A stretch of 64,000 nucleotides of DNA from Daedaleopsis sinensis (Eukaryota > Basidiomycota > Agaricomycetes > Polyporales > Polyporaceae). A program made the translations under genes and the position numbers. The notes beneath the pieces were generated by a model, which worked only from the letters and a program-made list of their open reading frames with translations, searched no databases and was not told the origin of the DNA. Where the stretch lies: the NCBI GenBank assembly GCA_033807695.1, contig CM066307.1:372001-436000 (forward strand), written 5' to 3'. Positions 1-64,000 of this stretch are shown here, in pieces; the stretch's first letter is position 1; every line of letters begins with the position of its first letter.

Positions 1-3000
1 AAACTGCCATCGAGAACGGGGATTTCAGCCAGATCATGCTAATCAGTAAGTTCTCAACTACTGTCGATTCACATACACTAAATTAGCACAATAGGCCAGT
101 TTTGGAAGCAGGAGGACGTGATTCTTATGAAGCAGCTGGAGGCAGACCAAAAGATATTGAAAAGAGGTCAGTTCCTTTCAACGTGCTGTTCCGATGCTGG
201 GCCTTGACTGTTCACGGCAATCAATCTGACGTACTCTTCAGCCGTTGAGGATTCCTGGACAGCCCCGTTTCTCGGACACTGCCAAGATGTACTTATTCGC
301 AACCTGCGCAATATGTATCGCGGATCCCTGAGATTGGCGGAGAACAAGAATTCTGGGCTAATCTACCTCACACACACCACCATCATCCAAAGTTCTGGAT
401 CTGGCAAATCACGACTGGTCGATGAGGTTGCACGAACCATCTTCACCATCCCTTGTAACATCCGGGCTGGGGAAGATGAGCGATGTACGTGCCCTATATT
501 TCACTCTCATCACTGTGAGGTATATTGACACTCTGAGCCGCAGATGGTGCCTGGCCAGCATCCGATACAGCCATCAGTTCCCTTCTCGGCGTGGAACTTG
601 TTGATGGTGTGGTGAGCGAACAGATTGTCTACTGTTGTTACCTGCTCTTTCTCCAAGTATTGTTTCGATGCACCGTTGAGGCTCTCGATGCCTGGTCGGA
701 GGACTCGCCGCAGGAGCATACCACCCGACTCGCGTCGCGCTGGCGCGACTACCTTTCTCGCGACGGGGGCAAGAATCGCAAGGAGCTATACGGGCGCGTT
801 GCAAGCAAAACGGTGTGCATCGGTGTTTGAGTATGCTCGATGTCGTGGACTAACAACCGTGGATTAGACGACCCTCAGAGACGAATACAAACTCCGGAAC
901 GCGATCAGCGTGAGTAAGCACGTTGAGGAGAAAATCCTTACGTCCGCAAAGGAGGCGCTCGCAAAACTCGTTGGTCGTGTTTGCCCATTTTCTAGCTGTC
1001 CCGCCGATAGCTTGCATGGTTCCGAGCTACACCTATTGGTCTACTTCGACGAGGCTCACACCCTCACTAAGAAGCTCATACAACCACAAACAGATCAGCC
1101 TTCGGGTCCTATCGCATCTGGAAAATATCCACTCGACGTTCTTTACACAGCGATGGACGACTTACGACTGGGTGGACTGTTCTCGGTATTCATATCCACC
1201 GAGTCGAAGCTGCATTTGTTAGCGCCTTCCGCTACAACGGCCCGTTCCGCTCGTTATGGCCGCGATGTCAGTACCCTGCACCCCCCCCTCACTGAGACAC
1301 CTTTCGACTGCTTCGGCTCGTTCCGGATCGATCCCAAACGGATAAAAGCGAGCGACTTGTGCAATATAGCCTTCATGTCGTGTTTCGGACGTCCTCTGTG
1401 AGTTGGATCCCACGTGTCTGCACAGATGGCTTGTGGCTCATGTCGTATAACATCGCAGCTGGCGCTCGCTACTGTGGCCATTCACCGACAATCTGCTCAA
1501 GCAATTCGCTGAGAATGGCGAAAACAGCGAACCCATTCATTTCTCCCTCGGCGATCGTAATATTATGCAACAGCAGTACAGCTCATTGCTCAAAGTCGCG
1601 CGCCAGAAGCTCCTCTGTGACATGGATATATCTCGGCCGTGCTCGTCCTACTCGCGGGTCGCGCAGTCTGCTGTTCTTGACGCCCGGGTCCACCTCTCCT
1701 TCGAGCCTAGTCGCATTTCCAGTCAACAACATGTGGCCGAGTTGGTCGCAAGCCACATGCGGACGGCTTATTCTATCCCCAAGCATCGCGAGTACATTCG
1801 CTCCGGCTACTCGTCAGAACCTATCCTGGCCTTGGCCGCCACGCAGCTGATGCATGACTGGGACGCTCAGTCTGGCACGATGAACAGTCCCGCTGTGAGC
1901 ATCTTGCAAATGCACCTCGATCACGATCTCCTCCATCCAGGCGAGGGAGGCGAGGCGGTCGCACGTTCGTTGCTCTTGACTGCCCGTGATCGCGCGACAC
2001 CGTTGGATCCCGAAGATACCGACCACTGGAGGCGTCCCTCCTGCGCTCGGCTCGTTCCGGTGAACAACTTCATCACGGCACTATTTCCAAAGGACGTCGC
2101 AGAGGCGATCTTGGAAAGCGTACCAGACAACCTTCCTCCGAATGTGGTAGAACTTGAAGATGGCTCCAAAACCGTTAAGCACGTTAAGTTCAAAGAGGCG
2201 TTCAAGAATGCCGTCATCAACTTCACACACTTCGCAAAGTTCGCGGACGATTCGGCGATCGACCAGTGTACAGCGCTCGGATGCTTCCTGCGCGGAATGG
2301 CCCCTATCTGCCGTAACAATGCCCCACTCGCCGACGCGTTCATCCCAGTTTGCATGGACCCATCCAAGCCGCTCACTCCCGAAAATATGTCCGGGATCAT
2401 CGTCCAAATCAAGGCACGAGCTAAAGCCGAAGCAACGAATGCGTTAGCATTCACACAGAAGCAGGTTGGTCTGTTCCCGACTGGGTCGCCGCTGCGTGCA
2501 TACGTTACTCTGTTCATGGAGCTTGGCGTCACCCACCCCCCGCCACCGCTTGCGCGCACACCCACCCACTACAACCCGGGTGAGGCGAACAAGAACAAGA
2601 ACAAGAAGGCGCTCGAGAGGCAACGGGCGGACCGTGATGGACCAGAGCCCGCACTAGCCGAGACACCCTCCAGGTTTAAAATCCTGGCCGCGCCCTCACG
2701 AGGGCGAGCGCGGTACGATCATCCCCGTTACTCTATCTATGTGTACGGGTGCTCTCCGACAGTGTACAACGTCATCCGTGAGCATGAGCGTCCGGTCTAC
2801 CGCAAGATCCTCCGCGCTGGCCAACTTCTCGGCGAGCATCCGAACCAGGACGCGCGGTCTCTCGCGATGGTCCGCAACCAGAAGCCGTTCTTTGCCGTTG
2901 GGCACGCGTCCTGGCACTGGCTCGACGGCTCGTACGGGCTGAGTCCCGACGAGGACGAGTGGAATGCCTTGTGGACTGAAGGCCAGGAGCCTGTCGAGGC

Positions 3001-3199
3001 TGGTGCAACTGATCAAGATGGCGGCGCTGTGCGCGTTGGCAAATATGACAGTGACGGTTCCGACCACGAGCGCGACGGAGACTCGGAGATGGACGAACAT
3101 GATGACGGTGATGTGGAACGTGATGATGGCGATGTGTTCATGGAGAGTCCGACCCACGCTGCTGGTCCGAGTCGCCGTCCTGGCTCGCTGGCCAAATAG
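1..3199 (+). CDS. Large P-loop NTPase-like protein of unknown function (5' end outside window)
   Basis: The gene enters from the left edge, so its N-terminus is missing. Several exons join in phase with short GT-AG introns, for example at 46, about 168, 614, 806 and 1399. A Walker A-like loop (SSGSGKSRLVDEVART) lies near 390-450, and a Walker B-like segment (LLVYFDEAHTL) near 1040-1075. The last exon covers about 1459-3199 and ends in a strongly acidic D/E-rich tail (DGSDHERDGDSEMDEHDDGD). The long C-terminal region has no motif I can name. The architecture resembles large, poorly characterised P-loop proteins that are abundant in Agaricomycetes; some related P-loop domains occur in Crinkler-like effectors, but I cannot claim that here. 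Every apparent stop falls inside a plausible intron, so I read it as an intact gene rather than a pseudogene. Confidence 0.6.
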
Positions 3200-3936
3200 G
3201 CTGGACATCTCTCGACCGAGTCGTTCAATAGAGTCCAATCCGGCGGCTTTGAGGGACTTAGAACTCGAGTTATCATTTGGTTATCGTTGTCTCCCGGTAT
3301 TGCCGCCCTTACGACCTGTACTTATATTACTGGTCTCCCTATGTACTAAACTCATGTCGTAACAGTGTGTCTTTTCATTCAAGTCATGTTTCATCTTCCT
3401 CCGCTCTGAGCACATTTGGGTTTTCTCTTTCGTGTTGTAGCGGCTATATACCTGGAATGAACGCTGTGATCACCAACAGATCCGCATCACCCTATGCATC
3501 GGCTAGCTATGAGCATCTACATAGCCAGTAGATCTAGAAGTGAGTATAGATGACGACAGTCCTTAAAAACATATGTGCGAGCACGCCGGATGACTTCAGG
3601 TTCGAACTCGATGGTAGTCATGCAAGCTCTGAACCTTCTCAGTTCATCTCCCTGTCGTAAACCTGGATGCAAACCTATCCAAACGAAGACTCGCAACTCA
3701 AAAATTGTTAGCGTTGCACGCTGTTGCACGACGTTCGAACGTCAGTTCAACTTACGTTAGAACAAGTTGAATTCGAAGCAGGGCGGGGCGCCACAGGGCG
3801 CCGCACAAGGGTGCGATGTGCACGTGACATACTCTGCAGGAAATTTCGGAGAGCTTCATACCGGAACTCGATCCTGCCCACCCACTTCCATGCCCTTCTA
3901 GTCTATCTGCTTGTACCTCAGACTGTCTGTACGACT
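3200..3936. other. Intergenic region upstream of DBP9
   Basis: No supportable gene. It holds the 3' flank of the P-loop gene and the promoter and 5' leader of DBP9. Confidence 0.5.
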
Positions 3937-6649
3937 ATGCCGGACGCTCGTCTCGTCGACCCAAAAGCGACCTTCGCGTCGTTCAACCACATGCTGGACG
4001 GGCGCATACTGCGTGCTCTCGCGGACATGGGCTTCGCTCGCCCGACTCTTGTTCAAACGAAGGCGATACCGCTCGCGCTGGAGAACAAGGACATACTTGC
4101 GAGAGCGAGGACGGGCAGCGGGAAGACCGCGGCATACTGCATCCCGGTCGTGCAGAAGGTCTTGAAAGCCAAGGAGGTGAGTAGTCTTCTAGTAAACCGG
4201 GTACTGCTTGTAGTATCCCATTCCTGTGCCTACCAAGCCAGTTCTGCACATCGACATAACATGCGCGTCTTACCGCATGATTGCATACAAACTATCTTTC
4301 GCATGAAATTGACTTTTTGGCCGGCAGGAGCTCGAGGGCGACGATGCCAAGAGACAGTCCACACGCGCACTCATCCTTGTCCCGACAAGAGAGCTGGCCG
4401 AACAGGTGTCCGGACATCTTCGCAGTCTGTTGGCATACTGCGAGCAAGAAGTCACCGTAGCCAACGTCTCGGCCGGGACCACCACCCACCTGCAGAAGTG
4501 AGTGAGTCGCATCTCCACAACTCCACTGGGGAGACCTTTATCGACCAGCGGCGGACCAGGACACTGCTCTCCGACAGCCCCGATATCGTGATCGCCACTC
4601 CGTCCCGCGCTCTTGCGCTGCTCCAGTCCAAGGTACGCCCGCACTCTGGATGGCTCCGGAAACCGACCTCACACGGACCCAGAACCTGCAACTCCACTCG
4701 CTCGAGAGCCTAGTGATCGACGAGGCGGATCTCATACTCTCCTACGGGCATGACGAGGATGTCCGCCAGATATTCGGAGGAGGCTATCTGCCCAAGATCT
4801 TCCAGTCGTTCCTCATGAGCGCGACGATGACCGAGGACGTGGAAGCTCTCAAGGGACTCGCCCTGCGGAGCCCGGTGAGTGCATTACCTCTCGGAGACCG
4901 AAGAAGGGTTCACCGACGTGCGTTCCGCAGGTGATCCTCAAGCTCGAGGAAGACGAAGACGAAGCGGCGAACCTAACGCAGTACTCCGTCCGGTATGGCC
5001 AGTACCCACTTGAAAATCCGGCGACGGTGCTCATCTCTCGTCACAGCTGCTCCGAGGTCGACAAGTTCCTGTTGACGTACGTCATCCTCAAGCTCAAGCT
5101 CATCAAGGGCAAATGCATCCTGTTTGTGAACGACGTCGATCGGTGCTACCGCCTCAAGCTCTTCCTCGAGCAGTTCTCGATCAAGAGCTGTGTGCTCAAC
5201 TCGGAGCTGCCCCTTAACTCCAGGTATGTCTCCGCCGCGTGTGTGCGCACACGTCTGCGGCCGCGAGCTCGTCAGAGCGTCTGACTCACCGTCCCCCCGT
5301 CCGTGCCTCCGTCAGGTATCACACCGTCCAGGAATTCAACAAGGGCGTGTATGACTACATCATTGCCTCCGACGAGAGCTCTGGCCGCGCAGAACACGAC
5401 TCCGACTCCGACGAGGATGCCGAGGCGGCCCATGCCGGCGAAGACGACGGCGAGGACGATTGTAAGCTCCACTCCCTCGTTTCCTAAGATCTCCGTCGCT
5501 CACAGCGTCTCCAGTCATGTCCACTCAGCGGGACCCAGACCCGACCGCCGCCGAGGAAGATGAAGACGAAAACGAGGACGGTGATGCAGCGGACGCAAAC
5601 ACACAGGCAGACCCGAGCCCGTCCCAGCCTCTCAAACGGAAGCAGCGCGCAGACTCCCCCGCCGCCCCCTCCTCGAAGCCCAACAAGCGCAAGCGGCGCA
5701 AAGGCGGCGGCGGCGGGCCCGACGCCGAGTACGGCGTCTCGCGCGGCGTCGACTTCGTCGACGTCTCGTGCGTGATCAACTTCGACCTGCCCACCTCGTC
5801 GCGCGCATACACGCACCGCGTCGGGCGCACCGCGCGCGCGGGCCGCACGGGCATCGCGCTCTCCTTCGTTGTCCCCGCGGCGGAGTGGGGCAAGCACAAG
5901 GTCGTCGGGGGCGTGCCGAGCGCGCGGCGCGACGAGGCGGTGTTCGCGCGCATCGAGCGCGCGCAGGGCGCGCGCGGGAGCCTCGTGCGGGAGTATAACT
6001 TCGACATGCGCCAGGTCGAGGCGTTCCGGTACCGCATGGAGGACGCGCTGCGCGCGGTGACGCGGAGCGCGATCAAGGAGGCGCGTGTCAAGGAGCTCAA
6101 GACGGAGATCCTGAACTCGGACAAGCTCAAGGTGCGTTTCCAGCTCTTTCTCTCTTTCTATCGTTGTCTCCCTCTTTCTCTTTTCTCTCTCCCTCCTCCT
6201 CCCTACCTTCCTCCCTATCTTCCTCTCTATCTTCCATGTTTGTTTGGGGAGCGCAGACGGCGTGCTGACGGGACGGGCCGCAGGCGCATTTCGAGGACAA
6301 CCCGCTCGACCTCGAGTACCTCCGCCACGACAAGCCGCTGCACCCGACGCGGGTGCAGTCGCACATGAAGCACGTCCCGAAGTACCTGCTCCCCCGCATC
6401 GCGCCCGTGCCAGGCGGCGGGGCTATCACTGGGGCTGGGGCGGGGGCTGGGGCAGACGGCGCGAAGGATGGGGAGCAGGGCGACGCTGCTGCTACCGCGA
6501 CGGGCGCCGTGGGCTTCGTCCCGTTCAACAAGAACGGCGCGCGGGGGCGCGGGCGCGGAAGGGGCCGGGGACGGGGGCGTGGCGGGCGCGGCGGGAGCAC
6601 GGGGCGAGGCGGGAAGAAAAAGTCGGACCCGCTCAAAAAGTTCGGTTAG
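3937..6649 (+). CDS. DBP9: ATP-dependent RNA helicase Dbp9 (DEAD-box, 60S ribosome biogenesis)
   Basis: Eight exons join in phase (3937-4176, 4328-4497, 4560-4632, 4683-4874, 4931-5223, 5316-5461, 5515-6131, 6284-6649) to give about 698 aa. The helicase motifs appear in order: a Q-motif-like segment ([16 protein letters not shown]), motif I ARTGSGKT (residues 57-64), PTRELAE, DEAD (174-177), SAT (207-209), and motif [15 protein letters not shown]. An acidic then K/R-rich linker of about 100 residues splits the second RecA lobe between the FVNDVDR segment and the [16 protein letters not shown] segment. Such an insert is characteristic of Dbp9/DDX56. The C-terminus is a run of RG repeats followed by a basic end. 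Dbp9 is a nucleolar helicase needed for early steps of large-subunit assembly. The start is the first Met giving the conserved N-terminus. Confidence 0.93.
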
Positions 6650-7158
6650 ATCGTGCGCATCAGTATGCATGTATCTTCGTCGAGGACGAGATTGGTGTAT
6701 CCATTTGTATCCATCTCTAACAGTGACTAGTGAAGTCCTGTATTCACGACCATGTGTCATTTCCTTTGTTTTCGCGCGTGCTGGGGCCTGAAACCGAGGA
6801 AATGGTAAATATCCAACGACTGTCCCTCCAATTTCCTCAGATGGGGGAATAGCCTTTGCCCGTCGTGATTGGAATGAAATACAAGACCACGGCGCCGATA
6901 CAGGTCAACGAAATTATTGCGTTGGATCAAGTTGGATAAGAGATGTTGCCGATATATGATGAGTGGATGTCGATACAAATGCTGAGTAGTATACATGTGT
7001 ATGGTAGATGACTGTACTCTAGGAGAGTTAGTTATAGGGATGGGATGTTGGAGCTTCGTGCCTTCGTGAGTCACTTCGTATGCTTATCGTGAGGAGGTTG
7101 TAACGTAGTTGTCAACAATAATTGGGCGGTGCGGGCGCTGCATTCGGGACCGACGTCT
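6650..7158. other. Convergent intergenic region (DBP9 / aquaporin 3' ends)
   Basis: The two flanking genes end facing each other here. No coding potential or structured element recognised; it presumably holds both 3' UTRs. Confidence 0.5.
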
Positions 7159-8468
7159 TCAAACTGCATTGTCGTTCGATGCTCTGGACCTCGCTGAGCC
7201 AGCGGAATCCGCCTCTGCAGCACTCGCGTTTGGGGCGACAGGCTTCTCCGTGTACTGATTCGCACCGCCGTTCGCGGCGTCCAAGCTCCTACGGGACGAA
7301 ATGGAATTGCGCACCGCTGACCGTGCATTCTGCAGCGGGTCGCGCGGCGACTCGCGGTAGTCCATCGTGTCCTGGCCCGGGTTCAGACGCCAGTACTTGA
7401 CACTGTGCGCGACCACGATCAGCGACATGCGCAACGTCTCGAGATGATGACGCACTGTTTCAGCAAGGCGTAGAAGGCCGAGCCGAGCAACGATCCGAGG
7501 AAAGGGCCAACCCAGTACTGTGAAATATCTCACATTGAATTCGTGGCTCGTAAATGTACTTGTTGCAAGACGTACCACCCAGTGCGAGTTGTACGGAAAT
7601 CCAGTGACGACAGCCGGTCCAAAGGACCGAGCCGTGTTCATGCCAGCTCCAGTGAATACCACTGACCACCTGCACACAGCCAATCGTCAAATGAGAACAA
7701 AGGTGAGTACTGTACCGGGGACTCACAAGTGGCATACAAACATGGTAAGACCAATGCCAATCTGATAGCGCAGCCACGATCAATATGACGCACGGGTCGC
7801 TGGGAACAGCGCAACCTACCGGAGCGAAAGGCGTAGCGATATGTTTCTCTGCCGCCAGCATGAGCACCGCGATAACCAGCGCGCTCGTAGTGAACATCTC
7901 GATGAAGACGCCTTGTGCGCGATTAACACCGGGCGCGAGGAATGTGCTGTGGAACAGGCCGTCAGCGTCAGCACGGAGCCAACGATACTGACACTGACTT
8001 GGACGCGAGGGGCCCGGGGGTGAGCCCATAGACGATAGCAGCGGCGGTGACGCCGCCGAGGAGCTGTGCTATGCAGTACGTGACGAAGCGGACGGGGCCG
8101 ATGACGCCAGAGATGAGGAGGGCGAGGCTGACGTTGGGGTTGAAGAGGCCGCCGGTGACGCGGTAGAAGAGCCAGGCGGAGGACAGCAGGCTGAAGCCGA
8201 AGCAGAGGGAGATGTACATGTCGCGCTCGATGTTGGAGACGGAGCTCGACGCGTAGGCCTCGCTCTGGGACGCCTGGACGCCGCCGAGGGCGAGCAGGAG
8301 GAAGAAGGTCGTGCCTGCGTATTCGAGCAGGGCGGCGAGGAGGTCGTCGCCGATCCGCTGGAGAAGGGTGGATTTTGTCGCCGCCGGAGACGGGTCGTTC
8401 ATCTGGTAGTTGGGATCGACGGCGTCACCGTTAACGGCGTTGAGACGCTGCCTGCTCGTGAACGGCAT
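7159..8468 (-). CDS. Aquaporin / major intrinsic protein with NPN and NTA pore motifs
   Basis: Six exons read on the minus strand (8468-7999, 7946-7820, 7761-7727, 7669-7576, 7517-7456, 7402-7159) close in phase to 343 aa. The pattern is that of a MIP channel with six membrane segments. The first pore motif is NPN rather than NPA (residues 110-112, in GGLFNPNVSLALL). The second is NTA (about 222-224, in GAGMNTARSFGPAVV), and keeps the Arg of the selectivity filter. The C-terminal tail of about 80 residues is hydrophilic and Ser/Asn/Ala-rich, and should be cytosolic. MIP proteins conduct water, glycerol or other small solutes across the plasma membrane or vacuole. The substrate cannot be told from these motifs. 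Variant NPA boxes are known among fungal aquaporins. Confidence 0.9.
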
Positions 8469-8804
8469 GGCGGATGCGGACGGGTGGGCGCAAGAGGTGG
8501 GGGATGAGCTGGGGGACGGGAAGAGTTAAGTATGTGCGTTGGCCGGTGGGGAGGGACGAGCGAAGAGCGGAGTGGGTCGCGAACTACGTCACATGATCGA
8601 GGACGTCGAGGTTCGGAGGCGGAAAGAATGTCGAGGGGCGGGGTTGGATTGGTGCGGCTGCCTTGGACGTCGTCGTTGATTGAAGGGCTCCACGCCCGCC
8701 TCGCTCCTCGGGTCGGGGGCTTTCCACCACAAGACAGGTTATCGAACATCGCGTGCGGGCCACGCAGTCATATATTCACCTCCAGGTGCGACACAACGCC
8801 TTGC
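8469..8804. other. Aquaporin promoter / ICT1 downstream region
   Basis: This 336-bp gap lies between two minus-strand genes in tandem. It is GC-rich upstream sequence of the aquaporin; no gene or clear core promoter element was identified. Confidence 0.4.
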
Positions 8805-9584
8805 TCAATCCCAGTCGCCTCGACCTCCTCCGCGGCTGCGCTTCACCTCACTGCGTTTGTCTTTCTCCTGTCGTCGGCGTGCCTTTTCTGCCAACGCCAA
8901 CTTCTTCACGCGCTCCTGTTGCTCTGGGGAGGGCTCGTTCACGAGTCCGGCGGATGCAGCGGATACAATCAGTGAATGCAGCTGGCACGAGGAACGGGTC
9001 AACCATGCATGACATCAGACTTGGCGTCCACACAGGAGACATACCTTCCGCAGGCAGTCCTGGACGTTCTGCGCTTGCGATCGATAAACGGTAGACGTGA
9101 GCAGTATCGACTGCGACGACGAGACGTATGCAGGCTGCACGATGTCAGAATAGAGCAATATGACGACACGCCAGGTACCGACCGTCTTCATGAGATGCTC
9201 CCGGGCCCAGGGCGGAATCCAGGACGCGTCAATAGGGACCCGCATTGTCGCCTTCGTGTTCACTTTATTCACGTTCTAGGGCCGGAAGCACTAGAGTGAG
9301 TACTACCTTCGACAGATCAAGTGCACTGCGGGCCTCACCTGTCCTCCCGGGCCCGAGCTCCGTGAGTATGTGAACTCGACTGTACTTTTAGGAATATCTC
9401 TGGTCTTGAATTTCTCTATCCAATCTCTTGCTTCATCGCTCTGGGAACCATTCTCGAGCGACGCCAGCGCAGGTGGGATGGGCAAGTCGGCGTGGATGCC
9501 TCTCGAGGACATGTCTCGGACACGTACCATTCCTCGGAGCCATGACCTGGTATTGACCGACCAAAGATGTTGCATAATGAGCAT
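8805..9584 (-). CDS. ICT1: Mitochondrial peptidyl-tRNA hydrolase / release-factor-like protein (ICT1 family)
   Basis: Four exons (9584-9339, 9275-9183, 9134-9045, 8981-8805) join in frame to 201 aa. The catalytic GGQ of class I release factors is present at residues 80-82 in SRSSGPGGQNVNKVNTKAT. A short conserved domain follows, then a strongly basic tail (EKARRRQEKDKRSEVKRSRG). This matches the codon-independent rescue factor ICT1 (S. pombe Pth4, bacterial ArfB), whose basic tail enters the empty mRNA channel of stalled ribosomes. Residues 1-30 are basic and hydrophobic and could be a mitochondrial presequence, but start sites at internal Mets (MVRV, MSSRG) are also possible. The gene is divergent from TSC13 across a transposon-invaded promoter. 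Confidence 0.88.
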
Positions 9585-9636
9585 ACGTGAGCGACACGAC
9601 TATGTCGACTTGCACGCGTATCGGTCACGGTGGTCG

Positions 9637-10244
9637 CTGGCGGCTAGGGCACGGGTAAATAGGTTCCGGCGTCTGCTTAACCTGTCAATTACCCAAGCGC
9701 CTTCCGGACCCGGTAATTTACCTATGAGATTTACGGTTAATTAGCTCGGGCGCCTATATGTCGCCTGTCTCACGAAAACACCGCATCTCTCCTTCCAACC
9801 CTTACAAACATCCCTCAGGAGACCTGTAAAGATCTGCAAAGGATGCTATATCTGCGGAGGAGCCCTTGATTTGGATATACACGACTTCAAGATGTGAAAT
9901 GGAGTGAGACTCTAAAATGAGCGCCAATGATTCCCCTACACGGCACCTGAGAACGGCGTCTACCACACTCCTTGAGCACTCTTCACTTAAGCTTCAAGCA
10001 AGCTTCACCCTTCGGAGCTGCTTGCATTCACCAATAATGAGAAAAAAGCAAAAGGAATGCTCATAGAGCGATTCATAGCTAGTATGTGGCTTGCATAAGG
10101 TACCGTGCACACATCCTAATTTACCCTGTTTGACATGCTAAATATGGGCGTTGTCTAATTGACCGGTAAATGACGGTGATTTACCTATGTTAAATAGCAA
10201 CTTGTTAATCAACCAGCCCTATTTCCCCGTGCCCTACTGGCGGC
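9637..10244. mobile_element. Non-autonomous hAT-like MITE (592 bp, with flanking 8-bp target-site duplications)
   Basis: The element proper is 9645-10236. Its left end reads TAGGGCACGGGTAAATAGG and the reverse complement of its right end reads TAGGGCACGGGGAAATAGG, an 18/19 match. Both ends are flanked by the identical 8-mer CTGGCGGC (9637-9644 and 10237-10244). An 8-bp duplication with TAGGG-type termini fits the hAT superfamily. The interior is AT-richer than its surroundings, has no ORF of note, and carries several GGTAAAT/ATTTACC subterminal motifs. It was inserted into what would otherwise be a bidirectional promoter of about 280 bp between ICT1 and TSC13. Confidence 0.85.
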
Positions 10245-10455
10245 AGAGGGAGGTTGAGAAGGGTTGAGAAGAGGAGCGAGGAATCCGAAGAAATCGGGAT
10301 GCTGAATGAGGAAAGTCGCGACCATTTCGCACCTTCTCGCACTCGGTCACTCGGCATTTCAGACTCGGAGTACACAAGCTTCAGAGCTTCACTGAGTGCA
10401 AACCTGCTGCAAACCCTTCGGACGCGTTCACTCCACCGCTCCTCTTTCGCTCAAC

Positions 10456-11896
10456 ATGGTCACCATCCAGGTATCGGCAGCAAAGCCCACAGGTCTCACC
10501 CGCAACCTCCCATCATCTGTAACATTCGACAAGCCCTATGACGCGCTCACCGTCCTCGATATCAAGAAGGCTATCTCTGCGAAGAACCCGAAGGTATGTG
10601 TTCTGCATACGCTGCTGGATACATACTAACGCACGCTTCCTGTCCAGCTCTACACGTCACGGCAGAAGCTCAGCCTGAAAGGCGACAGCAAGGCACTCCC
10701 GGACGAGACTTTGTTGAAAGACGCGGGGCTAGCGGACGGCGCAGAAGTGGCCGTGAAGGATCTAGGGCCGCAAGTGGGGTGGCGGACCGTCTTCCTCGTC
10801 GAATACGTGCGTATCCCCCGTTCTTCCACCTCGGAAACGGACTGAACATCGAGGAAACGCGTCGGTGGGTGGCACAGGCCGGCCCCCTCCTCATCCACCC
10901 GCTCTTCTACCACTTCCCGAGGGTCTTCTTCGGGGGCCCCGTCCAGCACAGCTTGCTGCAAAAGTGAGCCGCGTCGCACCTACCTCCAGTGAGAGTGCTC
11001 CCGCCGCCGCCGCCGCGCTGACCCGTGTCCACCCCCCTAGGTACGTATACGCCGCCGTCCTCCTCCACTTCGCCAAGCGCGAGCTCGAGACGGTCTTCGT
11101 GCACCGCTTCTCGCACGGGACCATGCCCTTCTTCAACATCTTCAAAAAGTGCGTCTGTCCCCCCTCACGCGCGCACGCGCTCTCTCTCGCAGACGTCCCG
11201 AACACGGACACGCGCGCTGACGCGCCCGCCCGCCCGCAGCTCCGCGCACTACCACTTCCTCTCGGGCGTGCTCCTCGCGTGGTCCCTGTACAGCCCGACG
11301 TTCGCGCGGAACTCGCCCTGGATCCGCGGCACCATCCGCGAAGACCCGACCTTCCTCTGGTCGTGCCTCGGGGTCTTCCTGGTGCGTCTCTATATTGCCT
11401 TTACTATCCTTGCCGCCTTTCTCTTTCCCCATTTGCCTTTCTATACCGTCTCCGCCCCGCTTCACTGCACATCCCAGCTGACCGAACGCGCTTGCGCAGT
11501 TCGCGGAGCTCTCGAACCTGCACACGCACCTCACCCTGCGCCGCCTGCGCCCGGCGGGGTCCACGAAGCGCGCGATCCCGCGCGGGTACGGCTTCGCGCT
11601 CGTCTCGTGCCCGAACTACCTCTTCGAGAGCGCGGCGTGGACGGCCGTCGCGGTCATGACCGGGAGCTACGCCGGTGAGTCCCCAGTCCCACTCTGCTCG
11701 CCGGAAGCTGATGATGTTGGCGATGATGATGGTGGTGGTGGTGGTGGTTCTGGTGTGGGTGCTAGCGTACCTCTTCCTCGCGGTCTCGACGTACCAGATG
11801 GCGGTCTGGGCACTCAAGAAGCACCGGAACTACAAGAAGGAGTTTGGGAAGGACTACCCGCGCGGGAGGAAGGCGATGTTCCCCTTCGTGCTCTGA
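10456..11896 (+). CDS. TSC13: Very-long-chain trans-2-enoyl-CoA reductase (Tsc13/TECR)
   Basis: Seven exons (10456-10593, 10648-10806, 10878-10963, 11041-11148, 11240-11381, 11500-11674, 11766-11896) give 312 aa, the normal size for the family. The N-terminal part is ubiquitin-like (MVTIQVSAAKPTG...KLSLKGDSKALPDETLL). The C-terminal steroid 5-alpha-reductase-like domain follows, with ETVFVHRFSHGTMPFFNIFKN, SAHYHFLSGVLL, RGYGFALVSCPNYLFE and the terminal AVWALKKHRNYKKEFGKDYPRGRKAMFPF. The enzyme carries out the last reduction of the ER fatty-acid elongation cycle, supplying very-long-chain acyl chains for ceramides. The C-terminal sequence is the part shared across the whole 5-alpha-reductase superfamily, so specificity rests on the full arrangement. 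Confidence 0.93.
11711..11752 (+). repeat. GAT/GGT trinucleotide-rich microsatellite in the last TSC13 intron
   Basis: A run of ATG/GATGAT passing into GGTGGTGGTGGTGGTGGTT lies between the donor at 11675 and the acceptor at 11765. Its position inside an intron means length changes should be tolerated. Confidence 0.7.
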
Positions 11897-12303
11897 TCCT
11901 GTTTCTCCTCTACCGCCTCGCTATTCCGCTATGCTGTATGGGTATGCGGCGTCGGCGTCGGCGTCGGTGTGGGTGCAATGTACATAAGTAGTACATGTCC
12001 GGATGCTAGCATGTCGCCCGTTTCATTGAACGTCAACTCTATACTGCTTGATCTGCGAGCCTCGAGAGTCGCCGGCTCGCGCTGGCCTTAGCACTGCGAC
12101 TGTGCTCCGTGTCCGTAGTGGCACATACAGTAGGTACGTATTTAGCAGGTCCTACCCCGAACCACGCAAACGCACGCGCACGCTGATAGTGGCACGAGCC
12201 GTTCCGGGACGCTCTCCGAATTTCCGAAGACAAGCGCGGCGCACCTGAGGGTGCACTGTGACTGAGCACGTAGTAGTACATACATACAGTATGCAGGCCG
12301 CCG
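11897..12303. other. Convergent intergenic region (TSC13 / ARV1 3' ends)
   Basis: No gene supported. It contains a short GGCGTC/GGTGTG tandem stretch at about 11948-11978 near the TSC13 3' end. Confidence 0.45.
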
Positions 12304-14894
12304 TCAGGGTATGCTGTACGCGAGCCACATCTCCCCCGCGGCCTTGTCGTCGACCGTGACCCACCCGCCGACGAGGCCCGCGACGGCCGTCTTGACGAGC
12401 CACCCCGCGAGGATGATGAGCGTCGTGAAGACCGGGTGGCAGTCCAGGACGACTGTGTCGGACGAGGAGGCGTAGCGCAGAAAACAGAGGAAAGGGATGG
12501 TGGCCACAGGAGAAGAGGAGGAGAAGAGGAGAGGGGTGGGCGCGCCGCCACGGGCCAGGTGCAAGTGCCAGTAAGGGTGGGGGTGTCAACAGTCAGTGTA
12601 CGTATGGAGGGAGCAGCGCACGCGAGCTCTCACCTCGCAGCCCGAAGCCGGCGGCCATGCCGCCCAGGACGTTGCGCACGACCCACTCGCGGTCGAACGT
12701 GTCCTCGTCAAGTAGCGCGAGCGCGCGGGCGGCGAGCGGGTGCCACATCCCCTGCCCGCGTTCGTTTGTGTTTGCGTTTGCGTTTGCGTTTGCGTGCCCG
12801 AGCTCCCCGCGCTCCGTGTGGTACCCGTCGGTGGCGGAGGCGGGCCGCCAGATGGAGAGGCAGAAGAGGAGGAAGAGCTTGGTGAGGGAGGAGTAGAGGA
12901 GCGTGAGCGGGATGTGCGAGTACCTGCAGGGCCCGGCACCGGCGTTGTCAGCAACAGCGACAGTAGCATCGGACGGACGGTCGGGGCCGGTCAGGGTCCC
13001 ATACCAGTCAGTGTCAGAAGAAATGGACATGAACGGCGGATGGGTGGACGGAGCGCTGTTGTACGTTGAATGTTGAATGTTGAATGCTAACGACGGATGG
13101 GGATGGAGATGGGGGAGGGTGCAGCACGCCCATTCCCAAACGATCGTCGATCGAGGACGCAGACGCGGAGACGAGCAAGTACAGAGCCGCCTGCCTGCCA
13201 GTGCCAAGTGCCACGGCCGGTTCAAGCAGCCAAGGACACCAGTGGAAGACATGCAGCTGCAGTCTGCAGTCTGGACTACTGCAGACCGCCCCCGCCCCCA
13301 AGTCCGAGTCCAAGTGCGAGTCCAACGTCAACGCGCCAGCCAGGGCCAAGCCCTTCGTGCCCGCAGTCTGCCCGAGGGGAAGACAAGACGTGCGACGTAC
13401 GCCTGCGGTCTGCAGAAGGCGGGGGATTGGCAATAGCGTCTGGCGACGGGGTAGAACTGTGCGCCGTGACTCGTGTGGACGTGGGGGACGTGGGAGGGCG
13501 AAGGGCCCTCCCAGCGTCCCGTCCACACGAGTCCGGACATCGGAGGGTCGATTGTGTTTGCGGCGCGATGCTTCGCAAGCAAACGCGAGAGCCGGGCGCG
13601 GAACGATGCAGGGCGAAAGGGGGCTACAGAACTGCTGTCTGGAAACGGGAGAACGCAAAAGCACGGAGCGCAGAACGCAGAGAACGCGGAAAATAGGGGA
13701 GTCGGAAGAGAGAGGGAGGCAGAAGGCGTCGGAGGAGATCCGGACGCGGAGACGCAGCATCGGTGCTGACACGCACCTGAACTGTGCGCGGATCCCCGAA
13801 ACAGGCGCAGACGGGTCCGGAGGGGGCGACGGGAGCGCTTTGAGGACCATGTAGCATGCGAGCACAATGCCCGCATGAAACGCGGCGGTCTCTGCGGGGC
13901 GGGTGCATTAGTTGTAATCGCAGAACAGACTGAGAGTATGCGCGACAAAGAGAGAATGCGAGAGACCCCGGCGAGCGACGTGTGCCTTAATTCGCGCACG
14001 ACGGAGACGGAGCAAGCATGCGGTCTGAGGCCTCAGGACTGAAGAGGGGGCTATAATTAAAGGAGCGTACCGAAGACGCAGCCCACGAGGATGCGGAGGA
14101 AGCCTCTGAGGGCGAGCTGGTTCCAGCTTGTTATTGCTGCTATCTGCGCGCTGTCACCGGCCTGATTCGAGCCTGTGGGATGGGGTGGAGCAGGACCGGT
14201 CAGCGAGAGCGCCCTGGGGAAATAGAGTTGCCTCGAGACACGCACTGATGTGTGTCCAGCGGATGACTGGATGCATCATGAGGTGCGTCGTGCATTGTCG
14301 TCGGACACGATACGCGCGTGTGCGGGGAGATATGACACTGATGAGTGCTCCGAATGGGATAGAGGAGAGATGATCAGGGACGCACACGCATCGACGCAGA
14401 TCAGGGCAAACCCGAGCTTCACAATCAACCACCAGCGCGCCTGGGATAGGTGGTACTGTTCTTAGCAGGAAAGCGGCCGAGTGTGTTGTGTGAGACGAAC
14501 CGCAGAGTCGTGCTGATGCTGGCTAAGATTTGAAGTGTGTTCTCGCTGTCTTTCGCCATCTTTGGTGGATGTTCTCCCACTAGCCTTGCGAGCACCAAGC
14601 CCTCGGTTATAGAGCAGATGGCGGTAGACGTCCCGCTTTAGCAATATTAAGTCCAGGAGGAGAGTGAGGGTGTCGTGTTCAACGTAAGGGTCCGCGAAGG
14701 CGTGACAGGATGTCTGTGTCACGCCAAGTTCGGGTCAGCAGGAGTGTAGTGCGGTAATCGGACTGACAAGCCCAGGCCGAGGTAAGCGGAGAGAGAGGGG
14801 CACTGACGCATTGTTCCAGGCGAAAGTTGTACTTGGAGTCGTAGACCGTGTACAGGTAGGCAGCTGGCGTGGCACAGGTTGTGCAGATCGGCAT
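12304..14894 (-). CDS. ARV1: Arv1-like ER lipid/sterol homeostasis protein
   Basis: Exon 1 (14894-14808) encodes an N-terminal CTTC pair, and the next exon (from 14713) a CTSC pair. Together they form the Cx2C...Cx2C zinc-binding ARV1 homology domain, followed by the diagnostic YVEHDTLTLLLDLILLKRDVYRHLLYNRG segment. Downstream exons encode membrane segments: WWLIVKLGFALICVDA (near 14430), NQLALRGFLRILVGCVFG (near 14100), TAAFHAGIVLACYMVLKAL (near 13880), IPLTLLYSSLTKLFLLFCLSIW (near 12880) and the last exon VVLDCHPVFTTLIILAGWLVKTAVAGLVGGW ending at 12304. Arv1 is an ER membrane protein affecting sterol transport and GPI-anchor synthesis. The exon 2-3 joint is uncertain. One intron (about 13790-12930) is roughly 870 bp, very long for this genome. 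Confidence 0.85.
12764..12796 (-). repeat. Coding hexanucleotide repeat (Asn-Ala)n in ARV1
   Basis: A GCAAAC-type hexamer is repeated about five times inside the ARV1 exon. On the coding strand it is translated as HANANANANTN in a hydrophilic loop after the FLLFCLSIW membrane segment. Confidence 0.85.
13065..13085 (+). repeat. Three tandem copies of the 7-mer GTTGAAT
   Basis: Units at 13065-13071, 13072-13078 and 13079-13085 are identical. They lie in the unusually long ARV1 intron. Confidence 0.8.
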
Positions 14895-15494
14895 CGTAGT
14901 ACAATGTAGTCGAAGCAGTGCTAACCGCGTAGCAGTGAGTTCCGAGTTGCACGGGGATGTCCTACAAAACAACAACGAGAATTCCACGTGTTTCACCACG
15001 CAGCTCTCCAGAAGCTTGAATGAGTGAAACCAAAGAAGAGAAGATATCTGAGACGAGTTTTGTAAGACCGACATCTGTAGGATTGGACAACAATACCACC
15101 TTCTGACCACAAGGCGACAGTTGGGTCGGACCCTAGGTGTAATTAGGCCCAGATCAAGAGCCCGGAAGCAGTACAGTAGAACAGAGTATCCTCCGGAGCC
15201 TGAGTGGACTCTGTGCGTGCGCGGGTGTAGGCCGGTGCTTCGAGGTCGTGGTGCGAGCAGAGCGCGAGCAAGAGTGTTCTTAGCCAACAAGCGCCTCCTC
15301 ATGCCCATAGACGCTGTCATAGATCGCATCGGGCCGTGACTCCGCGACGCGTCCGCCGCCGCTGACGATTGCTGCACCTCCCTCGATCCCACCAACGGCA
15401 TCCAGTCCACCACTGCAGCCCTGTACGACATCGTCGTCTAGCCTTTCTTCTACACACGTTCATCACGAAACCTCGTGCGGGTCTAACCGTAATC
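14895..15494. other. Divergent promoter region between ARV1 and GET4
   Basis: About 600 bp separates the two opposing start codons. No ORF supported, and no core promoter motif could be assigned with confidence. Confidence 0.45.
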
Positions 15495-17166
15495 ATGCCT
15501 CCTGCAAGAGCAACATCATCCACCCGGGCACTCGACGCGATCCTGCCTCTCATCGCGTCCGGACAGCCCTACGAGGCACATCAGAAGGCTCGCACATTCG
15601 CCGCTAGATACAACAAGTCTGCCCAGTACGACACTGCAATAGACGTCCTCTTCCAGTCCGCGCGGGAGCTTCTCAAGGTTGGGCAGCAAGGAAGTGGCAC
15701 GGACCTCACGTCCTTCCTCCTCGATGTGTACGAGAGTAAGGGCGAGACTGTCAACGATGAAAGTCGCGGTGAGTGCCGAGTGCCTTCATATGCCCATATC
15801 GACCACACAATCCCCGACTTCCACTCTGATGGGCCTAATGTAATGAACTGCTCCCAGGCCGGCTCACCCAGCTTGTCGCATTGACGGGCCCGTCGGGCTC
15901 CTGGCGCAAAACCATCATTGACAAGTCCATCAGGTAAGCGTGCCTGCTTGATTCTCCCCCACTGAACGACCTGTGACTGTGTCCAGCTGGTCTGCCAAGG
16001 CGGGCCCACGCCCCGGAGGGGATCCTGATCTCCACCATTACGTTGGAGAGCTCTTGTACAAAGGTACGTTTACAGTACGTTTACACTCCGCCTCCAACTC
16101 TTACCGGGACTTTGCGGTCGGTGTCTAGAGGGAAGCTTCGAAGCAGCCGAGCCACATTTTCTTGCGGCGGGAAAGCGGGACAGTGCCCGGCTGCTTGCAG
16201 AAATGTTCCTCGAGTGGGCTGGTCCAGACGGGCCCGCAGGCGCGTTTGCGCTTCGTGGGACGATACCGTAAGCCGTCAACCTTGCTCCTCCCTTCCTGAA
16301 AAATGCCGACGATTCCCGTCCTTCCGATCCGCAGGTATTTGCAGAACGGGAACATCCTTGCTAGCCGGACGTTCGTCGTGCACTTCGTCTCCCAGCTGAC
16401 CTCGCGACGGCCTTCGCTGCTCTCCTCGCACCAGTCCACGCCGATTCCTGTGGGAAAGCCAGGAGAAGGCGGGCAAGATGAGATCCTGTTCACCACCGAG
16501 TCTGCTGTCAATTTCGCGCAGCTCGCGGTGCGGGCGTGCCAGCGTGCGCAGGGCGAAAAGAACAAGGCGATGCGGGAAGCGTGGGTCCGCCTATGCGGCA
16601 CGTACCAGAGCAAAGGCGGCCTTGTTGCGAACAGGGAAGTACGAAAGGTGCGTGCTCTGTTTCCCCGACGCGCTCCATCCGCCCAGCGCCAGGCTGCAAT
16701 ACTCGTACATCGTGCTCGGCACCTTCTGTGGATGGATTATCATGGCGCTTCCAGTCTAATGACCCTACATACCTCTATCCCGGTTCATCTGATAAACGAG
16801 GACACACGTCCGTTGCCTATCCTGCACCATCATTGCCCTGAAGGGGCGTAGATTGCACACAGCAGCGTCCGGAGTTTGTTAGGACGCCAAGGTCTTCTTC
16901 CTTCTTCCCTTCTGTCCATCGCTGCCTCCCGAGCGATCCCAACTGTATTCGATGCACGTCTGACACGCCCTCTCCCCCCATGCGCACAGGCACTCGTCGA
17001 GATTGCTGAACTCTATTTCGCGATACCCCCGCCGCGCGCCCAGCAGGCGAACCCCTTTGGCGACATGATTTCCGCCATGTTCGGAGGCGGGCCGCCCAGC
17101 GCTGCGGCGCCTACGCGTCGGGCTCTCGCCCCGTCGGCCCCGACGTCGACGCCCGGACTGGACTGA
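15495..17166 (+). CDS. GET4: Get4 (TRC40 pathway, tail-anchored protein targeting)
   Basis: Six exons (15495-15768, 15858-15933, 15987-16063, 16129-16267, 16335-16647, 16990-17166) close in phase to 351 aa. The sequence is the all-helical repeat scaffold of Get4: GQPYEAHQKARTFAARY, YDTAIDVLFQSARELLKVGQQGSGTDL, GDPDLHHYVGELLYKEGSFEAAEPHFLAAG, YLQNGNILASRTFVVHF, and VRLCGTYQSKGG...VRKALVEIAELYF. Get4 with Get5 docks the Get3 ATPase to Sgt2 and channels tail-anchored proteins from the ribosome to the ER. The C-terminus is Pro/Ala-rich and has NPFGDMISAMFGGG. The last intron (16648-16989, 342 nt) is several times longer than the others. Confidence 0.92.
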
Positions 17167-18999
17167 TGGATGTCAACATCATCCGGACGTGTTCCGGCGC
17201 GGCGAACTCGGTGTGGCAGATTTCTCCCCTCGGGCCTCAGACACGACACGCGTGCGCCGTCCGGCCGGGTGCGCGAGAGGCCGGTGGTGGGGGCGATGAA
17301 ATGGGAACATGTCAGGAGTTACGAGACCTCTACGTCCGTGCGTTGTTTTCGCATCTGTTGGCGGCGAGCGTGTACGTTATGGCAACAATCGATGCCCCGG
17401 GTGGCGTTTGGAATTACTGGAAGTTGAACGGAGCCCGCCCGGAGCTCACGATCAAGCGACCTGCGCGGGTCTACTCCCGGCCACGCCGCGTGCGTAGCGT
17501 ACAAGGACGACAGCGGAGATTCGACATAGCACCACCACCAGCAACACTAGTCGTCAAATTCCGCTGTTGCCCCGCGTCCACGTGGGGCGTAGGCAGAATA
17601 CGGAAAACATGTACAATACAATTCCAGGCAGCTGCAGGCTCGGGCAATGCTTCGGCGTGACGTGTACAGGGACGCTCGCACTCGCTGGCGGCTCCATCTT
17701 TCCGTGTTTTAGTTCCATACTCCATTCCAGGTCCGGATGGATGAGATGGGACAAGCACTGATAGGTGCAACGCCGACGACGACAAGAGCTTCGTAGGGGT
17801 CCAAATTCCAGAATTACGCCTCGCAGGCGTGCACTGCGCCACCAGAATGCTATCTTTGTCTCGGGGAGTACCCCAGCACGCGCGCGGGTGCGCACGCCCG
17901 GCCTTCGAACTCGCAAGTTCTTCTCGTAGAACGCGCAGTCAGTACTTACCGGTCACTAGAGGCTAGCCAGCAGCACTCCACCCATCCGTTCGCGGACTGC
18001 AGACGGCAATCCGTGCGGCATGTTCCCATCCGCCGCGCAGTGCGCGGTGTCAGACTGGCTCTGTAAGTCGACACTCCGCCAGGGCTTCTCCGTCTGTGGC
18101 TGCTGCGCGGGACCTATAGCGCTGCCACGGCGCACACCGCTGGGCACACGCACGGCAACCCAGACCCAGCAACGCTTCCCACCCGATCACGCACTGGCAG
18201 TCTGGCACGCTTCCGTGCGCGAGTCGCCTCAGGCTCAGGCTTTGGCACGCCTGGAAGACGATGCGGTGCGTTGATGGAGTGTTCCATGGACGCCGCGACG
18301 CTCGCTGGGAGCCCGCGCAGAACAAGAACGGCGCACGGGGCCCTCGGGAGCGACAGAACCAGGCCCTGCGTCTCCCAGCAGCTTCCAGCTGGCACCTGGG
18401 GGAACGCCGGCTGGTCATGCAGATGTGCATATGTTGTGGGCTTGACCGAGGCTTCCGGACAGGCGGGGGTTAGAATATCCGCATATGGCAAGTATGAATG
18501 AAGTGGCGGCGTTTGTGTACGGCAGGACCGGAAAACGCGCTTTCACGCGCCCACCGCGAGGCCAGGGTCGTCGAGAATTCGATCGCAGATAAGTAGACGC
18601 AAACACTCTCGGCTACGCGATTGACTTTCCGGGAGGCTCGGTGGCGGCCCGCCTAAGGGCGGGCATAGTGCACCGAGACACGCAAGCGCCGTCCGATGCC
18701 ACACTCCGGTGACACCGCGCATTCTTGATATTGTCGCAGCAATTCATAGGTGATGCGCCGCGGCGTGCTCACATTAGCCGGCCGACCGACGAATGGTTTG
18801 ACTTGCGTGCGGGTGTGAGAGCACCCGTTATGAACACCGGTTCGTGGAACATACGACGCGTTGATCGCCCGCGGAGCACGTAGCGTGGGCCTCGGAGCGG
18901 ACGTCGACGGGGAGAAAGTGGGCATAGCATGTAGGGAAAATTACAGAATTACATACAAATTTCGCCCGGGATGACGCCAAGCTGTCAGAAGCACGCCCT
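17167..18999. other. Gene-poor GC-rich region between GET4 and HSBP1
   Basis: Open frames occur on both strands but overlap each other, lack family resemblance, and fit the chance openness of GC-rich DNA. Nothing supported as a gene. Confidence 0.45.
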
Positions 19000-19556
19000 C
19001 TACCCGCTCGCGGTGCTCTTCCGTTGGGAGATCGAAGGGGACTGCGGGAGGCTGGGCGGCAGAGGCGCGGGTGCGTCGGTGCTGATGATATCATGTATGG
19101 AAGCCTCGAGCGCGTCGACGCGGCTCGACATCTGCGACACTGCAGCGGAGGCTTAGAAGGCCCGGTGCGGGCGAACGATGACTGGGAAGGAAGAAGACGC
19201 ACTGCGGTCCAGGATCTGGCTCGACATGTCGTCGAACTTCTGGTCGAGCTGCTCGAGCAGGGACTCCACCTAGCCGTGCAGAACGCGGACGCCAGCGCCG
19301 GAACGGCCGCCACGGCGAGAGCGAGACACGTAGTAGAGAGCATGGATCAGCACGGAGGGGATGGAGCGAGATTACCGCTGCGTACAAACGCCGTCAATTC
19401 GTGGGGGCTCGATATGTCCGGCGCACTTGTCGCGGACTTTGCGGCACCGGCAGTGGTTGATGAGGCGGTGGACAGTACTGACTGTGCTGTCTGAGGTCGA
19501 GATCCGGGGGCGACGTTGAGAGGAAGAGCGGGCGAGGACTGCGTCGGCGGCGGCAT
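19000..19556 (-). CDS. HSBP1: Heat shock factor binding protein 1 (HSBP1) homologue
   Basis: Three exons (19556-19386, 19269-19203, 19139-19000) join in phase to 125 aa. The spliced protein has a Ser/Pro/Ala/Thr-rich N-terminus. It is followed by the diagnostic HSBP1 coiled coil ELTAFVESLLEQLDQKFDDM, then SSQILDRMSQMSSRVDALEASI. Exon 3 supplies RMSQMSSRVDALE and a short Pro-rich tail ending in STASG. No single frame shows the whole coiled coil, so the gene is easily missed. In animals HSBP1 is a small trimeric coiled-coil protein that binds HSF1 trimers and dampens the heat-shock response; a role in WASH-complex assembly is also known. Which role applies in fungi is an open inference. Confidence 0.88.
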
Positions 19557-21000
19557 GACACCCAAGGCACGAACGTGTTGGAGAGATTGCTGGTACAAGG
19601 GTACAAGGACAATGTATTCCGGGAAGATGATACGAGGATGATGAGCACTGGTGTTCAGATCGTTCCAGACGGGAGCAGTACTCAGGATTCGGATGGTTGT
19701 CGCAGGAGGAGAGGGTCCAGAGAGCTGTCCAGTCCAGAGGCGGATAGTCGGTATCCTCGCAGGCGCTGTGGCTGGCGGGAGCAGATCCGGAGTCGCGGAG
19801 TGCACTGCCCGTCGGAGCTGTGCGGACTTCAGTAGTTCACGCGCTCGGACTCGGGCGGAGTGGGAAACAGGCGTCTTATTCCGCCCATCGCCGGAATCTA
19901 TCATGGCGTGCTTGTGGCTCCCACCAGTGGATCGTTGGCCCCTGCCTGCTGCCTTGCTGCCTGACGCCGCCAGCTGCCACTGAAACATATCTGTTATTGT
20001 CTGCGCCGACCCTTGATGATGTCTAGCCAACACCTGCGCAAGTTAATGAGCCGGAACTATCATCTTGTCAATCCCAATCAACTGACGAAAATGCAACACC
20101 TGTCGAGTCACCTTCCCCGTATGGAGTTACGTGTTCGGCAGTGCTCTTTTGTTTCAACAAGTCAGCAACGCCTCGTTGGCATCCCGTACGTGGATATTCC
20201 AGCGCACCGCTCTCCAGAAGTAACATCCGGTGCTCCTCCCGTGCGTCCTCAGATGTCCTCAGAAAACAATTGCTTGATTTGCTGATGGACTGCTTTAGTT
20301 TGGCTCGCAACGTGTATCCTTCCCGCAAATCGGCTTCAGGATGCTTGTACTCTTCGATGGAGCCACAGAGACTTTTTCCGGCATGAGTCCAGCCTGAACA
20401 AAAGCCTGCTCGCGCATGTCTCACCATCAAGGGTCGTGCACATCCGGGAGCTTATTGTTTGCATATGGAGGTCGCACTTCGGCCTCTCCGTCAGGGTAGT
20501 TGCCTTTACGGAACTCGTGCCGGCCCATTCTGTCACTGCGTCTATGGGAACCCCCCAGCGGCTCCGTTCTTTTCGCACACGCGATGGTCCGCACCCTCCT
20601 ATCCCTGGCCTTGTCTTCCCTCTGGGTTCCTGGACCCGCGCAAGACTCTTGTCTGAGCTACGAGCGGACTTGAGTTTGCGCAGATGCTTTCTACCTGGAA
20701 GTCCCGTACGTCTTGTATCAATGAGTCCTGCATCAGCTAATGTTTCCGCTAACGCTTTCGAGCCTGGGCGGGCGGGACCTCACCCTGCGGGCGCGCTGCG
20801 GCAGCCGAGGCGGGATGGCCGGCGTAACGTCAATAGTTAATTTTCTTGACTGAACATTGATAACCGGCGATCCCCAATCCGTATTGACCAATATGGATCA
20901 TCCATCCATAACCGCCATGACAGATTGGCCATGCCTCACAGACAAAACAATACGGCACCTTTCCCTGCCTCCCGGTCGTTCCGCATCAGCCCGCAACACG
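19557..21000. other. Non-coding upstream region of the first sesquiterpene synthase
   Basis: No gene supported. Near the distal end are a CCAAT-like box in TTGACCAATATGG (about 20883-20896) and then the TATA box annotated separately. Confidence 0.4.
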
Positions 21001-21007
21001 TATATAA
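21001..21007 (+). promoter_or_regulatory. TATA box of sesquiterpene synthase 1
   Basis: TATATAA lies 119 bp before the start codon at 21120. A pyrimidine-rich tract (about 21040-21105) between them is typical of fungal transcription start regions. Confidence 0.6.
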
Positions 21008-21119
21008 GCCCCCGGCCGGGTGACCTCCAGCGGTGCGATACTCCTTCCTTCCTTGCGCTTCTTGTGTTTGTGTACCCCCCTCCCCGCGCCCTCCTCCTTC
21101 GGTATTCTATTGTACAACG

Positions 21120-22385
21120 ATGGCTGTAACTGCTGCAAACGTCGCCTCACCCGACTCGCAAGAGATCGTCCTCAAGTTCCCCGATTTCATCTCCCCCATC
21201 CCCTACCCCCTGCGGTGCCATGCCCAGGAACGCGAAGTGTCGCGCGAGTCGGAAGAGTGGCTGCTCAGCATGGCGAACTTCACGGAGAAGCAGACGAGCA
21301 AGTTCCTCACGCTCAACGCGGGGCTGCTCAGCGGGATGTGCTACATCGACTGCACGTTCGACGAGCTGCGGGTGTGCACCGACTTCATGAACTTCCTCTT
21401 CACGCTTGACGACTGGACGGACGAGTTCGACACGACCGGCACGCGTGGCCTCGCGGAGTGTGTCATGAACACGCTCTACTTCCCGGACACCTACGAGTCA
21501 GACACAGCCGCGCACCGGTTGACAAAGTCGTGAGTGCCTCGCAACACATGGCCGGGGTTCCCTGACAATGTTGTGCTCACGTGCCCGCGTTGTTTTTGTC
21601 TGCGTCTGCGCCCGCGCGTGCCGTGCCTAGCTTCTGGACACGCATGCGGGAGACCGCAGGGCCCGGCTGCCAGCAACGCCTCATGTCCACGCTCGACACG
21701 TACTTCCAGGCGATCATGCAGCAGGCCGACGACCGGGGCTCGCGCAACATCCCCGACCTCGAGGAGTACATCACCCTCCGCCGCGACACGAGCGGGTGCA
21801 AGACGGGCTTCGCGTTCATCGAGTACGCGGCGAACATTGATCTGCCCGACGACGTCATCGAGCACCCCATCATCAAGGCCCTGTCCGACGCCACGAACGA
21901 TCTCGTTTCATGGGCGAACGTGAGTGCAGCATCCCCTTCGCGACGGCCCGCAGCCCCGGCTCACCGGATCTTCTGTCGCACAGGACGTGCTCTCGTACAA
22001 TGCCGAGCAGGCCCGCGGAGACGTGAGTGGTCCATCAATAACCTGCCTGTCTGCGGTCGTGCTGACGGGCGGCGCCGGTGTGTAGACGCACAACCTGGTC
22101 TGTGTGCTCATGGCGCAGCACGACGTCGACCGCCAGGGCGCGATCGAGCTCGCCGGGGAGCTCTGGGAGAAGACCCTGCACTGGTTCTTCGAGTGCCGGA
22201 AGGTCGTGCCGTCGTGGGGCGCGGACGTCGACCGCGCGGTCGGGATGTACATCCAGGGCCTCGAGGACTGGATCATCGCGAACGCCGAGTGGAGCTTCGA
22301 GACGGAGCGCTACTTTGGCAAGGACGGCCACCTCGTGAAGAAGACGCGGCAGGTGAAGCTGATCCCCCAGCGCGTCCGTGCCTGA
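21120..22385 (+). CDS. Sesquiterpene synthase 1 (trichodiene synthase-like class I terpene cyclase)
   Basis: Four exons (21120-21529, 21631-21919, 21984-22022, 22086-22385) give 345 aa. The metal-binding aspartate-rich motif is DDWTDE at residues 97-102 (in FLFTLDDWTDEFD). The NSE triad is N233-D-V-L-S237-Y-N-A-E241, spread over the exon 2/3 junction and followed by QARGDTHN. A C-terminal diphosphate-sensing RY pair is seen in ETERYFGKD. These residues bind three Mg2+ and ionise farnesyl diphosphate. The cyclisation product cannot be read from sequence. Length and motifs fit basidiomycete sesquiterpene synthases such as the Cop and Omp enzymes. The enzyme is presumably cytosolic. A 3' UTR intron is possible (donor near 22405, acceptor near 22500). 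Confidence 0.92.
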
Positions 22386-25300
22386 GCCCGCACTGAGCGC
22401 GGAGGTGAGCGTCTTCCGCATCTACATACTTATCTGTGTCTGTCTGTGTCTGTCTTTGCGCGGGCGGTGCACGGCTGACACGAACCTTGTGCTCCCCTAG
22501 GACGTGCTCGACGCCCGGCGCACACATCACCGCTGAAAAGCAACGATCACGACATTGACCACATTCTGCCAGAGGACCCGGCCGGGCTGCGCACCGCGCG
22601 TCCGCGCCCGGGGTCCGCCCTAGGGTAATAGTTTGCGCTACGCAAGTAATAGACGGAACCCTACAGCTTGGCGCGCTTGGCGCGCCTCCATACGTTACTC
22701 GACTGACTGCACCCTACGTTCGTTCGTTTATTCGCCCTCACTTATTTGTAGATTCGCGTTCGTGTCCCGCACCCAGCCTACCGCTTACATTCCTACATCC
22801 TATTCAGCGTACTTACCTTCGTTCACCTAGTATGTGTCTCACCGGATGTAGCACCAGCCCTGTATCTAGACTATATCGAGTACCTGCATGCTGCAATGCA
22901 CATGCCCCTGTGTCGTCACCGTCCTGCGTGTGTGATGCGCATCGCGTCTGTTCGCGAGAGTAGAAGCCTGGTTGCGTTGTGTGGGTGCAGTGGGTGCACG
23001 CGGTATGACGTCGGAGGCTGGTGTCGCGAGCTGGTGGGTCGTGTGTGCATCTGGCGTCGGTATGAGCTCACGGCCAACGCGAGTCGCGAAGGCAGGCAGC
23101 GCGAGGGGTGCTTCGCGAATCAGGAACAGTTCGGACGAGATGTGCGCGTGTGGGAGGAGGCGGGACGAGATATGGCCGTTCCCAGCCGCGGGTGGCAGCA
23201 GGTGTCCGCCTGGGGCAGTACTCCTCCCGAGCAGCGACTGGAACACGCTCTTGCCATCCCTGGCGGAGCGGGAGAAGCGCGTCCTGGACGGGCAGTCGAG
23301 CTGCCCATCGCGCACGGCCTGGGAGTGCGCGAAGCCCTGCGCGGTTCTGCGTTCGCGAGAGCTGCTTTCGACTCCCTCAGCTCCATCCCCCCTCCCACCT
23401 CCGACGCCAGCCACAGACCCCCGGCGGCCGCACCCGGTCCGGGGCTCCGCGCGCGCAGGCGCCGGGGGTTCGTCAACAGCAGCCTGAACGGTTCTGCCAT
23501 CTTGGATGGTCACCGCTTGGTCACCGCGGTCACCGTCACGCTCGCCCCCTCTGTCGGCGTCCGGGGACGCAGCGCACGCACGCGAGCGTGTCACAGACAT
23601 TCAACCCAGCGAGCTTCAGTGTCCGACACGGTCCTCCCCTCCAGCCGTTCGCAGTTTCGCCCTGATGATCTTCGCAGCGTTCGCATATTCTGCCACTCAC
23701 GCCCCCAGATAGATGCAGACCCAGCCGCACCCGGCCGTGCGCGCTGCACGCGGCGCGCTCTCCTTCCTTCCTCCTTCGTGCGCACAGAACCCGGCTGAAT
23801 CCAGTCTCATGAAGGGCTAGGGCATCGCGGCGGCGCCAGTGCCACTTAGCGTTCGCCCCACTGCCGCCCGTCGATGCACACCCTGGCAGCTTCGCGGCCT
23901 GTTCGACCCTCGCCTCCGGCCTCCCACTGGCTTCGACGTCGACCACCGGGAGATTCGGGTGTGGCAGACAAGCGCAGCGACGCGTCATATCCACCACGTC
24001 CACGTCCGACAGAACTCGCCCCGACGTGCGCCCAGCGTTCGCCAGCAGCCGCACCGCGATTGCCCCGCTCAACTTACCCCCCCGCCTGGGTGCGTGCCAG
24101 CCCGTGCTGGGGAGGTGCGTCCCGAGACACTGCGCTGCGGTCAGCGGCGCATCCTCTACTGCGTCCGGTGCGAAAGCACGGCAACAGTCCTCCCAACTGC
24201 TCACCTGCCCACCTTCCCCCGGGCAGACCCGCCTGCACGGCTCAGGTACACGCTTCGTCGTGCGCTGCTATTTGTGGGCTTCGAGAACGACCGCACGGAC
24301 GCGACGTCGAAGCCAGCTGTATCCAGAACCAGCTCGAGCTCCAGCACCAGAGCCAGAGCCGCCGCAAGCGCACCAAGCTCCGAGTCGTCCTGCCATGCCG
24401 GGATTCGGGGGTCGCTGTCATACGCGATCGCCCGCTCTGCTCGCTAGTACGCTCCCCGGCTCTCCAACGTAACGGCCGTCCGTCCCTACGGCAGTGACGG
24501 CGGCGGCGGCGGCGGCGTGCCCTCAGCGCGCTCTCTTGAAATTGCACCGTCGCCAATATTCTAACCTTCTAGCTGCGACGACGACAACGATGACGGCGAC
24601 ACTGACGACGTCGGGCCGTCTAAGCGGGCTCGACGAACGGGTTCGCAGTCTGCCGGGTCTTCCGCTTCTGCAGCCAACCGCCAGCACGTTGCGAGGGCAC
24701 GGTCCCCCGTTCTGCGACTAGAACGCGGCTCGCACTCCTGCGACGACGGCACGCCAGCTTCGCGCTCGAGCTCGTCGGCTCCATCGGGGGCGAGGGGGGA
24801 AGAACGCAGAACGAAGAACAGGCGTGCGCACGGACGCCCCACCGGTGAACTCGCGCGAGGCCCACCGTTCAACAGGCTTTCATTTCGCTGCGCCCGTGTG
24901 CGCGGCGTACCACACAAGTTGCCGGCAGTCCCGCTTTCGCCCTCGGGGCTACCAGCCGTGCCAGACCTGAGTTTGAAAGCCGCCTTCGATGCGTGCGTGC
25001 GTCGCTCGCGCGCCGCTTCTCAGATCTCGACCTCGCCCCTCAACCAAATAATTCCTACCCCAGGAAGGAGTGGACCCGCCGGTGGCAGCGCTGGCTCCTG
25101 GACGTCGTGGTGGATCATCTCTCTCGCCCGGCGCAGAGGCATGCCCCACATGCCCCCTTGCGCTTCCCTGGTACGCGACCCCCATGGCTATTTTCTTCTC
25201 GGGTATCTGCGGCCGCATGCCTGCCGCTGCAGCCAGCTACGCGTTGACATTCTGTGGCTAGGAAGCAGCCGGCTGCGCGTTCTGATACTCCGCCGCCCAC

Positions 25301-28300
25301 CCCCGTTCTCGTGCTCGTGCTCGTGCTATTGGCTGATGGCCCAGCTCCCCTCCTCCGACCGTCGCGCGGCGGCCGCTATTGCGTCGGGTCCGCCTTATTC
25401 CTATTCTTGTGTCAAGGCCATCAACAGGGTGTCGGCGAGGGCGCACGCGCTACCCGTGGCCCGAAGACGTACCCATCGCCTTCGCCTTCGCCCTCGTTTT
25501 CGTATTCTCCAGGGCCTCGTTCCCCGCCTACGGCTACTGGGACGGTACCGGCCCTCGCCCCGATCCAATTCGCGCATGCCGCTGTGGCTTCAGAGTGGGA
25601 GGAACGCCGGCTGCGACGCAGGTGCTTGCTCAGCACCTACGTCACCGTCCTTCTCCCGCGACCGCACGACGGCACGCACACGAAATCTAGCGATCGATTT
25701 GCGAGCGCGGCGCACCCCGTTCGCAGTCTATCTCGCGCCGATCTCGCACGCCAGCCAGCCCGCGCGGGCCCTGCGTCGCACAGCACCCCCGGTCGCTGCT
25801 GCCAGCTCGGGGCCAGAAGGCAGCGGCGGTTCTCGAAGGCGGGCTGGGCCCGGGCAGACACGTATGGCGACAGGCCCGCTTCGCTGACAAGCCGTGGCGG
25901 ACGGTGCGCGCTGCGTACATAGCGGGCGATGGCTATTACCTAAAGCTTGCACCCCCCTTCCTGGTTATCTAATATAGCGTTCTCTGCTGCTTACGGCGTG
26001 CTGGGGCTTCGTGGCGTCGCCGCCTGGTCTGGCAGGACGCCCGCCGCTCGCACCCAGAACCGCACGGGCATCAAACCTGCGCTCGCTGCACGCGCACCCA
26101 CGGCCCGGCTTCTTCGGTGGAGAGACGGAGGTGGGAGTGCTGGTGCTGCACGCCGCGTCCTGCAGGCTATGGGGCTTCGCGGCTCGGCCGTCCCTGCGGC
26201 GTGCCTGCGTTCTCGCTCTGCCTCTGCGCTGGATCTGGGAACCGTGGGCAGCGTTTGGGGCGTGTTCGCACCGCCGGGGGCTGCGACGCGGGAGCCCGTG
26301 TGCGTTCGTGCGTTCGTACGTTCATACATCGCCGCGTCCGCGCGGTGCTCCTGCTCTGGGCTGACAGGAATGAGATGCTACGCCAGCGGTGGCACGTCTC
26401 GCGCGCTCAACCGCGAGATCCGTTCTGCCGTGCCCTCCGTCGCGCACGCCCTTCGCGGCGGGCAGCTGCGGAGCGCGCGCGCGACGTTCGCTGTCAGTCG
26501 CCGGCGACGGCGACGGTGACGGTGACGGTGACGGCGGCGGCGACGGACGAAACGACGCACCGTTCGAGCGAGCCCGATGGTTAAATTGCCGCTGCGATCC
26601 TCTCGGAGGAGCGGGCCTCGCTGGGGTCGCCCGCTGCCCGAGATCGCTGGGCGCGATATCGATGGGTGGTTGACAGCCCGTGCGGGCGAAAGCGGTGACG
26701 GATCAAACCTTACTCCAATAGGTTCGTGGCAGACAGCTTCTCGCGCACGCCCGGCGTCGGGGTCGGGGTCGGCGGCGGCGGCGGCGGGGCGGCCTCCGTG
26801 CGCACTCCTGGGCTGTGGTTCAGACGACGCGTTCAGAGAACGGGCGTCTGGCGAGCGGGCGCGTTGCCGAGGGTGCACACGCACAAACGGCACACGCACA
26901 AACGGGGACCGTCACGGTGGATGGCCGTCGCCCGTTCAGAGCAGCGCGCTCGGGCTTGGGCGAGCGCGAGCGAAGGCGAAGGCGGACGCGTGCGTCGCAC
27001 GTCGAATGCAATCTTCGAAGGGGCGATCGATGCGGTGGTGGGGCGCACTGCTGAGGCATCGCGCGTGTGTCAGCGGCCGGCGGGCACGAATTGGTTCCGC
27101 GAACCGTTAGGTTCACAAAGAAGGACGCGTCCGGTCATTTCGCGCATGGCACACCCGCGCACGCCAGACAACCTCCCCCTGCATCCTGCCGGGTGCCCTG
27201 CGCTGGAGCTCGAGCTGGAGCGTGCGACGCCCACGTCCGTGCTGGATTTTCGTCGGCCGCGTGTTCGACGGGCGTGCGCGGACTGCACCCGCACGCGCGA
27301 CGTCGACGTCTCCCACTCAATCTATCTCTTTCCGCAGGCCGTCTCCCCTCTCGGGCCTTCGCTCACACACGCGCGCGCTGGCCCAGACTGGGGCCGCATC
27401 TGGGCTCGCGCCGCGTCTGCCCCCCCGGTGCGGTGCGACGTCGCGTCGAGGCGCGGACGGCCCCGGACGCGATGTTCTCGGGCCACTGCGCAGACGCTAG
27501 TCTAAGTTTCGCGTCTCGATCGCGCTGCGTTGCGTTCTCTTCGGGCTCGCCCGCAGGTGGGGGCGTCCGGACTCGGTCGATGCCCCCGTCGCCGCGCGCG
27601 CGTAGGACCGGGCAGCTTGGGCCCGGGCCAGTGTTAATATGGACGGTGGCAGCGGACGCCCGCTCCCAGGGATATATCGACGGACGGGGACCGTGATGGT
27701 GCCTTGGACGAGCCCGCACACAGCATGTGTCGCGGGTGGATGGCTGGGACAGAGGATGGATCGTCTGGGCGGGCAGAGCTGATCATTGCGGAACACACAG
27801 CAGCGCGACGCACCCAGCGGCGGCGGCGGGAGGCCCGGTGTTCAACGGCTCGCGGGCCCTCGCGGGGTTTGAAGTGGGGTGGCCGTGGCCGAGTGAGGGA
27901 TTACGTCGATCGAGCCGGGGTCGAGCCACTGGAAGGGAAAGTGCGTGGGCCGGCGGCGGGGGGAGTGCGCACGGACGAAAGCGGGAGGTGAGAACGCGCT
28001 TGGCTTATCGAGCCATCGATGGGACAGGCTGCGGGGAGGGGTTCAAGACGGCAAGCGGCCTCCTATACTCTCTCTTCGCATTCGCAGAACGAGCCGGCCC
28101 ATGCGCGAACCCTTGATCTTGTGCCTCCATCCGGCGCCTCGCCCGCTGCGTCTGGTTCCACGACGTTGCTCATCGAGCCACCCTCCGCTCGCAAAGTTCA
28201 AATTGCATGAGACGTGCAGCCCGAGTCCCGCTTCTGTTCGGAATTGAGAGAGACGAGAAGCAGCCGTGGGCCGTTACGGCAACAGACTTGGGACACTCTC

Positions 28301-28838
28301 CTGTCCACCGTCCCCTGCACTCCCCAGCCACTGGCCCGGCTGCCCCGAACGGAACTCCCCTTCCACCGACTCGCTCGCATTGGTCGTGGCCACGAGTCAC
28401 TGTCATGTCCTTCGCTTTTGGTGCATGTCACAACCAGACCCGACTTGAGCATGTTCGACGTCCTACGGCATTGATTGCACTCGGTGCTGGTGGGAGCCCA
28501 AGGCACCACCCTTACGCCTGCTCCATCACCAATCGATAGTTCACAGAAGGACGTCCGCTGTGCCAGCCGAATGGCCTTGGCCACCGTCGTGTGGCACTTC
28601 AGATGCGATCTGCGCACGCTCTCTCCCTTCTCCTCTCTCCGTGTCGGTTCACCGTCGCCAGTAGCGCCTGGGGCGTGGTACTCCCAGGCAAAGCTTCGGT
28701 CCTGTGCATTGACACTCAGCTGCGATGGTGGTTCTCTCCTCCAGAATTTTGATCCTTGTTACACACTCACTTCCCAAATGTCACTTCCGAAGAACCTACT
28801 TCGTGACTGCGTTCCAGCATACCCTTCTTATACTCAGC
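22386..28838. other. 6.5-kb GC-rich gene-free stretch upstream of the WOPR regulator
   Basis: No protein family was recognised in any frame. The many long open frames on both strands overlap one another, are rich in R/A/P/S/G, and behave as chance openings in GC-rich DNA. It contains low-complexity patches, such as a (GACGGT)n hexamer stretch at about 26505-26555 and GGGGTCGGCGGC repeats at about 26757-26790. Gene spacing elsewhere on the left of the window is a few hundred bp, so this gap stands out. Distal regulatory DNA or a long 5' UTR of the downstream gene is possible. Confidence 0.5.
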
Positions 28839-28922
28839 GTCCGTCCCTCCGCCCGCTCTCCATCTCATCTCCCCGCACCTCCCCTGCCCCTCCTCTGTCT
28901 CGCACCCGACACCGCTGCCACC
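28839..28922 (+). promoter_or_regulatory. Pyrimidine-rich leader with strong start context of the WOPR gene
   Basis: About 80 bases dominated by C and T run directly into GCCACCATGGCC at the start codon. This is an optimal translation-start context. The tract resembles the CT-rich leaders of highly regulated fungal genes. Confidence 0.5.
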
Positions 28923-30685
28923 ATGGCCATGTCCACAGACACCCCATTATTCGAAGGCTTCGTCGACACCACCATGGACGCCCTCCGCCTCATAGAGGTA
29001 TGCACGCACCTCCCTGCTCTCTCCCTCCCTCGCGCCCTCGCCCTCTCCCTCATGCGCACACACGCGCGTACCGTCTTCGTCGGCATTGCTGACTGAGCCC
29101 CCACCCCGTCGCGTTCCCTCGCGTCCTCTTCGACCCGTCCAGGCAGCACGGCGCGGGATGATTCCCCGCGTTACCCGACGACTCAACGATTTCGAGCGGC
29201 GCACGATGGTCAAGAGCGGAGCCGTCTTCATATTCAGCGTCGAGGAAAGCGGCATCAAGCGGTGGACGGAAGGCTTGGCCTGGTCGCAATCCCGTATCTC
29301 TGGAAACTTTCTCGTACGCGGCCGCTCCCTCATGACCCTTCGCATGGGACCGTTCTGACTGTTTTCGTCAGCTCTATCGGGAGGTCGCGGATCGAAGCAC
29401 GCGCACGAGCCAACAGATCGCGGACTTGCCCATGTACCCGCACCGCGGGGGCCACTTGCCAGAGCCCCAGCTGAGCTACAAGCCGCGCGGGCTCGTGAAG
29501 AAGGTGACCGTGCCCCTCTCTCTCTGTCGACCGCCCCGCCTGGAGATTAACGGGTCAGCAGACTATCACGGTCAAGATCGACGGGTCCGACTACCACCTC
29601 ATATCGTACTACACCCAGGAGGATCTCGCGTCCGGGCTCTTGCGCCGGCCAACAAGCCACCCAGATCTCATGACGATCGAAATCCCCCCGGAGCTCACGC
29701 GGTCGACGAACTTTCGCTACCCGCCCAATCTTGAAGAAGCCCATGACACAGCAGGTTCCCATAGGTGAGCCGTTCGCGCAGATCCTAACCTAGACGACCG
29801 CGCCCTTCTGACAATTACGTCGCGGTGACGTGCGGCAGCGACAGAGATGGGATGGATAATCAGCCCGTGCACGCACCTGGCCTCACCCCTCCCTCGCCCG
29901 GGCTCGCTGGCAGCATCCCCCCCTCGCCCGTCGGCGAGGACTCCTCGGGAATCCCGCACAGTCCCTTCACACGTCATGCCGCCGATGCCTCGGGCTACTA
30001 CTACCACGGCCAGAGCCGGCTCTCCTCCCTCGAGACGGGCCTCCCCAGCCCGTCCGCACAGAACCACTCGCCCGCCTCGCCGCTCGCGGCGATTCCCACC
30101 AGCACACGCGCACACCCATACGCGCGCAGAGGGCCGGGCACCTCGCCGTCATCCTGGCACGCTTCCGCCGTACACGCGTCGTACGAATCGCTCGCAGCCC
30201 CGTCCGCAGCAGCGGCGGCGGCGGCGGCGCTGTACCCGGGCTCGCCGTACCAGGGCCACGCAGGCATCACATCCGCGTACGACCACCGGCGGGAAAGCTG
30301 GGCGATGCCCTCCGCAGGCCTACACCCGCACCAGTCCCACGATGGGCAGCGGGCAGTGGCAGACGGGGGTGCGTCCGACGGGGCGGGTGTGCTGTCCGCA
30401 TGGTCTCCCACAGGCTCGCCCATCGCGGGCCAGTCGCTCGCATCGGCCCCTGCCGTCACCTTCTCCGCCGCGGCGAACTTGCCGGCAGGGAGGGCCCGCG
30501 ACCATTTCCGCGTGCGCTCGTACCCGTCCATGCAGTGGCAGTACGAGCAGGCAAGCGTCCTGCCGCATTCGTCCCAGGTCCACCATCACCCGCTTCCATA
30601 CGGCCTAGAGCGCGGGGCATCGGCCGCGGCCCAGGGGGGCTACCACAGATACGGCGGCGGAGAAGCGGCACATTCCGACCGCTAG
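28923..30685 (+). CDS. WOPR (Gti1/Pac2 family) transcription factor
   Basis: Five exons (28923-28997, 29143-29313, 29372-29503, 29562-29764, 29839-30685) give 475 aa. WOPRa spans roughly residues 8-90: FEGFVDTTMDALRLIEAARR, then RRLNDFERRTMVKSGAVFIF, then ESGIKRWTEGLAWSQSRISG and NFLLYRE. WOPRb spans about 120-185: KPRGLVKKTITVKIDG, SDYHLISYYTQEDLASG, LRRPTSHPDL. The remaining 280 residues are low-complexity (Ser/Pro/Ala, His-rich patches), a likely activation region. WOPR proteins (Candida Wor1, Histoplasma Ryp1, Fusarium Sge1) are DNA-binding master regulators of morphological switching, development and secondary metabolism. It lies between two sesquiterpene synthases; control of those genes is only a hypothesis. 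Confidence 0.93.
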
Positions 30686-30973
30686 TGCTGCCGCAGGACG
30701 TAAACGGAGCAGGATTCGGACACGTACCGGACAGGAGCACCTGTGGCTGCCTCTCGAGCGGGCTCGGAGCGTCGTGATATGTAGCCGTCGCACATCGCTG
30801 TGGTACACCTTACATTACCGGATAATGACCGCCTCGGAACCCACGTCTGCGCTCGCACTGCCGTCGGGATCGCACAATGTGATTGTTGCGGTAGCTGCGA
30901 ACATGTGGCGGGGACGGGGACCAGGTAGGAAAGGTCGGGCGGCCGACACGGTGCATGACAGGCTGACCACTCG

Positions 30974-33113
30974 CTAGGCGTTGGCTGCCGCTGCCGAGCG
31001 TCGCTCGATGAACCCTCGAATGTTGGCGTGGCCCTCGACGCTGCCGAAGAAAGACCGCTTTGTGGGGTTCTCCCATAATACGACATCCAGTTGCTTCGCA
31101 TAGTTGAGGACGTACTCGTAGTCGGCCTGGGAAGCGAACGAGGTATACAAATATCCTGCCGACAGTCAGAAGGTCAGTCCTCGTGCGTCCGATGACGTCG
31201 TTGAGTCTAAGTGGCAGCACACCGACCGTCTTGGGACTTCACCCGGTTTTTCTCAAGCTCCCACAGGCGTATTTGGTCCTGGACCGTGACCGGAAGGAGC
31301 GGTTTCTAAGACGGTAAGGACGCATTGAAGCCCGATCATACTCGGACGTGCGGACACCGCTCACATTCTTGCGCATTTGGGGGTGCGCATGGGTGATCAG
31401 GTAGCTGATGATCTTGGACCGACATCGGCATCACTCTATTGCGGCGGCGACGCGCCCGCTATGCACACGCACACGTACCTGTTCAGCTGTGATCCCGTTC
31501 GCGAGCGCCTTCTTCACACTGTCCCGGGTGATGGCGCCGACGACGAGATTGGGAAATCGCGACTTGAGCGTCACGAACAGATTGAGGACCGCGATTTGAA
31601 GTGGGTTATCTGTAATTTCGTGACAAATCAGCCGCCAGCGAGCACGCAGGAACGCATACCCGTGTAGGCGTAGAGCCTATAGTTGGTTTCGAGCACGATG
31701 AAACCCTGAGCCTGCGACCCGTCCCCTGTGCCGGTCGACGTGGGAAGCGGTGGGGAGGACGATGTTAATGTGGTTGCAAGTCGGGTCGGACTGTATCTTC
31801 GCGATGTCGCCTTCGGAAGCAGGGTGGAAAGCAATGTCAGAATATGCACGGAAAGACGTCATACCACACACCGAGCGCTGCTTGATCAGGCCATAATCTC
31901 GGAGGTCTTCAAGCATCGCCTTTTGAGTGGCACTGAGGTTCTCTGTGGAGTAATCCTACCGCCATGTAACGCGTGCTTCATTGCTGCGGACGGTGCAGTT
32001 AAGAGGGCTACCCACCTTGCCAAGTTCCATTGTAGACAGCATGAGTAGAAAGCTGAGGACCTCGACGAGGTCCATCTGTCGTTCCTGAGGGAGACAGTGC
32101 GCTGAGCATGTCGTAATTGACCGAACAAAACGGTGGCACCTCCGCCATCTGCAAATATTGTAGCAGGAGTTCCCATAGTTGCTCATGCGGGGGGTGAAGG
32201 AGGAATTGAAAGCCCGCGGATGTGATTTGCAAAGTAGCGCCGCTACTGACAATGAGTTTCTGATACAAGCCGGAGCGCTGGACGTGACACTCACTGGACG
32301 CTGGCCATGAGACCGCTTCTCTGTAATAGAAACAATACACCTTGCGATGGTCTAGCCGGGAACTGTCCAGTACCGGAAGAAACCATGTAATAGAGAATGG
32401 TCTGAGGTGGATATGAAGCGGATATATCAGTCCGCTGTCAATGTGGTGAACAGCCGTATTACCTCCCAACGCTCGAGTGCGTAAGCGTCTAGAGCTTCGA
32501 TATCTGGAGGTCGTCGTTTATCATCATTTTCAGCCAGGACACCGAAACTTCCGCTGGTACCACTGTTACGTGAATCGATGAGCGGTGAACGGCGATCACG
32601 ACGGAGAACCGCATGGCATACCCGCCGGTAATTGCTTGCCGCATGCTCGACTTGAAGGTGGGATTGAGGGCATGCCTCACCGTTGAATGTGGTAGGATGT
32701 GCAGGCGCGCAAGGGTCGACAAGGCGTCTTGGTACGGTCTGCAAGGGTTGAGAGGATGTGTGACCATCCGGGCACCTCGGGACTTACTTCTTGCCCTCCC
32801 GGGTGACCCACGCTGCCATTGTAGACGCGGGAATCTGCATTTCAAGCCAGAGGAGGTTCATCACCAGCTGCCGTTCTAGGGGGCGAAGTAACCTGCAAAC
32901 GAATAAGGGGGTGAGCTTCGTCCGAGGAGATTTGGAGCACGTCAGCATTGACCGGAAGACGGAGAGACAGGACGAAGGTTTCTGGTAGAGTCGTGTCAAC
33001 GTGTTTTGTGACTGCGTTTGCAGAAACGCCACTAGGCGATGGGAAGTGTCATCGCCACCAGAGGTCTTCGAAGGCTCGCCAGCGGGCTTGATGCGAATAG
33101 ACGGGCCAGCCAT
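30974..33113 (-). CDS. TFB2: TFIIH subunit Tfb2 (p52 / GTF2H4)
   Basis: A multi-exon minus-strand gene. The first exon from 33113 encodes SHRLVAFLQT and LTRLYQKPSSCLSVFRLL. It splices to RPLERQLVMNLLWLEMQIPA and STMAAWVTREGKK. Later exons encode DALSTLARLHILPHST, LNPTFKSSMRQAITGG, QITSAGFQFLLHPPHEQLWE, LLLQYLQMAE, LSATQKAMLEDLRDYGLIKQ and QGFIVLETNYRLYAYT. The end is YLYTSFASQADYEYVLNYAK, FFGSVEGHANIRGFIERRSA, terminating at 30974. Order and content match Tfb2 (about 450-500 aa). It anchors and stimulates the XPB/Ssl2 translocase within TFIIH for promoter opening and nucleotide excision repair. The C-terminal part pairs with Tfb5. Internal exon borders were not all fixed. Confidence 0.88.
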
Positions 33114-33372
33114 GGAGAGAGTTGACAGTGGATATGGCCGCAGAATCTACCCTGGACCGGATGCTGCGTTTGCTCAGGCTGCGCTGCGAGATGGTGACTG
33201 AACCACGACAAGCCGTGTTCACCACCAAGCGCCCACTCACTCCCGAGTTACGCGATGTCACACCGTGAGAACTTCTTCCATATACGCGTACTATGGACGC
33301 GTACTACGCAACTCGACGCGCGTCTTGTCCTTTACTCCCAGACCACCCACTACGAATTCTCAGCAGCCACAT

Positions 33373-34616
33373 ATGGCCAGCAAACCCTCCACCATTCATA
33401 ATGCAGCACTAAACCGTAGGCGTCGCAGTATAACGCGAAGGATCCAACGTGTCACTAACGCTATACTTAACCCAGGTCAGTTCGGCCTGGTGCGCTCGCT
33501 GGTGTCCGAAGACCCCAAACTCGTAGATGCAATTGACGAGGTAAACCACCAGTCTGACTAGATAGCCGGGTGCTGCTGATCTCGCACGTTAATCGCGTCG
33601 GTCCACCAGGATGGCCGCTCTCCGCTGCACTGGGCCGCCTCTTCTGGCTCGGTCGACATCGTACGGTACCTTATAGATCAGAAGGTAGACGTCAATCGCG
33701 GTGACAACGGTGGGTGGACACCCCTCCACATCGCGTGTACGTGGATCCATGCTGTCTGTCCGTCTGCCTGCCCGATTTCATCGCGCATGTGGCCTCTAGC
33801 TAGTGGCGGGTTCGAGGAGGTCGTCAAGGAATTGCTCGGTGCGGGTGCAGAGGTGAACGCAAGAAACGACAAGGGCCTTACTCCCCTGTGCGTGTGCTAA
33901 ATGCGTCTTCTCACCGTCATACGTGTGCTGAACCCTAGTCTGTATAGTCATTATGCAGCATCGAAGTCTCGGGTCGAGGTAACTACATGTATACAGCATA
34001 GGCCTCCGGCTCGCAACTCACTCTCGTGCAGATCGGCAAGCTGCTGATCGCGAGAGGAGCCGACGTACGCTCTTTGCTCTACATCCTCGTCTCAGCTTCT
34101 GCTCACTGTGTTTCTGCAGATCAATGCCAAAGATAGAGCGAATCAGACCCCATTGTGAGCAATTTGAACCCGGTTCTTCGTGCACAGTTACGAACTTCGA
34201 CATCCATAGGCACAGAGCTGCGACGACCGGATCGACAGGGTTCATCAACATCCTTCTAAAGCCGCCCGAAGGCTCGCCCAAGACCCGCCTCAACACCGCG
34301 GACCGCGTCGGTACGCTCCCCTCTCGCTCTCGACACCGTTAGCCTTGCTTGACACGTCCGGCGACCAGGCAATACACCGTTGCACCTCGCGATGGAGTCT
34401 GCGCACGCGGAAGCGGCCTGTCTGCTCATCGAAGCCGGGGCAGATCGCGAGCGGGTCAGTCGATCGTTCCTGGGCGCAGCGGCCCGTTTTTCTCACCTAT
34501 TGCGCCACCCGCAGACGAACCTAGATAACGAGATGCCCGAAGATCTCGAGGGGGTGGGCGGACAGGAACAGCGGCGGGCCAAGGCCTACGTCATCGAGCG
34601 TTGTGGAACGCGGTAA
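33373..34616 (+). CDS. NAS6: Gankyrin / Nas6-like ankyrin-repeat proteasome assembly chaperone
   Basis: Ten small exons (33373-33415, 33476-33540, 33610-33736, 33800-33887, 33948-33978, 34032-34064, 34120-34154, 34210-34310, 34369-34454, 34515-34616) close in phase to 236 aa. The spliced product is a run of ankyrin repeats: FGLVRSLVSEDPKLVDAIDE, DGRSPLHWAASSGSVDIVRY, GWTPLHIASSGGFEEVVKEL, LTPLLHYAASKSRVEIGKLL, QTPLHRAATTGSTGFINILL, GNTPLHLAMESAHAEAACLL. Size, repeat number and the N-terminal IHNAAL start match Nas6/PSMD10, which binds the Rpt3 ATPase during 19S base assembly. It shares a 259-bp divergent promoter with TFB2. Confidence 0.88.
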
Positions 34617-35188
34617 TCCGCAGCTGCCAGCGACCGACGTTCGACGACGGGGCGCCCGGCCTGAGATTCGCTTCTGTATGTCGCCAGGAGAAGAAGTCAA
34701 GTGTACACCTGTGTCCTGTAACACTAACATTGATCGTGCCGTGCTGTCTGCTTCGCTGGACTGTAAATCGTGTATCTGGCTGTCCAACAAGCGTACGTGG
34801 TTGCATGATCATCCATACATATCAGAATTGCATACGTCAAGGCTAGTACAGAGGTGAACTGCGTCGAGATGGATAAGTTTCTCGTAACCAACGGAGGGAC
34901 GTCATAAATTCATAAAGCAAGATACTCGGAAAGCTGCGGAGTGAACGGCATAAAACGCCGCGGAGGTGGATGGGTAACCGTCGAGGACGCGCGACGGTCG
35001 GAAGGAAGGAGGAGGTCATCAGGTCATGGAACGTGGATCTCTTTAAGGCGCAACTACGAACGGGCACGAGGTATGGTAGGCGGTGGCACCGGCTCCGCGG
35101 CCTCGCTCGGAGACTCAACTGCACTCGCTGGGTGGCAGAGACACTGCCTGATCAGGCAACGCGTCCACTCGACCCAGCGGCGCACGAG
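34617..35188. other. Convergent intergenic region (NAS6 / sesquiterpene synthase 2)
   Basis: No gene supported; the two flanking genes end here. Confidence 0.45.
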
Positions 35189-36362
35189 TCACGACGACGA
35201 CGATGGCGGCGGCGGCTTCCGGGGGAGGACGGCCACGACGCCGTGCTTCTTGATCGCGGCGCCGGCGTCGCCAAAGTAGCGCTTACTGTCGTAGCTCCAG
35301 TGGAGGGTGCCGACCATCCAGTCCTCGAGCCCGAGCACGTACGTCGCCACGTCGCGGTCGACCTCCGCGCCCCACGACGGCAGCTGCCGCCGCTCCTGCT
35401 CAAAGCGCTCGATGGACAGTTTGCAGAGCCCGCCGAGGTAGTCGACCGCCTCCTGCATGCCGAGGTTGTGGTGGTGCATGAGAATGGCGATCATGTTGTG
35501 GGTGTCGCCTCGTGCTTGCTCCGTGTTGTACGAGAAGAGGTCCTGCACGCGGCGCGGATCAGCTCTGGACTCCACCCGAGTTACACTGTGCACGGCTCAC
35601 GTTCGACCACGATATACATGCGTTCGCAGCGTTTTCGAGGTTCTGGATGACGGGGTGGTAGGCGACCTCGTCCGGTAGATCCATGCCCGCCGCATACTCG
35701 ATGAGCGCGAAGCACGGCTTGCATCCGCTCGTGTCCCACCGCAGCGCCACATACTCTTCGAAGGAAGGGATGTCGCCCCGGGCCCTGTCCCTCGCCTGTT
35801 GGGTGATGGCCTGGAAGAAGAGGCCCATCGTGTCCACGAATCTCCGGGTGCATCCCGGGCCCGCATCTTGGCGTAAACGACTGAAGAAACTGCCAATCGG
35901 AGCGCGATCTCAGGTCAGCGCAGATCCGGAGACACAACAGACACTTGGGCCCACAGCCTCGAAAAGGACATCCACACACCTCTTCGCGAGCCTGCCCGCA
36001 GCCTTATCGGTCTCGAACCCCTCGGGGTCCCAGAGCGCGCGCATGACGCACTCCGCGAGCCCGTACGTGTCTTCTGCGCTGAACTCGTCGGACCAGTCGT
36101 CCAAGGTGAAGAGGAAGGCGAGGAAGTCCGCGGAGACCCGCAGACGGTGCGCGTCCGTGTCCGGGTAGCATACCGCGGCGAGTTCCCCTGCAAGCAGCCC
36201 GAGGAACGCGTCACGGCGCCCGGGTGTGAGATTCGCGTCCGCGAGCATCCACGCCTCGGAGGCGCGGGCGACGGCTTCGCAGTGAGCATTGCATCTCAGT
36301 GGATACGGACAGTCCGCCAGCAGATCGGGGAGCGTGAAAGATGGCGACGAGCCGCACGGCAT
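35189..36362 (-). CDS. Sesquiterpene synthase 2 (trichodiene synthase-like class I terpene cyclase)
   Basis: Three exons (36362-35980, 35889-35601, 35542-35189) give 341 aa. The D-rich motif is DDWSDE at residues 88-93 (FLFTLDDWSDEFS). The NSE triad is N224-D-L-F-S228-Y-N-T-E232, followed by QARGDTHN. The RY pair appears in DSKRYFGDAG. It is clearly related to synthase 1 (shared PYPLRC, FLFTLDDW, GLAECVM, ALIEYA, QARGDTHN, PSWGA-VDR and GLEDW blocks) but diverged. It lacks one intron: the junction after QARGD is continuous here but split in synthase 1. The Met at 36362 gives the conserved length; an in-frame Met at 36500 would add about 46 residues. The C-terminus ends in PPPPSSSS. Confidence 0.91.
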
Positions 36363-36475
36363 GTCTTGCAGCACGACAGGGGCGGCAGGTGGATGGCGTG
36401 GGGGGTCGACGCTCGACGCACGAGGGTATGTCAAAGGAGGCAGAGGGAGGTCAGAGGGTTCCGCGGAGGTGCTGC

Positions 36476-36482
36476 TTTTATA
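36476..36482 (-). promoter_or_regulatory. TATA box of sesquiterpene synthase 2
   Basis: Read on the minus strand the site is TATAAAA, about 120 bp before the start at 36362. This is the same spacing as the TATA box of synthase 1. It favours the Met at 36362, because a start at 36500 would lie upstream of the box. Confidence 0.55.
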
Positions 36483-38569
36483 TCTCAGGTTTGCGCGCAA
36501 CGGTCAGGCTGCCGGCTCAACGGAAAACACAGGGAACTCCAAGAAGGACGTTGGCTCGAGTCGGGACGCTCGCATCCTTTGTGCCTTCAACGGGGATAGG
36601 GCTCCACGTGTAAACGAGCAGATCTGGCGGAGGTAGAGCGTGCACGTACCGCGGAGGCGCGAGAGAAGCGTTGCTACGATTGGAGAGCCTCGAGCAGGTA
36701 CGCGCGTAATAAATGAGAAGGTTTGCTGCGTGCTCTGGGGAGGCGACAGACTTCGATATCCGTTCCCTCGGAGCTGTATGGGACGGTCAAATCAGGTGAA
36801 AGGGGTCAACAACTGTGTATCACGAAGATGACGATATCGGCGCGGTGACCGAGGCTGTCCGCGCATGACCGAATCTATCCGCGCTGGAGAAGGTGACTGG
36901 GATATGCCACATTGAGAAGGACGGAATGCATCCTTTGGGCCATGCATCCTCTGTGTTTCAGCTATCGACCCCTACAAAAGTCGTCAGCATCAATGGTTCT
37001 GCACACCTCGGAGTCGTTCATTTCCCAGGCGAAACAGGCGCCGAAATTGCTTTATCCTCGGACACGCACAAAAGGTGAGGTGTTGACGTACCTGCGACCA
37101 TCGCGCATGAAGACACCTACGCACCGTGCGCGCCGAAATGTCTCAGCGGTGAGAAAACCAGGAGCCTCGCCATGTTCCTCAGTAAGCAGTAGTGTTGCCA
37201 GCAACGCACCGACCAATAGGCAAGTCAGGGTCAGAGGCCGGCACGCTCAGGAGGAGCACGCCTGTGGACGCTTCGGTAGAGTTCACTCCACATGCCGCGT
37301 TTTCGAAGGTCGCTCTGATAAAATTCGCGATTAGCCATTGGGAGCATCTTCCATGCCAATCGCGGAATAGACAAATTGCGCATACCAGTCCCGAGCGGTC
37401 AAATGTCGCAGGTAGAACGGTCGGCGGCTGCATGACATCGGAAGAAGATGGCCATGGGACCAGCAGCGCGTGCTATGACACCTAAAGGCCCTGACGTGTG
37501 TCGCCACGTTGGACCGGATGGAGTCATAGACAAGTCGCCCCTTCATACCTGCCGGGACTAAGCGAGACCCAGCAGGCCGTCTCCAAGTAAGAGCGATACT
37601 GGATGTGCGCATCAGTGAGAAGACCGCCGACGTTTACCTAAAGAATCGTTCACCGAACAGATTCGCATTCATTTGTCTTTGACAGATGCCTGGAATAACA
37701 TTCAGGAAACGCGCGTTCAAGTTCGAGCGCATACGACTTACCTACTAGCCTTAGGAGGAGAAGACTGTCATGTAACATAAAAGATTGAGCCGAATAGTGA
37801 GGCACAGAAAAGTTCACGCAGCGCATCTCCTCGTGCCTCGACCTGAACTTTGAAGTGAAGGTGTCGGCGCACGCGTGCATTCCGCCAGCATGACGAGCGT
37901 GGCTGACAAGACTGATCATTGAGAACGCTCATCGGTATCGAGGCTCAGCTGTCGGACGTAGACTGAGAAAATGATACACGAGAGCGAAACTTGAATATTG
38001 AATATAGGACTTACATACTATGATGCATCAAGGTACAAGGAAGCGCGAGCCTGGATGGACCAACTTGTTTGGTCAAGGTGCAGTCTCTGCTTCCTCTAGA
38101 TCACACGAAGCAGCTGTAGGTTGTCTCGCTAACGTCAGGGTCAGGCCTTCGGTTTCGAACAGAAAAGTGGTTGGTTGTAGTAGACGTCGTGGTTCAAGAA
38201 GGAACTTGCCGCCCGCCGCCACATACCCGATCCCGATCAGGGTGGCGGCGCCGAGCGTTTGTGTTACCAAGCACTTTCGTTGAACCTCTTCCGGCTTGAA
38301 CCCTAAGTATCATTTGCTCTGTTTACCATGGCGAGGCTTGCACCCAGCCTGCCCCACCAATCGCAAACAACGCCAGTATCTCAAGGATAACGTATAACGA
38401 AGATCCTATCAACGGTGTAGTGGCTGAATATTAGCCTGGGAAGTGCTGGACTGTATCGCAACTATTCTCGGCGCGACGTTCCAACGTACCTCGCTCTTGT
38501 CCTCACTTGCACTCCCCTAGTGCACATTCTCCATCATCTCTAACTAGCAGTCCACTCTCCTGGCCCATC
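36483..38569. other. 2.1-kb region without a supportable gene
   Basis: On the minus strand short open segments look faintly protein-like: CLLVGALLATLLLTEEHG with FLTAETFRRARCVGVFMRDG near 37090-37230, and LLLLRLVGKSYALELERAFP near 37720. They could not be joined into a convincing gene or matched to a family. This may be a decayed gene. Confidence 0.4.
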
Positions 38570-40251
38570 ATGTCGACGCTGACGCTGCCGACCTATCGAC
38601 GCACTCCATCCGGCTCTGGCCATGCGACCGCCGCAAGTTCGCAACTCGATGTCTCGCAAGCCCTGCCGCGCTACACTCGCACGAGCAACACGGAATGGGA
38701 CATCCCTCCCGCAGAGCAGGAGCACGTCTTTTCTCTACACGTCAAGAAGACGGGTGCGCGATGGCTTTCGTTGACTGTTACCAGTCGTGCCGCGAGCAGG
38801 ACCGATCCGCCGACGTTCTACCAGGGCGGCAATATCACCGGGAAATTACAGCTCGAGCTAGAGAAGGAGGAGCCTGTGGATGAAATATCCATTGCTGTGA
38901 GTTCCTTTGTATCGGCTGTAAGCCCTAGCGACCCGTCTCGTCGTCCACCGCCCAACGTGTTCGCAGATGTCCCCTACGAAAGTGTCGGAAGCTCACTCGC
39001 CCACCTAGCTTTACGGACGCTTGGACATATTCTCGCACTCCTCGTGCAATTTCCTGCACATGTCCCGGATCATCTACTCCGCTAGCGAGTCACTTCCAGA
39101 GTCGCCGACGCCGTCGAGGCGCGGCAGACTTATCGGCCGACACGAGTGGCCTTACTCCTTTCGTCTGCCCAAAGGTATCAGCATCCTCACCTCTATCGCC
39201 ACCGATGGACACGCCGAACGCCAGACGTACCGCCTCCCCCCAGCCTTCTCCGACCCGCAATCGGACGTCCACGTCCAGTACTCCCTAGTCGTTCGCGTGA
39301 ACCGCGGCGGGTTCAGGGCGAGCAGAAAGTAGGCGTCTCGACTCGTGCGTCCGTGCTGACCGTTGACGATGGCTAGGCTTGTCGTCCCCATCCAGTACGT
39401 GCCGCTCGCGAGGCCGAGTGCGCCGACGATCTTGCGCCAGCTGGCGTACCAACAGAACATCGCGCTCGCGGGTCCCGACGACGACCCTGACGGATGGAAG
39501 ACGCTCGGCCCTGTTCGAGTAAGCGGCCTGCTGTTCAAGACTATGGAAGCCGAGGCATTACTCCGAGTGCGTCGATGTGGATTTCCATGTTTAACCGTCC
39601 ATCTCGGTCACTGAACCGGAGTTGCTGTATAGCTCACGGTTTCAAGACCGGTGAGTGTGTCGGTTCAGCTCCGCACGCAGCCCTAGCTGTTGCTCACACT
39701 CTACTCGAGCTGACCTATGCGCGCGGCGGCCCCATCCACCTCCTCATCTCCATCTCCAGCACCAACGAGCAATTATTCGACCTCATCAACCCGCAGTCAG
39801 TCCATCTCGCGCTCGTGCAACGGATCACGTTCGGCCAGGGCCCGCACACCACGCGCTTCTCGCGCAAATTGTCCGAGACCACCACCGTCAAGTCGTACGA
39901 ACGCGCCGTCGCGTCATGGTGGCGTCCATCGGGGCCCCAGCAGTCGGTCCATGCGAAGACGTTCGCCGGCGAGATCCTCACTCCGGAAGACCTCGTCCCA
40001 CCATCGCAGATAATGCACTACGGTCATGAGGTTAGTGGACCGCAGCCACGCCACTGCGCCGAAAGTTAGCCGTGTTCTCATTGTGCCCGATCCCGCAGTA
40101 TGAACTAGTGCTGTACCCCCTCAGCGCAGTCGGCTTCAATCCGAACTCTCCCGCCAGGACGGCTCTGCTGTCCCAGCCGGTCACAATCGTGACTGCGTTC
40201 GCTCAGGGTCCTCGGCCAAAGTCGTATCTCCCACCCGAGTATGTTGTTTGA
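38570..40251 (+). CDS. Arrestin-like (alpha-arrestin fold) protein
   Basis: Exon 1 (38570-38896) starts MSTLTLPTYRRTPSG and contains LPRYTR, VFSLHVKKTGARWLSLTV and an N-domain strand pattern with YQGGNITGKLQLELEKEEP. Later exons encode RLIGRHEWPYSFRLPKGISI with YRLPPAFSDPQSDVHVQYSL, then LVVPIQYVPLARPSAP, then LTYARGGPIHLLISISSTNE and SVHLALVQRITFGQGP, ending with the C-domain YELVLYPLSAVGFNPN. This is the two-lobed beta-sandwich arrangement of fungal alpha-arrestins, which link plasma-membrane transporters to the Rsp5 ubiquitin ligase. Apart from LPTY/LPRY-like stretches at the N-terminus, no clear PPxY motif was seen. Borders of middle exons are approximate. An in-frame Met at 38507 is a less likely start. 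Confidence 0.75.
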
Positions 40252-40398
40252 CGCACAAACCTTGTGTGAGGACTGCGGCGATGGTCGTATCTTTGTTTTC
40301 GTTCACATATACCATCCTACAGGGTTACTGCATTCGCGCTATCTGTCTGATGAACAAGTTTATTTATGAGGCTTGAGTTTTCGGAAGCTTGTGCGGCA

Positions 40399-41884
40399 TC
40401 AAGGGCTCTCGGTGGGATCCCAGTCAGTCACCAAGTCTGTGGTATCGTCAGTACGCCGGAGAACTTCTATCATTGCGCGTGAGAAGTCAAACTCACACTC
40501 ATCCAATGCGTCCAGTTCCATCATCTCCTGATCGGTGAGGTCGAAGTCGAACAGGCGGAGGTTCGCCTGGAGCCTCATTTTGGACGAGGACTTCGGGATC
40601 GCGACGTACCCCTGAACGTTACGTTTAGCACCACCATCTATCAGCGATTGTGGGAGGCAGATCGCCGGCTGCAGTGAGCGGAAAGTGGCAGACACATGCC
40701 TTCTGGAGCGAGTACCTCAGGAGCACCTGAGCGGGTTCTCTGCTGTACTTTTGCGCGAGTGCGACGATCTTGGGGTGCTTGAACCGAAGACCACGGACAA
40801 GCGGCGCCCAGGCCTTGGAACATTAACATAACATAGGACGCGCGGGAAGTCAGCAGCCTGCTGACCACGGCCCGAACGTCTGGCGCGAAGCCTTTACCTA
40901 CCTCCAACGCAATCCCATGTTCCTTGCAGAAGGACACAATCTCCGTCCTCGTCATGAAGGGGTGCAAGTCAATCTATACATATTGGTCGGTCGGATCTTC
41001 GTCACCGGGAAGGGGAAGACGGATACCTGGTTGATCACGGGCAGCTCGCCCCCAGCGGCGACCATCTCTTGGAGATGCTTGAGACCGTACGTGCTCACGC
41101 CGATGCTACGCACGAGGCCCTCCGCCTTGGCCTCCTTGAGGGCTTTCCAGTTCGCCGCGCGGCTCTCAGGGCCGCCGACGGGGGAGTGGATGAGGTACAG
41201 ATCGATGTACCCCAGCCCGCACACGTCAAGAGACTTCTTCAGTGCAGCCTTGGCGTGGGCGTAGCCCTTGTTCTCCTTGAGCTTGGTGGTGTAGAACACG
41301 GCCGTGCGCGGGGTACCCGTCTCCTTGCAGAAGTCTAGGATGGCCTTCCCGCACTCCCGTTCGTTCTCGTACCACTCCGCCGAGTCCTAGTACGGAAGAG
41401 GGACCCCAAACAGGGAGTTGGTTCCATGGGGGTGTTGGGCCGGGGCGCCGAGATGAGATAGGAGGATGTGCGACCGTCAGCGAGATCCCGGGTAGAAGTG
41501 GGCGGGAGACGGCGATACTCACGATATGACGGTAGCCCGCCTGTGTGTGAGCGGTCGGAGGACGTCGTTAGTTGCGCTTCCTTTCTCTCTCTGCTAAAAC
41601 CTTGTCAGGACGGTGTTTAGACGCACCTCAAGAGCCCAGCGGACGGCTTGGTAGGCTTCTTGGCCCTCCATTTCGTAAGTGCCTGCATGAGAAGCGGTTT
41701 GGGTGCCGATCGAGCAGCGAGGTGCGCAGACGTAAAAGGCCCAGATACTCACCGAAACCTAGGAGAGGGATTTCATTTCCGTCGCGCAGCTGCGAGGGTG
41801 CATGCGGGTTGTAGATGTCAGCAAAGTAGACCGTCTCAGCCCTGTTAACCCCACCTTGAGCTTCGAGTCCAGGGTAAGTGCCAT
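40399..41884 (-). CDS. Aldo/keto reductase family oxidoreductase
   Basis: The spliced protein begins MALTLDSKLK, joined across an intron to LRDGNEIPLLGFG, then TYEMEGQEAYQAVRWALE. It continues DSAEWYENERECGKAILDFC, FYTTKLKENKGYAHAKAALK, LGYIDLYLIHSPVGGPES, IGVSTYGLKHLQEM, INQIDLHPF, EAWAPLVRG, VAIPKSSSKMRLQANLRLFD and ends WDPTESP. The AKR catalytic tetrad is complete: Asp and Tyr in DSAEWY, Lys in TTK, His in LIH. The NADPH-binding KSS motif is also present. The enzyme should reduce aldehydes or ketones with NADPH on a TIM barrel. Fungal members act in xylose, glycerol or secondary metabolism, and the substrate is not predictable here. It is about 4 kb from synthase 2, and arrestin-like and AKR genes converge. 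Confidence 0.9.
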
Positions 41885-42604
41885 TGCTCCGCTTTATGGT
41901 ACAGGCTAGATCTTCACCGTGTGGTTGCTGTACACGTACTCGGTGTTTGCAAACACAAAAAATGAACAGGGGTTCACGGCAATCGGGATCCCACAAGTCG
42001 CGATGACGATCGATAGCATGCCGTGACTGCACGTGAAGCCATTCAGATCTTCAGACCTCTTCGAATTGAAGTTCGGCATGTTGGTTTGCGTCATAGCCTA
42101 TAGGTACTATCAGGTCCAAACCTAGATGTCTAACACTCCGATAAGCTTAAGATCGTCTGGAAGAAGAGGCGGAAACTGTAATGTTACAGTCGAGTCCGAC
42201 CAGCCTTGAGCTGCGGCGAGGAGTACATATTCAAGTTATTGAATAACCGCAGAAGACACAGCTGAGTACGTGTGACTGAAAAAGTGGACTAACAAGACGT
42301 AGGATAGCCAGTACAGCCGTCTACAGTAAAACGTTTTTAAGTACATTGAAGCTGAAGACAGTGAAGCTGCAATGAATTCGTCTCGGAAACTCGAGCGCTT
42401 CGGAAAAAGGACGACGTTATCACGTGCTTTGTCCAGAAAAGGATGATTAGTCAGCGACGGGTGGCGGCTCCTGTGCCTTGCGGCTTGCCTTGTACAGACC
42501 GCGGCTGGTGCGACAGTGCTCTCTCCCCAACCACCAGCCTTCACGACCTCCACTTGTTGCACCTTTATCTCAACTGCCTTTTCATTCTGCTCTACAATAC
42601 TTCC
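41885..42604. other. Divergent intergenic region between AKR and RING-like gene
   Basis: No gene supported. An AT-richer portion at about 42150-42430 lies upstream of the RING-like gene. Confidence 0.4.
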
Positions 42605-44516
42605 ATGCCCGCAGACACCGAGCCAGAGCTTCCACCGCGACTGGCAGTCCCAGCACAAACGGTCATCGATATTGACGAATCCGACGGGGATGAGGACGTC
42701 GTCTTTATGGGATACGCCCGTAGGGCTCCAAGTAACGCAACCACTGAAGCTCTGGAGAACGAGGGTATTGCATATATGGGATACAATCTCAACTCCTCCG
42801 GGCGCTCGAGTTCCATCGGAGGCGCCCACGCAGGCCCCTCCAGGTCAGCTCGACCGGAAGACATGTTGGTCTTGAGCGACGATGATGAAGACAACGGACC
42901 ATCGTCCTCGAGGACGGGACAATCATCCAGTGAGTACCTTTGTCGTCGACTCCTTCATATGGACCTTTGGCTGAACAGCCACAGGAGCGCGTCGTACGCG
43001 CCTCATATCTCCTCCACCTCCACGAACACAGCGTGGACATACACCTGCCGTCCCTCCCCTCCCAAGGCACCTCACCTCACAAGCATCTCTACCCCTCGCA
43101 CGTCGCTCCAGTCATCTGGCAATTCGAACCCTTCCGGATCCTCCCCCTATCATTCGTCCGAGGGAGCACCCGCTACCTTTCGAACGCGTGATGTCCCTTC
43201 CTCGTCTTCCCCCTCGCAATCCCTCGTCCGCGACGTCTTCTGCACCTCGCTCTCACCACCAGCCGGCGATGGGCTTCGGCGGCGCGCTTCTCGCCCTCAA
43301 TCGCCAGAATGCTGTCGAAGAAGCGAATCGTCGAGATCGAGAACGAGAGGCGCGCATCGGCTTTAACTTCCCTTCATTCTCGGAAATGTTTAGGCGTGTA
43401 TCTGGCTATGGTGCTGGCTCTCATGCCTCAGACGGCGCACGAGCCCCTCCCAACGCACGCCGGTGGAACTGGTCGTTCTTCGAGGATTCTGCTGAAGAAG
43501 CCGACCCATTGTTCGACGGTGTAGAAGCATTCCCCGACATAGCCCCCATGTTCGGCCTCTTCCCCAGCAAGGCGGTTGATCCTGAGAAGGTCGTGCATTG
43601 GAAGCCCCAGTACACACATCCGGACAAGCCAGGAGCTGGCTACACCTCTGATTTCTCCCCCGGAGAGAACAGTTCTTCAACCTCGTCTGGACCATCATCT
43701 CCTGGGGTCATCGAACTGGACGACGACCAACCAGGACCTAGCAGCGCAGGAAGCTCGTCGTCCAGTTCCCATTCTGTCGAGACAACGCTTGTATGTGCTC
43801 GATGCCTCGACCCTCTCGTTCTGGCCGCGCCTAACGGCGTACCCGAGGAAGAGCGCAAGAAATACAGGGTTTGGGCACTGCGGTGCGGCCACATGCTGGA
43901 CGGAAAGTGTATCGCGGAACTCATGTTCCCCCCTCCCCATATCTTCGTCGAGCCGCCCCAAGAGGAATGCTCCGGTAAAGGGAAGGGGAAGGCGCGTGCT
44001 GTTGAGCCGGAGCCTACTCTGGCCGATATCGAGCTCGAGGACGTCCATACCGCATCCACGACCTCGGACCGGAAGGGAAAGCGCAAGGCCGTCGAGCCCC
44101 TCGACCGTGAGCCGTCGCCCAAACGACTAGCACTCAACGAGAGCGCCTCGCAGGAGGACAACTCGATTCGGTCGCGGCTGCGGCCGCGTACCCGCGCGGG
44201 ACCAGACGCGTCCGCAAGCATCCCAGGACTATCCGCTGCGGCATTCGAGCCGGCGACGTCCACCCTGTCCTCCCTCATCAGGCGGAGGGCGCGCGGGTCC
44301 GGGTCTGCTGCTCGGGCAACGGCCGTCGAGGGCGAGGCGCACGCCTCTCGTGCGAAGGGCAAGGGCCGTGCGAAGGCCGGGCCGAAGCTTGCGATCGAGG
44401 CGGAGCACGAATGGAGGTGTCCCGTCGGCGGGTGTGGGCGGATCCATTACAGCGTGCGTGTGGAGGGTGAGTGGCGGACAGACGAGGGCCGCGGGGCTAT
44501 CGCGTTGTACGTATGA
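42605..44516 (+). CDS. RING-like zinc-binding protein with SUMO-interaction-like motifs
   Basis: Two exons (42605-42929, 42979-44516) join in phase to 620 aa. The N-terminus has hydrophobic cores flanked by acidic residues, the signature of SUMO-interaction motifs: TVIDIDESDGDEDVVFMG (about residues 19-38) and DMLVLSDDDED (about 95). A further one, GVIELDDDQPG, lies near 360. Cys/His clusters follow: CARCLDPL (about 381), LRCGHMLDGKC (about 410) and, after some 175 intervening residues, WRCPVGGCGRIHY (about 589). This order resembles a RING finger whose third and fourth metal pairs are separated by a long acidic/basic insert. A SUMO-targeted ubiquitin ligase (Slx8-like) role is a hypothesis. 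The rest is low-complexity Ser/Pro/Lys-rich and presumably nuclear. Confidence 0.7.
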
Positions 44517-45830
44517 GCGCGTGCGACCATGGCTTGGGCGATGCACTAGGTTGGGTGACCGGTCGTGTTGCTCGGCTAGGTGGCCGGATGTCTTGGTCTT
44601 GGTGTACGATGGACAGGAGGGCCGTTTGGTATGACCCTCCGGGTTGGACGATGGGACGTGGACCGGGTATCTCCTGGGGTGGGTTCCATGGAGGCTTGCT
44701 TCTGCATCCTGCGACGCGCTTGGTTTTCCTGCATCCGGCTTGCTTCACACAATATCATCATTTGCATTCATCTCACCCTCTGGGGTCACGGTAAGGTTGC
44801 ACTTGCTCTGATCAGCATGTCGACATCCGCACATTCGTGGGCCGGGCCGTCAGATTCCACTCTCGTCATTACGGTGAGGTGACATTGCTCTCCACGCACC
44901 ATCCTAATCGCACGCTCTTCGAATATCAGCATACTGGTTACACAGTCGCTACTACTAACTACGAATAAACATCTTGTCTTCCGCACATGTGAGCGTTTTC
45001 GGTGCTATTCGCATTGAACGAATGGACTGAATGCTTCCAAGGGAGCCCACAGGCCTTCTGACCCTATTCTTGAGCCCCTTGTGGTTGCGGTGCCCCATGG
45101 TGGCATGGTAGCAATACGCCACAGGCTTCCGGCTGCGTGTGGGAGGGCCAGCGATTGTGGCGTTCTACCAAACACCCGTTCGTTCGGCAGCAATTGGCCT
45201 TCTTTCAATCTCTGGACGCATCTGGACGAGGACGCGCCACCGCCACGCATCGTCCGGCCCCACATAACTGTGCCCGGGTGCCTTTCGCCAGTGCCGGTAT
45301 GGATGCAAGGCGTGCCGTATGTATGTATATATCCGACCTTCTCCAGCTCCGGCCGGGAGTGGGCCTGATCCCACTCGAGGTTCGCTGCCTTCGATCAAGT
45401 TCAGAACGCCCCCGCGTATCGTGGTCATGGTAGCTTCTAGCTTCAGATCTACAGACTCGCTCGGCGTCCGGGCAAGCCATCTGGGGAACATTCGACCAAC
45501 ATACCTCCCACACGGGTTGGAGTCCCATAAGTCCGAGCGTGCCTCGAGGCGTTGGGGAATGTCTTCCGGGGGCGAGAACTGGGTTCTATGCACATCGGAC
45601 TGGTTACCGAACGCCCTCTCGTCTGGTCGACGTTTGTGCTAGTGGAGTGAAGCATTGTCAATGAGACCGTTGCCACGATAGTCGGATCCCTCCGATGCAC
45701 ACATCGGGGAGCCCAGTCGATTGTTCTCTTTACCGGGTCGGACCCTCTCGAAGACGCACTCGATGGTAGTGATTGGTGCGAAGGTGCACAAGCGAGGGTT
45801 GCCTCGAGGTTATCGTTAGGGGCCCTCCTG
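44517..45830. other. 1.3-kb region without a supportable gene
   Basis: Only overlapping short chance ORFs are present. It ends where similarity to the tandem kinase/gene X units begins. Confidence 0.4.
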
Positions 45831-46162
45831 AAGTGTGTTGCCGACAACCACAGTGCGCTGTGCGTAGATCCCGCAGACGCGAATTTTGCGGATGAGAGGC
45901 TGAGTTTCTCCTGCCCTGTATGCGACGCAGCATGTTCGAACTATTCGTCTCAATGGGGCGGCCATCGGGCTCATGCGGTCGCATCTGAAGGTGCCGGTAC
46001 GCAATTCGCCTGCCCCAACGACCACAACGCGCAAACAGAGGTATATACGTGTATTCGTCATGTGGTCATGCCTCTTCGTAAAACAAATGATTCGTCAACA
46101 GGGAGCACTTATCCTCCAACAGCAGCACCAATATGTTACAAACTATGCATAACCTGCACATG

Positions 46163-47287
46163 TCAGGCTCGGCGTCGTTTGGGGAAGAGCCCGATGACAC
46201 GCTCAAAGGCGCGTGCACAAGCAGCCCATCGATGCGCCAGCCATCGTATCACACCGAGCACCTGCCGTGCCCTTCGCGCACTCGGGCGGCAGTGGCAGAC
46301 CCCCGTGCAGCCCTTCTCTTTCCCAATCAGCCACTGCACATACCAAGTGCAGATCTTGGGCGGCGGGCTGCCGGTATGCTCATACATATACTAGGGTTAC
46401 ACGAACGACTTAACGGTCAACGAGCATATGTAGGAAAGAAAGAAGCTTCGTACCGTCAGAAATCGCTCGAGAGTTTCTCCCATGCACAATACGTCCCAGG
46501 CAAACGGGTCGAGCTGCGCGATGTGGTATGTTCTGCTGAGGGTCAGGTGGCCCAGGTCTACTGCAGGCTGTTTGCCCGGGCCGAGCTCAAAGCGGCAGGC
46601 AAAGCCAAAGTCGATGATGTATATCTTGCCAAGCTCGAGCTGCGGGTGAAACTTGACAGCCGTCTCAAGAGCCACAACTGTGTTATCGAGCACGAAATCC
46701 TACAGACAAATCATGCGCACATGTTAGGCAGGATGCCGGCGCAAAAAACACAGAAAAAGTACATGCCATATGAGCAATGTGATGCTTATGCAGATATTCG
46801 ATGCCCTGTGTGTGGATGAGATCGAAGGAGGCTGACCACAGCAAGTGTGGCGTACATACCTCAACGATCTGGTAAAAATCATCTAGAGTCTCGCAAAGCT
46901 GCCAGTTCATGCGGATGCACAGTATATCGTCACCGGCTGGCATGATCAAGAACGGTTCATCGCATTGGACGATATCCACGGGGAGTGTGTGGTTTGGGGA
47001 AGAAAGATCGTGCTTGCGGAGATACTCGTAAATATCAATTTCTGGGGTATTGGGCCGAACAATCTTCACTGCCCATGGAGCGCTGTCCGGTCGAGGTTGA
47101 GTCATCCATACGTAAAGCTGAAGAGCAGGAGTCAGTTGCGAGTTACAACCATAAGGTATCAGCTGAGTGAAGAACACACGGGCTTTAGCGTGTACGGGAG
47201 GGCGTCAATCCCTCTGCGCCGTAGTTCTGGATTTTCAAAAAGCCATGAAGGTGGATGAAGAAAGTCCCGAGTTTCCGCACCACCCAT
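46163..47287 (-). CDS. Protein-kinase-like gene, copy A
   Basis: It starts MGGAETRDFLHPPSWLFENP at 47287 and ends KRRRA at 46163, with several introns. Kinase landmarks are present: the ATP-binding Lys in APWAVKIVRPN, a candidate helix-C Glu in IDIYEYL, the segment GIEYLHKHHIAHM, the catalytic loop HMDFVLDN (in place of HRDLKPEN) formed across an intron whose donor is GC at 46765-46766, and DFG in YIIDFGFACRF. GPGKQPAVDL and LDPFAWDVLCMGETLERFL follow. It belongs to a kinase-like family expanded in Agaricomycetes, and I do not know a characterised member. The Lys of the catalytic loop is replaced, so activity is uncertain. A 33-bp tandem duplication precedes it. Confidence 0.72.
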
Positions 47288-47302
47288 CTGAGCAGTGAGT
47301 AT

Positions 47303-47368
47303 CTTAATGGCAGTTGGCTGGCAAGAGGGGACGTGCTTAATGGCAGTTGGCTGGCAAGAGGGGATGTG
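47303..47368 (+). repeat. 33-bp tandem duplication upstream of kinase copy A
   Basis: Two adjacent 33-bp units (47303-47335 and 47336-47368) differ at one position (GGGGACGTG versus GGGGATGTG). They lie just upstream of the kinase A start on its promoter side. Confidence 0.9.
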
Positions 47369-47796
47369 CAAGCGGCGCTAGAGCTAGGGCTGCTTTTGTA
47401 GTCCGATTACATAATTGAGTGGGCGGTACTATTTGTCTGGTATTTGTGCTCCATCTGATACTGTACATCATCATCATGGTGCGTATCAGTCTTTCCTATC
47501 TAGCCTGCGCCCAGTCGAAACATGCGCTCGAAGACAAACTTGATCACTTATATAATATAATATGTTGAGGATATCGATATCAGTGCCTCCAACAGGTCGC
47601 CTCGCGAGTCCTCGTCCTCACCCTCATCCGATCTTCTGAGGCCTCAAGTTCCCGACACTCTTCGGTATACTACTCCCAGCCGTCCAACCCCCTCGTCAGA
47701 AGTGCTTCAGGACAGCTTTGAAGTGAGTTATCGTAGCTTGAAGTGTATCACAGCTGGACTCACCATTATCTCATAGTAGTTGCCAGGTGTACCACG

Positions 47797-48222
47797 ATGG
47801 CCCAAGTGACATACCGATGCCCCCCATCTGCTGTCGAGGCTGTGGCGCAGCTCGTGTCGAACATATTCCCAACTCTCGACCCGGATGTTTTCCTGCACAA
47901 CGACATCATGCTTGGTCCACATAGACACCCATACAACAACGAAGTTGGTATGGAGTTCAGGAAGACGCACGCGTCGTTCATTGGTGACGTTCCATCATAT
48001 CTGGGCTACAGCATCATCATTCGCGTACCTTCCCTCGGATACCATGAGAGGTTCACCATCTACGTCTATGACCCCGCTGTCGACAACCGCGAGGTTAATC
48101 AAGAGGCTGTCAAGAGAGCCCTATGGTGTCTCCTCACCCGACCGGTGTCAGTGAGCATGATAAGCATCTACGTCACAAGGGACTATGCTGGTCGAGTCAC
48201 CGGCTATGATATCCGCAACTAG
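47797..48222 (+). CDS. Orphan gene X, most complete copy
   Basis: An uninterrupted frame of 141 aa starting MAQVTYRCPPSAVEAVAQLV. It contains the blocks FPTLDPDVFLHNDIM, IGDVPSYLGYSI, RFTIYVYDPAVDNREVNQEA and ends GRVTGYDIRN. I recognise no known family. There is no signal peptide or membrane segment, and the C-terminal half looks like alternating beta strands. Homologous pieces occur at about 50566-50631, 52845-52962 and 60260-60523. The shared protein-level blocks (for example GDVPSYLGY and IYVYDP) suggest past purifying selection. It sits tail to tail with the kinase of the same unit. A further upstream exon cannot be excluded. Confidence 0.55.
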   Translation: MAQVTYRCPPSAVEAVAQLVSNIFPTLDPDVFLHNDIMLGPHRHPYNNEVGMEFRKTHASFIGDVPSYLGYSIIIRVPSLGYHERFTIYVYDPAVDNREVNQEAVKRALWCLLTRPVSVSMISIYVTRDYAGRVTGYDIRN

Positions 48223-48320
48223 ATTGCAGGTCTACCGTCTGCGATCTCAATCTGATCGGTGTGAGTGGTAAATCCCTTCGCAAATCAGAGCTTAGCTGAT
48301 GCAGCTCCGATAGTCCATCC

Positions 48321-48347
48321 CTACTTACTGGCATTGCCAGTAAGTAG
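48321..48347. repeat. Perfect 13-bp inverted repeat with 1-nt spacer
   Basis: CTACTTACTGGCA is followed, after a single T, by its exact reverse complement TGCCAGTAAGTAG. In the next unit only the right arm survives (50713-50725). It lies 3' of gene X and could form a hairpin or cruciform, or act as a dimeric binding site or transcript-end structure. Confidence 0.75.
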
Positions 48348-48754
48348 TATTTGTGACTGCCAACTTATGCGAGTGTGTTGGGTCTGGACATGGTCTAGGC
48401 TCTATGTACGATGACTGAAAGGATCTGTTGTGTACGAGCGCACTATTGTAGTAGACCGAGATGGTGACAACTCGATCTACGGTGAACAACTTCTACCTCT
48501 TGTATATGTATCACCTCTTAGCATGATGCCCGCACAGTCGTGAATTGCTTCGCTCTCTCCGATCTGGTGAGGACTGAATATAGAGGCGCAAACTTGTGGC
48601 AGCCGAGTCAGCTGGGTTCATCATAATAGTGACTGTGCGCAGCAGGGCCTACTAGCCCGAACTCTACAAATCTGAGAGGGTAGTTTCCGCCGCTGCGCGC
48701 GAAGGGTGACAGACTCGCTGGACCAGACGGTGCACGGGGCACACCGACTCGACG

Positions 48755-49123
48755 ATGAGCTTTCTCCGCACAACGCTTTATCAAAATCGGCGAAAGCGTG
48801 GGTTCACGATCGCACGTACGATGGGTCTGGAGAAGTTCCTGAAGTACACTTCATCCGAAACACCCAGAGACGACTTTGAGGGCACCTTAAAAGACCTTGC
48901 TATCGCCTGCTGCACGATATCCCGCAACGCCTCGAGACCCGTCAGAGCATATGAGGAGCTCCGACCTGTATCCGATATACTGACGTCCGGGCCCACACCT
49001 GGCGGCGGGAGGCTCTACTTGGACGCCGAGCTCTGCGAGTCTGCGAAGCAGGCTAGAGACCTCCGTGACTTCGAACCTACTAGTAGTGTCCGCGTAATGC
49101 GGCTACCGTCGCGCAATTCATGA
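48755..49123 (+). CDS. Possible small orphan protein
   Basis: An open frame of 122 aa beginning MSFLRTTLYQNRRKRGFTIA and containing MGLEKFLKYTSSETPRDDFE. No family recognised and no clear counterpart seen in the neighbouring units. It may be a chance frame. Confidence 0.25.
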   Translation: MSFLRTTLYQNRRKRGFTIARTMGLEKFLKYTSSETPRDDFEGTLKDLAIACCTISRNASRPVRAYEELRPVSDILTSGPTPGGGRLYLDAELCESAKQARDLRDFEPTSSVRVMRLPSRNS

Positions 49124-49304
49124 TGTAGCCTTCTTCGGTCGCACATGAAGTTAATGGTACGGAGTTCACCCGGATGCTGACATAGGGAGATATTGTTCAA
49201 CTTCCTAGCTATGCCCGGGACCTCCGACTCACAGGCTACGCTAGCTATAATTCCCGGTCAGACTTGGTATGCAAGCAACGTGAACGACGTACGACGTACA
49301 GATG

Positions 49305-50431
49305 TCAAGCTCGGCGTCGTCTATCGGTGAAGAACCCGGTGACGCGCTCAAAGGCGCGTGTACAAGCATCCCATCGATGCGCGAGCCATCGTATCACACC
49401 GAGCACCTGCCGTGCCCTCCGCGCAGTCGGGCGGCAGTGGCAGACCCCGGTGCAGCCCTTTTCTTTCCCAATCAGCCACTGCACATACCAAGTGCAAATT
49501 CTGGGCGGCGGGGGGCTTGTGGAAAGTCTATACATGTGCTGAAGTTACGTTATCGAGTCAACGTAAACTCCCATGTGTGTGGAAGAGGTGAGCATCGTAC
49601 CGTTAGAAACCACTGGAGAGTTTCTCCCAAGCACAGCACATCCCACGCGTATGGGTCAAGCTGCGGAATGTGGTATCTTCTGCTGAGGGTAAGATGGCTC
49701 AGGTCTACTGCAGGCTGCTGGCCGGGACCCAGTGCAAAACGGCGGGAGAGACCGAGATCGATGATGTATATCTTGCCGAGCTCGAGCTGCGGGTGGTATT
49801 TGACCGCCGTCTCACGGGCTACAATAGTGTTATCGAGCACGAGATCCTACGAAATGCACACGCGTTAGGCAAGATGCTTCGGCGTAGTAAAAAGCAGAAA
49901 GGATACATGCCATATGAGCGATATGATGCTTGTGCAGATATTCGATGCCCTGCGTGTGACTGAGATGAGAGGATACTAAACCCGATATGAGTAGGTACCC
50001 TACCTCGACAATCTGGTAAAAATCATCCAGAGTCTCGCAAAGACGCCAAGACATGCGAGTCCGATATGTACTCTCACCAGCTGGCATGATCAAGAACGGC
50101 TCATCGCATTGGACGATTTCGACGGGAAGTGTGTGGTTTGGGGATGATAGATCGGTTTTGAGGAGATACTCGTAGATCTCAATTTCCGGGGAGTTGGGCC
50201 GAGCGATCTTTACTGCCCATGGAGCTCTGTCAGGTCCTGGTTGAGTCCTCCATACGTAGAGCTGAAGAGCGGTAGTCAGTCGCGAGTTACAATCTAAGCT
50301 TCCCAGCTGAATGAGCGACAAACGGGCTTCAGCGTGTACGGGAGTTCGTCAATTCCTCTGCGTCGTAGTTCTGGATGTTCCAGTAGCCATGAAGGTGGAT
50401 AAAGAAAATCCCGAGTTTCCGAGCTACCCAT
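49305..50431 (-). CDS. Protein-kinase-like gene, copy B
   Basis: It starts MGSSETRDFLYPPSWLLEHP at 50431 and ends FFTDRRRRA at 49305. It shares the copy A architecture: APWAVKIARPN, EIEIYEYLLK, HTLPVEIVQCDEPFLIMPAG, GIEYLHKHHIAHM, catalytic loop HMDLVLDN formed across a GC-AG intron, and AWDVLCLGETLQWFL. The magnesium-binding motif is DLG instead of DFG (YIIDLGLSRRF), the one clear departure from copies A and C. The last exon encodes CTWYVQWLIGKEKGCTGVCH and a basic C-terminus. It may be active or a pseudokinase; sequence alone does not decide. Confidence 0.72.
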
Positions 50432-50565
50432 GTAAGCAAGTATGTGCTGGCAGGAGGTGAAATGGTGCAAGCGCTACTGAGCTACTGCGGCCCGGCCGGT
50501 ATCAGTGGCGTGTGACATACTCGTTGCGACTGAACATACCCTCCGGATCCTCCTCCTCCTCAACG

Positions 50566-50631
50566 GGCATGATAAGCATTCATGTCACAACGGACGCAGC
50601 TGGCCGGGTCGGTTATGAAATCCGCAACTAG
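50566..50631 (+). pseudogene. 3' stub of gene X (unit 2)
   Basis: About 20 codons match the C-terminus of the complete copy (GMISIHVTTDAAGRVGYEIRN then stop, against SMISIYVTRDYAGRVTGYDIRN). The rest of the gene is missing. Confidence 0.75.
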
Positions 50632-51184
50632 ATTGTGTGATTCAGGGTGAGTGAAGAATCGTATCTCAAATCGGAGCTTATGCGACCCTCCTACATCACC
50701 ACTCATTGCCATTGCCAGTAAGTAGTATATGGCCGTGTGCCGACGGAGAAATACGAGCGTTTTGGGTTAGGACGTGGTGGAGGTTGTACGAAGATTCGAA
50801 GCATCCATTGTACAAGCGTACTGGTAGACGCGAGATTGCGACAACATTGACCAACTCGAACTACCGTGACAGCTCGCTTAAAGTGTCTTGCCAAGGACCA
50901 CAGGGCACTGTACGACGAGCTCGAGGCTTTTGGAGATTAGTACTGTCCTACATTGCATCCGGTGCCGCACACGCATGTTCGAGCTGTCCGGGTTAATCGG
51001 GCGGCAGTCGCGCAATTATGTGGCCTTCTGCGCTCGCACATGCAGGCAGTTCGCGCGAGGGCAGAGAGATGGAGGTACAGTGATTTGCCGAGCAAACTAT
51101 GCCCGTGATCTCTTCGCTATGGTTGCTGTTCAGTCAGCCTTCAAGACCTGCACCCAACGTTAACGACAAGTATACGTACGTGTA

Positions 51185-52302
51185 TTAGGCTCGGCGTCGT
51201 CTGTCGGTGAAGAACCCAATGACACGTTCAAAGGCGCGTGCGCAAGCATCCCATCGATGCACGAACCATCGGATCACAGCAAGCACCTGCCGTGCCCTCC
51301 GCGCAGACGGGCGGCAGTGGCAGACCCCCGTGCAGCCCCGCTCTTTGCCAATCAGCCACTGCACATACCAAGTGCAGACTCTGGGCGGCGGCCTTCTACT
51401 AACAGTATACATGTACTGGATGATGTCAACAATTCAACTCGTATATAAAGGAGGTAAGCTTCGTACCGTCAGAAATCGCTCGAGAGTTTCTCCCATGCAC
51501 AACACGTCCCAGGCATACGGGTCGAGCTTTGGGACGCCATGTCTTCGGCTGAGGGTCAAATGGCCTAAGTCTACTGCAGGTTGTTGACCGGGACCCAGCG
51601 CAAAGCGGCGGGCGAGGCCGAAGTCGATGATGTATATCTTGCCGAGCTCGAGCTGCGGGTGATATTTGACCGCTGTCTCACGAGCTACAATTGTGTTATC
51701 GAGCACAAAATCCTACAAGCATGCACGCATGTTAGGTTAGCAGGATGCTTCTTCGCAGTACAAAACAGAAAGAGGACATGCCATATGAGCGATGTGATGC
51801 CGATGCAGATATTCGATGCCCTGTGTGCAGCAGAGATGAGAGGACACTGGCTACAACATATATGGACGCCATACCTCAACAATCTGGTAAAAATCATCCA
51901 AAGTCTCGCAAAGCCGCCAGGACATGCGGGTCCAGTATGTAGTTTCACCGGCGGGCATGATCAAGAACGGTTCATCACATTGGATGATATCGACGGGAAG
52001 TGTGTGATTTGGGGAAGACAGATCGTTCTTGAGGAGGTACTCGTAGATCTCAACTTCGGCGGAGTTAGGTCGAACAATCTTCACTGCCCACGGAGCTCTG
52101 TCTAGCTGTGGGTGAGTCTTCCATACGTAAAGCTGAAGAGCAGTAATTAGTCGCGATATACAGCTTAAGATTGTCAGCTGAGTGAGCGACAAACAGGCTT
52201 AAGCGTGTACGGGAGGTCGTCGATTCCTCTGCGACGTAATTCTGGATGTTCAAATATCCATGAGGGTGGATGAAGAAAGTCCCGAGTTTCCGAGCTACCC
52301 AT
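51185..52302 (-). CDS. Protein-kinase-like gene, copy C
   Basis: It starts MGSSETRDFLHPPSWIFEHP at 52302 and ends FFTDRRRRA at 51185. It shows APWAVKIVRPN, EVEIYEYLLK, HTLPVDIIQCDEPFLIMPAG, catalytic loop HMDFVLDN across a GC-AG intron, DFG in YIIDFGLARRF, and GPGQQPAVDLGHLTLSRR. Intron positions appear the same as in copies A and B. It looks complete. Confidence 0.72.
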
Positions 52303-52844
52303 TTAACTACGTGTTGGCAGGAAGGAGAATACAAGCGCTTGATCATGGCCGCTTCTGCGTTTCTGTAGCCGGATTACATAAGGCCGCTAAGTGGGAGGAG
52401 GCCACGGTGCGTGAGTTCATATTTGTCTGGTATTTGCGCCGCTACATCCGATACTAATGATGCCACACGGTACCTGCCTCAACCGTATCAGTCTTTCCTA
52501 TCTGGCCTGCGCCCAGGTGAGACACCAATGAAGAATCCTTGAAAGGACTGCGGCATTGAGTAACTACTTGCTCAATTCACTTATATGATGTGATGGAGTC
52601 AGGGATACTAGTACTGGCAGTGACGGTCACTGAATTCCGCCGACAGGTCTCCTCCTCTCCCTATCTTACTAGCTGGCCTACTTCTTGTTGGCACTATTCA
52701 ACGGCATACTACTCCGAGGAGTCGTCCGAACTCCACACCTCAGAAGTGCCTTGGCAGGAGTGAGTTATAGTAGTTTGAGGTATACTGCAGCTGAACTCAT
52801 CACGACCGAATCTTAGTAGTAGTTGCCTCCGAATCAACTTGACG

Positions 52845-52962
52845 ATGGCCGAGAGATACCGATGCCCCCCATCTGTTGTCGAGGCTGTACAACAGCTTGT
52901 AGACGCAAATTTCCCAACTCTCAACCCAAATGTTTTCCTGCACAACGACATAATGCCTGCCC
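52845..52962 (+). pseudogene. 5' half of gene X (unit 3), cut by the Plavaka insertion
   Basis: It begins MAERYRCPPSVVEAVQQLVD and matches the complete copy up to FLHNDIM, then runs into the transposon terminus at 52963. The remainder resumes at 60260 beyond the element. Confidence 0.8.
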
Positions 52963-52991
52963 CATCTGCAAAATCCCCCCGGGCAGATGAG
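52963..52991 (+). repeat. Left terminal inverted repeat of the Plavaka element
   Basis: 29 bp, identical to the reverse complement of the right end. It is itself nearly self-complementary: CATCTGC at its outer edge pairs with GCAGATG near its inner edge. Confidence 0.9.
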
Positions 52992-53144
52992 TGCTACATT
53001 AGAGCTCATGCAAGCAAATCTCAGCCTACACGCTATTTATCCACTAACCTACGGCTCTCGCTCACTCGCGCGCAGATAATCTGACTACCGGAAGAATACG
53101 TGAGATAACCTGTAGTTTGATGTACTACGTGAGATGCATTACAA

Positions 53145-56100
53145 CTATATAAGTGTCATAAACATATGCATGTCGCTATATGGGCTGACGAAGAAGCTGT
53201 CGCACTGGTCAAGAACGTTGCTGCTTGTCCAGTCGCGGGGAACAACTGCGGGGAACTCGGGATACAAATGACATGAACGGCGTATGTGGCGGATTTCAAT
53301 AACACTTGCGAGCCGTTCGGAATTTGGGCCCCGGCACCGCGAAATCTTGTACAACCCGTGGACCGGGTGTGGCTGCGTGAACGCAGTGAACCACTCCACA
53401 TACGCGAGGTATCCGGGTGGAATGAGACCTCGAAACAGCATGTCTTGACGGCCTTTCTTGGGAAAAGGGATCTTGAAGATCAACCGGATACGCCCAACGC
53501 GATAGCCTGATTAGAAATTTGACATTCAATGTGCTCGCACATAGTAGACAGGTCATTAAGTACATACCGTGTACTCCTGTCTCGTTTCCGGTGCCTTCGT
53601 TGACCAGAACGGTGTCGAATCGGGCAGGGACTACACGGCCTTGCTTGTCCATCCGTGCAGGCCTGGCATATGCGACATCGCGAGCATCGTCCATAACACC
53701 GAGTTGTTGCGCATCTTCGAGAACGAACTTGATCTTGTGGAACACCGGCATGGTCCGGAAGGGGATACACAGCCCTTCCGCAGCGCGTTCGACTTCAGCA
53801 TCCGTGTACTCCGAATGGCGGTAGCGAACAACGAAGCGGGCTAGTGCATCACGGAGAAACTGAGCGCCGTAGTCGTTAGCAGCAGTGTCGAAGGAGACCG
53901 CTTTGACAGATGGGTACTTGGCCATGTGAGTTCGCGTGAGACGGAGAGTTTGAAGGTTGGGAGCATGAGAGTCGCGAAGAGAGCGCGGTACTTGGTCGAG
54001 GTCTTGCGCACCAGAGGTTTGACGGAGGCGCCAGGTGATATGGATGTCATGCCGGAGTATCTTCTCTCGACGCTCCAGCCAGAGCGTCATTTGGGGAAAC
54101 TCGTCCTTCTTGTTTGTAGCGCGGTAGGCGTCCTTGGCAAAGTCTATATGAAGACGCTCGGTATATTGCGTGTCATAGTTGTCCGTGGTGCCAAAAAGAG
54201 TGATTGAGAGGGGGTAGTGATCGAAGGAATGTAGTTTCGGAAGGCGGAAATGAATTCTAATGCCGAGTTGTTGAAAGATTTCCTTGTTCGCATGAAATCG
54301 TTTGAGAGCGTCGCCAAGGAGATGAAGAGTCTCAGTGGTATGAGCAGGGTATTGTGAGAAGTAGAGGAAGTCGAGGAGACCACGAACAGCACGGAGAAGG
54401 CGGACAGGTGAAAGGCCGTCAGGGAGTCGAAGGCCAATGATCAAACCGAGTAGATAGCGACACATGTCTGCATGCTCTTTGCCGGTGACTCGTTGAAGCT
54501 TTGTGATGCCCTTGAGGAACAAGCGGATGTTGTGATTCGGAGGGAATCGTCTAGCCCGAGCGTCGAGTTCCTCGGGTCCATACGCAAGCGGGCTCTTCAG
54601 CCATTCGATGAGATGCTTGACCACCCCCTGATAGAGTTGATGGAGAATATCGGGAGTGATAGAGCGGTAGATGTCGACAAATGGGAGGTCGATCCAGTAA
54701 GGGTTATATATTGGTTTGACCCTAGCAGCTTTGCACGCTCGCGCGAACTTCAGTGGGTCGTCGTCAGCGAGCTTGAGCGCTTCGAGGACGCGACCGAGGT
54801 CACGGAGTGGGCGTTCAGGATCAAACTCGTTCCCGACATCGTTGCGGGCGATTGGACACTTTGGACACTCGCCATTCTTGCAACCGGCTGCGAGAATCTG
54901 TTCGAGATAGTCGCCAACATGGATCGCGAAGATCGGATGCCCTCGACGAAGTACACCGTCACCACTCGCGATCTCGATGCCTTGAATTCCGGCTTGTCGA
55001 AGAGGGGCGAGAACGAAGCTCAGGACTCCGTGGTAGAGGTTTGCAAGCATACGGCGGCGAGAGGTGACACTGGTGATGTGTTCGAGACATGTGGTGGGGA
55101 TGTAGGCGAGGAGGATGTGTCCTCGACGAGACGGCTTGCGCCGCACTTCTTTCGGGAGGTTGCCGATCGTAAGGTAGACTGGATAAGCGGTCTTGCTACC
55201 AAATAGCGTGAGCTGGGTCTTGTCAGAAGATATGATAACAGGGATAATAGTTGCACCCGGACAGAGCCTCTCGACCTGTTTCTGCATCCAATATGCTTAA
55301 GATCCTTTGTAAGCGGTAAGAATGGGGTGAAGTGGAGCTCACCTGCGTGTACCACCACCAATCTCCGGTGTGCATGTCAAAATATACTCGCATTTTATGG
55401 TCGGGGTCAGCGTAATGTCTTTCCGGCTCAAAGACGAGAATACCCGCAAAGTCTGGATCACCGAACAAGGCACGAATGCATGCAATGATGTCACGGAAGA
55501 AGAACTCGTAGCCTTCGTCACCGATCACAATTTCATGTCGAACGAAACGAGGACGCACAGAGGGGATGTCGCGGTCAATGATCGCATTGAGCTCAAGAGA
55601 TGTGCGATACGAAAGTCCTAAGGACTCTACAAGCTGTTGGCGAATGAGAATATGTCCTATCGCCACCGATACACAAAGGAGACGCACCCCAGGTATGCTT
55701 AGCAATTCCGTGACGGCAGTGGATCCAGGCCCTCGCATCTTGGCCCATCTAGCTATATCCCAATCCATTCGGGAAATGAAGGGGGCGTACGGATTGTCTG
55801 AGTGCTCGTGCATACTGAAGGACGTCTGGTAGCTTTGATTTGATGAATGAGCTGTTCGGGTGTTGTTTAGAGGGGCCCCTGCAAGACCGCCTGGATAGTG
55901 AACGACGTGCGTCTTGAGGCGTAGACGAGCCTCGGCTTGCTGGCGCAGCTGAGTGTTGAGCAGGAACCCGTCTGCTTCTGGTTCCTGCTCGTTTCTCGGC
56001 ACGCTAGAGTCAGCCGCAGGCTCCTGATGAGATGCTGGTAGTGGTGGTTCCCATCCTGTCGCGTCGTCATCCTCAGACCGGTAACCTTCTCCATCCTCCG

Positions 56101-56440
56101 GTTCTTCGTCAGATCCCCACCTACTACCATCCTCCTCCCCATTGCCTTCCCGGAGTTCCTCCTCTGCCGAGCTGTCGTATTCATCGTAATCGTCGAAGTC
56201 TGCCGGAAAGTACTCGCCAAAGTAGTCACCAGCAAAGTCGTTCGCAGGAGACACTGGCTCAGCACGGGGTGACGACTGTGGCTCTGGGGCTACAGAGACC
56301 GGCGAGGGGGGTGGCGAGCGATACTGTTCCTGAGCTCTGCGAACAGCAACACAGCGGGGGTCTCTGGCGAGGCGTAGATGGATAATCAAGCCTGAGAGGG
56401 AGAATGAGCCGCCGCATCCATCACAGAGTGCGGATGCCAT
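53145..56440 (-). CDS. Plavaka transposase
   Basis: Three exons (56440-55343, 55281-53568, 53506-53145) join in phase to 1057 aa without internal stops. The N-terminus has a C2HC zinc-finger-like pattern (CDGCGGSFSLSGLIIHL, then DPRC, residues 6-30), followed by an acidic, disordered stretch. The core contains Plavaka-type blocks: PYAPFISRMDWDIARWAKM, YTQKQVERLCPGATIIPVII, SSDKTQLTLFGSKTAYPVYL, LYHGVLSFVLAPLRQAGIQG, GDYLEQILAAGCKNGECPKC, DIYRSITPDILHQLYQGVVK, DNYDTQYTERLHIDFAKDAY. The C-terminus has LAYVEWFTAF. An RNase H-fold DDE catalytic core is expected for this family. The intact frame suggests the element may be autonomous. Confidence 0.88.
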
Positions 56441-56751
56441 TAGTCGCAAGCTGAAGTTGGCTGATCGGTAGTTGCTAGCCAGTACGAGCTGAGTCAGAGT
56501 GTTCGCCCAGTGAGCCCAGCACGGACAGAGCGTAGAGTCGCGAGTGTATGCAGAGGCAGAAGAACGTTCGGAACCGGTGAAGTTAGGTATCCGAAAACAC
56601 ACTTAGTACCTCCAAATTGGGAGAGCATGGGCAACAGGGCGTTGCTAAGCGCCACGTCAACCATTCTCTCCCTCCTCCCATTACCTGTATCGTTCAACTT
56701 ACTCTAACCATCCCTCTCCCATAATCAAACTTAATTCCTCTGCAGACGTCG

Positions 56752-59628
56752 ATGAGTCGCAGACGTCGTCAACCTGTCGTCGTCCTTTCGGACAATGAGG
56801 ATGACAGTGACGCTGGAAAAGCGACTCAGCCTGCACGTACTCAAGATTCAACTTCGACTGCAGATCAAATCAATGAAGACAGCGCTGGCTCGCAAGCATC
56901 CACAACGACTGGACATAGGCGTACTCACCTAGGCTCTCATGCAGACTTGACTGTTTGACTAACCTATCCTCTTCGACAGCACGTCGTCAGGCCCTCAAGA
57001 ATGCCCTAAACGACAAAGGTCAGTAAACGGCATCCTTTCACTTCCTTCTTCCTGTCTATAGCCCAGTCATCTTTACAGTATGGGCGACACTTGCCCCACG
57101 CAAGCGTCAAAGGCACGAAACTTCCCGACTTGATGCAGTGCCGTCCAATGAGGTCAATAGCGCTGATCGCGCTCAAGGTAAGACTACGATCAGCCCGAGG
57201 CCACACTTGCACGAGTGTGATACGATACTCACCATGATTCCTCAGGTGTTGCCCAGGACACATCTCCGGAAGCCAGTGGTGGCGCTCGAACTCGCGAACT
57301 TACAGCTGCACAGTATCGTGCACCCGTCATGGCTTCCGACGACGAGGAACAGCCGGTCAGCATGGGCTTGGTAATCCGTAATGACCGTCGGAGTGCACAG
57401 GTCGGTGGTTCAGATGCGAAGAAGGGCAAGGCTGTAAGTTCACACTTCCCTGCCGTAATACTGAGGTTTCTCACCGATCGGTACCTTTAGCCTGAACGCG
57501 CACCCTCCTCTGGTCAGTCCCAGCACGTCAAACCTTCCCATGGCTCCCAGTCCCCTCCCAACCCAGTTCATACCGAGGAGCAGTCTTCTGGCGAAGATGA
57601 CGATCGCTCATATCATCCTGACGACGAGGACGGCGAGCACTCCGAGCCGTCTGACGATGAGTTTGAGCGCGTTCAAGGGCACACGTTACGTCAGATGCTC
57701 GCGTCAGAGGTGAGTCGACCTATTTCCTAAATCTGTATTCTCTCTTTGCACTTACTTACATGCGTGGTAGCGCCCTGCTTTGCACATTACGACTCAAGGC
57801 ACCTCCGAGGATGGCGAACAGGCTACGCAACAGAACCATAGCACTCGGCGGGCGGCCCGTGAGGCTAGTGCCGGCCCCAGCAAGAACGCTCGTCAGGATC
57901 AAGCGGAAACTGTACAACAGTTACGCTCCCCCGGTGCCTCGTCACACGCTGTAAGTCTGTGTTACAGGAAACTTTAGTATTGCTTATATCTGTATACTGA
58001 CATTATTGTGATTCGGTTGGCGTAGACATCCAAGAAGCGTAGCGGTGACGACCGCAGTGACACCGAAGACGAGTCTGCGCTTGTAAGTACCTATATGGCC
58101 AATATTCACTCGCAATATTAACATTGTCTATCCATATACTCAGCGCAAGAAGCCGAAACTCCCTGACGACAGACAAGATGTCGCACGCGCCAAAGGCAAG
58201 GCCAAGGACGGATCAGGTAATCCGCGCAGCACTTCGAAGTCCAGTACGAGCTCTGCCGCCAAGCCGAAGGCTGTCACGGCAGCAGCACGCCGACGCGAAC
58301 AGGAGGTGCTTACACGACTCAGCACTCTGAATGTATGGCTGAACTGATGCCATATTATTGCATAGATCCCAGTCATTCGAGAAGTTCTCGCTCAGAGCAG
58401 CACAATCGCTGCGAAAGCTGAGATCACTCGTGATGAAGTAAGAACTCTACCCATCTTAAGACTCATGTACCTGTGATTCGTCAATGACCGTCCATCACAC
58501 AGCCTGACGTCGAACCCGAGCAACAACCGCTGGATCCCAACGATGAGGATGAGCGCATCCACATCGTACCTCCAAGCCGACCGGGCGGGAAGCTGGCTCT
58601 GACAGAACAGTTCCCTCGTGTTCGCAAGACTCTCGGGCTCGCCATCGACACGACACAAGCGGAGCTGCTACTCAAAGATGCATTCCCAGACGGGCCTGGC
58701 AAGTATACGGAGCTCGTCCGCCGCATTCTCGTAAAATCCGCCAGACGTCTTGGCTACCAGGAGCTCGCAGGTCGAATCAAGACAACAGATGATTACGCGC
58801 TCTTTCTGTGCCAGATTGTATGTGTCGCCATCTTCTTAATCCCTCGTACTGATCATCTGCACTACCTACAGCCGGTCCAGCGGATCTCGACATTTAGGGG
58901 GAAGGTCAAAACCGTTACCGATGGCATCGTTGCCTCCGCCTACAACCTCAAGCTCGGCGACGAGGACCACGTGAACTGGCTCAAGACGAAAGTCCGGTAT
59001 ATCTATCCCCACGACTATGAGGTGACCTCTGTCCATGCTGCTCGTTTACGAGTCATTTATACTAACCCTCTTTTACAGAACAATAAGGTCAAAGGTAATG
59101 ACCCGTACGGGCTCCCCATCTTCGCGCAGGTCATGCGCACCCTTTGGTTCCGCTCGACGAAAGGATTTGGATGGGCCATCGCCGACAAGTTCACATCCTC
59201 CTTGCCTGACAAGCCCGGCGAGCGCGAAATTCCGGCCCCAATGCTCGCACTCGTTGCCACTGCGGTACGTCATGCTCAGCTATGTCTGACCCCGGACGCT
59301 GAAGGCTGATAATCTGGTAGATTTATGCATCTATCGAGGACCACCGGTACGACGTCTTTGAGGCCAGTGACTTCGCTGCGAACGACTTCGCTGGTGCCTA
59401 CAACGAGAACATCCTCGTTTTGTCGGCAATCCAGCGACAGGGTCTTGTAGAGTACCACGACTTGTTGCATCAGCTCTATCTCGACGTTTGGTATGTATCG
59501 AAATTAATCTTCAGTTGCATTTGCTTACTCTATTGTCTAGTGGAACCAAGTCGTCCTCGCGCGCTCAGCCGGGCAAAGAAAACGACGTGCTTGAGTTCCT
59601 GGACGTGAAAGGAATGGGCCGCAAGTAG
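56752..59628 (+). CDS. DUF6532-family protein carried inside the Plavaka element
   Basis: A multi-exon gene starting MSRRRRQPVVVLSDNEDDSD and ending DVLEFLDVKGMGRK. The N-terminal half is acidic, Ser/Glu/Gln-rich and probably disordered; it contains a SUMO-interaction-like core (VVVLSDNEDD) and basic patches. The C-terminal domain has AELLLKDAFPDGPGKYTELV, RISTFRGKVKTVTDGIVASA, KTKVRYIYPHDYE, YGLPIFAQVMRTLWFRSTKG, PAPMLALVATAIYASIEDHR and AGAYNENILVLSAIQRQGLV, matching the DUF6532 domain common in Agaricomycetes. It is divergent from the transposase, with about 310 bp between the starts. A TnpA-like accessory role or cargo status is inference. Confidence 0.8.
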
Positions 59629-60228
59629 TCCGAGTCGTGTTCAAGCCTCATATACCCGTCACCCCGGGCCCCCGCTGCTTCAATTATTGTACCTCAAGTT
59701 TTCTATCGTCTCCTCGTGCTGCGTATCTCGACATATGCCAGTGATATGATGACCTCCCCATATCTGGTCATCGTATACCCACACCTCTCCGATTGTCTGA
59801 CTCATAGTGTCCTTATTCTCACTCATATCTCCGTACTCGTTGCCGCTCCTTTCTGACAGTTCATATACGCACAGCTGACAATGCCCTCTTAGGCTTATGG
59901 TATCTACTAGTAGCTCTGGTATCTTCGAGTACATAGTACCCTTCGTCTCGTTTCACCCAAGGCACCCGATGTCCGGTAGAGCCTCACTCAATCCTTCGCT
60001 GCATACATCACTCATCCGTAGTATGTTTTCAATACAATATGACCGTTTAATGTACATCCTAGTGTGCTCATCGAACGAAAATGGGTGATAACATGCGGCA
60101 GATAATACACTAATACAGGTATAACTATCGCTTATGCTGCTCCTTTTCGGGGGGGACATAAGATTAGTACTCACCGGCCTAACTCGCTCATGAGCGCTAC
60201 ATTAGCTCTTATGATCTCTCCCCGAGCT

Positions 60229-60257
60229 CTCATCTGCCCGGGGGGATTTTGCAGATG
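60229..60257 (-). repeat. Right terminal inverted repeat of the Plavaka element
   Basis: 29 bp, perfect reverse complement of 52963-52991. A subterminal GCTACATTAG-type motif follows inside each end (about 52993 and 60196). Confidence 0.9.
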
Positions 60258-60259
60258 CC

Positions 60260-60523
60260 AACATACGCACTTGTGCGACGACGTTACCCTCAACTTCTTG
60301 AAGACGTACGCGTCGTACGCTGGTGATGTTCCGTCATATCTGGGCTACAACATCGCCTTTCACGCATCTTCCTCCCGAATCCCGATACTACGAATCGATA
60401 ACCATCTACGTCTACGATCCCTCCCCCGACCACAGCGAGGTCAATCGAGAGGCTGTCAAGGGTCATGATGATCCTCCTCCCGCACTCACGCTCTCGAGCA
60501 GCGCCAAGGGGGGATGGCTGTGA
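60260..60523 (+). pseudogene. 3' half of gene X (unit 3), beyond the Plavaka insertion
   Basis: It resumes similarity with LNFLKTYASYAGDVPSYLGY. A frame change follows before ESITIYVYDPSPDHSEVNRE, and it ends without the conserved GYDIRN terminus. The copy is therefore decayed as well as interrupted. Confidence 0.7.
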
Positions 60524-60900
60524 GAGGCTGTGAGAAGATGACGATGAGGCATCACTCTTAGAGTGTCTCACCGACAACGAATAGTGCATTTTGCGACGAG
60601 CCCGTACACGCGACATTTGAGAGTATTACTGCTATACCTCCTTGCATGCGGTGCGGCATGAGCAGAGCAGAAATTTGGAGCTGTCCGTGCTAATGAGGCG
60701 TGCAACGCGCTATTATGTGGCCTTCTGCGATCACACATGAAATGCTGATACGGAGCTCATCCGGGCACGTAAAGAGAGTGATACAATGATTATCGAGCCC
60801 AGCCATTCCCGTAGTAGTAAGCTCTTCACTATGCTAGCTGCTGATCCCCGGTCAGAAGATGTGGGCTGCGACACACGTTACTAATAACAAGTAAACATAC

Positions 60901-60955
60901 CGATGTCAGGCTCGGCGTCGTCTGGGGAATAACCCGATGACACGCTCGAAGGCGC
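60901..60955 (-). pseudogene. 3' stub of a fourth kinase copy
   Basis: This short stretch matches the 3' ends of copies A-C (compare 46160-46215). Similarity stops abruptly at 60955, where retroelement sequence begins. Confidence 0.65.
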
Positions 60956-61545
60956 TGATGAGCCTCAGGACCAGCTAGGCCCCGGAAACACCACGCAGCC
61001 CATCACTATTCGCGCCCTTCAGTCAATTCACGCAGTATGAAGACGAGCGGCTTCACAAGGAAGGCGAGCGACTACCGAAGGAGCGAGTACGGAGACATGC
61101 CATTCCAAGGGTCGAAGGAGCCGATGCCGAGCTGCCGGCGGCTGACCGAGGTCGCCAGAGCTCTAGCCAGGACAGAGGAGGCGATCGATCGAGGGGCTGG
61201 TCTAGGCGACCGCCACGGAGTCCAGCAATTGGTACGAAGGTCGTCGGAAGAGGCACAGAAGGCAAGGGAGTGAGGGGGACGGCCTTCCGAGGCCTATGAA
61301 GACGAGCGGATGGGCGACAGACGCGATCACGTGGTGACGCGCCACAAGACTAAGCGCCCTCGTGACCGCGGATGCAAGTTGAGCGGCGACATGATAGGCT
61401 CGGTGCAAACACCTACCTAACCACCGGAGTGCGCCGTAGGGGTTCAGGAGAGGAGGATCGCGACATGAGCGTGGGAGGAGCAGGGTTTCCTATGATTGGA
61501 CGATTGGTATGATAGTTGTAGTTTATTTGGCGACAATTTGTACAG

Positions 61546-61552
61546 TATATAA
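61546..61552 (+). promoter_or_regulatory. TATA box within the putative gypsy LTR
   Basis: TATATAA, followed downstream by a pair of near-palindromic GGAAGTTG/CAACTTCC stretches at about 61686-61723 that could form hairpins in the transcript. Confidence 0.5.
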
Positions 61553-62295
61553 GACGGCGAGATTGCAGCCCAGCAAAGCAGCGCAGTAGCTCCAGAGATC
61601 GAGTCCGAGTCCAAGAATCATCTAGTCGACACTCAATTGAAGACCGTTCGTCTTCAATCTCCTCTTGCAGACTAGCCTCACCCACGGAAGTTGCTTGACT
61701 TCCATCTGAAGTTGCTCAACTTCCTTGTCTATCGTCGACGGGCTACGTGAAGAAGAGCGACTACACCGGGAACCTGTCCTCCACCTCGCACCCTACTAGG
61801 TAGCTGATCTCGTGCTCGTTTGGGTGTGTGTTTCGCCCAGCGACCCAGAGTTACCCCATCATTCTGGAGCCCACCGCGAGGGGTACAAGAACAGTCTCCA
61901 CCGGTTCCGGCTCAAGAATCCCACGTTTGCGGCCGACGTGGAGCGAACGTATCCGTCGCCTCCATCGACAAACCGAACAGGCTTTAGAGGAAATCGAAGC
62001 AGAAGACCCCGAGAGAGCAGAGCAGATCACTACCGTTATCGAGAACAACTTCGCAGTTTTCGCAGATTCTCCGCTTACCGAACTAGAGGACGCTTCAGAA
62101 GACGAGCAGGAGGACATTGAAGTTCCGGACCATCCGTTCCTGACTTCAGAATCAATTAGTAACCCAAGACCTACGCTATCGCATACCGCAGGGGCCTTCA
62201 ATCTACCTAGGAACCCCCTTCCTTCCCTGCTAGCCTACGCCGCTCAGATATTACCTACGGCTCTACCACCCGTAGTACCACCTACAATCCATTCA

Positions 62296-64000
62296 ATGGC
62301 TAGCGCAGATCTATCAAAGCTACCGCTGCGTACGGAAAGGAGTGCGCCCCAATTCGATGAGGAATCCAAGGACACCGTCGAGCGGTACTTTGACGACCTT
62401 GCCCGCCTCCTGAAGAAGCATAGCATCACTGATGAACAAGCTTGCAAGGCGGCGGCGGTCGACTACATACCAGCGGGAGTCGCCAAGCGATGGAAGTCCC
62501 TGCCGACGTTCTCGGACACCCAGAAGACGTATGAAGAATTCAAGACGGAGGTTCTATCCTTCTACCTCGGGACGGATGCCCAGTACACCTGGACACTGCG
62601 AGAATACAATGAAGTCATCGGGGAAGCCGTACGTACGGGGATATCCAGCCTCAAAACCTACATGAAGTTCTACGGCAAATTCTATCCCATCTACCGGTAC
62701 TTGCATGCGAAGACCGAACCAGAGTTAACGGAGCGCGACGCGTCGACAGCCTTGCTACGGCTAGTTCCTATGCAGTACACAATGGCGGTATCCGCGCGGT
62801 TAGCACACCAGGTGCCTGCCAAACACAAAGAAGAAGCTTACACGGTCGCGCAAGTCCACGAAGCAATTTCCTATTGTCTGGCGGACGGAGGCCCGTTCGG
62901 TGGGATCGGAAGTTGGTCAACTGCGATGTCCGGTAACCTCGCTCAAGTCAATCCTCCGGCTCCAGCCATGGCCTCCACGGTTACGGTGAAGACTGAGCCG
63001 GATCTATCAGCCTTCAAGCGGGAAATGATCTCCATGATGAGTTCGACCATGCGCGACTTCGTGAGCCAGCAGAGGATGCAAGCCACGCAACCGCCGCAAC
63101 AAGTAGAACAATACCCTCCACCGTCACAACCTCCCCAGGGAAGGTACCAGCAGCAGCAAGGGGGCCTATACGGACATAATCCACCCGCTAATGACGAATG
63201 TATCTACTGTGGTCTGCCGGGATGCCGGTTGAAGACGTGCCCGAAAGTCGCAGAAGACATGACGGCGGGACTCATCCGGAAGGACATATACAACAAAATC
63301 ATCCTACCAGGAGGCGGCGTGATCCCTCGTAGTCTGCCGGGGAACTGTATGTGCGATAGAGTCAATGCATGGCATGAAAAGAACCCAAACCAACGAGCGC
63401 GAGGAACCATGAGCAACATCTATCAGTTCGAGATGCAGGAAGACGAGCGCACCTTGGAAGAGGAATTAGAAGTTCTCATGCACAAAGCCAACATGGTTAA
63501 AGAGCGCATGAACACTCGCTCGGGGCGGCAGGTTTTTGATGGAGTCGAGCTAGAGACGCGGCCTCGACGTATTACGCGCAACTCGGAGAAAGGGAGAGAC
63601 GACGCGCGGGCAGGGACACCCGTGCGTGATCAGCCGCCTCACCAGCCGACGAGAGATAAGGGGAAGGAGAAGGAGAAGGAGAAGCACGTTACCTGGGACA
63701 CGAGGGCAAAGGAGCCTGAAGAGACCTTCCATCCTTATGCACCGACTGGGGTACCCAGAGGCCAGGAACAGCCAAGGAAGGACGAAGCACCGGTCAGACG
63801 GACCGCAGCGATTGTCGATTCGACCGCAGAGGAAAGAGTCTTCAACCGAAGCTTCGGAGACAGCCAGAGCATCACGGTGTCACCAGCCGAGCTACTCAGT
63901 ATTTCTCCGGGGCTCCGGAAACGAGTGCATGAGGCCACAGCGCTCAGGCGAACGCAAGTCAGAGACGAGCAACTGCAGGAAGTGACCAACCGGGAAGGCG
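62296..64000 (+). CDS. Gypsy-type Gag polyprotein (partial, runs off the right edge)
   Basis: The frame from the Met at 62296 is open for 568 codons to the window end. It contains a capsid-like helical region (PQFDEESKDTVERYFDDLAR, YIPAGVAKRWKSLPTFSD, SSLKTYMKFYGKFYPIYRYL). A zinc-knuckle-like cluster CIYCGLPGCRLKTC lies near residues 302-315, followed by IILPGGGVIPRSLPGNCMCD, a Lys/Glu repeat, and SPAELLSISPGLRKRVHEA. This is the Gag layout of Agaricomycete gypsy elements; protease and polymerase would follow beyond the window. The same frame is open upstream to 61804 but has no Met there. Confidence 0.85.
   Translation, partial: MASADLSKLPLRTERSAPQFDEESKDTVERYFDDLARLLKKHSITDEQACKAAAVDYIPAGVAKRWKSLPTFSDTQKTYEEFKTEVLSFYLGTDAQYTWTLREYNEVIGEAVRTGISSLKTYMKFYGKFYPIYRYLHAKTEPELTERDASTALLRLVPMQYTMAVSARLAHQVPAKHKEEAYTVAQVHEAISYCLADGGPFGGIGSWSTAMSGNLAQVNPPAPAMASTVTVKTEPDLSAFKREMISMMSSTMRDFVSQQRMQATQPPQQVEQYPPPSQPPQGRYQQQQGGLYGHNPPANDECIYCGLPGCRLKTCPKVAEDMTAGLIRKDIYNKIILPGGGVIPRSLPGNCMCDRVNAWHEKNPNQRARGTMSNIYQFEMQEDERTLEEELEVLMHKANMVKERMNTRSGRQVFDGVELETRPRRITRNSEKGRDDARAGTPVRDQPPHQPTRDKGKEKEKEKHVTWDTRAKEPEETFHPYAPTGVPRGQEQPRKDEAPVRRTAAIVDSTAEERVFNRSFGDSQSITVSPAELLSISPGLRKRVHEATALRRTQVRDEQLQEVTNREG

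What the first reader, a model, noticed from the sequence alone, without database searches (positions are those of the whole stretch)
52963..60257. Apparently intact Plavaka transposon that carries a DUF6532 gene inside its terminal repeats
The 29-bp inverted repeats are identical, the 1057-aa transposase frame closes without stops, and a multi-exon DUF6532 gene lies divergently within the same boundaries. DUF6532 proteins are numerous and unexplained in Agaricomycetes; their spread could reflect carriage by this transposon family, as an accessory DNA-binding protein (like TnpA of CACTA elements) or as cargo. I do not know whether this pairing has been described.
Basis: partly seen in the sequence, partly recalled or inferred. 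Interest (0 to 1): 0.78.

Follow-up and report, generated by a model that had tools for sequence, protein, structure and literature searches.

The report
DUF6532: second gene of Plavaka transposons
A mushroom jumping gene carries, besides its transposase, a second gene of a family whose function nobody knows (DUF6532); in this genome almost every gene of that family sits beside such a transposase and evolves together with it, so the family is probably a working part of the transposon.

Summary
Observation confirmed. Window 52963-60257 is a 7,295-bp Plavaka transposon with 29-bp identical TIRs and a CC target duplication. It holds a 1,057-aa transposase gene and, head to head across 311 bp, a 14-exon, 697-aa DUF6532 gene; both frames close.

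The pairing is the rule. In the own genome 26 of 29 DUF6532 loci lie divergently 2.3-5.4 kb from a Plavaka core. TIR plus 2-bp TSD bounds enclosing both genes were found in 19 of 26 loci, bounds excluding DUF6532 in 2. Two deep transposase clades carry it. Over 25 pairs the two proteins' distances correlate at r=0.92 (0 of 9,999 permutations). DUF6532 dN/dS is 0.05-0.11 in four of five unsaturated comparisons, 0.39 in one. In other species 28 of 46 relatives share a contig with a listed transposase, 8 with consecutive gene numbers.

Best reading: DUF6532 is the obligate second protein of this Plavaka lineage, working like CACTA TnpA. Integral membership is shown; the biochemical role is inferred. 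The predicted helical domain matched no known fold. My searches of held papers found no description.

The parts
52961..52962 (.). target site duplication CC, left copy
52963..52991 (+). left terminal inverted repeat, 29 bp identical to the right one; it begins CATCTGC and carries GCAGATG at its positions 21-27
53145..56440 (-). Plavaka transposase gene, exons 56440-55343, 55281-53568, 53506-53145; 1,057 aa; PF18759
56441..56751 (.). 311-bp divergent intergenic region between the two start codons
56752..59628 (+). DUF6532 gene, 14 exons: 56752-56920, 56980-57018, 57079-57177, 57246-57433, 57491-57709, 57771-57950, 58026-58082, 58144-58305, 58366-58437, 58503-58817, 58872-59021, 59079-59264, 59321-59490, 59541-59628; 697 aa
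   Evidence: exon 8 donor adjusted by hand
58503..59490 (+). exons 10-13, the conserved DUF6532 domain (all-helical in models of the relatives P0006 and P0035; the window protein itself was not folded)
60229..60257 (-). right terminal inverted repeat
60258..60259 (.). target site duplication CC, right copy

Best explanation
The element is a two-gene, cut-and-paste Plavaka transposon of the CATC..GATG, 2-bp-TSD lineage. The transposase cuts the ends. The DUF6532 protein, expressed from the shared divergent promoter region, is its obligate partner: it binds the element's terminal or subterminal DNA and/or the transposase through its helical domain and helps build the synaptic complex, as TnpA does for the CACTA transposase TnpD. 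Shown here: DUF6532 is inside the element, is a constant of two deep clades, is mostly kept by purifying selection and co-diverges with the transposase. Inferred: expression, DNA binding, contact with the transposase, requirement for transposition.
For: 26 of 29 DUF6532 loci divergent within 6 kb of a Plavaka core, about 1.6e-45 under uniform random placement. 25 of 29 strong Plavaka clusters have it, 26 counting one split by other sequence; 0 of the 36 remaining weak ones. Enclosing TIR plus 2-bp TSD in 19 of 26 loci. Two clades 65% apart in transposase both carry it; Mantel r=0.92 over 25 pairs, 0.917 within clade I (15), 0.97 within clade II (10), each 0 of 9,999 permutations. Other species: 28 pairs r=0.857, 0 of 9,999; seven T. 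polyzona pairs r=0.852, 16 of 5,040; eight consecutive-number pairs r=0.923, 75 of 40,320. dN/dS of the domain 0.053-0.106 in four of five comparisons with dS under 1. Domain pI 8.4-9.7 in the ten relatives computed of 46. Words of 7 bases repeated three or more times in the terminal 250 bp in 18 of 19 elements, against 7.1 expected from interiors and 9 of 19 flanks.
Confidence: 0.68

Rival explanations
1. DUF6532 is an element-encoded anti-silencing or transcriptional regulator (compare VANC of VANDAL elements, recalled, or TET/JBP in other fungal transposons). It is integral to the element but not part of the cutting complex.
For: Fungal DNA transposons carry TET/JBP genes, including Plavaka families of two species (PMC12730594); relatives have a long, mostly disordered N-terminal part with basic NLS-like patches; the 311-bp divergent region would suit a regulator.
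Against: TET/JBP is sporadic among Plavaka families in that paper; DUF6532 is constant over two deep clades and tracks the transposase. No Pfam domain besides DUF6532 passed its cut-off in four of five relatives scanned (the fifth, P0043, has a chromodomain).
Confidence: 0.22
2. DUF6532 is passenger cargo, useful to the host or neutral, carried by chance by this lineage.
For: Second genes of transposons can be cargo; one solo copy exists (L037).
Against: Present in 25-26 of 29 strong clusters, in two deep clades, with transposase-like dN/dS in four of five pairs; the solo copy is a near copy of an element-borne one, and no separate host clade was seen in that tree.
Confidence: 0.06
3. The arrangement is chance neighbourhood of unrelated repeats or nested insertions.
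For: Seven of 26 loci have no clear bounds.
Against: 26 of 29 DUF6532 loci have a Plavaka core in one fixed relation, divergent at 2.3-5.4 kb; only two of these also have a nearer Plavaka match in another orientation, from neighbouring copies. Enclosing TIR and TSD, consecutive gene numbers in six other species.
Confidence: 0.01

Closest known systems
PlavakaB transposons (PMC12730594; passages and section 3.2.2 read)
   Same: PF18759 transposase, CATC..GATG ends, 2-bp TSD.
   Different: The passages and section I read describe the transposase and, in two species, TET/JBP; they do not mention DUF6532. The supplements with the sequences could not be read. The window's ends are CATCT..AGATG, not CATCA..TGATG.
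CACTA / EnSpm two-gene transposons (tnpD transposase plus tnpA)
   Same: Transposase related to Plavaka's by PMC12730594; a second, multi-exon protein (67 kd for TnpA) needed for transposition; second proteins of different CACTA elements share little similarity (PMC2613891 passages). Works-like comparison only.
   Different: Termini not CACTA, TSD 2 not 3 bp, two divergent genes and not alternative transcripts of one unit. Similarity of DUF6532 to TnpA was not tested.
Nuwa and related Harbinger elements (transposase plus Myb/SANT protein)
   Same: Transposon-encoded two-protein system (PMC12730594 passage).
   Different: Different transposase superfamily; no Myb/SANT domain was called in the five DUF6532 proteins scanned.

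Membership tests
Plavaka transposon | PF18759 transposase domain over the curated cut-off | tested here: met
   263.6 and 77.9 bits, cut-off 26.3
Plavaka transposon | TIRs with target site duplication of 2-3 bp | tested here: met
   29 bp identical TIR, CC/CC; 19 bounded elements, each 2 bp
PlavakaB lineage | termini 5'-CATCA..TGATG-3' | tested here: inconclusive
   Window and L020: CATCT..AGATG. Of the 19 bounded elements 14 have CATCA at both ends, 3 (L013, L014, L026) CATCT at one end and CATCA at the other, 2 CATCT at both, so the fifth base drifts
PlavakaB lineage | place in the transposase tree | not testable with these tools
   reference PlavakaA/B sequences are in supplements that could not be read
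CACTA/EnSpm | CACTA termini and 3-bp TSD | tested here: not met
   CATCTG ends, 2-bp TSD
TnpA-like accessory protein (works like) | integral second gene of the autonomous element | tested here: met
TnpA-like accessory protein (works like) | repeated subterminal binding motifs | tested here: inconclusive
   four settings: 2.3 to 4.1 times the interior expectation, 1.7 to 3.5 times the flanks; weak in the window itself
TnpA-like accessory protein (works like) | DNA binding, need for excision | not testable with these tools
   needs bench work
TnpA homology | sequence or fold relation to TnpA | not tested
   no TnpA profile or structure was compared; the fold searches gave no credible match to anything
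DUF6532 (PF20149) | profile match over the cut-off | tested here: met
   90.9 bits, cut-off 24; of five relatives scanned four at 109-124 bits and partial P0043 at 72.9

The most novel reading that the evidence does not exclude
DUF6532 is a specificity partner that keeps many Plavaka families in one genome from mobilising each other. The DUF6532 domain and the catalytic core of the transposase then behave as matched modules: sibling elements L013 and L026 are identical except for two blocks, the transposase core and the DUF6532 domain (400 of 404 differing columns), as if a matched pair of specificity modules had been swapped together.
Probability: 0.18. Interest if true: 0.82.

Novelty: new variant of a known kind. 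Interest (0 to 1): 0.66.

Why it matters
DUF6532 is an uncharacterised family of mushroom-forming fungi that gets listed as a domain specific to certain life styles (PMC8955403 names it, with Plavaka, among domains found only in parasitic and symbiotic fungi in its comparison). If it is a transposon part, such differences measure transposon load, and the genes should be masked before comparing gene content. It also makes Plavaka a testable two-component transposition system, and gives a natural set of about 25 co-evolving protein pairs in one genome for studying how transposons keep their specificity apart.

Tried and rejected

Limits and dropped rows: loci without clear bounds are L010, L012, L016, L018, L027, L030 and L033. 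L029 counts among the 19 with only 11 of 15. L018 was dropped from the within-genome distances because its transposase is split. In one search, 16 element pairs were compared; dS was under 1 in five for DUF6532, and some pairs were saturated without a value. Only 120 of 1,429 transposase relatives were listed, so 18 of 46 DUF6532 relatives without a partner in the list cannot be judged. Same contig was inferred from equal contig length plus equal locus-tag prefix; where one contig held two candidates (P0005 and P0018) I chose the partner.

Literature searches for the pairing: 'Plavaka', 'DUF6532', 'PF20149', 'IPR045341' (number recalled, no hit), Plavaka with TIR and second open reading frame, Agaricomycetes with CACTA and divergent transcription, Plavaka with KDZ. 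The original Plavaka paper, Iyer et al. 2014 (recalled), is not held. Of the 11 papers that name Plavaka I looked at passages of four.

Full report
1. What is there. Window 52963-60257 is bounded by inverted repeats whose outer 29 bases are identical and by the dinucleotide CC on both sides, 7,295 bp in all. On the minus strand lies a Plavaka transposase gene in three exons (56440-53145, 1,057 aa; PF18759). On the plus strand, starting 311 bp from the transposase start codon, lies a 14-exon gene of 697 aa (56752-59628, exon 8 donor adjusted by hand) whose last part is a DUF6532 domain (90.9 bits). Neither spliced frame has a stop. The left end was found nowhere else in the genome except, in part, at the element's own right end, so this looks like a single-copy family in this assembly.

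2. The pairing is genome-wide. The window lies in a 51.6-Mb assembly, by its genes and relatives that of a mushroom-forming fungus, probably Polyporales (inference). PF18759 gives 158 matches and PF20149 gives 58. Grouped, these are 66 Plavaka clusters and 29 DUF6532 loci. 26 of 29 DUF6532 loci lie divergently 2.3-5.4 kb from a Plavaka core. Uniform random placement gives about 1.6e-45. Of the 29 strong Plavaka clusters (269 bits or more; the next has 198), 25 have a divergent DUF6532 within 6 kb, and a 26th, on C6, has it beside the other part of its split transposase. Of 37 weak clusters only that other part does. The three DUF6532 loci without a partner: C1:5307383, whose protein is nearly identical to the element-borne one of L016; C2:4364560, 25 kb from a strong cluster in the divergent orientation; and a fragment at C3:3009427.

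3. Bounds. I fetched 25 further pair loci. With a simple rule (CATC..GATG ends, at least 12 of 15 matching, direct TSD), 18 of 26 loci have bounds that enclose both genes and 2 of 26 have bounds that leave DUF6532 outside. Those 2 are siblings (L013, L026) that also have outer bounds. One more, L029, has 11 of 15 with a TSD. The TSD is 2 bp in each of the 19. Lengths run from 6.3 to 8.3 kb, median 7,364 bp, with the DUF6532 core ending 0.6-1.0 kb from the right end. Shuffled sequences reached the rule in 1 of 125. Seven loci have no clear bounds.

4. Co-divergence. In 25 of the 26 loci (L018 dropped, transposase split) the amino-acid distances of transposase and DUF6532 correlate at r=0.92, 0 of 9,999 permutations; within the two deep clades 0.917 (15) and 0.97 (10). 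These are copies in one genome, so a species tree does not explain it. The nearest neighbour is the same in 16 of 25. The clades differ at 65% of transposase positions, and both have DUF6532. L035, outside both clades (at most 29% identity), has none. Across 28 pairs of other species DUF6532 is the more divergent protein, 64% against 34% mean distance.

5. Selection. dN/dS (Nei-Gojobori, own script) of the DUF6532 domain where dS is below 1: 0.104 (L025/L022), 0.053 (L026/L013), 0.086 (L022/L015), 0.106 (L025/L015) and 0.390 (L028/L011). The transposases of the same pairs: 0.312 (six changes only), 0.047, 0.111, 0.108 and 0.144. So in four of five comparisons DUF6532 is constrained about like the transposase; three of these four come from one trio. 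The fifth rests on 26 changes.

6. Other species. The window's DUF6532 has 26 relatives in a single-sequence search and 46 in all after a profile search, in Trametes, Cubamyces, Lenzites, Ganoderma, Lentinus, Earliella, Epithele, Polyporus and Mycena. The transposase has 1,429, of which 120 were listed. 28 of the 46 share locus-tag prefix and contig length with a listed transposase; 8 have consecutive gene numbers, in T. cubensis (2), T. polyzona (2), T. versicolor, T. cinnabarina, T. pubescens and Ganoderma sinense. The 28 pairs correlate at r=0.857, 0 of 9,999, with the same nearest neighbour in 9 of 28; the seven of T. polyzona alone at 0.852, 16 of 5,040 permutations, and the eight consecutive-number pairs at 0.923, 75 of 40,320. 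A Mycena rosella pair on a 520,551-base contig points to Agaricales, but such long contigs prove less than the five of 8.7-20 kb.

7. The protein. In the model of the 511-aa relative P0006 the N-terminal part is mostly disordered; the domain of about 250 residues is all-helical and confident (mean pLDDT 89.9 in the second). Foldseek and VIA-align found no match of weight. The domain is basic in the ten relatives computed but not in the window protein. The consensus QRIPTFRGxVRKL holds an invariant R326 and near-invariant R321 and I322 (P0006 numbering); in the second clade eight of eleven models keep a similar stretch such as RVPHARGALKD, while L012, L018 and L021 do not. It is my best candidate for a contact with DNA (inference).

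8. How it most likely works. PMC12730594 (passages and section 3.2.2 read) groups Plavaka with EnSpm/CACTA, Transib, Chapaev and others as CMCT. In the CACTA element Spm/En the transposase needs a second protein, TnpA, which binds repeated subterminal motifs, and such proteins share little similarity between elements (PMC2613891, passages read). DUF6532 has the formal marks of such a partner: constant presence, co-divergence, constraint, faster change, a multi-exon gene. Terminal regions have more repeated words than interiors (18 of 19 elements against 7.1 expected; flanks 9 of 19), which agrees but is weak. I put 0.68 on obligate partner in transposition, 0.22 on element-encoded anti-silencing or regulatory protein, the rest on cargo and others.

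9. Modules. Three sibling pairs show that the DUF6532 block can have another history than the rest. L013 and L026 differ in 404 columns: 190 lie in element positions 1040-2650 (transposase core; 162 of 190 in one codon phase), 210 in 5492-6818 (DUF6532 domain), and 4 elsewhere. L022 and L025 differ mainly in 5670-6557, the DUF6532 domain (80 columns), with smaller patches at 3741-4222 (21) and single columns elsewhere. L011 and L028 are 92-99% alike over most of the DUF6532 end and mostly 70-92% elsewhere. Gene conversion is the plain explanation; the double block in L013/L026 is why I keep the matched-module reading.

10. Literature. 'DUF6532' and 'PF20149' each occur in one held paper (PMC8955403, one passage read), which lists Plavaka and DUF6532 in one row of domains but draws no link. 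The Plavaka papers I looked into do not mention the pairing in the passages I saw (four of 11 papers). The original Plavaka paper and all supplements were out of reach, and a second protein may have been described under no domain name, so an earlier description cannot be excluded.

Noticed in passing
L013 and L026, element positions 1040-2650 and 5492-6818: Two elements at different sites with different TSDs are identical except for two blocks that coincide with the transposase core and the DUF6532 domain; 400 of 404 differing columns.
   Followed up: partly
L022 vs L025 (element 5670-6557); L011 vs L028 (right end): The DUF6532 block has another history than the rest of the element in two further sibling pairs.
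   Followed up: partly
L036 (G000:C8:3516394-3518425) and likely G000:C9:918226-920254, G000:C11:344454-346482: 2.03-kb non-autonomous derivative with ends like those of the L022/L025/L015 family, TSD GT in L036; the two others were seen only as paired end motifs at the same spacing.
   Followed up: partly
G000:C6:631038-644616 (L018): A Plavaka transposase split by about 9.3 kb of other sequence, with its DUF6532 on the near side.
   Followed up: no
L037 (G000:C1:5306901-5308900): Solo DUF6532 gene without a Plavaka match nearby, almost identical to that of L016: a transposon remnant or a first step to independence.
   Followed up: partly
L035 (G000:C8:3401201-3407200): A third Plavaka lineage with a CATCAGG left end and no DUF6532; clusters with the same match pattern at C4:3875k and C9:412k.
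   Followed up: partly
window 52963-52989: The first 27 bases of the TIR start CATCTGC and end GCAGATG, so each end could fold back on itself.
   Followed up: no
P0043 and P0020 (database proteins): DUF6532 followed by a chromodomain (Trametes versicolor) and by a long C-terminal extension (Ganoderma leucocontextum); perhaps fused gene models with neighbouring transposons, not checked.
   Followed up: no
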